The notes under the pieces: model-generated
Database searches by the model: none
What the model was told of the DNA's origin: nothing
Seen by the model: only the letters and a program-made list of their open reading frames with translations
Program-made: the position numbers and the translations under genes
Shown: positions 1-33,877 of the stretch, piece by piece
How the letters are laid out: the number at the start of each line of letters is the position of its first letter
Numbering within the stretch: position 1 is the stretch's first letter
DNA from: a virus
DNA: 33,877 nucleotides
Strand: one strand, 5' to 3'
Virus record (IMG/VR): IMGVR_UViG_3300047550_002714
Location: 1-33,877 of that record

Positions 1-27
1 CATGTTTATTTTTACTGATTTTTTGTA

Positions 28-45
28 CATGAGGGAGCGCTCATG
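28..45. promoter_or_regulatory. Inverted repeat CATGAG-N6-CTCATG
   Basis: A perfect 6+6 bp inverted repeat (28-33 and 40-45) lies just outside the 3' end of the tRNA-like element. It could be an operator or a short RNA hairpin. Neither strand shows a T-run straight after it, so it is not a classic intrinsic terminator. Positions 1-65 hold no gene that I can support. Confidence 0.3.
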
Positions 46-65
46 TTAATTCCGTAAACATTGGG

Positions 66-162
66 TGTTGGCTGCAAGAATCGAACTTGCTCCCGGACAT
101 GGACTGCCTACCCACCTTTTGGCTCTCGGACTTTCCGTAAACTACCATTATTTAAAGCCAAC
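66..162 (-). ncRNA. tRNA-like element with enlarged anticodon-position arm
   Basis: Read on the minus strand, a perfect 7-bp acceptor stem GTTGGCT/AGCCAAC (162-156 with 73-67) is followed by a D-arm with the usual AATGGTA loop. A 5-bp T-stem GCAAG/CTTGC closes the canonical loop TTCGATT (90-74). The discriminator base is A, with no encoded CCA. The middle does not give a normal 5-bp anticodon stem with a 7-base loop. Instead a 4-bp stem CGGA/TCCG closes a region of about 35 bases, inside which GCC/GGC encloses a 12-base loop. It may be an atypical tRNA, a tRNA mimic that ends a larger RNA, or a degenerate tRNA. No anticodon can be assigned. Confidence 0.5.
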
Positions 163-579
163 ACGACTGCGCACTTATTCACCTTCACCGCTACTTAGTG
201 TCACGGCTACTTCGGTTATCCCTCTGCCACGGGCTGCACTGGCAGTTGCAGTAGTGCGCATGCGTGTTAGCCCTGACTCTTACCCGATCAGGTTAGGTGT
301 TGGCGCATTTATTTAGCCTGTGGCGTCTTAAATACCAACATTGAAGCGGGCAGGGCTTGATACCTGCTGAATATGCTGGCGACTCCATAATCATTCTGAG
401 TTCCCACCTGCCCGCTTTCAGAGTTCACCGGTAGGTTCAGTACGTGCCCTTCCACGCCGCCGCTTCAATCTTGGCCCCAGCCTTTAGCGTCGCTGGGATG
501 GACGGCTACTCGCTGCACTTGGTGCGCTATTTGGTCAGGAACCCCCAATCCTTCCCAAGCATTTGCTTTCGTTTTGTTA
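66..579 (-). ncRNA. Candidate large structured non-coding RNA
   Basis: About 510 bases without a credible gene, clearly GC-richer than the AT-rich phage genes around it and full of inverted repeats. The strongest is a 13-bp stem with one bulge pairing 342-354 with 407-420. Another pairs CCCAGC (476-481) with GCTGGG (492-497). More short stems lie around 215-290. A likely extended -10 promoter (586-594, minus strand) sits at one end and a tRNA-like cloverleaf (66-162) at the other, so one minus-strand transcript would cover the block. Large ornate phage RNAs such as GOLLD and ROOL are of similar size and often lie next to tRNA genes. I cannot match this sequence to either, so family membership is only a hypothesis. 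An 83-codon frame on the plus strand is judged non-coding. Confidence 0.4.
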
Positions 580-585
580 GCTTTG

Positions 586-594
586 CTTATATCA
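586..594 (-). promoter_or_regulatory. Candidate extended -10 promoter for the structured RNA
   Basis: The minus strand reads TGATATAAG, an extended -10 (TGN plus TATAAG). The region 17-18 bases upstream is only weakly like a -35. Transcription would start near 579 and run into the GC-rich structured block. It diverges from the promoter of the HTH operon. Confidence 0.3.
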
Positions 595-643
595 GGAACA
601 CAACTAACGAATGAAATGATAGCAAAAAATCACACATTGCATA

Positions 644-673
644 GTTGTATTTGCACCACGTTGTATTTGTGCA
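644..673 (+). promoter_or_regulatory. Tandem operator-like repeat (copies A and B)
   Basis: Two direct repeats starting GTTGTATTTG begin at 644 (GTTGTATTTGCA) and 660 (GTTGTATTTGTGCA), exactly 16 bp apart. The same element recurs at 5122-5151, also as a pair with 16-bp period, and at 33177-33190. In each case it is oriented toward the transcription unit it precedes. Here it lies directly upstream of the promoter for the HTH genes. It is a likely binding site for a phage or host regulator. Confidence 0.5.
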
Positions 674-679
674 AATAAG

Positions 680-708
680 TATATTTTATGTACTCTAGGA
701 TATACAAT
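680..708 (+). promoter_or_regulatory. Promoter of the HTH operon
   Basis: TATATT (680-685), a 17-bp spacer and TACAAT (703-708). The -35 is weak. The same arrangement occurs at 33212-33240, where the 17-bp spacer is nearly the same (TTATGT, one variable base, CT, one variable base, TAGGA). This conservation is the main support. The first start codon follows 30 bp downstream with a good AGAGG ribosome site. Confidence 0.5.
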
Positions 709-737
709 ACATACACCTAAATAAATTAGAGGTAAAA

Positions 738-956
738 ATGACACAAATAGCTAAACTTGCCAAGTTGTTACAACGTAAACAAGGCTGCACTATGTATGAA
801 GTGTGCCTATTATGCAATAGCACTACCCCTACCAGAAGGCTAAGTGATTTACGTGATCTTGGGTGGTCAATTAAAAAAATAAAAATACAAGGCAAAAATT
901 ATCACAGATTTTATGGGAAACCCCCGAAAAATAAACAATTAAAAGGTATTTTATGA
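738..956 (+). CDS. Winged helix-turn-helix protein (HTH_39-like)
   Basis: A 72-residue basic protein. The segment from about residue 5 to 60 matches the pattern of small phage winged-helix domains: a first helix (IAKLAKLLQ), a helix pair in which TTPTRRLSDLRDLGW is the recognition region, then a basic wing. It probably binds DNA as a regulator of early phage genes. AGAGG precedes the ATG with good spacing. It is the first gene after the repeat-flanked promoter, and its TGA overlaps the next start (ATGA). The binding site is not known. The tandem repeats upstream would be the natural candidate for autoregulation, but that is inference. Confidence 0.7.
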   Translation: MTQIAKLAKLLQRKQGCTMYEVCLLCNSTTPTRRLSDLRDLGWSIKKIKIQGKNYHRFYGKPPKNKQLKGIL

Positions 957-1153
957 CACCAAAAGAAGTAAGAGAATTAAGAATTAAAGCCGGATTGACG
1001 CAAAAAAAATGCGCTGAAATGTTTGGAATTACTTTAAATGCTTGGCAAAAAAAAGAAACAAGTTATAAGGATTCAACACATAACAGAAATATTAGCAATG
1101 CTGAAATTATTGTATTAAAACGCTTGGCAAAGAAAAAATTTAATTATGAATAA
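953..1153 (+). CDS. XRE-family HTH transcriptional regulator
   Basis: A 66-residue protein. Residues 3-36 form a typical Cro/C1-type helix-turn-helix: VRELRIKAGLTQKKCAEMFG followed by the recognition helix around ITLNAWQKKE. There is no C-terminal protease or dimerisation domain of CI type, so it is more like Cro or a small phage regulator than a full lysogenic repressor. Translation is coupled to the preceding gene by ATGA. Together the two genes make a two-regulator start to this operon. No integrase is present in the window, so a lysogenic life style cannot be shown. Confidence 0.75.
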   Translation: MTPKEVRELRIKAGLTQKKCAEMFGITLNAWQKKETSYKDSTHNRNISNAEIIVLKRLAKKKFNYE

Positions 1154-1286
1154 AAAAATAATTGAAAACTTGCTTTTTTACGGCTCAATCATTGCTTTAA
1201 TTGTGTGCTTACATTTTATTATGCAAAGCGAAATTGAAAACGGCTATTCTTTTATTGAAAAAGGAAATTTAGATGAAACTACTTAA
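1146..1286 (+). CDS. Small membrane protein
   Basis: A 46-codon gene that starts inside the end of the XRE gene (8-bp overlap) and ends inside the next gene. Residues 9-27 are hydrophobic (LLFYGSIIALIVCLHFIM), flanked by a lysine-rich N-terminus and an acidic C-terminus, consistent with one membrane span and the N-terminus inside. It has no recognisable family. Its place between regulators and unknown genes fits an accessory host-takeover or exclusion function, but nothing in the sequence proves this. Confidence 0.45.
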   Translation: MNKKIIENLLFYGSIIALIVCLHFIMQSEIENGYSFIEKGNLDETT

Positions 1287-1512
1287 AACTACACCGTGGC
1301 TTAGTGGAGAAGAAAAGCCACTATCAGATCGCATTGGCCCGTATGAGCGTGATTACACGGAGGAACAAAACGGCTTTAAAACATACTGGTGTTGGTGGGA
1401 TGGTAATTTTTTTGGTTTCCCTGCTAATTCGCCAAAAGCATCAAAGCAAATTTACAAACTTTTCGGGCATTCTGATTATCAAAACTTACCTTGGCGTGGG
1501 GCGCTAAAATGA
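1273..1512 (+). CDS. Unknown phage protein, Trp-rich
   Basis: A 79-residue protein of unknown function. It starts at ATG after AAGGAAATTT, a good ribosome site that lies inside the previous gene. The middle is rich in aromatic residues (YWCWWDGNFFGF), which suggests a small beta-sheet fold. Its stop overlaps the next start (ATGA). An alternative frame over the same bases (1304-1507) lacks a ribosome site and is judged a shadow. Confidence 0.6.
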   Translation: MKLLKTTPWLSGEEKPLSDRIGPYERDYTEEQNGFKTYWCWWDGNFFGFPANSPKASKQIYKLFGHSDYQNLPWRGALK

Positions 1513-1706
1513 AATACGGAATTGATAAACCACATTTGTTTTACAAAAATGGTCTATGGCGAGTTGTACAGCTTGGGCGCTTGACTAGTTTTGGCGGAAC
1601 AATCCAATATGCATTAGATTCTTTTAAACACTATAATGCAGCCATTAAAAACTACAATGCAACAAATACTAATCGTTACAAGCCAATTTCAAATTTATAT
1701 GATTGA
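1509..1706 (+). CDS. Unknown small phage protein
   Basis: A 65-residue protein beginning MKYGIDKPHLFYKNGLW. This start, coupled by ATGA to the gene before it, is preferred over an upstream GTG-like start six codons earlier. Similar short proteins beginning MKYG.DKP with a GLWRVV core are, from memory, common in phages of proteobacteria, but no function is known. The last 31 bp overlap the 3' end of the convergent ninB gene, so no terminator separates the two operons. Confidence 0.6.
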   Translation: MKYGIDKPHLFYKNGLWRVVQLGRLTSFGGTIQYALDSFKHYNAAIKNYNATNTNRYKPISNLYD

Positions 1707-2044
1707 ATGTACTCGATAAGACTGCTAGAGCGCTCCTTGGACATTCTAGCAGTGCTTTCCCTAAGCTGGACTAATTCCCCTTCAATACCAGAAATAAGCT
1801 CAGTCTGGCCTTTAGTTGCTTCTGTATGCGCAGAAACTAATATTACCTTCCAATCTTCTGCATTTCTTGGTTTTCCAGCAAACTCCATCCCGTCGAATTC
1901 TTGGATTAAAGCGTGTAGTTTTGCATTTTGATCCAAAGACCGACGCTTAGGCCGCACAATAACCTCCCACCCATCAGGCGCATCTTTAACAGCATCAATC
2001 GCACGCTGGCGAACGTCGTTATTTATTAAAGTGAGTTTTTGCAT
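1676..2044 (-). CDS. ninB: NinB-like recombination protein
   Basis: A 122-residue protein with the NinB pattern: RSLDQNAKLHALI (residues 35-47), EDWKVILVSA (63-72) and LVQLRESTARMSK (91-103), close to the family's usual length. Lambda NinB (Orf) binds single-stranded DNA and SSB and replaces RecFOR at the loading step of recombination. It is the last gene of the leftward replication operon and overlaps the resolvase gene by 26 bp, so the pair probably acts together on recombination intermediates. Its 3' end overlaps the convergent operon by 31 bp. Confidence 0.85.
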   Translation of the reverse strand: MQKLTLINNDVRQRAIDAVKDAPDGWEVIVRPKRRSLDQNAKLHALIQEFDGMEFAGKPRNAEDWKVILVSAHTEATKGQTELISGIEGELVQLRESTARMSKERSSSLIEYIQSYKFEIGL

Positions 2045-2474
2045 AGTCTAAAATAGCAAGTGCATCAGCTTCGTTATCGTCAGCAGGCTCAAACCCCCGC
2101 CGTTTTGCTTCTTGTATCATTAAAAACTTTCCAGCGTTACCGTTATTAGTCCAATGTTTTTTAACCGTTTTAACAGGCACGCCAACAAGCTTTATATTTT
2201 TTTCACAACAAAAAGCCTGCAAAACACCTTGAAAAGCGCCGTAAGCATGCGCAGCATATATTCCACCTTTTGCATGCCTTTCAACTTTTTCGTAAAAAAT
2301 AACATCAGGATATAAATTAGAACAAAAAGCATTTAGCCAATATCTAAAATGCAAATAATTATGCCCTATTTCTCCTTTATATTTTTTATGGCTAACTGAT
2401 TGACTGACAATTTTTTCATTATTGCAAGCCGCCGCACCCATTTTATTGCCAAGGTCAAGAGCTAGGATTTTCAT
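2019..2474 (-). CDS. RuvC-like Holliday junction resolvase
   Basis: A 151-residue RNase H-fold nuclease. Acidic residues fit a RuvC-type active site: D7 in LALDLGNKMG, E62 in VIFYEKVERH, and E135/D137 in DDNEADALAIL. Phages use such enzymes to resolve branched DNA before packaging. It overlaps ninB downstream and the small gene at 2455-2658 upstream. The annotation as a junction resolvase rests on fold and catalytic pattern. The exact substrate preference cannot be read from the sequence. Confidence 0.8.
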   Translation of the reverse strand: MKILALDLGNKMGAAACNNEKIVSQSVSHKKYKGEIGHNYLHFRYWLNAFCSNLYPDVIFYEKVERHAKGGIYAAHAYGAFQGVLQAFCCEKNIKLVGVPVKTVKKHWTNNGNAGKFLMIQEAKRRGFEPADDNEADALAILDYAKTHFNK

Positions 2475-2658
2475 TTTTGGCCTTTATCTGGTCAATAGCC
2501 CATTGACAATACAGCGCACCGTCTAGCAATTCCTCTTTTAAGTGCTGCAAACGATCTTCTAGCTCTGCCATGTTTTGTGACAGTGTTAAACCGTATTTTT
2601 TAATACCCAACTGCTGACGTTTTTTAATTTCAGAGATTACTTTATCTTCAATTTCCAT
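2455..2658 (-). CDS. Small MazG/NTP-pyrophosphatase-like phage protein
   Basis: A 67-residue helical protein with the pattern RQQLGIKKYG, then LQHLKEELLDGALYCQWAI. This resembles short phage proteins of the all-alpha NTP pyrophosphatase type, in which EE..D acidic residues bind magnesium. It is shorter than a complete MazG domain, so activity is uncertain and it may only be a relative. It sits between a small zinc-finger-like gene and the resolvase, overlapping both. Confidence 0.55.
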   Translation of the reverse strand: MEIEDKVISEIKKRQQLGIKKYGLTLSQNMAELEDRLQHLKEELLDGALYCQWAIDQIKAKNENPSS

Positions 2659-2830
2659 TTTTTAATTCTTTCAAAATATCTTCACGGCTTGGCGAATTTA
2701 TATATCTTCCTATAACCTCAAGCATAATTTCCTGACGTTTTTTGCTCGGCCGACTGTCCTTTATCAGTCTAGCGCAGCACTTTAAACAATTAAAGTTATA
2801 TCGGCCTAGCTTGTTGCAAGAATCACACAT
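2648..2830 (-). CDS. Small Cys-rich (zinc finger-like) protein
   Basis: A 60-residue protein starting MCDSCNKLGRYNFNCLKCCARL. The CxxC (residues 2-5) and CLKCC (15-19) motifs suggest a zinc-binding N-terminal knuckle. The rest is helical and charged. It overlaps the end of the helicase-loader gene by 8 bp. Short proteins of this layout occur beside DnaC-like genes in other phages, as far as I recall, but the function is unknown. Confidence 0.55.
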   Translation of the reverse strand: MCDSCNKLGRYNFNCLKCCARLIKDSRPSKKRQEIMLEVIGRYINSPSREDILKELKNGN

Positions 2831-3611
2831 TTAACCTACCTCGGTGACTATCCCAAGTAAACGCAATTCTCATGCCGCCATCTTCTCTTAATCGGTCGAA
2901 AATTCGTTCTCCTAAATATTCTTTAACCTCACTCACCTCAAGATTCGATAGTAAAATACTTGGCTTCCTCTTTTCGTACCGTTCGTTCAAAATATCAAAC
3001 AACATATTTTTTTCAAACTCACTACCAAACTGAACCCCAACCTCATCAAGTATCAATAAATCAGGATACACAAACGCGTCAATCGCTTCGCTTTCGCTTT
3101 CTTCGCTTCCTTTTGACCAGGTGTCCTTTATTCTGCGAATGGCCCTTAAAACGGTTGTAAACAAAACTGTATGGCCTTTTTCTAAAGCACTTAACGCAAT
3201 TCCCACCGATAAATGTGTTTTCCCAGTACCCGGCTTTCCAATAAAAAGCCCACTTTTACCCGTTTTCATTACAGAATCAAATTCATCCGCATATTTTTGG
3301 CAAATTGTGAACGCTTTTTTTTGCGCTTCGTTTTCAGCCTTAAAAGTTGACAGTGTTTTTTCTTTGAATCGGTCAGGTATGCCAGATATACCTAACTTTT
3401 TTTGCCATGCAACAATTTTCCTTTCGCGGTCTTCAATCTCTTTTTGCGCTTTTTCTTCTTCCTCTTTTTTTAAACTCCTTTCTTCCGAACAGACTGGGCA
3501 TGGAGACCACCATCTGCCAAACCATAAGGTAGAGCTATACTCGCCATGAATTTCACATACTTTTTTTTCAGTAGCCGTTTTTAATGAATCACCAATTTTA
3601 ACAAATGTCAT
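2823..3611 (-). CDS. DnaC-like helicase loader (AAA+ ATPase)
   Basis: A 262-residue protein. The N-terminus carries a probable zinc site (C19, H22, C38, C41). A coiled-coil linker (about 44-72) follows, then a AAA+ domain with Walker A GKPGTGKT (125-132), Walker B LLILDE (185-190) and a sensor-1 region ILLSNL (219-224). This layout is that of DnaC / IstB-type loaders that place the host DnaB helicase on the phage origin. It follows the DUF1376 gene with a 4-bp overlap, so initiator-like protein and loader are made together. No phage helicase or polymerase is seen, so the phage probably uses host enzymes. Confidence 0.85.
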   Translation of the reverse strand: MTFVKIGDSLKTATEKKVCEIHGEYSSTLWFGRWWSPCPVCSEERSLKKEEEEKAQKEIEDRERKIVAWQKKLGISGIPDRFKEKTLSTFKAENEAQKKAFTICQKYADEFDSVMKTGKSGLFIGKPGTGKTHLSVGIALSALEKGHTVLFTTVLRAIRRIKDTWSKGSEESESEAIDAFVYPDLLILDEVGVQFGSEFEKNMLFDILNERYEKRKPSILLSNLEVSEVKEYLGERIFDRLREDGGMRIAFTWDSHRGRLNV

Positions 3612-4345
3612 AGCAGGCCCGTCTCTCCGTAGTCTTTTTCGTCAAATCCACCGCTTTTATTTTGTTTTTTAGATTCTGGCTCATCTTGCCACCTTCCTTG
3701 ATTTAAATAAGTCGCAGGGTTTGGTATGAATTGCCCGCCTTCTTTCAGCCATTGGTCGCTTTTTGTTTGCCAGTCTAAAGCATTAAGCACACCATCAAAA
3801 ACAGTTTGATTCTTAACCATTTTTAAAAATGATTTTCTTGCGGCTTCTTTACCTACTTTCTTTGGATAAATATTCCAAAAAACATCAAACCTTTTCGAGC
3901 AATCGCTCGATATGGTTTCATCTGGTTTATGGTTTATGGTTCTTGGTTCTTGGTTAATGGTTAATGGTTCTTGGTTAGTTAAACATTCATCTAGCATGTG
4001 TTCAATATGTGTTGAATTATGTTTCCTTGCTAATGCTGAGGCCCTTCCCGCCCTTGACTTAGATTCAACATTGGCGTGATATTTAGCAATTTCAGCATCA
4101 CATCTATTGTTATGATATCCATCAAATTCAAGTGTAAAAAATTCATCTAAAACAACTTTTAATGCTGCTTTTTCTTGCTCATCACGCGCTAAAATGCGAC
4201 GAGCTAACGCTTCAAAATCAGTAATTAACGGTTTTTCTGTGTCGTAATACAACTCTATTAAGTCTCTGTACAAAGCACGTTCAACGCGTGTTAAATGTCG
4301 TGTAGCGTTATTGAAGTCTCCGATGTGGTGTTGGTAGAAGTTCAT
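3608..4345 (-). CDS. DUF1376 (YdaU-like) replication initiation protein
   Basis: A 245-residue protein starting MNFYQHHIGDF. The ATG at 4345 is coupled to the upstream stop (ATGA); a longer start five codons earlier is possible. Residues 1-95 are the DUF1376 fold. A low-complexity linker (NQEPLTI, NQEPRTI, NHKP) follows, then a C-terminal region with RFDVFWNIYPKKVGKEAA and FIPNPATYLNQGRW, typical of phage O-like replisome organisers. The linker is encoded by eight tandem 7-bp units, so the gene may hold the origin as lambda O does. Its place directly before the helicase loader supports an initiator role. DNA binding itself is not proven. Confidence 0.75.
   Translation of the reverse strand: MNFYQHHIGDFNNATRHLTRVERALYRDLIELYYDTEKPLITDFEALARRILARDEQEKAALKVVLDEFFTLEFDGYHNNRCDAEIAKYHANVESKSRAGRASALARKHNSTHIEHMLDECLTNQEPLTINQEPRTINHKPDETISSDCSKRFDVFWNIYPKKVGKEAARKSFLKMVKNQTVFDGVLNALDWQTKSDQWLKEGGQFIPNPATYLNQGRWQDEPESKKQNKSGGFDEKDYGETGLL
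3923..3978 (-). repeat. Eight tandem heptamers; candidate origin iterons
   Basis: On the plus strand the array reads TGGTTNN eight times without interruption (NN = TA, TA, CT, CT, AA, AA, CT, AG). Three units make 21 bp, so the protein linker repeats every seven residues (NQEPxTI). Lambda-type origins are iteron arrays inside the initiator gene, so this is a strong place to look for the replication origin. A plain low-complexity linker that grew by slippage is the alternative. Confidence 0.6.
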
Positions 4346-4875
4346 GCTTGGGCCATCCATTCCTCGACTGTTTTACTGCCCTTATCGCGGTTGCATTTTT
4401 TGCACGCTGTAGTCAGGTTATTGTCGCTATTGTTTCCGCCGCGGGATACCGGATAAACATGATCGCACTCCAGTTCTCCGCTTCGTGCACCGCAATATGT
4501 GCAAGTATAATTGTCGCGCTCAAATATGCGCTTTCTAATAGCCTTCCACTCGTCTATTGGTGGTCGTAGTTTTTCTATTCTAGGATCTGACGGTATCCAT
4601 CCTCTTTCATGCCATAGATGAATTTCAGCCTCAATTATTTTATCAACATATTGACCATTATCATTCAAAACAAAAAATCTATTAAGCACAAACTTAACCG
4701 CATCTATCTCAATATCTGATGATGCCCAAGTCCACTCTATAGCCTGCTCAAGCGTTGGAAAAGTCTCTCGGTCGTAGCACGCATCAATAAGAAGCGTGTA
4801 CGCTCCGTGTTGAAGCATTGAAAGCCTGCCCGCTTTTTTTGCGTAGTCGCCTAAATTTCTTTTGTAGTAATGCAT
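4342..4875 (-). CDS. DUF1376-HNH endonuclease fusion
   Basis: A 177-residue protein with two parts. Residues 1-88 (MHYYKRNLGDYAKKAGRLSM...) are a DUF1376-like domain, a paralogue of the N-terminus of the next gene. Residues 108-170 are an HNH nuclease: C125/C128, C137-D138-H139, N152/N153 and C158/C161, the four cysteines building the usual zinc site. It is the first gene of the replication operon, directly after the C4-like RNA leader, with a weak GGGG ribosome site 5 bases before ATG. It may nick or cut at the origin, or be a selfish endonuclease fused to a replication domain. Both domains look intact. Confidence 0.8.
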   Translation of the reverse strand: MHYYKRNLGDYAKKAGRLSMLQHGAYTLLIDACYDRETFPTLEQAIEWTWASSDIEIDAVKFVLNRFFVLNDNGQYVDKIIEAEIHLWHERGWIPSDPRIEKLRPPIDEWKAIRKRIFERDNYTCTYCGARSGELECDHVYPVSRGGNNSDNNLTTACKKCNRDKGSKTVEEWMAQA

Positions 4876-4892
4876 AAAACCCCATAAAAAAA

Positions 4893-4967
4893 GGGCTACA
4901 CCTGCACTCTCATCCTTTCGGAAGTTGGCCGAACGGTTCAGTAACCGCCAGAGTGCATGTGTAACCC
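4893..4967 (-). ncRNA. C4 antisense RNA-like three-way junction leader
   Basis: The outer stem pairs 4893-4910 with 4950-4967 (18 positions, one true mismatch when read on the minus strand, where another pair becomes G-U). Inside are a 5-bp hairpin CGGTT-ACTG-AACCG and a short stem-loop CTTCCGAAAGGA with a GNRA-type tetraloop. Shape, size and core bases (GGCGGTTACTGAACC, GGCCAACTTCC) agree with my memory of C4 antisense RNA of phages P1/P7 and relatives, which blocks translation of antirepressor genes. Seven T residues follow on the minus strand, then ATG of the DUF1376-HNH gene 18 bases beyond the stem. It could therefore act as processed antisense RNA, attenuator or both. Confidence 0.6.
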
Positions 4968-4975
4968 TACTGAAT

Positions 4976-4993
4976 TATCGCAGCCAAGCGATA
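4976..4993. promoter_or_regulatory. Dyad TATCGC-N6-GCGATA at the predicted start site
   Basis: A perfect 6+6 bp inverted repeat covers the expected transcription start (about 4992) of the minus-strand promoter at 4999-5026. It could be an operator, or a protective 5' hairpin on the C4-containing transcript. Confidence 0.4.
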
Positions 4994-4998
4994 TGGCT

Positions 4999-5026
4999 AT
5001 TTTACATACTCAAACAATAATTGCAA
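4999..5026 (-). promoter_or_regulatory. Sigma70-type promoter for C4-like RNA and replication operon
   Basis: On the minus strand: -35 TTGCAA (5026-5021), a 16-bp spacer, -10 TAAAAT (5004-4999), with TATG just before the -10. Transcription would begin near 4992, about 25 bases before the C4-like stem, and continue into the DUF1376-HNH gene. Confidence 0.55.
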
Positions 5027-5028
5027 GC

Positions 5029-5057
5029 AAAAAAAAGCCCCGCAAACAATGCAGGGC
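5029..5057 (-). terminator. Intrinsic terminator
   Basis: On the minus strand a GC-rich stem (5057-5051 with 5043-5037) closes a 7-base loop and is followed by eight T (5036-5029). It ends transcripts from the promoter at 5107-5134 just before the second leftward promoter starts, so the small RNA and the replication operon are separate transcripts unless read-through occurs. Confidence 0.65.
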
Positions 5058-5100
5058 AAATACCGCACAATGCGGCTAGAGGAGACAAAAATGAAATAAC
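5029..5100 (-). ncRNA. Candidate phage small RNA with Shine-Dalgarno-complementary 5' end
   Basis: It is bounded by a minus-strand promoter (5107-5134; start near 5100) and an intrinsic terminator (5029-5057), giving a transcript of about 72 bases. The 5' 25 bases are unpaired and contain GTCTCCTC, the complement of a strong ribosome site. Two hairpins follow: CCGCA/TGCGG (5063-5075) and the terminator stem, ending in eight U. The complement of the 5' segment (5079-5093) matches the start region of the gene at 33275 in 13 of 15 bases, so it could silence that operon. Alternatively the plus strand here is only a leader with an unused ribosome site. Confidence 0.45.
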
Positions 5101-5106
5101 AAATAA

Positions 5107-5134
5107 ATAATACCATATTATTGCAAAAATACAA
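5107..5134 (-). promoter_or_regulatory. Leftward promoter overlapping the operator repeats
   Basis: Minus strand: -35 TTGTAT (5134-5129), a 16-bp spacer, -10 TATTAT (5112-5107). The -35 lies inside the first operator-like repeat. The late promoter at 33161-33189 has the same build (TTGTAT, TTTTGCAA at the spacer start, TGG before the -10). Confidence 0.5.
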
Positions 5135-5151
5135 CGATGTAAAAATACAAC
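5122..5151. promoter_or_regulatory. Tandem operator-like repeat (copies C and D)
   Basis: TGCAAAAATACAAC (5122-5135) and TGTAAAAATACAAC (5138-5151) are direct repeats with a 16-bp period. They fill the space between a leftward promoter (-35 at 5129-5134) and a rightward promoter (-35 at 5152-5157), so a protein bound here could control both. Confidence 0.55.
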
Positions 5152-5180
5152 TTGCGGCAAGCTCAAATGCAATACATAAT
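5152..5180 (+). promoter_or_regulatory. Promoter of the rightward accessory operon
   Basis: -35 TTGCGG (5152-5157), a 17-bp spacer, -10 CATAAT (5175-5180). It abuts operator repeat D and is followed by the ribosome site AGAGGA and the ATG at 5214. Transcription would start near 5187. Confidence 0.5.
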
Positions 5181-5213
5181 TCACACATCAAAACAAACAA
5201 AGCAGAGGAAATC

Positions 5214-5582
5214 ATGAATAAATGTTTTATGTCTTCGGAAGTTGATCGCCACCTCAATGAACAAGAAATGTGGGAAAAGCGTTATTCCCAAATTCAAACA
5301 GAAGTGGAAATGGAATTTTTAAGCACCGGAGCAGCGCAAGAAATTTTAATGGAATATGTATTAGATGCTCCGGGAAGAGGTTATGAAATTACAGGTGGGA
5401 GTTATTTGGATTTAGCAAATAGTGATGTTTCTCCTGAAAATTTTAAAAGCAATGAACTAATGGCAGCATTGCTAATGGGTGGAAATGCGGCTGAAATTGC
5501 CAGACAAGAATTGGGTAATCGTATTATTAAAAAAGCTTATGAACATGGCCATATAGATAGAATTGTACAAAACAAAATGTAA
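5214..5582 (+). CDS. Unknown phage protein
   Basis: A 122-residue protein starting MNKCFMSSEVDRHL. The frame is open farther upstream, but only this ATG has a good site (AGAGGAAATC) and lies after the promoter. It is helical and acidic in the first half; the second half has a Gly-rich stretch (LDAPGRGYEITGGSY) and AALLMGGNAAEIARQELG. I do not recognise a family. As first gene of the rightward operon it is probably made early. Confidence 0.6.
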   Translation: MNKCFMSSEVDRHLNEQEMWEKRYSQIQTEVEMEFLSTGAAQEILMEYVLDAPGRGYEITGGSYLDLANSDVSPENFKSNELMAALLMGGNAAEIARQELGNRIIKKAYEHGHIDRIVQNKM

Positions 5583-5593
5583 GGAGAAATACA

Positions 5594-6178
5594 ATGCAAA
5601 CAACTTTAAACAAAATACGAGAACACCAACCGCGCGAAGATGAGTGGGAAAAACTGTTACGTTATTTAAACAAAACGCAAGCAGATGATGAGCCGTTGAA
5701 TTTAAAAGTAGTTTTAGAAAATAATGGGGTAAAATTCGCTATTTGGTGCCTTCGGGCTGTGGATGGTTTTGAAAAAGAGAAAAGCCTGTTTGCTGTTGCA
5801 TGTGCTCGTCGAGTTCAGCATTTGATGGAAGACGGACGCAGTAAACATGCGCTAGACGTTGCCGAGCGTTATGTACTAGAGCAAGCAACAATCGAGGAAA
5901 TGCTGGACGCTTATAGTGGCGCTCATTTTGTTTACTGTTCTGCTGCATTCACTAATGATCCTATTGATGCTGTTTATGGTTCTGCTCTTTATGCTGCTAA
6001 GGCTGCCCTTAATATTGGTGGTGATTATAATGCGGATGATGTTTATGCCGCCGCTATTTATGCTGCTAATGCCGTTTATGTTGCTAATGCTAATGCTGCT
6101 TATATCGACGAACTTAAATGGCAAGCACTTGAATTATCTAAATTATTGGAGATTACACATGAACCAAAACGTATTTAA
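5594..6178 (+). CDS. Ala-rich helical repeat protein (Imm5-like phage family)
   Basis: A 194-residue protein. The N-terminal half (VKFAIWCLRAVDGFEKEKSL, CARRVQHLMEDGRSKHALDVAERYV) matches a group of phage proteins that I recall being annotated as putative Imm5-type immunity proteins. The C-terminal part (about residues 105-175) is a degenerate Ala/Tyr/Asn repeat such as AAIYAANAVYVANANAAY, encoded by GCTGCTAATGC-like DNA repeats. This gives an all-helical bundle with variable repeat number. The immunity name comes from polymorphic toxin loci. A role here, for example neutralising a host factor, is speculation. The ribosome site is AAGGAGAAATACA. Confidence 0.55.
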   Translation: MQTTLNKIREHQPREDEWEKLLRYLNKTQADDEPLNLKVVLENNGVKFAIWCLRAVDGFEKEKSLFAVACARRVQHLMEDGRSKHALDVAERYVLEQATIEEMLDAYSGAHFVYCSAAFTNDPIDAVYGSALYAAKAALNIGGDYNADDVYAAAIYAANAVYVANANAAYIDELKWQALELSKLLEITHEPKRI

Positions 6179-6401
6179 CACTTTATCAGACGATAAACTG
6201 ATTGCTCACGGCAAAATCAATGACGTGCAAGGCTACACGATGGAACTATTGCAGCGATACGAAAAAGCTTTGGCGCACATTGGTAATATTGAACGGGCTT
6301 GGAAAAAAGCAAGCGCGATTTTCCTTTTGGACGAAAATGTTTATCAAGGTGCTATTTTTGATCTTGGCGATATTATCAAAAACGGGTTAAAAAATAATTA
6401 G
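6159..6401 (+). CDS. Unknown small phage protein
   Basis: An 80-residue helical protein starting MNQNVFNTLSDDKLIAHG. The ATG overlaps the end of the preceding gene and follows TTGGAGATTACAC, a good ribosome site. The reading frame stays open upstream in a run of hydrophobic codons, but that part is the other-frame reading of the Ala-rich repeat and is not included. No family is recognised. Confidence 0.6.
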   Translation: MNQNVFNTLSDDKLIAHGKINDVQGYTMELLQRYEKALAHIGNIERAWKKASAIFLLDENVYQGAIFDLGDIIKNGLKNN

Positions 6402-6428
6402 TATTTTTATAAAAATTGGAGATTTAAC

Positions 6429-6761
6429 ATGATTGACATTACAAAAAAGCACACAGCCCGCAACGGAACTGAAGTTACGTTAGTCAGCGACAAAGGGCGC
6501 GGGCGATACCCAATAGTAGGTTACATTGGTGACAGCGATACGCTTCAATGCTGGACAAGTGAAGGGGTGTACCATATAGACGCTGGGCTACATAGTTTTG
6601 ATCTAGTAGAAGTAAAAGAAAAGAAAGTCGCTTACTTTAACACTTACCCAGAAGACCGTACATGGCTCAATTCTACAAGGGATATTGCAGACAAAAACGC
6701 TGACAAAACCCGTATAGCCTGCATCCGTATTGAATACGAAGAAGGACAATTTGATGAATAA
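6429..6761 (+). CDS. Unknown phage protein
   Basis: A 110-residue protein, MIDITKKHTARNGTEVTLVSDKGRGRYPIVGYIG. The beta-rich N-terminus (residues 1-55) looks like a small barrel, similar to phage proteins starting with KYRTRDG-type sequences. The rest is charged. The ribosome site TTGGAG is eight bases before ATG. It is followed by a gene overlapping its end by 8 bp. The function is unknown. Confidence 0.6.
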   Translation: MIDITKKHTARNGTEVTLVSDKGRGRYPIVGYIGDSDTLQCWTSEGVYHIDAGLHSFDLVEVKEKKVAYFNTYPEDRTWLNSTRDIADKNADKTRIACIRIEYEEGQFDE

Positions 6762-6933
6762 ATTTTATTTATTAACCGAAAATGAAGTTGAATTTTTAGC
6801 AACTTTATTTGCGCCTCCTATTCATTATGATTTTTTAAAAGATGATGATTTTTACGATTTTTCAGTAGAAATTATTAAAAAATTTTGTGAAAAAAACAAT
6901 TTAGAAGGAAAGTTTTATGCGTCGAATGTTTGA
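6754..6933 (+). CDS. Unknown acidic small protein
   Basis: A 59-residue protein beginning MNKFYLLTENEVEFLATLF. The ATG at 6754 has the ribosome site GAAGGA and is preferred to an upstream in-frame ATG eight codons earlier. It is rich in Asp, Glu and Phe (FLKDDDFYDF). Small very acidic phage proteins can be DNA mimics, but this one is only moderately acidic and has no known relative that I can name. Confidence 0.5.
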   Translation: MNKFYLLTENEVEFLATLFAPPIHYDFLKDDDFYDFSVEIIKKFCEKNNLEGKFYASNV

Positions 6934-7039
6934 TATAAGCCGCCCTTTGTGCAGCCCTAAAAATGCGCTAATTGTCTTATCCGTTGCCTTCTTTCTGCAC
7001 GCTGCTGTGCTTACTGCTTTTGATTTGGGGGTGGTATGA
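6917..7039 (+). CDS. Small membrane protein
   Basis: A 40-residue protein, MRRMFDISRPLCSPKNALIV..., with one hydrophobic segment from about residue 16 to 38 and a basic N-terminus. The ribosome site AGAAGGAAAG is well placed. It starts within the end of the previous gene and its TGA overlaps the next ATG, so it fits the coupled operon. No family is known. Confidence 0.5.
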   Translation: MRRMFDISRPLCSPKNALIVLSVAFFLHAAVLTAFDLGVV

Positions 7040-7335
7040 GCAACTACACACCGGGGCCGTGGGTGATCGGCGAACGGGTGAAAACTGCCCGTCTAGATAA
7101 CGCACTAATGATCCGCCCTTTAGACAGCCACAACAGCGAATACGGAGCGACGGCGATCATTGCGACAAGCGACGCCAACGCTAGCCTAATCGTTGCGGCA
7201 CCTGAAAATTACGAATCAAATAAAGAGCTGGCAAAAATTGTTCGTGAGCTTTGTGCTGCATATAACCATCCATTACCGGATGCGGCTTTAAGCCGTAGCG
7301 ATAAAGCAATCGCAAAAGCAGAGGGGGAAGTATGA
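7036..7335 (+). CDS. Phage protein of the TPGPW family, unknown function
   Basis: A 99-residue protein starting MSNYTPGPWVIGE. The combination of an N-terminal TPGPW and a later DANASLIVAAPE marks a very common phage protein group of unknown function. It ends with a helical segment. ATGA couples it to its neighbours on both sides. Its frequent linkage to SIEAMK-type genes in other phages is repeated here. Confidence 0.7.
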   Translation: MSNYTPGPWVIGERVKTARLDNALMIRPLDSHNSEYGATAIIATSDANASLIVAAPENYESNKELAKIVRELCAAYNHPLPDAALSRSDKAIAKAEGEV

Positions 7336-7775
7336 GCATTGAAGCAATGAAACAAGCACTGGACACGTTTGAGGTGATAAACCCGCACAGCGTTAATGAT
7401 TCATTTCTTATACAAAAGGCTTCTAAGATTTTGATGAAAGCCATCGCAGAAGCAGAAAATGATCAATTTGACGAATTAGAAGCTTATAAGACTTATGTTG
7501 ATGATGTTCGCCGACTTACTAGGGAATTAGATGTTCTTATTAACGGCGAAAAAGGCGCGGCAATTCAGCCAAGTTTGTGCGACATAGTTTCTCAGGTTGC
7601 AGCCATAAAGCGCGAAGCGGATGGACAAGAGCCTGTTGCGTGGATGACTAAAACGGGAGACATATGTAGTCAATTTTTTAAACAAAACGCTTTTGAGAGC
7701 TTAACAGATGATTATTGCATACCACTTTACACGCACCAACCAAAGCGCAATATTCAAAGATTGGAGAAAACGTGA
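7332..7775 (+). CDS. SIEAMK-type phage protein (copy 1)
   Basis: A 147-residue protein starting MSIEAMKQALDTFEV, a common phage N-terminus of unknown function. The middle is coiled coil. The C-terminal part has GQEPVAWMTKTG and IPLYTHQPKR, the PVAW...PLY(T)xPP module seen in the same protein group. A paralogue lies at 11605-12057 with the same start and the same PVAW...LYTHPPKR motif. This copy ends soon after the module. Its stop overlaps a GTG start. Confidence 0.65.
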   Translation: MSIEAMKQALDTFEVINPHSVNDSFLIQKASKILMKAIAEAENDQFDELEAYKTYVDDVRRLTRELDVLINGEKGAAIQPSLCDIVSQVAAIKREADGQEPVAWMTKTGDICSQFFKQNAFESLTDDYCIPLYTHQPKRNIQRLEKT

Positions 7776-7954
7776 ACTACGCCAAAGACATTGACGCAGC
7801 CGTGGAGCAAGCCCTGCGCGATAAGCGTGATGCGGAACGGTATCAGTGGATTAGGCAACACCCGGACATATACCGTTCATTCTTGATGTTAACATGCGCC
7901 AAGCCGTCGAGCGATTGCTGGATTGACAAATATATCGCCAAGGAGAAACTGTGA
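7772..7954 (+). CDS. Small phage protein with DAERYxWIRQ motif
   Basis: A 60-residue protein starting at GTG (GTGA overlap) after a strong TTGGAGA site. The frame is open upstream but without a ribosome site. It has AVEQALRDKRDAERYQWIRQHPDIY, a motif found in many unrelated-looking phage hypothetical proteins, and ends CWIDKYIAKEKL. The function is unknown. Confidence 0.6.
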   Translation: MNYAKDIDAAVEQALRDKRDAERYQWIRQHPDIYRSFLMLTCAKPSSDCWIDKYIAKEKL

Positions 7955-8154
7955 TGACTTGGATCAGAGTCCCCGTCCACACCCCAATGACACCGTACAC
8001 TGTGTATGAACACACTCCTGCGTATTCGTACAAAGAATATCCGCGCGACATCAACCGCGTCGGATGGCAAGAACCCGTGTGGGAGTGGAAATGGGTGGAT
8101 AATAATCGGCTAGATAAGAACGATCTTAGCAAGCTAAAGGAACTAAACACATGA
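7954..8154 (+). CDS. Unknown small phage protein
   Basis: A 66-residue protein, MTWIRVPVHTPMTPYTVYEHTP. The ATG at 7954 has ideal spacing from AAGGAGA; an in-frame GTG three bases earlier is possible. It is rich in Pro, Tyr and Trp and ends KLKELNT. The last codons and the following start (8131-8156) are an exact copy of 12034-12059, the end of the paralogous module. Confidence 0.5.
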   Translation: MTWIRVPVHTPMTPYTVYEHTPAYSYKEYPRDINRVGWQEPVWEWKWVDNNRLDKNDLSKLKELNT

Positions 8155-8156
8155 GC
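8131..8156 (+). repeat. 26-bp direct repeat, copy 1 (gene boundary)
   Basis: Identical over 26 bp to 12034-12059. It holds the last codons of one gene (KLKELNT), a ribosome site AAGGA and the next ATGAGC start. Such conserved boundary sequences allow homologous exchange of whole genes between related phages. Confidence 0.85.
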
Positions 8157-8354
8157 ATACTAAAAAAAATTTACTTTTGGATTGCATTTAGTTTTTTTGG
8201 CGATTCGCTAACAGAAGAAGAAATAAAAGCCCACCTTGAACGGCTACGCGCTAAACGTAAAGGCGCAAATAAAGCAAAGCTAGATATGCTTGCAAATGAA
8301 ATATCACACTTTAATGCTGAGTTATTAAAGAAAAAAAGTGTTGTTTTTAAGTAA
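8151..8354 (+). CDS. Unknown small basic protein
   Basis: A 67-residue protein starting MSILKKIYFWIAFSFFGDS. The first 18 residues are hydrophobic and could be a membrane anchor. The rest (TEEEIKAHLERLRAKRKGANKAK) is a charged helix. It is coupled by ATGA, uses the ribosome site in the 26-bp repeat, and is the last gene before the promoter at 8384. The function is unknown. Confidence 0.5.
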   Translation: MSILKKIYFWIAFSFFGDSLTEEEIKAHLERLRAKRKGANKAKLDMLANEISHFNAELLKKKSVVFK

Positions 8355-8383
8355 AAATGCAATACGTTTTTATTGGTTTATTG

Positions 8384-8389
8384 TATAAT
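8384..8389 (+). promoter_or_regulatory. Candidate internal promoter (-10 TATAAT)
   Basis: A consensus TATAAT lies in a 61-bp gap between genes, 27 bp before the start of the recombination gene group. No clear -35 is seen at 16-18 bp, so activity is uncertain; an activator could compensate. Confidence 0.4.
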
Positions 8390-8415
8390 TATGCCATGCA
8401 TAAAAAGGGTTAAAA

Positions 8416-8583
8416 ATGTTATTTTTTTTATATATTGGCAATAATTATGATTCAATTTTTGTTGAAAAAAAAGAAAAATATTATTGGGTAATAAATAATC
8501 CTGACAGCCTTGCAGATAAGACAGAAATACCAGAATATCTTTTTGACGCTCTTTATAGGTTTTATAAAGAAAGTAAATTATGA
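8416..8583 (+). CDS. Unknown small protein
   Basis: A 55-residue protein, MLFFLYIGNNYDSIFVEKKEKYYW. It is aromatic and beta-like in the first half, acidic and helical after. AAAGGG is six bases before the ATG. Its TGA overlaps the next ATG. It has no recognisable family. It opens the group that includes the Sak4-like ATPase. Confidence 0.45.
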   Translation: MLFFLYIGNNYDSIFVEKKEKYYWVINNPDSLADKTEIPEYLFDALYRFYKESKL

Positions 8584-8732
8584 GATACGATTACCAGCAG
8601 CAACAAACACAAGATCAGCAGCAATATTTAGAGCTTGCAAATAAACCATATTCTGATATTGAGTTAGCAATAATTGAACATCAGAAGCAATACGCAAAAA
8701 GCATTAAAACAGTTTTTGATAAAGAGGAATAA
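8580..8732 (+). CDS. Unknown Gln-rich small protein
   Basis: A 50-residue protein, MRYDYQQQQTQDQQQYLELA, with a Gln-rich N-terminus and a helical C-terminus (DIELAIIEHQKQYAKSIKTV). The start overlaps the previous stop (ATGA), and its last codons provide the AGAGGA ribosome site of the ATPase gene. The function is unknown. Confidence 0.45.
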   Translation: MRYDYQQQQTQDQQQYLELANKPYSDIELAIIEHQKQYAKSIKTVFDKEE

Positions 8733-8733
8733 A

Positions 8734-9390
8734 ATGTCAATAACAAGTATGATTTTAGGCGAAAGCGGAACAGGAAAAAGCACATCATTGCGTAACTTTG
8801 CAAAGGATGATTTGCTTTTAATTCAGCCAGTGCCTAAACCTTTGCCTTTTAAATGTGATTGGTCGTTAGTTGCATCAGACAACCCAACTGGCAACATTTA
8901 CCGGACAGACAATAGCGCACAAATTTGTTCTGCGTTAAACAAGACTAAAAAAAATGTGATTGTTATTGATGATTTTCAATACATTTTGGCAAACGAGTTT
9001 ATGCGCCGTGTAACAGACCAAGTTACAGGAAACCAAGCATTTCAAAAATACAATGAAATTGCCCGTAACGCTTGGAATATTTTAACAACAGCGGGGAATT
9101 TGCCAGAAAATAAACGGGTTTACATTCTTAGCCACACTGATACTAACGAATCAGGTCACACAAAAATTAAAACAATTGGCAAATTGTTAGACGATAAAAT
9201 CGTGTTAGAAGGTTTAGTAACAATCGTACTCCGCACGCTTCGAGTAAACGAAAATTATATTTTTGCAACTCAAAATAGCGGAAACGATACAACAAAAAGC
9301 CCTATCGGAATGTTTGAATCTGAGCATATACCGAATGACTTAAAAGCAGTAGATAAAGCAATCTGTGAATTTTATAACATTGGAGAGTAA
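8734..9390 (+). CDS. Sak4-like RecA-fold ATPase (single-strand annealing)
   Basis: A 218-residue P-loop ATPase. The start at 8734 has AGAGGA nearby; the longer open frame upstream belongs to other genes. Walker A is GESGTGKS (9-16), Walker B VIVIDD (75-80), and IYILSH-like VYILSHTDTN follows as sensor region. Short phage ATPases of this type next to an SSB-like gene are typical of the Sak4 recombinase group (AAA_24 type), which anneals single strands with help of the phage SSB. The next gene has an SSB-like tail, which supports this. Other phage AAA proteins cannot be fully excluded. Confidence 0.7.
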   Translation: MSITSMILGESGTGKSTSLRNFAKDDLLLIQPVPKPLPFKCDWSLVASDNPTGNIYRTDNSAQICSALNKTKKNVIVIDDFQYILANEFMRRVTDQVTGNQAFQKYNEIARNAWNILTTAGNLPENKRVYILSHTDTNESGHTKIKTIGKLLDDKIVLEGLVTIVLRTLRVNENYIFATQNSGNDTTKSPIGMFESEHIPNDLKAVDKAICEFYNIGE

Positions 9391-9393
9391 CAA

Positions 9394-10005
9394 ATGTACC
9401 AACTAAACGCAACAGCAGCAAAAGAAGCCGAACAATTTAGCAGCCAAATTACAGAGATTGGCAAATATGTCGGCAAGTTTACTCAGGCTTATCACGTCGA
9501 TGCAAAATCAGGCGCTAAAGGAATCCATTTAGAATTTGAAAGCGACAGCAAGCAAACTGCAAATTTTACGCTGTACACAACAAACAAAGACGGCGAACCT
9601 ATCTTTGGTTATAAGCAACTAATGGCGCTTATGACTTGTTTGAAAATTAAAAACTTGTCGCCTGCTGATGGTGAAGTCGTTGCTTATGATTATGACTTAA
9701 AAAAACAAGTTACAAAAAAAGGGAGTGTTTTTAATGATTTATTAAATAAGCAAATTGGCCTGTTAATTGAGACTGAGGAATATGAAAATTCAAACGGCGA
9801 GCTTAAAACCAAGTCAGTTATTAAAGCGTTTTTCCAAGCAAGCACCGAGCTTATGGCTACTGAAATTCTTAATAGTGAAACAAAGCCAGTGCAACTAGAA
9901 AAAGTCGTTGCAACTCTTCGCCATCGCCCATTAAAAGCAAAAGCAAAGCCTAGCAATGTACAAGCGCTATCATTGCAAGATATGGATGACGACTTGCCTT
10001 TCTGA
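9394..10005 (+). CDS. SSB-like / DUF669-type single-stranded DNA-binding protein
   Basis: A 203-residue protein. The body is beta-rich with KGIHLEFESDSKQTANFTLYTTNKDGE, as expected for an OB-fold or DUF669-type protein. The C-terminus is DMDDDLPF, the acidic tail with terminal Pro-Phe that SSB proteins use to recruit partners. It starts 3 bp after the Sak4-like gene (ATTGGAGAGTAACAA ribosome site). Role: coat single-stranded DNA and serve the recombinase, and perhaps host replication proteins. Confidence 0.7.
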   Translation: MYQLNATAAKEAEQFSSQITEIGKYVGKFTQAYHVDAKSGAKGIHLEFESDSKQTANFTLYTTNKDGEPIFGYKQLMALMTCLKIKNLSPADGEVVAYDYDLKKQVTKKGSVFNDLLNKQIGLLIETEEYENSNGELKTKSVIKAFFQASTELMATEILNSETKPVQLEKVVATLRHRPLKAKAKPSNVQALSLQDMDDDLPF

Positions 10006-10013
10006 GGTAAATA

Positions 10014-10511
10014 ATGAACTCACTTTATAAAATTACTGCAGAGTATCTTGAAAATGTGAAATTGTTAGAATCAATGGATTTTGACGATGAAACGAAAAAA
10101 GATACTCTTGAAAGTTTACAAGGCGACTTTGAGAACAAGGCTATTAGTATTGGCTTTGTTCAAAAAACACTATCTGCGCATGTTGGTGCGATTGACGCGG
10201 CACTTAAAGACATGCAAGAACGAAAAAGAGTAGTAGAAAACAAACTAAATCGGCTTAATGAGTATTTACTGGAAAACATGCAGCAAGCTGGCATTACAAG
10301 CATTAGCTGCCCTCAGTTTGACATTAAGCTAAAGAACAATCCGGTTAAAGTGGATATTTACGAAGCTGGATTGTTGCCTAGTGAATTTATGAGGCAACCA
10401 GAATTGCCGCCGCCACAACCGGACAAGAAAGCCATTAAAGAAGCTATTGAAGCTGGCAAAGAAGTACAAGGCGCACGATTGATTAAAACGCAACGATTGG
10501 AAATTAAATGA
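10014..10511 (+). CDS. Siphovirus Gp157-like protein
   Basis: A 165-residue helical protein with the Gp157 layout: an N-terminal helix (LYKITAEYLENVKLLES), a long coiled coil (IDAALKDMQERKRVVENKLNRL), a compact domain ending FDIKLKNNPVKVDIYE, and the C-terminal PPPQPDKKAIKEAIEAGKEVQGARL. Gp157 genes travel with phage recombination and SSB genes; a protective role for the phage has been suggested for the family. Its neighbours here fit this rule. The stop overlaps the next ATG. Confidence 0.8.
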   Translation: MNSLYKITAEYLENVKLLESMDFDDETKKDTLESLQGDFENKAISIGFVQKTLSAHVGAIDAALKDMQERKRVVENKLNRLNEYLLENMQQAGITSISCPQFDIKLKNNPVKVDIYEAGLLPSEFMRQPELPPPQPDKKAIKEAIEAGKEVQGARLIKTQRLEIK

Positions 10512-10660
10512 AACCTTTTAATACAGCACAGAAAATGTTAAACCAATTATTTGGTGTTGACCCTATTGCCTTAATTGCTTGGAAACGAGAAAAATCAAAA
10601 AGCAATACAAAAAAAGGGCCGGGCCGTATTCATTTGCAAGGAAAAATTAAAAATGCATAA
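10508..10660 (+). CDS. Unknown small basic protein
   Basis: A 50-residue basic protein, MKPFNTAQKMLNQLFGVDPI, with a Lys/Arg-rich C-terminus (KREKSKSNTKKGPGR). It is coupled by ATGA to the Gp157 gene, and its end contains the ribosome site and start of the MazG-like gene. The function is unknown. Confidence 0.45.
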   Translation: MKPFNTAQKMLNQLFGVDPIALIAWKREKSKSNTKKGPGRIHLQGKIKNA

Positions 10661-10979
10661 ACAAATAAAATCATACTCAACAGATGAGCTATCATGCCTT
10701 GTGGTTGATTGGGCAAAGGCTCGTAAGATTATTCCAAACGCAAAGCCACATACACAGCTATTAAAAGCCGTTTCTGAGCTTGGAGAATTGGCAGATGCAG
10801 AAATTAAAGGTGATAAAGAAGGAATTATTGATGGCGCTGGGGATGTAATGGTTTGCCTTATCAATTACCTAGCATTGCATGGATTAACTATTCGAGAATG
10901 TTTAGAAGCGGCTTACGAACAAATTAAAAACCGAAAAGGAACATTGCTAGAAAACGGTGTTTTTGTAAAGGATGAATAA
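10653..10979 (+). CDS. MazG-like nucleotide pyrophosphohydrolase
   Basis: A 108-residue all-alpha protein. SELGELADAEIKGD (41-54) supplies the ExxE pair (E42, E45), and DGAGDVMVCLINYL (60-73) the second acidic pair (D60, D64). Together they form the magnesium site of MazG-type NTP pyrophosphatases. The later IRECLEAAYEQIKNRKG is typical of phage members. Such enzymes remove aberrant dNTPs or lower the host ppGpp response. The start at 10653 follows AAGGAAAAATT. Confidence 0.75.
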   Translation: MHKQIKSYSTDELSCLVVDWAKARKIIPNAKPHTQLLKAVSELGELADAEIKGDKEGIIDGAGDVMVCLINYLALHGLTIRECLEAAYEQIKNRKGTLLENGVFVKDE

Positions 10980-11137
10980 TGATGCCTATTTACAACCAAA
11001 ATAAAAAACAATTATGCGATTATTATTTATGCTCATATCCTATTGGTGAATGTGCTGGAATATGTAATAATTGCGCCCCAAAAACCAACAAAGAAAAAAA
11101 TGCAGCAAGCGATTCAAAACATACTAAGGATAACTAG
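10979..11137 (+). CDS. Small Cys-rich protein
   Basis: A 52-residue protein starting MMPIYNQNKKQLCDYYLCSY. Cysteines at 13, 18, 25, 29 and 32 form a dense cluster that could bind one zinc. The C-terminus is Lys/Asn-rich. AAAGGA lies eight bases upstream, and the ATG overlaps the previous TAA. I cannot name a family. It ends in TAG, three bases before the next ATG. Confidence 0.5.
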   Translation: MMPIYNQNKKQLCDYYLCSYPIGECAGICNNCAPKTNKEKNAASDSKHTKDN

Positions 11138-11139
11138 AA

Positions 11140-11295
11140 ATGAGTGGGCCAAAATTGAAGTACGAAGAAAAGATGAAATCGACTACTATCCGCCTAACAG
11201 AAAAGCAACGTATAGTTCTATTTGCAGATGGTCGGCTGGACAAACTACGGTCACAACTAGAAAAAGAATACAAATTAGCAAATAAACAACAGTAG
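11140..11295 (+). CDS. Unknown small basic protein
   Basis: A 51-residue protein, MSGPKLKYEEKMKSTTIRLT, with STTIRLTEKQ followed by a helix (GRLDKLRSQLEKEYKL). The pattern beta-strand plus helices recalls a ribbon-helix-helix DNA binder but is too short to be sure. AAGGA precedes the ATG. It is preferred over an overlapping frame (11043-11285) that has no ribosome site. Confidence 0.45.
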   Translation: MSGPKLKYEEKMKSTTIRLTEKQRIVLFADGRLDKLRSQLEKEYKLANKQQ

Positions 11296-11305
11296 TATTT
11301 TTTAC

Positions 11306-11334
11306 TTGTTATTTGTGTTTTATTGCTTTATTAT
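11306..11334 (+). promoter_or_regulatory. Internal sigma70-type promoter
   Basis: -35 TTGTTA (11306-11311), a 17-bp spacer and -10 TATTAT (11329-11334), in a 70-bp gap between genes. Transcription would start near 11341, 25 bp before the gene at 11366. Confidence 0.55.
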
Positions 11335-11365
11335 GTATTGCATAAACAAACAAAAGAGGACAATT

Positions 11366-11608
11366 ATGAGTAATTTACTAAAAACAGAAGATTTAATTCC
11401 ACACTCAACAATTTCTATTGAAGATGTAAGAAAATTAGTTGAAAAATTAAACAATTTACGTCAACTTAACACGGAATTGGTTGATGCACTAGAGGCGCTA
11501 ATACCGCTTGCTGAATTTGGCGCAAGCGAACAATCACCGCCATATGCACAGGATTATCTTATTGAAACTGCTCTGGCTGCAATTGCCAAAGCAAAGGAGC
11601 AATCATGA
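11366..11608 (+). CDS. Unknown helical phage protein
   Basis: An 80-residue helical protein, MSNLLKTEDLIPHSTISIED, with a coiled-coil core (KLVEKLNNLRQLNTELVDALEALIPLAE) and an Ala-rich end. Phage proteins with ELVEALE..LPLAE are common and unassigned. The start at 11366 follows AGAGGACAATT and lies after the promoter at 11306. It is coupled by ATGA to the SIEAMK-type gene. Confidence 0.55.
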   Translation: MSNLLKTEDLIPHSTISIEDVRKLVEKLNNLRQLNTELVDALEALIPLAEFGASEQSPPYAQDYLIETALAAIAKAKEQS

Positions 11609-12057
11609 GCATTGAAGCGATGAAAAAGATGGTTGAGGCGATTGAGGCTGACTTAACGCTGTTCAACATACCGGCAACTTCAAAGATGCTGGAGGCATTG
11701 AGCGCGGGTCGCCAAGCCATCGAAGAAGCGGAGAATCAAAAGCCGGTGGCGTGGTCAGTGCTCGATAAGCGTACCGGTAAGCACTGGTACACAAACGAAT
11801 CGAAATACACAGCACAGCATTATGCGAACGAATACAGCCACAACGAGCCTGACGGTAGTCCGTCTATGGTAGTAAAACCACTCTACACGCACCCACCAAA
11901 GCGCGAGTGGGTGGGGCTGACGAATGAGAATAAACTAGCAATGGAATTAGGTGTTCAGCAAACAGCCTTTAAGGTTAATAGACTAACAGCTTTCTTTGAT
12001 GGGCTAAATATAGGTTTTAATTTGGCTGACAAAAAGCTAAAGGAACTAAACACATGA
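11605..12057 (+). CDS. SIEAMK-type phage protein (copy 2)
   Basis: A 150-residue protein, MSIEAMKKMVEAIEADLTLF. It has the module KPVAWSVLDKRTGKHWYT...VVKPLYTHPPKREWVGLT and a C-terminal domain ending KKLKELNT. It is the paralogue of 7332-7775, but in this copy module and tail are in one gene, while in copy 1 the KLKELNT end belongs to a separate gene (7954-8154). That difference points to past recombination. The function of the group is unknown; it may be virulence-accessory. Confidence 0.65.
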   Translation: MSIEAMKKMVEAIEADLTLFNIPATSKMLEALSAGRQAIEEAENQKPVAWSVLDKRTGKHWYTNESKYTAQHYANEYSHNEPDGSPSMVVKPLYTHPPKREWVGLTNENKLAMELGVQQTAFKVNRLTAFFDGLNIGFNLADKKLKELNT

Positions 12058-12059
12058 GC
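12034..12059 (+). repeat. 26-bp direct repeat, copy 2 (gene boundary)
   Basis: An exact copy of 8131-8156, again covering the codons for KLKELNT, the ribosome site and the next ATGAGC. The two copies are about 3.9 kb apart in the same orientation, so recombination between them would delete the whole recombination module and several small genes. Confidence 0.85.
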
Positions 12060-12242
12060 CTAGCTTATGACGTTGCGCGGTGCAGTGGCGTATTTCGTAC
12101 AGATATTCTTTGTTATGCGGAGCTTTGCTCGTCATGCTGGCGTACTAATAAAGGCCGCGATGAATATTAAGTATATATAGCACCACAGATAGATTTAAAA
12201 ACTTGTCAATGTCCAAACTATATTAAACGGGTGAACGAATGA
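12054..12242 (+). pseudogene. Small Cys-rich phage protein split by an in-frame TAA
   Basis: The first 38 codons give MSLAYDVARCSGVF...CYAELCSSCWRTNKGRDEY and end at TAA (12168-12170). The same frame then stays open for 23 more codons (VYIAPQIDLKTCQCPNYIKR) to TGA, which overlaps the next ATG. Related phage proteins as I remember them (VARCxG..., Cys pairs, then a MAPP-like segment and a last Cys) have both halves in one chain. So the TAA is either a recent nonsense mutation or is read through. The ribosome site is AAGGA in the 26-bp repeat. Confidence 0.5.
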
Positions 12243-12307
12243 TCCAATGGCAAAAAAACTTAAATATATTGACTAACTGCACCTGCGACTATATAATCAA
12301 AAAATGA
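12239..12307 (+). CDS. Possible short or truncated gene before the HNH gene
   Basis: A 22-codon frame, MIQWQKNLNILTNCTCDYII, starts in an ATGA overlap with the preceding stop and ends in an ATGA overlap with the HNH start. It may be a leader peptide that carries ribosomes to the HNH gene, which has no ribosome site of its own. It could also be the 5' stump of a gene cut by HNH insertion. Coding status is uncertain. Confidence 0.35.
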   Translation: MIQWQKNLNILTNCTCDYIIKK

Positions 12308-12786
12308 AAAAAGAAATAATTGGTTACGAAGGCAAATATTACATATCAGATTGCGGCTCTGTTTTTAAAAACGACGGCACTGAAATTGGGCAATGGATGA
12401 ATGACCAAGGATATATGCTTGTTAGGCTATCAAACCCAAGAAAAACAATGAGGGTTCATAGATTAGTTGCAGAAGCATTTTTGAAAAACGATTTGAATCT
12501 GCCTTTTGTTAACCACATTGACTGCGTTAGGCATAACAATAAATATGAAAACCTTGAATGGTGTACTCAATCACAAAACCTAAAACACTCAGAATTGCTG
12601 GGGAGAATGAAAAGAGATTACTGGAAAGGAAAGCGGTCTCCAAATGCAAAAATAAGTACAGAAACAGCTATTTCTATTAGAAACTTATACGCTTCTGGTG
12701 GCGTATCTTTAGATGCTATTGGTAAAAAATTTAATATTAGTAAAAGAACAGTAGGAAGGATAGTTAAAAATGAAAGCTACAAGTAA
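12304..12786 (+). CDS. HNH homing endonuclease (NUMOD4-HNH)
   Basis: A 160-residue free-standing homing endonuclease. Residues 3-45 are NUMOD4-like (IIGYEGKYYISDCGSVFKND). The HNH motif runs from VHRLVAEAFL (51-60) through VNHIDCVRHNN (69-79) to NLEWCT (83-88), with H52, N70, H71 and N83 as key residues. Residues 116-158 (AKISTETAISIRNLYASGG, then a helix-turn-helix ending SKRTVGRIVK) bind DNA. It spreads itself by cutting phage genomes that lack it. It has no Shine-Dalgarno and overlaps both neighbours, and the split gene beside it suggests insertion damage. Confidence 0.85.
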   Translation: MKKEIIGYEGKYYISDCGSVFKNDGTEIGQWMNDQGYMLVRLSNPRKTMRVHRLVAEAFLKNDLNLPFVNHIDCVRHNNKYENLEWCTQSQNLKHSELLGRMKRDYWKGKRSPNAKISTETAISIRNLYASGGVSLDAIGKKFNISKRTVGRIVKNESYK

Positions 12787-12991
12787 GTCAGTATGGATGA
12801 GTATTGAAACAGCGCCAAAGGATGGGCGAACCATTATTGTTGGATTTGCGCGGCAATCGGGCTTTCCTGTGAAAGTAGTTAAGTTTAATCGAATTAATAA
12901 TTATTGGTCACATTATGGGGAGTGGGAACCGGGTTTGGAAAACAATGCTACACACTGGATGCCACTACCACAACCACCGGAGAATGAATAA
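12770..12991 (+). CDS. DUF551-like phage protein
   Basis: A 73-residue protein with WMSIETAPKDGRTIIVG near the start and THWMPLPQPPE at the end, the two hallmarks of the DUF551-type group found throughout phages; function unknown. The first ATG (12770) has GGAAGGA upstream. An internal ATG at W-M (residue 10) matches the usual start of relatives and is also possible. It overlaps the HNH gene end by 17 bp. Confidence 0.7.
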   Translation: MKATSKSVWMSIETAPKDGRTIIVGFARQSGFPVKVVKFNRINNYWSHYGEWEPGLENNATHWMPLPQPPENE

Positions 12992-13335
12992 TGACTGAAC
13001 GCGAAGAACTTGAATATGCTGATAAAGCAGGCGCTAATGCCGGATTGCCGATAATTCAAACAGAAGCAGGCCCGCAAATACTTGAACGTATAGATAGTGA
13101 TGGTAGTGAATGCTATCGGTTATGGAACCCCCGCGAAGATGACGGCGACTGCGCGGGGCTTGAGGCTGCGCTGAGAATTGATATTACTTGGCATAGACCA
13201 TTTGTGCATGTCGTATCAATTAAATATGAACTAGGCATAAAAGAAAACTACTCCGACCACAAAAACGACAAACAAAAAGCACGCAAGCACGCAGTTACAC
13301 GGTTAGCTGCTGAGATTGGGAGGGCGATGAAATGA
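12991..13335 (+). CDS. Unknown phage protein
   Basis: A 114-residue protein, MTEREELEYADKAGANAGLPI. The middle RLWNPREDDGDCAGLEAALRIDI and the C-terminal ARKHAVTRLAAEIGRAMK recur in phage proteins of unknown function (DDGD.L.LA...AIT.AAAEIG). The start follows CCGGAG. It is coupled to both neighbours by overlapping stop and start codons. Confidence 0.65.
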   Translation: MTEREELEYADKAGANAGLPIIQTEAGPQILERIDSDGSECYRLWNPREDDGDCAGLEAALRIDITWHRPFVHVVSIKYELGIKENYSDHKNDKQKARKHAVTRLAAEIGRAMK

Positions 13336-13580
13336 CTGACGAACAGATTTTAGAGATTGCTTACAACATTGAATATAGCTGCATTTTTGACGGCCTGAAT
13401 GATGAGATCGCCATTAAATTTGCTCGTGCTGTTGCAGCACAAGAGCGAGAAGCGTGCGCAAAAATATTTGATACAGATGAAGCGCATAAAGATTTGTGGC
13501 TAATGGGTTTAATTACTTATTTTAATTGTCCTCGTGTTTTAGATTGGATTAAAAAAGCTATCAGAGCAAGGGGTGAATAA
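13332..13580 (+). CDS. Unknown phage protein (EREACAK type)
   Basis: An 82-residue helical protein, MTDEQILEIAYNIEYSCIFD, with FARAVAAQEREACAKIFD and a C-terminal AIRARGE, a widespread arrangement in small phage proteins with no assigned role. ATGA overlaps on both sides show tight coupling. Nothing in it suggests catalysis. Confidence 0.65.
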   Translation: MTDEQILEIAYNIEYSCIFDGLNDEIAIKFARAVAAQEREACAKIFDTDEAHKDLWLMGLITYFNCPRVLDWIKKAIRARGE

Positions 13581-13732
13581 TGCTTGAAGATAAAACACTG
13601 GAACAACTAGAATCGCTAAAGCGGATTGCTCTAATTGAAAGAGAATCATTGGCAAGTAACCTTAGAAAAATTGCTGACCTTATTGGTGATATTGACGAAG
13701 AAATAGAAAGGCGAGGCAATGATGGAAATTAA
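13580..13732 (+). CDS. Small coiled-coil protein
   Basis: A 50-residue, almost fully helical protein, MLEDKTLEQLESLKRIALIE. Its ATG shares one base with the previous TAA. It has a heptad-like Leu/Ile pattern through residue 42. It overlaps the next gene by 14 bp. No family is recognised. Confidence 0.5.
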   Translation: MLEDKTLEQLESLKRIALIERESLASNLRKIADLIGDIDEEIERRGNDGN

Positions 13733-14123
13733 AACATTATACGAAAAGAGAGGCCGCAAATATGTGCCGCACTCTGTTCATTGGAGTGATGTAGGCATGG
13801 ATATTAAAGTTGGAGAATTTGTGCTTGTTTATGCTTATAAAGACGGCGGAAGAATGTATCAGTACGGCGTTAAGCCTGATACAGCGGCATGGGCGGCGGC
13901 GGCTAAAATTGCCGAAAAAGAAATTGTTAAGCAAATTACAGAGGCTGCTACACCATTGCCCGCTGACGGGATAAAATACACTAAAAAACAATTAGAAATT
14001 ATTAAGAGATTTAGGAAAGAAATGACAGAAGCAAATGGTAGATCACCTGCATGGTGGAAATATAAATCAGCAAACGAGATAGCGAAAATTGCTATTGATG
14101 CAGTAGAAAATTACAGGCCATAA
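13719..14123 (+). CDS. Unknown phage protein, last gene of the rightward operon
   Basis: A 134-residue protein beginning MMEIKTLYEKRGRKYVPHSV (ATGATG; either codon may be used). The N-terminal 60 residues look like a small beta domain (VGEFVLVYAYKDGGRMYQYGV). The C-terminal part is helical with RFRKEMTEANGRSPAWWKYKSANEIAKIAIDAV. Similar proteins occur in other phages, as far as I recall, without a function. A 48-bp gap with only an AT-rich 6-bp inverted repeat separates it from the convergent lysis operon. Confidence 0.6.
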   Translation: MMEIKTLYEKRGRKYVPHSVHWSDVGMDIKVGEFVLVYAYKDGGRMYQYGVKPDTAAWAAAAKIAEKEIVKQITEAATPLPADGIKYTKKQLEIIKRFRKEMTEANGRSPAWWKYKSANEIAKIAIDAVENYRP

Positions 14124-14171
14124 TTATGATTGCGATTGGCGTATTTACTCTTGCAGACAAATTCTTTAATT

Positions 14172-14663
14172 TTATTTATTAAATTCTTTTAGAAGTGAAT
14201 CATAAAATTGATTCCATTCAATTACTTGTTCTCTACATTCGTTAAACTTGGCATAGTTTTCAATGATAATCCCAGTCTGCTGTTCTGCGTCGTATGTGGT
14301 GTTAATGGCGTTGGGATTGTCCGTAATGCTGGTGGCGCTTCCGGTAGCCTTGGTGTAGTCTGACAGCACGCCGACAACCCGCCCATCAATACCGACACCA
14401 CGAAGTTTTTGAAGTGATTGCAACGCATTATCTTTTTCCTTTTTAACTTGTTCCAATTTTAATAATAAATCTTGCTCTGATTTATTGGCTAATTCATAGC
14501 CTGCTTGTTGTGCTTTGTTGACATTTTCTAAATGGTCAACTTTCATACGTTCAATTTTTGAATTGAGCCGCCATCCGTTGACTGCCCAGCCAGCAAAAAA
14601 CAAAACAATCGCAAGCGCACTGTAAAAATACATTTTATATTGAATAAAAAATGCTTTAATCAT
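14172..14663 (-). CDS. Rz: Rz-like inner-membrane spanin subunit
   Basis: A 163-residue protein with one N-terminal transmembrane segment (about residues 13-30, YSALAIVLFFAGWAVNGW). A long periplasmic coiled coil follows (35-90), then a C-terminal segment CREQVIEWNQFYDSLLKE as in Rz proteins. With Rz1 it spans the periplasm and fuses inner and outer membrane in the last step of lysis. It starts 4 bp inside the holin gene. A second gene, Rz1, lies entirely inside it in another frame. Confidence 0.85.
   Translation of the reverse strand: MIKAFFIQYKMYFYSALAIVLFFAGWAVNGWRLNSKIERMKVDHLENVNKAQQAGYELANKSEQDLLLKLEQVKKEKDNALQSLQKLRGVGIDGRVVGVLSDYTKATGSATSITDNPNAINTTYDAEQQTGIIIENYAKFNECREQVIEWNQFYDSLLKEFNK
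14222..14428 (-). CDS. Rz1: Rz1-like outer-membrane spanin lipoprotein, nested in Rz
   Basis: A 68-residue protein in a different frame, fully inside Rz. MRCNHFKNFVVSVLMGGLSAC is a lipoprotein signal with lipobox LSAC; Cys21 would be lipidated. The mature part is rich in proline (TTPRLPEAPPALRTIPTPLTP), as in all Rz1 proteins. It would sit in the outer membrane and bind the Rz C-terminus. The embedded arrangement is that of lambda. This is strong evidence for a host with an outer membrane. Confidence 0.85.
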   Translation of the reverse strand: MRCNHFKNFVVSVLMGGLSACCQTTPRLPEAPPALRTIPTPLTPHTTQNSRLGLSLKTMPSLTNVENK

Positions 14664-14872
14664 TTTTCGCTTACTGGTTTGTTTGTTTTATAGCGTAAAG
14701 CAATATTAATTACCACCACTGCTAAACCTACTTTTTTGTATAAATCATCCCCTAGCCATTCTTGAAGCTGTGGCAATGAATCTTTTAAGTATTCAAACAA
14801 AGGCAATAAAGCCAATAAAGCCCCGTTAAACCAAATAGTAACAGATTTAAAACTACCTTTTAACCATTTCAT
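14660..14872 (-). CDS. Holin
   Basis: A 70-residue protein with two hydrophobic segments: residues 12-27 (TIWFNGALLALLPLFE) and 47-61 (KVGLAVVVINIALRY). A short amphipathic loop joins them and the end is charged. Size, two spans and place between endolysin and Rz fit a class II-type holin. It sets the time of lysis by opening the inner membrane. It is coupled to both neighbours by 4-bp overlaps. Confidence 0.8.
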   Translation of the reverse strand: MKWLKGSFKSVTIWFNGALLALLPLFEYLKDSLPQLQEWLGDDLYKKVGLAVVVINIALRYKTNKPVSEK

Positions 14873-15315
14873 ACAATACCCTTTAATGGAGGCTGACCAG
14901 CCTTAATATAAGTTAAATCTTCATTCCTCGCTTTTTTGCCTTCTTCTGGCACGCTAATATGCACCCATCGCCCATATTCAAGGATAAGCTGATCATAATT
15001 GATTTTTGCTAATTTAATAGCGTTTGCAATGTCTTTTGGCGTTCCAAAGCTAGGGCAAACAAAATCACAAGCTAACCCCCTAGTATGCTGGCTGTTTTTA
15101 GCCCCGCCGATTTTTTCATTTAAAACTGGCGAACGATAACCACTAGTCACTTGAATTGGATAACCACCTAATAAAGTTCTAACTTGTTCCATTAAAGTAG
15201 CTACGCGCGTAATATTTGGCACCAAACTAGCGGGTATTGAATTATCCAGTCCTAATCGGATAGCAGTATCGGAAACTTCAAATTCTTCAATATTGAAATT
15301 ATTGGATAGTTTCAT
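14869..15315 (-). CDS. M15-family peptidase endolysin
   Basis: A 148-residue peptidase of the M15_3 type. The core VTSGYRSPVLNEKIGGAKNSQHTRGLACDF carries zinc ligands H77 and D84; H119 in GRWVHIS is the third. It cuts peptide cross-links of peptidoglycan. There is no signal sequence, so release through the holin is expected. The length is normal for a single-domain endolysin without a cell-wall binding domain, as in phages of Gram-negative hosts. Confidence 0.9.
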   Translation of the reverse strand: MKLSNNFNIEEFEVSDTAIRLGLDNSIPASLVPNITRVATLMEQVRTLLGGYPIQVTSGYRSPVLNEKIGGAKNSQHTRGLACDFVCPSFGTPKDIANAIKLAKINYDQLILEYGRWVHISVPEEGKKARNEDLTYIKAGQPPLKGIV

Positions 15316-15647
15316 TTTTCCCTGCTTTCTCTTTCCATTTTAATGGCATTGCCAAGCATTTCACCGCGCTTATTAGAAGGCTGCGAACCTAAAAACAATT
15401 CAATCCGTTTTAATGTATCCCAGCCAACCATCTGGCCTTTTATTTCTGAAATCTGCTGATCTTGTTGTGCATCATGCCTTTGTAATTGGTCAAGAATCTG
15501 CATGATTTTTTGGTCACGCAATTCCCCGCTTACATTAAGTTTATGCTGTTCCCACATCATCCAAGAACAAAAAGCAATAGCAGAACTACAAACATAAATA
15601 GCAAACTTTTCTAAACGATTTAATGCCCAATCTTTTGCGTCTGTCAT
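15312..15647 (-). CDS. Membrane-anchored coiled-coil protein of the lysis cassette
   Basis: A 111-residue protein. Residues 14-32 (KFAIYVCSSAIAFCSWMMW) form one membrane span, and 40-72 a Gln/Asp-rich coiled coil. It lies between the NlpC/P60-like gene and the endolysin, with 4-bp overlaps on both sides. It may be a second holin or an antiholin, but one span plus coiled coil is also compatible with other membrane roles. Confidence 0.55.
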   Translation of the reverse strand: MTDAKDWALNRLEKFAIYVCSSAIAFCSWMMWEQHKLNVSGELRDQKIMQILDQLQRHDAQQDQQISEIKGQMVGWDTLKRIELFLGSQPSNKRGEMLGNAIKMERESREK

Positions 15648-16054
15648 TTTACACCTTCCAATAAGGCGTAAGTTGAATTAGGATCGAATCGCCAAGATTC
15701 CAAAAACCCTAGCGCGGCAAGTACAGCCTCATTGCAAAAATACTTTTTCTTATCATCACCAACTCGACGAAAAACAAATCCAACTAAGCCCATTACATCA
15801 TATTGAGCGCCGTCATGTTTATCAAACCATTCGCGGGCTTTTTGTTCATCAAACTGCGGCCCTAGCTCAATAAAATCCCAAAGATCGTGGTTAAACAGAA
15901 TACGCTTATAGCGCACACCGCCGTCCATAAAAGAAGATGAAGCACTCTCTCCATCTGAAAATACCAATTCGCAGTGAGAATAAGGCCCTCGTGTCCACCA
16001 TGAAACGAGCTTATTAAATAGCCGCTTTTTCCCTTTGTAAAATGCCACCTTCAT
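15644..16054 (-). CDS. Permuted NlpC/P60-like (YiiX-type) cysteine hydrolase
   Basis: A 136-residue protein. H27 in GPYSHCELVF comes first and C107 in KKYFCNEAVLAALG late, the reversed order typical of permuted papain-fold NlpC/P60 enzymes. HDGAQYDVMGLVGFVF lies between. It may cut peptidoglycan peptides or another amide or thioester. It opens the lysis cassette and may act as an accessory lysin or a virion enzyme for cell entry. Relatives in phages are often misnamed enoyl-CoA hydratase. The ribosome site is weak. Confidence 0.65.
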   Translation of the reverse strand: MKVAFYKGKKRLFNKLVSWWTRGPYSHCELVFSDGESASSSFMDGGVRYKRILFNHDLWDFIELGPQFDEQKAREWFDKHDGAQYDVMGLVGFVFRRVGDDKKKYFCNEAVLAALGFLESWRFDPNSTYALLEGVK

Positions 16055-16193
16055 TTTGCTATATACCTGTCATTTTTGATAGCTGTCATTTTTTACAGCT
16101 TGCATAATAAAAAATTTTAGCTTAACAACTTCTATTACACGTAAAACGATAAACCAAGTTAGCCGCAATTGGCTGAGTTTGGAATTGCACCCG
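16055..16193 (-). promoter_or_regulatory. Intergenic region with 16-bp-spaced direct repeats before the lysis cassette
   Basis: CTGTCATTTTT occurs at 16067-16077 and 16083-16093, a 16-bp period. The second copy is part of an inverted repeat AGCTGT/ACAGCT (16081-16100). On the minus strand a TATTAT-like -10 lies near 16105-16110, but a -35 at good spacing is lacking. The region may hold a regulated lysis promoter or a processing site. No terminator for the tail-fibre gene is evident. Confidence 0.3.
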
Positions 16194-17606
16194 TCACCAC
16201 CCTCTGTTCACAACAACGCGGCAGTGCGTTGCCGTTGTAAAGTACGGGGAACTGGTTTGCGCGATCCGAACTACTGATGGATCGGCTTGCACAGAAATTG
16301 ATGTTGAAGTTGGCATTAAGCACCAAGCGCCTCCTGTAGCGGGGGTTGAGTTTGAAAGCATAAAGTCAGACTCGCCCGCGCCCGCTGAACTGGTTGCGCC
16401 CTTTGCAATATATTGCAACGGCGACAAGCCTATGTTATGCGAAAAATTAACGGTTGCCGCCGCAGAAATAGACACCCAAGCGCTTACATATCTACCCATA
16501 AGCGCGTACCAAGTAATCGCCGTAACCACCCCCCCAGACACCGTAACTTGCCCGACAAATACCCTCCACACTTGCGATGCTGTTGTGCCATTACCAACCC
16601 GCATTTGCATTTCTTGGATGTTGAAAGTGTGCTGGTTGTTTGTTGTGCTATAAGTTCCGCCCCATTGATATGTAGGCAATAGTGCTGTACTTCCTGTGGT
16701 ACAAGAACCATCAGCAACAATATCCAAATACAAATACATAGTTCCGTTGGTGGATAGCCCAGTCCACGATGCATTAGTAACAGAACCTCGGCGATTGTCT
16801 GCACCGCTTGATGCAGTTGCAATCAAAGTCCCAGACATTGTGACAGTAGTGCTGCCCGTAGAACCACCAAAAGCAGATAGCCCGCTTGAATCGACTGGGC
16901 CTGATAATACGGTCTGCCTTACGGGGACGTTAATTCTATCTACGTAAGCCGTCGATGCTGCTTTTAAACTATTGTCTAATTGACTTTGAGTTGCTGCGGC
17001 AGAAGTGGCGGATAAAGCAGAATCGGCAACACCAGCAAGAGGAGATTTTGCCGATGCATCAAATTTTGCGGTAGTAATAGAACCATCAGAAACATAAATT
17101 GTAGCTAATTCAAAATTAGTGCCATCATAAATAACCTTTACAATAGCATTTGCTGGAATATCATTTGCAATTAAATTAACATTTCCAGCTTTTTTAATAG
17201 AAATTGCGCCTAATGAACTTACATTTAATGTAACAGGCCCAGTATTTGCTCCAACTGATAAAAATGTAAATTCTTGACCTGTTTGATAAGAAGTAGGAGA
17301 AGGTGAAGCCAATCCGGTGATAGTATTATTGCCGCTAACGGACGTTAAGTAATTAGTGGCACGGGTTTGTAATTGTTTGACAGTAGCGTATTCAGTTAAA
17401 GCGGTTCCATCTGCTACGTTAGTATGCTTAAAACCGCCCATAGGAAGATTACTAGTAGCAGGAGCCTGACCATCACGAGTCACCACAATATCCATTGCAG
17501 CAGCAATATCATTTCTAAATGAATTGTGCTCAGTTGCCGATACGGTTTGACCGTCAACTAGGGCGGGGCCGGGTAAGTTATAATTTCCGCTTCCGTCAAA
17601 TGGCAT
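16194..17606 (-). CDS. Tail fibre / receptor-binding protein
   Basis: A 470-residue protein. The N-terminus (MPFDGSGNYNLPGPALVDGQ, then SATEHNSFRNDIAAAMDIVVTRDGQAPATSNLPMGGFKHTNV) is the typical virion-attachment domain of podovirus fibres. The rest is Ser/Thr/Gly-rich beta structure. The last third (residues about 370-470: VNFSHNIGLSPLQYIAKG and so on) is the likely receptor tip. It ends the structural operon before the lysis genes. No reverse transcriptase or template repeat is nearby, so there is no sign of a diversity-generating system. Confidence 0.85.
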   Translation of the reverse strand: MPFDGSGNYNLPGPALVDGQTVSATEHNSFRNDIAAAMDIVVTRDGQAPATSNLPMGGFKHTNVADGTALTEYATVKQLQTRATNYLTSVSGNNTITGLASPSPTSYQTGQEFTFLSVGANTGPVTLNVSSLGAISIKKAGNVNLIANDIPANAIVKVIYDGTNFELATIYVSDGSITTAKFDASAKSPLAGVADSALSATSAAATQSQLDNSLKAASTAYVDRINVPVRQTVLSGPVDSSGLSAFGGSTGSTTVTMSGTLIATASSGADNRRGSVTNASWTGLSTNGTMYLYLDIVADGSCTTGSTALLPTYQWGGTYSTTNNQHTFNIQEMQMRVGNGTTASQVWRVFVGQVTVSGGVVTAITWYALMGRYVSAWVSISAAATVNFSHNIGLSPLQYIAKGATSSAGAGESDFMLSNSTPATGGAWCLMPTSTSISVQADPSVVRIAQTSSPYFTTATHCRVVVNRGW

Positions 17607-17609
17607 TTT

Positions 17610-17975
17610 TTACCCCAAAAATTTCAATTTATACAAAGTGGAAAGATACAGCCCCACAATCTCATCAATAATATTTTGTAACGCAGTATCTTCTTTTGGC
17701 ACAAAATCTCGCGTTTCTTCAATAATGTCTAAATGACGTTTTAAAACACTTAAAGGCTCGCCTTGTTGAGTTTTTAGCAAAGGAATATCGCCTATTTGCT
17801 GCAAATTTCTACCCATCCACGCTTCCGCAAAATTATCGGCTAACTCAATAATTTCATCGTAAAACGTATTAAGCGCCATGTGCTGTGCATAGCTTTTTGT
17901 GTTTAAGTGGGCTTTGTGAGCATAATCTCGTGATGCAAACAAAAGTCCGATAAATTCTTGCGCGTTAGTCTTCAT
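17610..17975 (-). CDS. DUF5856-like helical phage protein
   Basis: A 121-residue all-helical protein, MKTNAQEFIGLLFASRDYAH. The ATG at 17975 is preferred to a TTG five codons earlier. NAQEFIGLLFASRDYAHKAHLNTKSYAQHMALNTFY with regularly placed His, Glu and Asp residues resembles a small ferritin-like four-helix bundle, as in DUF5856 proteins. Such genes sit beside tail genes in podoviruses, with no proven role. It overlaps the end of the preceding gene by 11 bp. Confidence 0.65.
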   Translation of the reverse strand: MKTNAQEFIGLLFASRDYAHKAHLNTKSYAQHMALNTFYDEIIELADNFAEAWMGRNLQQIGDIPLLKTQQGEPLSVLKRHLDIIEETRDFVPKEDTALQNIIDEIVGLYLSTLYKLKFLG

Positions 17976-19617
17976 AGTATTGACTTGCAAAAGTAGGGGT
18001 TATTTTTACTGCTGTTTCTCTAGCATTCAAAACAGTTGGATTCCTTAATTTTTTTGCTATCTGGCCTGCCATAAACGCAGCTTCACCGCTCAATCTTGGA
18101 GAAGATAACGCCGCACCCATAACAGCAGCAGGAACACCACCAGCCATATAACCAAGCGCGGCAGACGGCGCAGCAGCAGCTTTTTGTAAACCTCTAGGTG
18201 TCCATTCTCTTAATGCCTGTCCTGCTAATGCTGGCATAAACTCATTCCCGCCAGCCTCTTGGATGTTTTTTGCCATTTCTCCGCGCATACCGTAATTAGT
18301 ATTTGCGTTATTTCTCATTAAAGACTGCAATTTGCGAATAGATGATTCAACATTTTCGCCACGGCCAGATAACAATGCTTTTTGCGCTTGGTCAATTTCA
18401 TCAGCCGCAACGCTGTATTTTTTCATTACATTACTGTATTCAGGCGCTTGTTTTTCAATTTGCTGTTTAATAGCACCTTTGACATTATTGGCTACCCTTA
18501 ATGAGTTTCTATCTTCGATAGGGATGCTTTCAATAATACTATCTACACGCTGTTTTAAAGCGTCCAATCCTTCTGGTGTATGATATTCAGCAGGGTTTAA
18601 AAATTGAAAATCATTAACTTCTGATTTAATCTTTTTAAGCACTTCTGCGGCTTTATCGTCTTTAGATATACCCTTAAACGCATTGGATTTTGCTGCATCT
18701 TTTACAGCATCGTAAATTGGCTGAATATCTAAAACAGTTTTGTCTTTAGAAACATTCGCCATGCCTGCTCTATATTCTGCTTGTGCAGCTTGACGCATGT
18801 TTGAAATGTTTTGTTTGAAGCTATCTAGTGCGTCAGCAAAATCGGCTTTTCCTACAATGTTTTCTCTAAATTGTTTGGCGGCTTGTCCACCTTCTTGACC
18901 AGCTTCATAAGCAATCTTTAATGCATCAGAGCCAGCACCAGACTGCATACCAGCCGCGCCTCTTAATGCCCTGCCAATACCTTTAACAGCCGTTCCAACC
19001 AACGGAATACTACCGCCAATCAATGCGCCTGTTTTTGCCTCATCTAGGTCAGCCAATCCAGCGCTTGCGCCGCCAGAAATAGCCCCACCAGCCATTCTAG
19101 TGGCTAAATTACCACCAGAAAAACCGCCTGTTCTAAGCGCTTGAGCAAGGTTTACCGCACTTGGGGCAACTTTTGTTAAACCACTAGCTAAAACACCGCC
19201 AACGGGTGCGGTCATAGCAATTTGTGAGCCAATTTTACCCGCTGTATATAATCCTGAGTCTTTATTTTCGGTGTCTAGTTGTTTTAGCCCTTCATCAATA
19301 CGATTGATATAGGAACTAACTGGGTTTAACTTTTTTTTGCCAGTAACCAAAGTTTCTAATGTTGATTCTGGTGGAGAAATAAAATCAGCAATACCTTTCA
19401 CCGGAGAAAGTAAAGTTCGCCCAACTCCCCCAGCGCCTCTCAAAACGCCTTCACCAAAATTACGCAAGCCGCTTTTTTCTTCTGCGTTTTGCTGTTCATT
19501 TTGTTGTGGCGACAAACTACTCTGAATTAAAGCGTGCGCTTGTTCAGGCGTAGTACCTTCTGACACTTCAAATCGTGCGATCCGTCCATCTGGCATTTGA
19601 AATTTAGCAATAGGCAT
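17965..19617 (-). CDS. Putative internal virion / DNA ejection protein
   Basis: A 550-residue protein. The N-terminal 35 residues (MPIAKFQMPDGRIARFEVSE, then GTTPEQAHALIQS) form a small module that recurs at the start of phage internal proteins. Residues about 50-225 are Gly/Ala-rich with hydrophobic stretches, suited for membrane insertion. Residues 240-440 are a long charged helical region. The C-terminus is again Ala/Gly-rich. This layout and the place between tail and fibre genes fit an ejected protein forming a channel across the cell envelope. There is no lytic transglycosylase motif. Confidence 0.55.
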   Translation of the reverse strand: MPIAKFQMPDGRIARFEVSEGTTPEQAHALIQSSLSPQQNEQQNAEEKSGLRNFGEGVLRGAGGVGRTLLSPVKGIADFISPPESTLETLVTGKKKLNPVSSYINRIDEGLKQLDTENKDSGLYTAGKIGSQIAMTAPVGGVLASGLTKVAPSAVNLAQALRTGGFSGGNLATRMAGGAISGGASAGLADLDEAKTGALIGGSIPLVGTAVKGIGRALRGAAGMQSGAGSDALKIAYEAGQEGGQAAKQFRENIVGKADFADALDSFKQNISNMRQAAQAEYRAGMANVSKDKTVLDIQPIYDAVKDAAKSNAFKGISKDDKAAEVLKKIKSEVNDFQFLNPAEYHTPEGLDALKQRVDSIIESIPIEDRNSLRVANNVKGAIKQQIEKQAPEYSNVMKKYSVAADEIDQAQKALLSGRGENVESSIRKLQSLMRNNANTNYGMRGEMAKNIQEAGGNEFMPALAGQALREWTPRGLQKAAAAPSAALGYMAGGVPAAVMGAALSSPRLSGEAAFMAGQIAKKLRNPTVLNARETAVKITPTFASQYYED

Positions 19618-20780
19618 TATTCAAACCCTAAAAACTTAACATTACTATTGCTTTTAACGGCATTTGAATTAGCAAATTCTGGCAATGAAACATTTAAACC
19701 GGATGCTTTTGCTTTTTCATAAAGCATATTTGAAATCCGTTTTAAAGAATCCTCAAATTCCTTTTCCTTCATTGTTGGGTCAAGAGCACCGACAGAATCC
19801 ATCAATGTTTTGCCTTCTTTATCGGTTAAAGCACCCATCCCTTTCAGGGCTGAAATCATTGGGACAAAAGTTTGAGCTTTAAATGTGTCTAAGTTAGCTT
19901 TAAATCCTCTCGCGTCAGTGCCGGGGATATTAGACATCCAACTAGACATACCTGTTCCAGCCTGTCTTCCGGGGTGGGCATACAACATAGCAGACTGATC
20001 TAATGCTTGCTGTGCGCTGATTTCATTTTGCTTTTTTTGCTGCTCAAATGCCATTTGCTTAGCTTCTGATGCTGCGTTATATGGTTGCCTACCATAAGAC
20101 ATACTAGGCGGCACAAATATAGGCTTACCATCTGGCCCCATAACAGCAACAGGAGATTGTGCTTGTGGTGCAGGACGAAGTGCAGCAGCCAGTCTAGCTA
20201 AATCTTGTCTAGACTGAATATTCATTTTTGCTAGTTCTTTTTGATTTTCAAATTGCTGAGAAAGCATATCTTGACGCGCTTGCAATTGCTCTTGTCTAGC
20301 AAGTCTAGCTTCATCAAGACGAGATTTAAGCATTTCTGCTCTATCTTTTCTACCTTCGGCTAAGTTTGCAAAATTCATACCCATTTGCGCGGCTTGTGGG
20401 TCAATATTCATCCCTTGGGTAGCCCAATTAAGATAATCCTCGGTCTTTGGCTGCACAACTTGAGATTGTGGCGGCCCTTGAACATCAGACGGCAATTGTT
20501 CTATCTGTGTTTGAGTTTTTGGCATTTGAGATAGCCAGCTTTCACGCTGTGCTTTACGTTGATTTACGGCCTCTTCAATGCCTTTGGTTGCTTGATCTTC
20601 TTGTTTTTGTGCAACATATAAACGTAAAGCCTGCCCCAATCCTTGAGCAAGCGAAGGCTTTACATACCAGCCAGAAATCATTTGCCCCTCAATTGGCTGC
20701 ATGGCTTGTTCTCGCAGCTTTCTTGCGGTTTCTTGTTGTCTTTGCAGTCCAACTATCTGTTGTTCATACGGGTCAAACAT
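19617..20780 (-). CDS. Putative internal virion protein, Gln-rich coiled coil
   Basis: A 387-residue protein, MFDPYEQQIVGLQRQQETAR. It is rich in Gln, Ala and Met, with long coiled coils (30-90 and 145-195). The C-terminal half (GTGMSSWMSNIPGTDARGFKAN, AQTFVPMISALKGMGALTDKEG) is a conserved helical domain seen in phage virion proteins. It shares one base with both neighbours (TAATG overlaps). I infer ejection or core function from position only. Confidence 0.55.
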   Translation of the reverse strand: MFDPYEQQIVGLQRQQETARKLREQAMQPIEGQMISGWYVKPSLAQGLGQALRLYVAQKQEDQATKGIEEAVNQRKAQRESWLSQMPKTQTQIEQLPSDVQGPPQSQVVQPKTEDYLNWATQGMNIDPQAAQMGMNFANLAEGRKDRAEMLKSRLDEARLARQEQLQARQDMLSQQFENQKELAKMNIQSRQDLARLAAALRPAPQAQSPVAVMGPDGKPIFVPPSMSYGRQPYNAASEAKQMAFEQQKKQNEISAQQALDQSAMLYAHPGRQAGTGMSSWMSNIPGTDARGFKANLDTFKAQTFVPMISALKGMGALTDKEGKTLMDSVGALDPTMKEKEFEDSLKRISNMLYEKAKASGLNVSLPEFANSNAVKSNSNVKFLGFE

Positions 20781-21727
20781 TAGAACCCCCGACCTAATCC
20801 GCTGCCCAATCCATAACCAAGCTGTGCGCCGTTAATACCACCAAACGCACCACCAATACCAGCGCCAGCCAAACCAAATAAACCGCCCAAAGCATTAGAT
20901 GATCTTGCAGAATTTGCATTGTATAAACTCTGATTATAAGCAGCTTGTGCTTGTGTAGCCCCCAACAAATCAGGGCCGGCAGCCGTAGCCTGTAAAGGCA
21001 CTTGCATTTGCTGTGGCAATTGAGTAACTTGCATTTGAGAGCCACTACGAACTGCGTTAAGCATGTTAATCGGGTCTTGTCGTAATGTTTGCGCTTCCCC
21101 AATCTGCTGTTGACGACGGCCTAGTGCTTGGCTATACGCTTGCCCTGCGCCTTGCAGACCTTGCAGATAAGCGTTATTTTGCGCTTGGTCATAAATGTTT
21201 TGCTGGTTTGCTTGAGCATCTTGCATTGCAGCATTCCAAGCCTCTGAGCCACGGGTAATGCCTTGGTTTGCAAGTTGATTTTCAAGCTGAGATTGTTGCC
21301 GTTGCATTCTTGGCTCAACATATCTCATTGCGTTTTTATATGCCGCATCACTTGCCGCCTGCTGAATTTGTCCGGGCGACATTAATTCTTGCATACCGCT
21401 AAAACTTAATGGCTTATCAAGCGCAGACTGCACATATCCTAAACCTTGCTCAGAAACATCGCCCAAGCCTCGGTTAATCCGCATATTCTGGTCAAATAGC
21501 TTTTGTTGCTCAGGCGATAATGATTGAGTTACCGACCACCCAGCGTCTGGGTCTGAACCTTCTTGATTCCAAGAAATATACCCATAAGGGGTTTTTTGGT
21601 TTACGCGATTTGCTTTAATTGCCGCCCTAGTTGCTTCTAAATTACCTTGTGCAGTTGCGTTAGCCGCGCTGGTGTAATCTGGGGCTGGAGGAGGGGAAGG
21701 TTGAGAAGGTTTAAAAACGTCGCCCAT
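20780..21727 (-). CDS. Putative virion / DNA ejection protein, Gln-rich
   Basis: A 315-residue protein. The N-terminal segment is proline-rich (FKPSQPSPPPAPDYTSAANATA). Next come TPYGYISWNQEG and a long Gln-rich helical part (PRMQRQQSQLENQLANQGIT). The end is a Gly/Ala-rich tail (GGLFGLAGAGIGGAFGG) of membrane-active look. Proteins with the PYG..W block and Gly-rich end are regular members of podovirus structural clusters. The exact place in the virion is unknown. Confidence 0.6.
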   Translation of the reverse strand: MGDVFKPSQPSPPPAPDYTSAANATAQGNLEATRAAIKANRVNQKTPYGYISWNQEGSDPDAGWSVTQSLSPEQQKLFDQNMRINRGLGDVSEQGLGYVQSALDKPLSFSGMQELMSPGQIQQAASDAAYKNAMRYVEPRMQRQQSQLENQLANQGITRGSEAWNAAMQDAQANQQNIYDQAQNNAYLQGLQGAGQAYSQALGRRQQQIGEAQTLRQDPINMLNAVRSGSQMQVTQLPQQMQVPLQATAAGPDLLGATQAQAAYNQSLYNANSARSSNALGGLFGLAGAGIGGAFGGINGAQLGYGLGSGLGRGF

Positions 21728-21740
21728 ATAATAATTCCTG

Positions 21741-22163
21741 TTAAGTTAAATTATTGCTGGGGTCGCCCAATAACAGCATCTTACAATCTTTTTTTTCCAT
21801 TGTCAAAATAAATAAATCGGCATCTTCATAAACCTCTGAAATCGTTGCTTCATGCTTAAATCCTAATTTTTTTGCAAATTTTAAGCACTTATGATTATTT
21901 GATTTTATTGGCCCAATTATTTTTTTAACGCCAAGCTGAATAAATGGGTAGTAAAAAATGAAATGCAAAAATTCATAATTTAGATTGCCAATAGCCGCAA
22001 TATGTTGACTAATTGACTTTTTTTCATAATTTGAATAACCGCAAACGGCAACTAATTTTTCGTCTCGAACTAATCCTATATATTTAGTTGAATCGTCAAA
22101 ACTAACTGTTTTTAATTGTTTAGAAAGCCAATCGGCCATATCATAGCCATCTGTAACAATCAT
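21741..22163 (-). CDS. GNAT-type acetyltransferase-like protein
   Basis: A 140-residue protein with the GNAT pattern: a strand (KYIGLVRDEKLVAVCGY), then a segment FIQLGVKKIIGPIKSNNHKCLKFAKKLGFKHEATISEVY, in which NHKCLKFAKKLGFK is the usual C-terminal acetyl-CoA motif. The central pyrophosphate loop (QxxGxG/A) is weak, so binding of acetyl-CoA is uncertain. It is translated together with the tail genes on both sides (4-bp overlap upstream), which suggests that the protein or its product acts in or near the virion. Confidence 0.65.
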   Translation of the reverse strand: MIVTDGYDMADWLSKQLKTVSFDDSTKYIGLVRDEKLVAVCGYSNYEKKSISQHIAAIGNLNYEFLHFIFYYPFIQLGVKKIIGPIKSNNHKCLKFAKKLGFKHEATISEVYEDADLFILTMEKKDCKMLLLGDPSNNLT

Positions 22164-23701
22164 ATATTCCCGCCAGATTCCATAACCAAATCATAAGAAT
22201 AAATCCGCACATCAGCAAATTTGGTGCTGATTTTCATGTGTAAGCTACCCCAATATCCAACGCCTGTCACATTTTTCCATTGGCTTTTAATTACAATAGA
22301 ACCGCCGTAAATAGATGAGCCGTACACCGCAGAACCATATTTGGCGGTAGATGTTTGAAAGTTAAAAGGCAAAGTAAGTGCTTTGTTATTTAAGTTGAAA
22401 TCTACTTCAACACGAGAGCCATATACCGCGTCAGAATCACTACCAATAAGGACGCGCCCCATTGTCCAGCGCTTTAATCGGCTTTGCACGCCAAAACTCT
22501 GATAAGCAGGCAAAATTTCCGCGACTATTTCCGCGCCATTATCATTTTGCGCCGACCACATATAGCCAACATATCCATTCGCACCGAACAAAAGCATGTC
22601 TTTAGTGTAAATCCAACATTTAGCAGGAATGTTAGTCCATCTTGACCACCCGCCAGAGATGGTATTCATTACATACTGATATGATTCTGTTTGGCTTATT
22701 GGAATGTTTACCAGCAGCATATTCATTGGTGGGTGTAGCAATAAATCCCACCCAGAATTAGCCTGATAAGTAGTTGTATCGTCTGCAAGTCTTGGCTGAA
22801 TTTTATCGGTCAATTGCAACCACGTACTAACTCTGCTTGACATTAAAGATTTAGACATTTGTGCAATGCCATCTTTATTGATAATAAGCAAATCGCCGCC
22901 GTATTTGCAGGTGTGTCCCGTTCCAGTAGGAGAACCAATATAAAAAACACCTTGCAACGACCAAGTAGAAGCGGAAGCGGGGTCTGTACCTGTATAAACA
23001 GCTACCTCACCTTCGCTAGTGAAAATCACAAAGTTATCATCTAAACCTGTGCCTGCGTCCAACGACCATGTATCAATCTTTGTAATTTTACCGCCACGGG
23101 TGAAAATAGGGCCAAAGTCAAACGATACTGCCGCGCCTGCAATTTGGTCAGTTGGCAAATACCATACTTTTGTAGAGTTTTCAGGCAAAAACCACAATCT
23201 ACGCTTATGGACAATAACATCTTTAAATTTAGTGTCTGCTGGGCCTGTAATTGCATAAGGCACAGATACGTTTGTCACTGCGTACCATGTTGTACCGTCA
23301 TATAATCTAGCAGAATCAACCCCATTTACATAGTAAGCAAAATTACCACCAGATGTAGCGACATAAGCATGTTTAAATTTTGCACTAGTTAAGCCAGAAA
23401 CTACGGCAGCGCCAACAGCACCACCAGACGTAATATCGTAAATCGAACACGCACCAAAATTATCGACAGCCGCAAAAAATTTTTTTGTGCCTGTGCTGGT
23501 AGCATAATCAATAATCGTTTCACAGTTACCCGTAAATGTTGACCATTTTGTATAACCCTTCCTAATCATTAGCTCAGAAGGCAAGCAAAAAATATTATCT
23601 AAAATCGGCGCATAGGTCGGCTCCATTGCTGGCAAAGGGTCGCGGGCATTCCAACCTTTAATTGGCGCCGGAATAGAAACAATGTTAGAAACTTGTCTCA
23701 T
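22160..23701 (-). CDS. Phage stabilisation / tail hub protein (P22 gp10-like)
   Basis: A 513-residue beta-rich protein. It starts MRQVSNIVSIPAPIKGWNAR, with the early PAPIKGWNARDPL and PTYAPILDNIFCLPSELMIRKGY typical of podovirus portal-closure or stabilisation proteins. Repeated blades (TWYAVTNVSVPY, KRRLWFLPENSTKVWYLP, LLIINKDGIAQMS) suggest a beta-propeller. It probably closes the tail channel and binds the fibres. Overlapping starts link it to the GNAT gene and to the small gene before it. Confidence 0.7.
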   Translation of the reverse strand: MRQVSNIVSIPAPIKGWNARDPLPAMEPTYAPILDNIFCLPSELMIRKGYTKWSTFTGNCETIIDYATSTGTKKFFAAVDNFGACSIYDITSGGAVGAAVVSGLTSAKFKHAYVATSGGNFAYYVNGVDSARLYDGTTWYAVTNVSVPYAITGPADTKFKDVIVHKRRLWFLPENSTKVWYLPTDQIAGAAVSFDFGPIFTRGGKITKIDTWSLDAGTGLDDNFVIFTSEGEVAVYTGTDPASASTWSLQGVFYIGSPTGTGHTCKYGGDLLIINKDGIAQMSKSLMSSRVSTWLQLTDKIQPRLADDTTTYQANSGWDLLLHPPMNMLLVNIPISQTESYQYVMNTISGGWSRWTNIPAKCWIYTKDMLLFGANGYVGYMWSAQNDNGAEIVAEILPAYQSFGVQSRLKRWTMGRVLIGSDSDAVYGSRVEVDFNLNNKALTLPFNFQTSTAKYGSAVYGSSIYGGSIVIKSQWKNVTGVGYWGSLHMKISTKFADVRIYSYDLVMESGGNI

Positions 23702-24030
23702 ACTCGTTCTAATCCTGAAATAGTTGCGGATACTCCTGTATTAGTAGCCACAGCGTAAAGCGATTCATTTGCGTCTAATATTTGAAAACCAGAAAAACTG
23801 GCTTGATTATTTTTAACAATATCAGATCCTGAAAAAACAAATTCATTACCAGCCGCAACGGAGCCAATATACAAACTAAGCCCAATAGTCGCGCCTGTGG
23901 TGTTTATAAATCGCATGTCTATAATGGCTGCTTTACCATCAGCAGGAGCCGTATAAAGTAGCGTGGAAGTTGTGCCCACAGCTTTTTGGCATAACCTTTT
24001 TGGCGCGCCTTTTACGTTTGCTACTATCAT
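23698..24030 (-). CDS. Small virion protein
   Basis: A 110-residue beta-rich protein, MIVANVKGAPKRLCQKAVGT. Pattern: LLYTAPADGKAAIIDMRFINTTGATIGLSLYI, then ALYAV-like LYAVATNTGVSATISGLE. This repeats what is found in small phage proteins near head-tail joining genes. It probably belongs to the tail or the connector surface. Overlaps of 4 bp on both sides place it firmly in the structural operon. Confidence 0.55.
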   Translation of the reverse strand: MIVANVKGAPKRLCQKAVGTTSTLLYTAPADGKAAIIDMRFINTTGATIGLSLYIGSVAAGNEFVFSGSDIVKNNQASFSGFQILDANESLYAVATNTGVSATISGLERV

Positions 24031-24935
24031 GATGATACATTCCCGTAGCCAGTATCAGGTATATTGTTTTGAGTGAGCAGAATGTCTGGGTATTTTGGCG
24101 CTAATGAAACGGTATCGGCACCAGAATTTTGCGCCATAAACTTGCTTAATTCTCGGTTAAAGTCATTTTGCAGCGCCGTAGTATCAAAGCCTTTAATTTC
24201 AAAATATTTTAGCTTTGTACCAAGAATCAATAACTTATCAGGAAACAAGCTAGTATCATCATCGGCAGATAATTTTTGCTTAGTGTTGCCGGATGAATCA
24301 ACAGCCCAAGCATTTGATTGATATTCAAAACCTAAAACCAATTTAGCAGACGGCGCGGGCCATACAGAAAACTTATTTCCAATAATTCTAAAACGCATAC
24401 GCGGGCCAGTAGTAACATAACTAGCCTTTAGCCATTGCCATTCTTGTGCATCTTTAGGGCCAATAATAGACCAGCGGTTAGACTTGTTATACTGGGTTTT
24501 ATTCACCATTCGCTCATAATCTGACGGCATGGCGTAATTTACTTGTCCAAAAGTGTATGTACTGCTTGTAGTTGTTCCGGTTGCAGGGATACTAATAGAT
24601 ACTGTACTGCCCGTCGCACCAGTAACAAAGGTGTCTTGCATTACACCGTCACCAATAACCATAAAATCGGAAGTCAAGCCAGTAATGCTGGACATTCCGG
24701 TTAGCGTTTGGCTATTTAACGTGGAATTACCTGTGTATTGATAATACTGAGTTTGAAATCTGTACTCTTTGGCTAAAAACTGCCAATTTGTTTCAGTGGT
24801 AAGAGAGCTACCCACCCGATTCATTAAAGCTAATAACTGTAATGTAGCCTCATCGTTAGAAGTTGCTACAGCATTAGGAACTGGCAACCCTAGCTCTAAA
24901 CAAACATCTTGGATATTAGTTAATAGAGTTGCCAT
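24027..24935 (-). CDS. Head-tail adaptor protein (tail tubular / gp4-like)
   Basis: A 302-residue protein. The helical N-terminus (LLTNIQDVCLELGLPVPNAVATSNDEATLQLLALMNRVG, ETNWQFLAKEYRF) and the later QVNYAMPSDYERMVNKTQYNKSNRW and IIGPKDAQEWQWLKA are typical of podovirus adaptor proteins that dock under the portal, in the manner of T7 gp11 or P22 gp4. A beta insertion (75-125) is Ser/Thr-rich. No muramidase motif is seen. Confidence 0.75.
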   Translation of the reverse strand: MATLLTNIQDVCLELGLPVPNAVATSNDEATLQLLALMNRVGSSLTTETNWQFLAKEYRFQTQYYQYTGNSTLNSQTLTGMSSITGLTSDFMVIGDGVMQDTFVTGATGSTVSISIPATGTTTSSTYTFGQVNYAMPSDYERMVNKTQYNKSNRWSIIGPKDAQEWQWLKASYVTTGPRMRFRIIGNKFSVWPAPSAKLVLGFEYQSNAWAVDSSGNTKQKLSADDDTSLFPDKLLILGTKLKYFEIKGFDTTALQNDFNRELSKFMAQNSGADTVSLAPKYPDILLTQNNIPDTGYGNVSS

Positions 24936-24941
24936 TTCTTA

Positions 24942-25472
24942 TTACTCCGCTTGTTCAGTTACTTCGTCTTTTTTCTTACGCTTGGTTGCTAACAATTCAG
25001 CAACTTGGCGCTGCATTTCTTCAATCTGTTCTTGCTGCTTCTTAATTAAATCTTCGTGGTTGATTTTACCACGTTCCAAGAACGCAATTGCTTTTTTGCG
25101 CCATGAAGCGCCACCCATAATGCTATTTAACGCTGAATCTGGGGCGCTTGCAAGCTGCTCAACATACAAGAAACCGCGATATTCAAACTCACGTTTTAAA
25201 CCTTCTGGGACATCATCCCATTCCGACAGAGGAGTTCCAGTAATTGATTTTAATTGTTGATACGCTTCCCATTTTTTACGAAAACGTAATTTATGATTAT
25301 CTTCCACCGGAACATCAATTGATAATGTTTTATCACCCGGAATTTCAATTTTAATGAAATCTACTTCACCGCCTTGAGTGAATTCTGTGCCGTCAACGTA
25401 GCGGGAATAAAATTGCACATTTAAAAATTCATCGCCTGCGGTTTCGCCTACGTATGTAATCTGTTCAGACAT
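24942..25472 (-). CDS. Virion-cluster protein with HhH-like and coiled-coil parts
   Basis: A 176-residue protein. Residues 1-75 are beta-rich. Residues 80-137 contain GTPLSEWDDVP, LKREFEYRGFLYVEQLASAPDSALNSIMGG, a helix-hairpin-helix-like unit. Residues 138-170 are a highly charged coiled coil. Proteins with this combination lie between decoration and adaptor genes in related phages. The role is unknown; it may be a scaffold-like or head completion factor. Confidence 0.55.
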   Translation of the reverse strand: MSEQITYVGETAGDEFLNVQFYSRYVDGTEFTQGGEVDFIKIEIPGDKTLSIDVPVEDNHKLRFRKKWEAYQQLKSITGTPLSEWDDVPEGLKREFEYRGFLYVEQLASAPDSALNSIMGGASWRKKAIAFLERGKINHEDLIKKQQEQIEEMQRQVAELLATKRKKKDEVTEQAE

Positions 25473-25522
25473 TTTTTTTTCCTATAAAAACGGGGCCAGC
25501 ACCATGCCAGCCCCATACTACA

Positions 25523-26005
25523 TCAGCCGTTAGCGTTCAATGAAGGCCAAGCCAACTGCGCAATCGCAAAACCAGCAGACGGAGTGCCATCGGCAGTTTT
25601 GAAACGTGCGCCGTCAATCTTGTCACCAGACACAACAGCATCATCCACAGTACCAGCAGTAGCAGTTACATACACGTTACCGTTTGCAGCAACAGTAGCG
25701 GCTTTAACAACCGCGGCGCCACCAATTTGATACCAACCAAATTGGTTAGCTACGTTAGCAGACATAGCAACCGCAGCAGGGCCACGGTCACCAGCAGCCG
25801 CCCGTTTTGTGGTGTTTGCATAAGTATCATAAATTACTAAATCACCGATAGCAGTTGACGCTACGCCTTTTAGGTAAATGAACTCACCAGCACCATAAAC
25901 AGGGTCAGAAGCAGTAACAACAGTGCCTACCGGATGGTTTTGAACGGTATCGGTTACAGCAATAGGCTGGGGGCCGATAATATGAGAGGTAATGGTATAA
26001 GGCAT
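25523..26005 (-). CDS. Capsid decoration (cement) protein
   Basis: A 160-residue beta-rich protein directly after the major capsid gene. The C-terminal half is a small jelly-roll-like unit: FGWYQIGGAAVVKAATVAANGNVYVTATAGTVDD, and PSAGFAIAQLAWPSLNANG at the end. This pattern (GWVQI.G.A.VKA) is usual for decoration proteins that bind the outside of the capsid and stabilise it. Confidence 0.75.
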   Translation of the reverse strand: MPYTITSHIIGPQPIAVTDTVQNHPVGTVVTASDPVYGAGEFIYLKGVASTAIGDLVIYDTYANTTKRAAAGDRGPAAVAMSANVANQFGWYQIGGAAVVKAATVAANGNVYVTATAGTVDDAVVSGDKIDGARFKTADGTPSAGFAIAQLAWPSLNANG

Positions 26006-26019
26006 GTTAAATACTCCTA

Positions 26020-27021
26020 TTAAGTTGTAGTCAGTACGGCGTTAAACTGAGCGCCAGAGCAAGTCAAAGCACCAGACCAACCGAGCAAACGAACAACCGC
26101 ATCTTGGTTAACTGCTTGACGGTCACCGCCAATAGGTACAAAGTTACGATCTTTGTGAGGGCGGAAAAGCACGAACTTAGTATTGATAAAGTCCATACGA
26201 GTAGCCGATTGGTTGCCACCGATACCACCACCGAGGATAACATCAGCAGAACCACCAGCACCGTAATATTTCAATGCAGTAAAGCCCGCAGCACCCATTT
26301 TTGTTTCATCGGTAATACGCTGAATGGCTTGCAACGATTGCAGGTACAGGTTATAAGCAGTTGCACCAGCATAGATAAAGTCAACGCGATCATTTCCGCG
26401 AACGCGAGAAAGCGCAACCGTATTCATTGCATTTTGAATGTTAGCAGCAGTCAAAGCCGCCCCAGTCAAACCAGTACCAGTGTAAGCGCCATTTTGCCAG
26501 AAAGAATAGGCAGAGCGGTCAATACCACCATAAGTACCTGTGGTAGGCGAAGTAGAAATCATGGCAGCTAAACCTACCAAGTTTTTACCGGAATTACCTG
26601 TACCGTCTAAATGCAAGTCAGCGTCGATTTTATTCATCAAACGTGCCTGTGCAATTTCTACACGGGTAGCAAGCAATTCAATCATCTGTTCTTTACCGCT
26701 GTTTGCCAGCATTTCAGGGCCGCTAATAGTTACCGCATCAGCATAATGCTTAATGCTGAATTGAGCAGCAGAAATAGGGCTATCTGGGCTAATGTTTAGT
26801 GTCTCATAACCACTATAAGAGGCCGCAAAGTTAGTTGCTGGGTCATTGTAAAAAATCTCTTGAAGAATAGTAGAACCACCGGAAATGGTTTTAATATTTC
26901 CACGTTCTTTCAAGCGTGTTAGCAAAGGGTTATTTGCTGTTAAGTTATCTTGAGCCGATTTAGTACGGCTCTCGATTGTGGTAGCGATGACATCGCTAAT
27001 TGTCGAGTTTGCGAAAGGCAT
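26020..27021 (-). CDS. Major capsid protein
   Basis: A 333-residue protein following the scaffold gene. MPFANSTISDVIATTIESRT, NPLLTRLKERGNIKTISGGSTILQEIFYND and AVTISGPEMLANSGKEQMIELLATRVEIAQARLMN fit the HK97-fold coat proteins of BPP-1-like podoviruses: N-arm, E-loop, then spine helix. A Gly-rich insert (HLDGTGNSGKNLVGL) and the C-terminal RLLGWSGALTCSGAQFNAVL are also typical. No protease gene is seen, so the coat is probably assembled uncleaved with a separate scaffold. Confidence 0.85.
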   Translation of the reverse strand: MPFANSTISDVIATTIESRTKSAQDNLTANNPLLTRLKERGNIKTISGGSTILQEIFYNDPATNFAASYSGYETLNISPDSPISAAQFSIKHYADAVTISGPEMLANSGKEQMIELLATRVEIAQARLMNKIDADLHLDGTGNSGKNLVGLAAMISTSPTTGTYGGIDRSAYSFWQNGAYTGTGLTGAALTAANIQNAMNTVALSRVRGNDRVDFIYAGATAYNLYLQSLQAIQRITDETKMGAAGFTALKYYGAGGSADVILGGGIGGNQSATRMDFINTKFVLFRPHKDRNFVPIGGDRQAVNQDAVVRLLGWSGALTCSGAQFNAVLTTT

Positions 27022-27034
27022 GATTAACTCCTAA

Positions 27035-28018
27035 TTAAAGTCCTAAATTAGCCATAGCTTCTCGCACCGCTTCTTCTGTTGATTTTGGCTCTGCTGAACG
27101 TGTAACTCCGACAGGCGAACCTTTTACAGATACTGCGGCTGCTTTAGCTGCTTTGGCTGCTTGATTTGCTTGTTGAATGTTGACTATTTTCGGTTGTTGA
27201 ACACGAGCAAATAAATCATCGTTCAAACGAATTGCTTTGTTGTAAGCATCGTCCAAGTCACTTGCAAGACCTTTTTCCAATAAATCGGCCATTGTTTCGC
27301 GTACTTCTTCAAAATGCTCACGGGTTTGCGCAAATTGCTCGATTGTTTGACCGAGTTGCGCTTCTTGTTCAGCCTGTCGAGACTGAGATAACTGTTCTAG
27401 TGCTTCCTGTTGCTGTGCAATCTGACGCTCTAGTGAATATGCACGAGCATCAAATGGAATTTGCGAAAGACTATGCACGTCTATGCCGTAGTCATGCGCC
27501 AATTTTAAAAATGCTTGCGTTTTTTGTTCAGGTGTACCTGTTCTTAATGCTTTTTCAGATGCAATTAGTCTGCTAATTGCTTGTTCTGGCGTAATGCCAA
27601 CTTGTTGCAGGTATTCATTGTGCGGGCTTAAAGCTTTACTAATCGAACGTCCAAAATAAGCATCGTTTTTGTAGCTCTGAATGCCTTTATGGAATTGCTG
27701 CTCACGCTCAATAATATATTGCTGGGTTTCAGCGGGCAACGCAGACAAAGCCGATTGCGCTTCTTTTTTCCAAGCAGAAAAAGGATTACGGCGCGGCTCT
27801 TCTTGCTTTACTTCTTCTTCAACTTCTTTTTGCTCTTCTTGTTGATCTTCTTGCGGTTTTTCTTCCGCCTTGATTTCTTCCTTTTGATCTTCTGTATCGC
27901 TTTCCTTTACTTCTGCCTCTTCTTTTTCTTCCGTTTGCTCTAATTTATCAAGCTCTTGTGCAACTACATCACGAGTGTCCAATGTTTCTTGGTTTGTTTG
28001 GGTTTCCAAATCTGCCAT
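27035..28018 (-). CDS. Scaffolding protein
   Basis: A 327-residue protein. Residues 25-75 are extremely acidic (Glu/Lys/Gln repeats). RRNPFSAWKKEAQSALSALP follows, then a long helical region with coiled coils (205-265), and a basic Ala/Lys-rich C-terminus (AKAAKAAAVSVKGSP). This is the regular layout of podovirus scaffolds, and the gene directly precedes the major capsid gene. It would direct procapsid assembly and leave. The acidic region gives a long pyrimidine-rich run on the plus strand (about 27790-27940). Confidence 0.8.
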   Translation of the reverse strand: MADLETQTNQETLDTRDVVAQELDKLEQTEEKEEAEVKESDTEDQKEEIKAEEKPQEDQQEEQKEVEEEVKQEEPRRNPFSAWKKEAQSALSALPAETQQYIIEREQQFHKGIQSYKNDAYFGRSISKALSPHNEYLQQVGITPEQAISRLIASEKALRTGTPEQKTQAFLKLAHDYGIDVHSLSQIPFDARAYSLERQIAQQQEALEQLSQSRQAEQEAQLGQTIEQFAQTREHFEEVRETMADLLEKGLASDLDDAYNKAIRLNDDLFARVQQPKIVNIQQANQAAKAAKAAAVSVKGSPVGVTRSAEPKSTEEAVREAMANLGL

Positions 28019-28027
28019 TTTCTTTCC

Positions 28028-28363
28028 TTAAATAGTGTCTAAACGTGCTGCAATCTCACGGCGCAAACTTTCTTTTTGCCGCTTATCATCAACCCATGAC
28101 GGTTTTTTAGGTGCCATAGGCTCATTTCCTACTTCTACACATCCATGCGCTTTTAAATGGGCACGATGCTGTGAACGTGATGTAATCAAGCTACCGTCAA
28201 TCATTGAGCGATATGGCTGAATATCGCTCATAACCATAGGTGCCGTGATAACTAAACTCATTTTTTCACCGCAGCACGCATCGGTATCTTCTCTATTCGC
28301 AACGCTTCTATAAATCTCAGTTTCAGCGCCGCATTTGTAGCACTTTGTCTGATAGATAGGCAT
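28028..28363 (-). CDS. FmdB-like zinc-ribbon protein
   Basis: A 111-residue protein, MPIYQTKCYKCGAETEIYRS, with C8/C11 and C30/C31 as likely zinc ligands (FmdB-type ribbon). Then comes DIQPYRSMIDGSLITSRSQHRAHLKAHGCVEVGNEP, a segment shared by phage homologues. It lies between a virion protein and the scaffold. In BPP-1-like phages this gene has the same place; its role is unknown, perhaps in head assembly. Confidence 0.75.
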   Translation of the reverse strand: MPIYQTKCYKCGAETEIYRSVANREDTDACCGEKMSLVITAPMVMSDIQPYRSMIDGSLITSRSQHRAHLKAHGCVEVGNEPMAPKKPSWVDDKRQKESLRREIAARLDTI

Positions 28364-29631
28364 TAGTCGTGCGCCTTAATCATTACATAACCAGCAGTAA
28401 CACCTACACCAGCAGTAGAAACTCGGCCCCGAACAGCAGCGGCGTTAATACTATTTACAGTTACCTGCACAGTGCTAGATGCCACCGCAGTTAAAGGCGA
28501 GCCAATTGCATACCATGTAATGCCGAAATCGTCGCTGCCTTCTAATTGAATAGCTGGGGCGGTTGTTGTAATTGCACCTACGTTAATGACTAACTGTGTC
28601 GAATTACCGCAATCACGAGCAAGCAATGTTGGCGTAACGCTATTTAATGTTGTTAATACAATTGAACGGTCAACTAGTTGACGGACTGGCAAAGCATTGG
28701 CGCTAGATTGCACTCGGTTAACTGCACGGGTAAAGCTCGGAGTAGTACCTCCGACAGTTTGAACATATCGAACGCGAGTGCCAGTTAAAGGAATTGTAGG
28801 GCTACGGTAAATCCCTGTTGCTGTAATTCGCGGGAAATCATAAACTTTAAACCAGTTTGTTCCGTTATCATCTGATTCTTCAATGCTTACATCTAAAGTA
28901 GGAGTAGTTCCTGAAACAGCAGTTACCGGAATGTTTACTTGGTAAGAAATGCCAAAAGTAGGAGTAAATGCTGCCGTAGTTGTTGTAGTAGTTAATGCAG
29001 CACTTGCAACATCAGCAACTAAAGTTGTTGAACCGGTATTTGATGCCGTAACAGATGAAACCGTTGCTAAAGTTTGAGATGCAGCAATAGAAGCGGTTAC
29101 GTTTAAGTTGGCTGCTGTAGGGTTTAGTGCTTGAACCGCTGTAGCCGCATAAGACAATTCACTAAACACGCCAACCGCTTGGACTGTACCCCCCACAAAA
29201 GCTGTAGAAATACGAGCGCGTACATAACGGCAAGTGACAGGGAAAGTAAAAATACGAGCCGTGCTTGCGGCAATCGTCTGAGCGCCAATTAGCTGGCTAT
29301 TTGCAATAGTTGCAGGCTCACAAACTGGTAAGCTTTGACCTGTTGCAGATGTGGAATTTGTCTGCTCAAAAGTAATTGCACCAGCAGAAATCCCCGCACT
29401 TGCAATAATTTGAATCGCGCCACTATGAAAAGCAGCCGCATCATACCAACCGTTTACAGTCCCGGTAAGTAAATCAGTATTGATGGCGGATTGAGCGGTC
29501 GGCCCAGTAATCGTAACATCATTTGGCAATGAAACAGTTGCAGCGCCACTCATTGCTCCCGCACCGGAGGATTGAGGAACCCATTGCCCAATTGAGCTAT
29601 CAAAAACAGTATTATGAACAATACCTGACAT
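28363..29631 (-). CDS. Beta-rich virion surface protein
   Basis: A 422-residue protein rich in Thr, Ala, Ser and Val with almost no charged stretches. MSGIVHNTVFDSSIGQWVPQ begins it. Two related beta modules seem to occur around residues 95-155 and 240-310 (each with a VRYVQTVGG or YVRARIS-like strand), and a third at the end (NSTQLVINVG...QLEGSDDFGITWYAIG). It resembles Ig-like or jelly-roll capsid fibre or decoration proteins. The place directly after the portal supports a head location. Confidence 0.55.
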   Translation of the reverse strand: MSGIVHNTVFDSSIGQWVPQSSGAGAMSGAATVSLPNDVTITGPTAQSAINTDLLTGTVNGWYDAAAFHSGAIQIIASAGISAGAITFEQTNSTSATGQSLPVCEPATIANSQLIGAQTIAASTARIFTFPVTCRYVRARISTAFVGGTVQAVGVFSELSYAATAVQALNPTAANLNVTASIAASQTLATVSSVTASNTGSTTLVADVASAALTTTTTTAAFTPTFGISYQVNIPVTAVSGTTPTLDVSIEESDDNGTNWFKVYDFPRITATGIYRSPTIPLTGTRVRYVQTVGGTTPSFTRAVNRVQSSANALPVRQLVDRSIVLTTLNSVTPTLLARDCGNSTQLVINVGAITTTAPAIQLEGSDDFGITWYAIGSPLTAVASSTVQVTVNSINAAAVRGRVSTAGVGVTAGYVMIKAHD

Positions 29632-29632
29632 A

Positions 29633-31510
29633 TTAAACTCCTAAACTAATCTTTTCACGATTCATTAAAATATCGGCCTCAATCTTTAGCCGTTCTTTTT
29701 CCAATTCATTCTGTAAAGTCATTTGGTGCTTTTGCATTTCCATTTGCATTTGCTGCTGGAATTCTTGCATTTTTAACTGCATTTCTTGCTGGAATTTTTG
29801 CTGCTCGGCTTGGATTTTCATTTCTTCGGGATTTGGCTGTGGCGGCGTTTGTGCTTTTTGTTTTAACTGCTCTGCAATCTGCTCAAAATCATTTTCCAGT
29901 TCACGACCAACTTTGAACCCGCGAACACCAAATAACAACATGCTTAGTAACAATGGCTGCAATTCTGGCGCAGCCTGTCCAGCTTTTACAGCTTTATCCA
30001 AGAATCCACCCGCAGCCGTTAAAAACTCAATTCGAGCTTGTTTTTCTCCGGCCTCATCAAGTTCCACCAAGGTATCTGTTTGAATGTCAATTTGGAAATT
30101 TCGAAGAGTCTCGTTTTTTAGCAATGCGATAGCCTCAGGTGCATATTGAGCATCCTTTGTATAAGCAATGCCAGATGCTTGCAAAATAATTTCCGGTTGG
30201 TACTTAGAGCAAATTACCTCGGCCTTCATTCGCAGCAATTCACGAGCAAAACGAGCAACGTCGTCCTTCATTTCTCCCAAGCGAATACCTGCATATTGAG
30301 ATTTAATCTGTTGTGCCGTAGCAGTTTCACTTGCAATCGAGGATCCGCGCAAAATATCACTAATGCCAGTAATCTCATAAATAATCTGTTTGCAAGACTC
30401 ACGGGCTTGGTATAGCTGCTGTAATGCTTGGATAATTTCGCCAAGCGGCATGAACTGAATGGCTTGTGAAAGGCCGCCATGCTCAACAAAACGAGGCCAG
30501 TTTTCTACTGGGATCATTACCGCATCGTTACCTTCTTTGAATAATCGAGTAAGCGCGGCCTCATCCGCAGCATAAATACCTTGAACTTTTAAGGCGCGGG
30601 TTAAATGCTTGATTCGCGCGGTAATATCGTCAATCTCATTAGCCTGATCTTGGTAAATTTTGAAATCAGCAATCGGAGAAAGGCTGTTGGTTGTAATTGT
30701 GGCGTAAATTGGTTTGGGGCAAGGGAAAAAGTTTTCTAATTGCAACGGGTCGTCACGCTCATCAAGCAAAACTTCCATGCCTTCAGCGTACCAATACAGC
30801 TTTTTACTTGTTTTGCACCAAATTTCCCATACTGGGGATTTTTTCAAAGTTTCCGCGCTTTTTGTATCTTCGCCGTCTTTATTAGGCACATTGGTCATTG
30901 GCGCGTCACGAAAGACATCGCCAAAACGCTCTAAGCCTTCGTCTTTAGACAGATAAACACGACGAGCTACCCAAGTCACCTCTTCCCATGTACGGGCAGG
31001 AGTATGAGCAAAGTCATCCCAAAACACATAATCTACCGGACAACGCTCATCGACAACACGTTCTAATGGCTCGTATTCACCAGTCTCAATATCATCTGTA
31101 ATCGTCGGCTCTTCTACCGTTTCTATCTTAGGCTCGTATCGAATCCATGCAATACCACGACCGACAATCAGCCTATCATCTACGCAATTAGACAGCGCAG
31201 AATGATAGTCTTGATATTGTTTTAATTCGTACTCGATAGCCCGCTCTAAAATGGTCGAAGCTGTACGAGCCACCGGATTCTGATCGTCAAAACGACGTGA
31301 AACTTCAACTTTAGGCGCGCGGGAATATACTGCGGGTTTTAATGTCTTGATGTTTGACCAAAAAATATTGAATCTAGTATCGGCGTTTTCGCTGTCTTTT
31401 CGCTCATCACGAAAGCGTTTTACCAAATCTCTGCCGGATTTAGTAAAATGTAAATAGTCATCTTTATATCGTTTCAGCTCAGAGCGCCAAAACTCGCAAT
31501 CGTAAGCCAT
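29633..31510 (-). CDS. Portal protein
   Basis: A 625-residue protein of usual podovirus portal size. Near the start are KRYKDDYLHFTKSGRDLVKRFRDER and RFNIFWSNIKTLKPAVYSRAPKVEV. In the middle are DYVFWDDFAHTPARTWEEVTWVARRV and DQANEIDDITARIKHLTRALKVQGIYA. GISDILRGSSIASETATAQQIKSQY corresponds to the stem/crown region. The C-terminal 75 residues are a Gln/Met-rich coiled coil, likely the barrel inside the head. It forms the dodecameric DNA gate. It lies directly after terL. Confidence 0.9.
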   Translation of the reverse strand: MAYDCEFWRSELKRYKDDYLHFTKSGRDLVKRFRDERKDSENADTRFNIFWSNIKTLKPAVYSRAPKVEVSRRFDDQNPVARTASTILERAIEYELKQYQDYHSALSNCVDDRLIVGRGIAWIRYEPKIETVEEPTITDDIETGEYEPLERVVDERCPVDYVFWDDFAHTPARTWEEVTWVARRVYLSKDEGLERFGDVFRDAPMTNVPNKDGEDTKSAETLKKSPVWEIWCKTSKKLYWYAEGMEVLLDERDDPLQLENFFPCPKPIYATITTNSLSPIADFKIYQDQANEIDDITARIKHLTRALKVQGIYAADEAALTRLFKEGNDAVMIPVENWPRFVEHGGLSQAIQFMPLGEIIQALQQLYQARESCKQIIYEITGISDILRGSSIASETATAQQIKSQYAGIRLGEMKDDVARFARELLRMKAEVICSKYQPEIILQASGIAYTKDAQYAPEAIALLKNETLRNFQIDIQTDTLVELDEAGEKQARIEFLTAAGGFLDKAVKAGQAAPELQPLLLSMLLFGVRGFKVGRELENDFEQIAEQLKQKAQTPPQPNPEEMKIQAEQQKFQQEMQLKMQEFQQQMQMEMQKHQMTLQNELEKERLKIEADILMNREKISLGV

Positions 31511-31555
31511 TGCAAGCCCTTTTTGATGATTTGTTGCAATAATAACACATTTGTA

Positions 31556-32902
31556 TCAAATGCGCGAATGTTTCTTTTTATCTGTTTGTTCCCATAACTC
31601 ATTGAGGCTAATGTCATTCCAGAATTTAGGCTTAGGCTTGGGCTGCAAGCTGGCTTCTTCTCTCCAAGCAATCGCCATGTATCGGATAGCATCAGCATTG
31701 TGGCTAGTCCAGTCGTGGCGTGGTTTGTCTCTGTATCTTTTCTTGTCGTCGTCCCATTCCCGTTGATATTGTCTCAAAGACTCAAGCAGGTCATACTCGT
31801 TGCATTTTTTTTCATCAAACCATAATCGCGGGAATATCGAGCGAACCGCTTGAATACCATCTTGTAATGACAGCTCAGGAACAATCCGCACATTAGAAAT
31901 GCCCAACTCTTTTTCTGCCATTTCTTGAATAGATTTACCACCAGAGGCAAGGGTCTTTGCCCTAGCGTCATGTGGCAGATAATGAGTAGCGTAGTTATAA
32001 CCTTTAGACTTGACTATCGACAAGTAATCACCCATAGACAAGCCAGAGCCAGCATAATTGTCTATCACTCGAATGTCATTACGTCCAATCTGAAAGAATA
32101 CAATACTCGTATCATCTGAATAGCCTAAATCCCAAGCCGTATACACTTTCAAGGCAGGATCGTATTTGACCTCAGTGATTCGCCCCTCTTCTTGAGCAAT
32201 TCGCATTTCCTTGCCGTAGTAGGCCCCAAGAATAGCCGCCTCGAAGCTGCACTCAAACTCTTGCAAGTATTGGTCTTCGCTCATCATGGAACGAGCATCT
32301 TCCAATTCCTCGGCAGGGAGCAGTCCTGTTTCGCTTGCCTTTAACGTAGTTACATGCCAATTCTTGTCGTTTTTAGCAAAGTCATACAGCGACCAAAAAT
32401 TATTCTTACCCTTTGGCGTGCCAATAAAGACAGCCCAAGTTTTGTATCCATTAATTCCATTTCGATCAGCAAGCAAGGGCCGGATAATCTCGCCCCAGAC
32501 TCGAGGCTTCATATCAGCGTACTCATCAAGAATAATGCCGTCCAAGTACATACCACGCAATGCCTCAGCATTATCCGCACCAAACAATCTAATTCTTGAG
32601 CCGTTATGAAGTTCCACCCACAACTCAGAAGCGTTCATCTTTGAACGGCACAACAAGCTGTACCTTAATAAGTACATCCAAGCAACAGACTTAGCCTGGG
32701 TCAAGAACGGGCAAATATAAGCGTATTGGCCATTTGGCTTGTTTTCCTGCAAAGCCCTCTTAATAAGGTCATTGATACAAGCAACAGTCTTACCACAACG
32801 CCGATGAGCAACCACAACCGCCCAACGTTCAGACCTAAAATGGAAGGGCAAAAACAGCCTACGAGGGCTGTAATCAATAGTGATTAGCTGGGTGTTTGCC
32901 AT
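31556..32902 (-). CDS. terL: Terminase large subunit
   Basis: A 448-residue packaging motor. ATPase: Walker A VAHRRCGKTV (31-40), Walker B GIILDE (122-127), coupling motif FIGTPKG (159-165). RNase H-type nuclease: D258 in TAWDLGYSDDTS, D312 in LPHDARAK and D404 in HNADAIRYM. It cuts concatemers and pumps DNA into the head. It overlaps terS by 19 bp. The sequence alone does not tell whether packaging is headful or site-specific. A 45-bp gap with a CATTTG-ATA-CAAATG dyad (31548-31562) follows before the portal gene. Confidence 0.95.
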   Translation of the reverse strand: MANTQLITIDYSPRRLFLPFHFRSERWAVVVAHRRCGKTVACINDLIKRALQENKPNGQYAYICPFLTQAKSVAWMYLLRYSLLCRSKMNASELWVELHNGSRIRLFGADNAEALRGMYLDGIILDEYADMKPRVWGEIIRPLLADRNGINGYKTWAVFIGTPKGKNNFWSLYDFAKNDKNWHVTTLKASETGLLPAEELEDARSMMSEDQYLQEFECSFEAAILGAYYGKEMRIAQEEGRITEVKYDPALKVYTAWDLGYSDDTSIVFFQIGRNDIRVIDNYAGSGLSMGDYLSIVKSKGYNYATHYLPHDARAKTLASGGKSIQEMAEKELGISNVRIVPELSLQDGIQAVRSIFPRLWFDEKKCNEYDLLESLRQYQREWDDDKKRYRDKPRHDWTSHNADAIRYMAIAWREEASLQPKPKPKFWNDISLNELWEQTDKKKHSRI

Positions 32903-33111
32903 GTATATGTGATATTGACTGGATTATCAGCATCACCAGTTGATTGAACAGTAGCAAGGTCTGGCAGTGTCTTTTTAAGCAATATTTCAGCCGCTTTGAT
33001 CTGTGTTGCTTTCATGTCATTAAGGCCAAAAACATGATCTTCTAAACACTGAATAAGACGTGCAGATTGTATTTTTAGCCGCCAGTTTGGGCTTAAAGCT
33101 TTACCAGCCAT
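32884..33111 (-). CDS. terS: Terminase small subunit (short form)
   Basis: A 75-residue protein: WRLKIQSARLIQCLEDHVFG, LNDMKATQIKAAEILLKKTLPDLATVQ, then a Pro/Thr end. The middle helix with KATQIKAAEILLKKTLPDL is the usual signature of small phage proteins in the terS position. It is shorter than classic terminase small subunits, so DNA recognition may need a partner. First gene of the late operon, 50 bp after the predicted -10. Confidence 0.7.
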   Translation of the reverse strand: MAGKALSPNWRLKIQSARLIQCLEDHVFGLNDMKATQIKAAEILLKKTLPDLATVQSTGDADNPVNITYTWQTPS

Positions 33112-33160
33112 AATAAGTACCTGATTCTAAAAGTCATTTTAGTAAATAGTCACGAATCTA

Positions 33161-33189
33161 CATATACCACAATATTTGCAAAAATACAA
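33161..33189 (-). promoter_or_regulatory. Late (structural operon) promoter
   Basis: Minus strand: -35 TTGTAT (33189-33184), a 17-bp spacer starting TTTTGCAA, -10 TATATG (33166-33161). The same -35 and spacer start occur in the promoter at 5107-5134. It drives terS and, as no later promoter or terminator is evident, possibly all virion genes. Confidence 0.5.
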
Positions 33190-33190
33190 C
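33177..33190. promoter_or_regulatory. Operator-like repeat (copy E)
   Basis: TGCAAAAATACAAC, identical to copy C at 5122-5135; with the preceding T the match is 15 bp. It covers the -35 of the leftward late promoter and lies 22 bp from the -35 of the rightward promoter. A second copy at 16 bp is not clear here. Confidence 0.5.
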
Positions 33191-33211
33191 ACTATAAATA
33201 TAAAATAATGC

Positions 33212-33240
33212 TTTACTTTATGTCCTTTAGGACGTAATAT
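33212..33240 (+). promoter_or_regulatory. Rightward promoter with dyad spacer
   Basis: -35 TTTACT (33212-33217), a 17-bp spacer, -10 TAATAT (33235-33240). The spacer contains GTCCTTTAGGAC, a 4+4 bp dyad, and is nearly the same as the spacer of the promoter at 680-708. A regulator bound in the spacer could switch both promoters. Confidence 0.5.
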
Positions 33241-33274
33241 ACACACATCGAAGCAAACAACTGAGGAGCAAAAA

Positions 33275-33538
33275 ATGTTTTTAACACACACAGTACGCGA
33301 ACCATTAAATAGCCTAAAAGAACAAAAAAACAATGCTGCAAATATTGCAAAATCTAAAGGTCTTGTTTATGGTTATTATCTTTATAACAATAAAGGCTAC
33401 GGTGCGCCAGCATTGGGCGGCAATACATACAGCGTTAAAGAAACATTAAAACAGTTTGGCGCCAAATTCAAAGGCGATTCTAAAGTATGGGCCTTTGATT
33501 CTTTTGAGCAACTTAATTCAGCACTTGCTGCAATTTAA
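33275..33538 (+). CDS. Unknown phage protein (KETLKxFGAKxKGDxKxWxF type)
   Basis: An 87-residue protein, MFLTHTVREPLNSLKEQKNN. Residues 38-87 read YNNKGYGAPALGGNTYSVKETLKQFGAKFKGDSKVWAFDSFEQLNSALAAI. This TY.VKE.LK..GAK....K.W.F unit occurs in many phage and plasmid proteins and may bind nucleic acid. The ribosome site TGAGGAGCA is strong and is the best match for the candidate small RNA at 5029-5100. Confidence 0.6.
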   Translation: MFLTHTVREPLNSLKEQKNNAANIAKSKGLVYGYYLYNNKGYGAPALGGNTYSVKETLKQFGAKFKGDSKVWAFDSFEQLNSALAAI

Positions 33539-33565
33539 TTTTAAATAAAAATAGGAGAAACGAAA

Positions 33566-33754
33566 ATGATTAAATTTCAATACCCAGAAGGTGCGGAACA
33601 GTTTGATGCAGCAGCATTCAATCAAGACGGCACATTCATCATGGCCGGGCACCGCGAAGAGTGCGAACAATCGGCGATTGCTGCTCGCGGCCTGTATTGT
33701 TGGTGGATTCAAAGCCGCCCAGTGATCCGGTTTGACTTTGAAGATAGAGAATAA
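33566..33754 (+). CDS. Unknown small phage protein
   Basis: A 62-residue protein, MIKFQYPEGAEQFDAAAFNQ, with ALNQDGTFI-like AFNQDGTFIMAGHREECEQSAI and YCWWIQSRPVIRFDFED. Small proteins with NQDGTF(I/V).AG and WWI.......FDFE are common in phages and of unknown function. The ribosome site TAGGAGAAACG is strong. Second gene of the rightward operon. Confidence 0.6.
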   Translation: MIKFQYPEGAEQFDAAAFNQDGTFIMAGHREECEQSAIAARGLYCWWIQSRPVIRFDFEDRE

Positions 33755-33787
33755 AAATTAATCAAAACAAATAAAGAGAAAAGCAAA

Positions 33788-33877
33788 ATGGACTTAACGC
33801 CAATTAAATATGCCTTTGCAGATGCAAAAATATCAAAAGGCTTATCAGATAACGATTATTATATTGATAGGTTAAAG
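33788..33877 (+). CDS. Partial unknown gene cut by the window end
   Basis: The first 30 codons (MDLTPIKYAFADAKISKGLS and on) of an open frame that leaves the window. AAAGAGAAAAGCAAA precedes the ATG. Too little is present to assign a family. Confidence 0.5.
   Translation, partial: MDLTPIKYAFADAKISKGLSDNDYYIDRLK

Follow-up and report, generated by a model that had tools for sequence, protein, structure and literature searches.

Positions 66-579 of the window, by which we mean the whole 33,877-nt stretch of viral DNA analysed here, look like a member of a widespread, unannotated and unnamed family of phage RNAs. This view follows from the recurrence of the same RNA in well over 100 phages and prophages, where it is equally unannotated. 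Comparison of these homologues shows, at the level of sequence, that a tRNA-like scaffold made of an acceptor-like stem (P1), a D-arm and a T-arm is kept by compensatory change in many phages. The initial annotation of the block had suggested a structured minus-strand phage RNA, possibly of a new class, and both the homologues and their covariation support this suggestion. Viral tRNA mimics are a known kind of molecule; within the limits of our analysis, the architecture described here is new, and so are its swappable insert and its spread among DNA phages.

Gene content, composition and folding of the block

The window is a 33.9-kb phage record that codes for a portal, a terminase, a major head protein, a DnaC-like loader and a Sak4-like annealing protein, and its portal shares 30-38% identity with the portals of named phages. 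As initially described, the block contains no credible gene, the longest overlapping frame in the ORF list being only 83 aa, and it is richer in G and C (about 0.48-0.54) than the DNA immediately to its right (0.27-0.36). Folding alone is an insufficient case, because the block barely beats shuffled sequences and both strands behave alike (z -2.1 on the minus strand, -2.3 on the plus strand). The extended -10 promoter once placed near its start was not confirmed by a simple consensus scan of window positions 1-800, which yielded zero sigma-70-type promoters, and no sigma-70 promoter or terminator near the block rose above chance.

ARAGORN called zero tRNAs in the block, and Rfam 15 returned zero matches at gathering score. 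At E 10, the only Rfam matches were of the microRNA-type chance kind, plus a weak, sub-threshold one to tRNA-Sec (E 0.19) over the 3' tRNA-like unit. The tRNA-like 3' end noted earlier is thus present, with an acceptor and a T-arm; the unit shows no obvious anticodon arm, and CCC follows it. Rfam, including the GOLLD, ROOL and tmRNA models, thus offered no matching family, nor did its models match the elements in 16 homologous loci. Kinship with GOLLD and ROOL, which had been considered, is therefore not sustained by Rfam, either in the window even at E 10 or in the homologues at gathering score. It was comparison that decided the matter, since homologues were found whose stems covary.

Homologues define an RNA family

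A blastn search of the block against phage records gave a 42-nt match in Alcaligenes phage QDWS595 (Schitoviridae), lying in an unannotated intergenic gap of roughly the same length as the block; against plasmids, there was one chance-level match. The string GCAGGTATCAAGCCCTGCCCGC, common to the window and QDWS595, has exact copies in 21 contigs of IMG/VR; its inner 18 bases recur in 70 contigs of IMG/VR and 16 of GTDB, and a second conserved string upstream, GCGGCGTGGAWGGACACGC, has at least 120 IMG/VR matches. Loci in which the two strings are joined constitute what we call family A. The set comprises at least 156 elements, 147 of them with distinct inserts, nearly all from phage contigs and some from prophages. 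Matches in Ruegeria phage DSS3P8 and Rhodovulum phage P1 were not accepted as members, 18-base matches in Ruminococcus, Oscillospiraceae, Sphingobacterium and Ilumatobacteraceae contigs were considered chance or too weak, and a composite of the two motifs matched none of the E. coli genomes.

A covariance model (R1) built without the window recognises it with 67.5 bits (E 2.4e-12; Table 1). The same model scores 58.3 bits in QDWS595, 67.8 in Pseudanabaena phage Pan3, 68.4 in Caulobacter phage DMCA (element at 25553-25687), 60.8 in Komagataeibacter phage phiKX1 and 71.8 in Acidovorax phage AP1, and all five elements occupy gaps without annotated features. We found neither the motif strings in the literature nor a published description of family A in open-access sources; one may still exist.

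A tRNA-like core maintained by compensatory change

Family A elements run from the 5' strand of P1 through a CG linker, the hairpin GCGUG-GAWGGA-CACGC, a variable insert, an A and the hairpin GCNGG-UAUCAAGC-CCNGC into the 3' strand of P1. This order reproduces tRNA connectivity: acceptor, positions 8-9, D-arm, anticodon/variable region, and a T-arm continuous with the acceptor. The CG linker is present in 144 of the 147 distinct elements and the GAWGGA D-loop in 142, while the T-loop reads TATCAAGC in 100 and a close variant in the remainder; it resembles the tRNA consensus TPsiCRANY with one extra base. Because loci were fetched by exact arm strings, the conservation of the arms is overstated, and fairer figures come from D-arms fetched by the T-arm and T-arms fetched by the D-arm. 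Among the former (57 elements), 39 are GCGTG/CACGC and 6 GCGTT/AACGC, the others differing; among the latter (89 elements), GCCGG/CCGGC accounts for 45, GCGGG/CCCGC for 8, GCAGG/CCTGC for 6 and GCTGG/CCAGC for 3, besides others. The D-stem of QDWS595 is wholly different (TTCGAT/ATCGAA) and carries the same loop.

Pairs 1-7 of P1 are paired in 95-100% of the elements and pair 8 in 80%, in agreement with a 7-bp acceptor stem to which some members add further pairs; each of pairs 2-7, paired in 95-100% of the 147 elements, uses 4-6 pair types. In an alignment of 46 elements that excluded the window (18 pairs), standard pairs fill 97.6% of the cells, compared with 74.4% after shuffling and 30-45% after sliding. 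Two-sided changes number 185 versus 52 expected, and the covariation score is 0.575 versus 0.122. The three helices of the scaffold thus covary strongly.

Anatomy of the window array

The window element has the P1 stem, here of 15 bp, the CG linker, a D-arm with a GAWGGA-like loop and a T-arm with a UAUCAAGC-like loop (Table 1). The initial annotation had given weight to a 13-bp stem pairing 342-354 with 407-420. The complementarity is real, but its role as a structural core does not hold: the stem would destroy the conserved T-arm and acceptor stem, and its 11-nt exact part occurs only in the window among the 147 elements (shuffle expectation about 0.0003 each). This segment is private to the phage and may be either chance or a private switch.

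Table 1. Features of the block on the minus strand of the window.
Feature	Position	Strand	Basis
tRNA-like core (family A), whole	335-474	minus	R1 match 342-467 and 146 other distinct elements
P1 acceptor-like stem, 5' strand CCAAGATTGAAGCGG	460-474	minus	pairs with 335-349; P1 covariation
2-nt linker CG	458-459	minus	precedes D-arm
D-arm-like hairpin GCGUG-GAAGGG-CACGU	442-457	minus	comparison with family
Variable insert, 73 nt, in place of anticodon and variable arms	369-441	minus	comparison with family
5' strand of initially annotated stem, complementary to T-arm and P1 3' strands	407-420	minus	1 of 147 elements
T-arm-like hairpin GCAGG-UAUCAAGC-CCUGC, 8-nt T-loop	350-367	minus	comparison with family
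P1 3' strand, directly continuous with T-arm; last bases also open next module	335-349	minus	comparison and sequence
Hairpin CCCAGC-GACGCUAAAG-GCUGGG, just 5' of core	476-497	minus	near-identical pre-core hairpin in L057
Module 2, closed by UGUUGG/CCAACA	298-340	minus	sequence; predicted pairing
Hairpin CCUGA-UCGGGUAAGAG-UCAGG, loop as in Alcaligenes phage pre-core hairpin	272-292	minus	predicted
Module 3, closed by CUAACACG/CGUGUUGG	158-270	minus	single-sequence fold and sequence; predicted
3' tRNA-like unit, acceptor UGUUGGCU/AGCCAACA	66-163	minus	tRNA-Sec match 20.8 bits, below threshold
D-arm of 3' tRNA-like unit, canonical-looking	138-154	minus	sequence
T-arm of 3' tRNA-like unit	74-90	minus	sequence

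The array as a whole is a series of modules closed by CCAAC/GTTGG repeats, the last of which is the 3' tRNA-like unit. On the minus strand the repeats read CCAA (471-474), GTTGG (335-339), CCAAC (299-303), CTAAC (266-270), GTTGG (158-162) and CCAAC (67-71), and CCATC/GATGG closes modules likewise in other phages. The pairings inside modules 2 and 3 are putative, derived from the sequence and a single-sequence fold.

Hairpins with a CGGGUNAGNG-like loop accompany array-type cores in the window (272-292), in L002 just 5' of the core, in L117 and in L151; a strict pattern scan gave no confirmation of this hairpin as a general feature. Tandem pairs of family A elements with differing inserts were seen in three loci (L131:5234-5541, L151:5276-5574 and L057:6803-7279). 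QDWS595 also encodes, separately from its family A RNA, a permuted tmRNA with the plausible tag ANDNVYAAAA (L002:5089-5471, minus strand). Achromobacter phages JWAlpha, Axy24 and phiAxp-3 contain sequences, mostly in unannotated stretches, that weakly resemble the 3' tRNA-like unit of QDWS595 and may represent a unit without the core or merely a common T-arm.

The variable insert

Inserts range from 42 to 234 nt (median 82) in the family A set, and their folding barely differs from that of shuffled sequences (mean z -0.22). What stands out is the position of their helices. Enrichment is seen for helices with a 3' strand that stops 0, 1 or 2 nt short of the T-arm's A (z 5.1, 6.4 and 4.3, respectively; no enrichment at offsets 4-9) and for helices with a 5' strand that begins 4-7 nt downstream of the D-arm (z 4.0; no enrichment elsewhere). 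Where both helices are present, they interleave into an H-type pseudoknot. Strictly placed pseudoknots (score at least 24) occur in 27% of the elements versus 12% of shuffles; of four displaced controls, two were flat and two had a smaller excess. Clean examples are found in L187, L108, L123, L012 and L106, and the window insert has no convincing pseudoknot. The comparison shows that inserts tend to place a helix directly ahead of the T-arm, and in a minority of members this helix belongs to an H-type pseudoknot.

Within a few groups (L120, L094, L175 and L176) inserts are conserved with compensatory changes. Between phages with about 90% identical flanks, the insert can be wholly replaced: insert similarity is 0.50 for L015/L158 and 0.25 for L005/L038, against 0.38 +/- 0.09 for random pairs. 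Complementarity of the inserts to their neighbourhood showed no excess over swapped inserts in the fetched flanks. In one locus (L034:6824-7011) the insert holds a complete tRNA-Pro, that is, a tRNA nested in a tRNA-like RNA.

Ends of the element

Members with a short P1 show partial enrichment of the end signals read by RNase P, and the stack and loops that this enzyme recognises are conserved. U-1 is found in 31, G1 in 33 and R73 in 38 of these 49 members. RCC follows in 17 of the 49, versus 2-6 for CC at control offsets, and RCCA is encoded in 6. In the window and the other long-P1 members the acceptor-like stem reaches 12-24 bp, and the standard RNase P site is not exposed. Promoters showed no clear excess upstream of the short-P1 members.

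Genomic context

Closeness to tRNA genes, part of the initial argument, holds for a portion of family A: an ARAGORN tRNA lies within 1 kb of 24 of the 147 elements, on the same strand in 23, compared with 5% of random positions in the same loci. Most of the genomes searched carry a single copy. Bacterial occurrence is patchy: in one bacterial order 5 genomes out of 300 carry an element, and in another 3 out of 200. All three chromosomal copies checked sit among phage genes, namely an integrase and CII, a primase and a terminase small subunit, and a CI-like repressor and a RecE-like exonuclease, respectively. The hosts comprise several proteobacterial groups, a cyanobacterium, and Acidobacteria and Peregrinibacteria MAGs. 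The genes downstream of the elements are unrelated to one another, and a riboswitch or leader for a given gene was rejected on this ground. RtcB RNA ligase, an enzyme that acts on tRNA-like ends, is encoded (Pfam PF01139) by the next called gene in one single case, about 335 nt 3' of the element of L071.

A second tRNA-like family

A further kind of unit, termed family B, was found in L216, L234, L267 and L280 and about 60 times in IMG/VR contigs, and also in L005, L017, L107, L187 and L205 (Acidovorax phage AP1). Its units combine a covarying 7-bp acceptor, an AAT linker, the D-hairpin GCGC-AGGCUGAU-GCGC, an insert of at least 33 nt and the T-hairpin GCCGG-AGAUCAGCA-CCGGC, which runs into the acceptor. 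The D-loop GCUGAU and the T-loop AUCAGC are perfectly complementary over 6 bases. Rfam gave no match to family B in the 12 loci scanned. One contig with a family B unit also carries an RT-15 RNA (RF03018; L234:8777-8959).

Comparison with known RNAs

Family A is not a tRNA, as neither ARAGORN nor Rfam RF00005 recognises it and its 42-234-nt insert has no constant anticodon arm. The bacterial Y RNA YrlA is likewise a tRNA-like module with an extended stem, but no Rfam match links it to the window or the homologues. A close parallel in layout is tmRNA (Rfam clan CL00001), in which acceptor, D-region and T-arm are combined with a long pseudoknot-bearing insertion that replaces the anticodon arm. 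Family A departs from tmRNA in its paired D-arm and 8-nt T-loop. All 147 elements lack the G3-U70 alanine pair and the Rfam tmRNA models gave no match, and on these grounds identity with tmRNA was rejected.

The C4 antisense RNA of phages P1 and P7, a substrate of RNase P (PMC11143913, citing Hartmann et al. 1995), is also phage-borne, has a variable domain and relies on the host enzyme that family A would use for maturation. Family A differs from it in its full D-arm, T-arm and acceptor, in having no Rfam match and in having no antisense target in the fetched flanks. Plant viral tRNA-like structures such as that of TYMV share the D-loop/T-loop elbow mimicry and the pseudoknotting elsewhere, but they form the ends of viral genomes made of RNA, and their acceptor is reconstructed by means of a pseudoknot (PMC4810234). 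Family A, an RNA of DNA phages, has a normal acceptor helix, and its variable part takes up the anticodon site. Both GOLLD and ROOL are large RNAs of phages and prophages that often occur close to tRNA islands, and GOLLD linkers may hold tRNAs (PMC12286853), as does one family A insert (L034). The family A core, by contrast, has only about 100-300 nt and another architecture. Theta ribozymes, which are HDV-like and self-cleaving and lie at tRNA ends (PMC10879173), are similar in being phage-borne, pseudoknotted and linked both to tRNA genes and to the processing of tRNAs. In family A, the whole structure lies within P1, and the shorter inserts are too small to accommodate the HDV P3 hairpin. 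This topology differs from the nested double pseudoknot, with its catalytic C in J4/2, of HDV-like ribozymes; judged from the topology and from the Rfam models, with no match at gathering score, an HDV-like ribozyme seems unlikely.

Possible function

We give about even odds to the block encoding a stand-alone, trans-acting phage RNA, matured by RNase P and shaped like a tRNA, that presents an exchangeable domain. The GG-containing D-loop and the UAUCAAGC T-loop would dock as a tRNA elbow. The 7+5-bp stack, the elbow, U-1, G1 and a 3' RCC would then direct host RNase P to cut the 5' end, and tRNA enzymes would trim or tail the 3' end. The product would be a stable tRNA-shaped RNA, in the window part of an array of ~500 nt, whose variable domain is shown to a partner specific to the phage or the host; comparable scaffold-and-cargo designs exist in tmRNA and in the C4 antisense RNA that RNase P processes. 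We favour this reading because the conserved parts are those read by RNase P and the tRNA end-processing enzymes, whereas the anticodon position is left free to vary. In binding its substrates, RNase P grips the elbow, gauges the length of the acceptor/T stack and forms base pairs with the 3' end (PMC4919913), and tRNA-like structures as well as C4 are among its substrates (PMC11143913). Processing of the family A RNA is predicted from its tRNA-like ends. Against the reading as a whole, only about one third of the short-P1 members encode RCC, and the window insert lacks a clear pseudoknot and carries the competing segment. The weakest point is what the insert does; its cargo role is only putative given that its fold hardly exceeds shuffles and that the fetched flanks contain no antisense match. 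The next weakest is the processing of long-P1 members such as the window. As to the kind of activity, a regulatory or interference RNA seems more likely to us than one with a role in translation.

By imitating a tRNA, the RNA might instead tie up some host component that recognises the elbow or the acceptor end. Candidates would be the ribosome, a toxin, a modification enzyme or a defence enzyme that attacks tRNAs, and the insert would merely replace the anticodon arm and prevent the RNA from taking part in translation. The partner of such a decoy should be universal, given that constancy is confined to the elbow and acceptor and that the hosts are so varied, and plant viruses do hijack host factors by elbow mimicry (PMC4810234). 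We nevertheless consider this unlikely: a passive insert would be expected to shrink, yet none is shorter than 42 nt, the position of a helix within it is conserved, and its wholesale replacement between close relatives suggests that it does something specific. A role in cis, in which host RNase P would cut at a tRNA-like punctuation between genes and so set the ends or stability of the flanking mRNAs, agrees with the intergenic position, with the enriched RNase P-type end signals and with those elements that end 15-30 nt before a start codon bearing an RBS. It becomes improbable when the neighbours are considered. The downstream genes are of no common kind and are sometimes on the opposite strand, as in Pan3 and DMCA; both neighbours lie on the element's own strand in only 41 of 125 cases (crude gene calls), and genomes mostly hold one copy.

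Phage tRNA arrays decay, and functionless debris of a tRNA or tRNA array would account for the tRNA genes enriched nearby and for the several broken tRNA-like units of the window array. For the core, this explanation is refuted by covariation, and the same unusual D- and T-loops recur in unrelated phages; modules 2 and 3 of the window may possibly be such debris, and as an account of the whole we deem it very improbable. Inverted repeats can also form cruciforms in DNA, and a packaging, replication or recombination site with dyad symmetry would suit the mostly single copy per phage. The tRNA-like connectivity, the T-loop consensus and the G-U pairs in the helices argue for an element acting as RNA, and its position in the genome is not fixed; a DNA-level role is thus highly unlikely.

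Beyond the window, it is possible, if doubtful, that a whole class of tRNA mimics reduced to the elbow, comprising at least families A and B, gives DNA phages a universal scaffold on which effector domains can be exchanged. The tRNA body would be the handle and the anticodon position a rapidly swapped specificity domain, across unrelated phages and hosts and without a named counterpart. If true, this scaffold would be a phage RNA system that has no named equivalent. An RNA family present in well over 100 phage contigs, absent from Rfam and unannotated in five published phage genomes already represents a large annotation blind spot. The combination of a constant scaffold and a replaceable domain makes its function directly testable, and family B would offer structural biologists a second case of how far the tRNA elbow can be rebuilt. 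If RNase P makes the ends, these phages would mature their own non-coding RNA with a nuclease that nearly every bacterium must keep.
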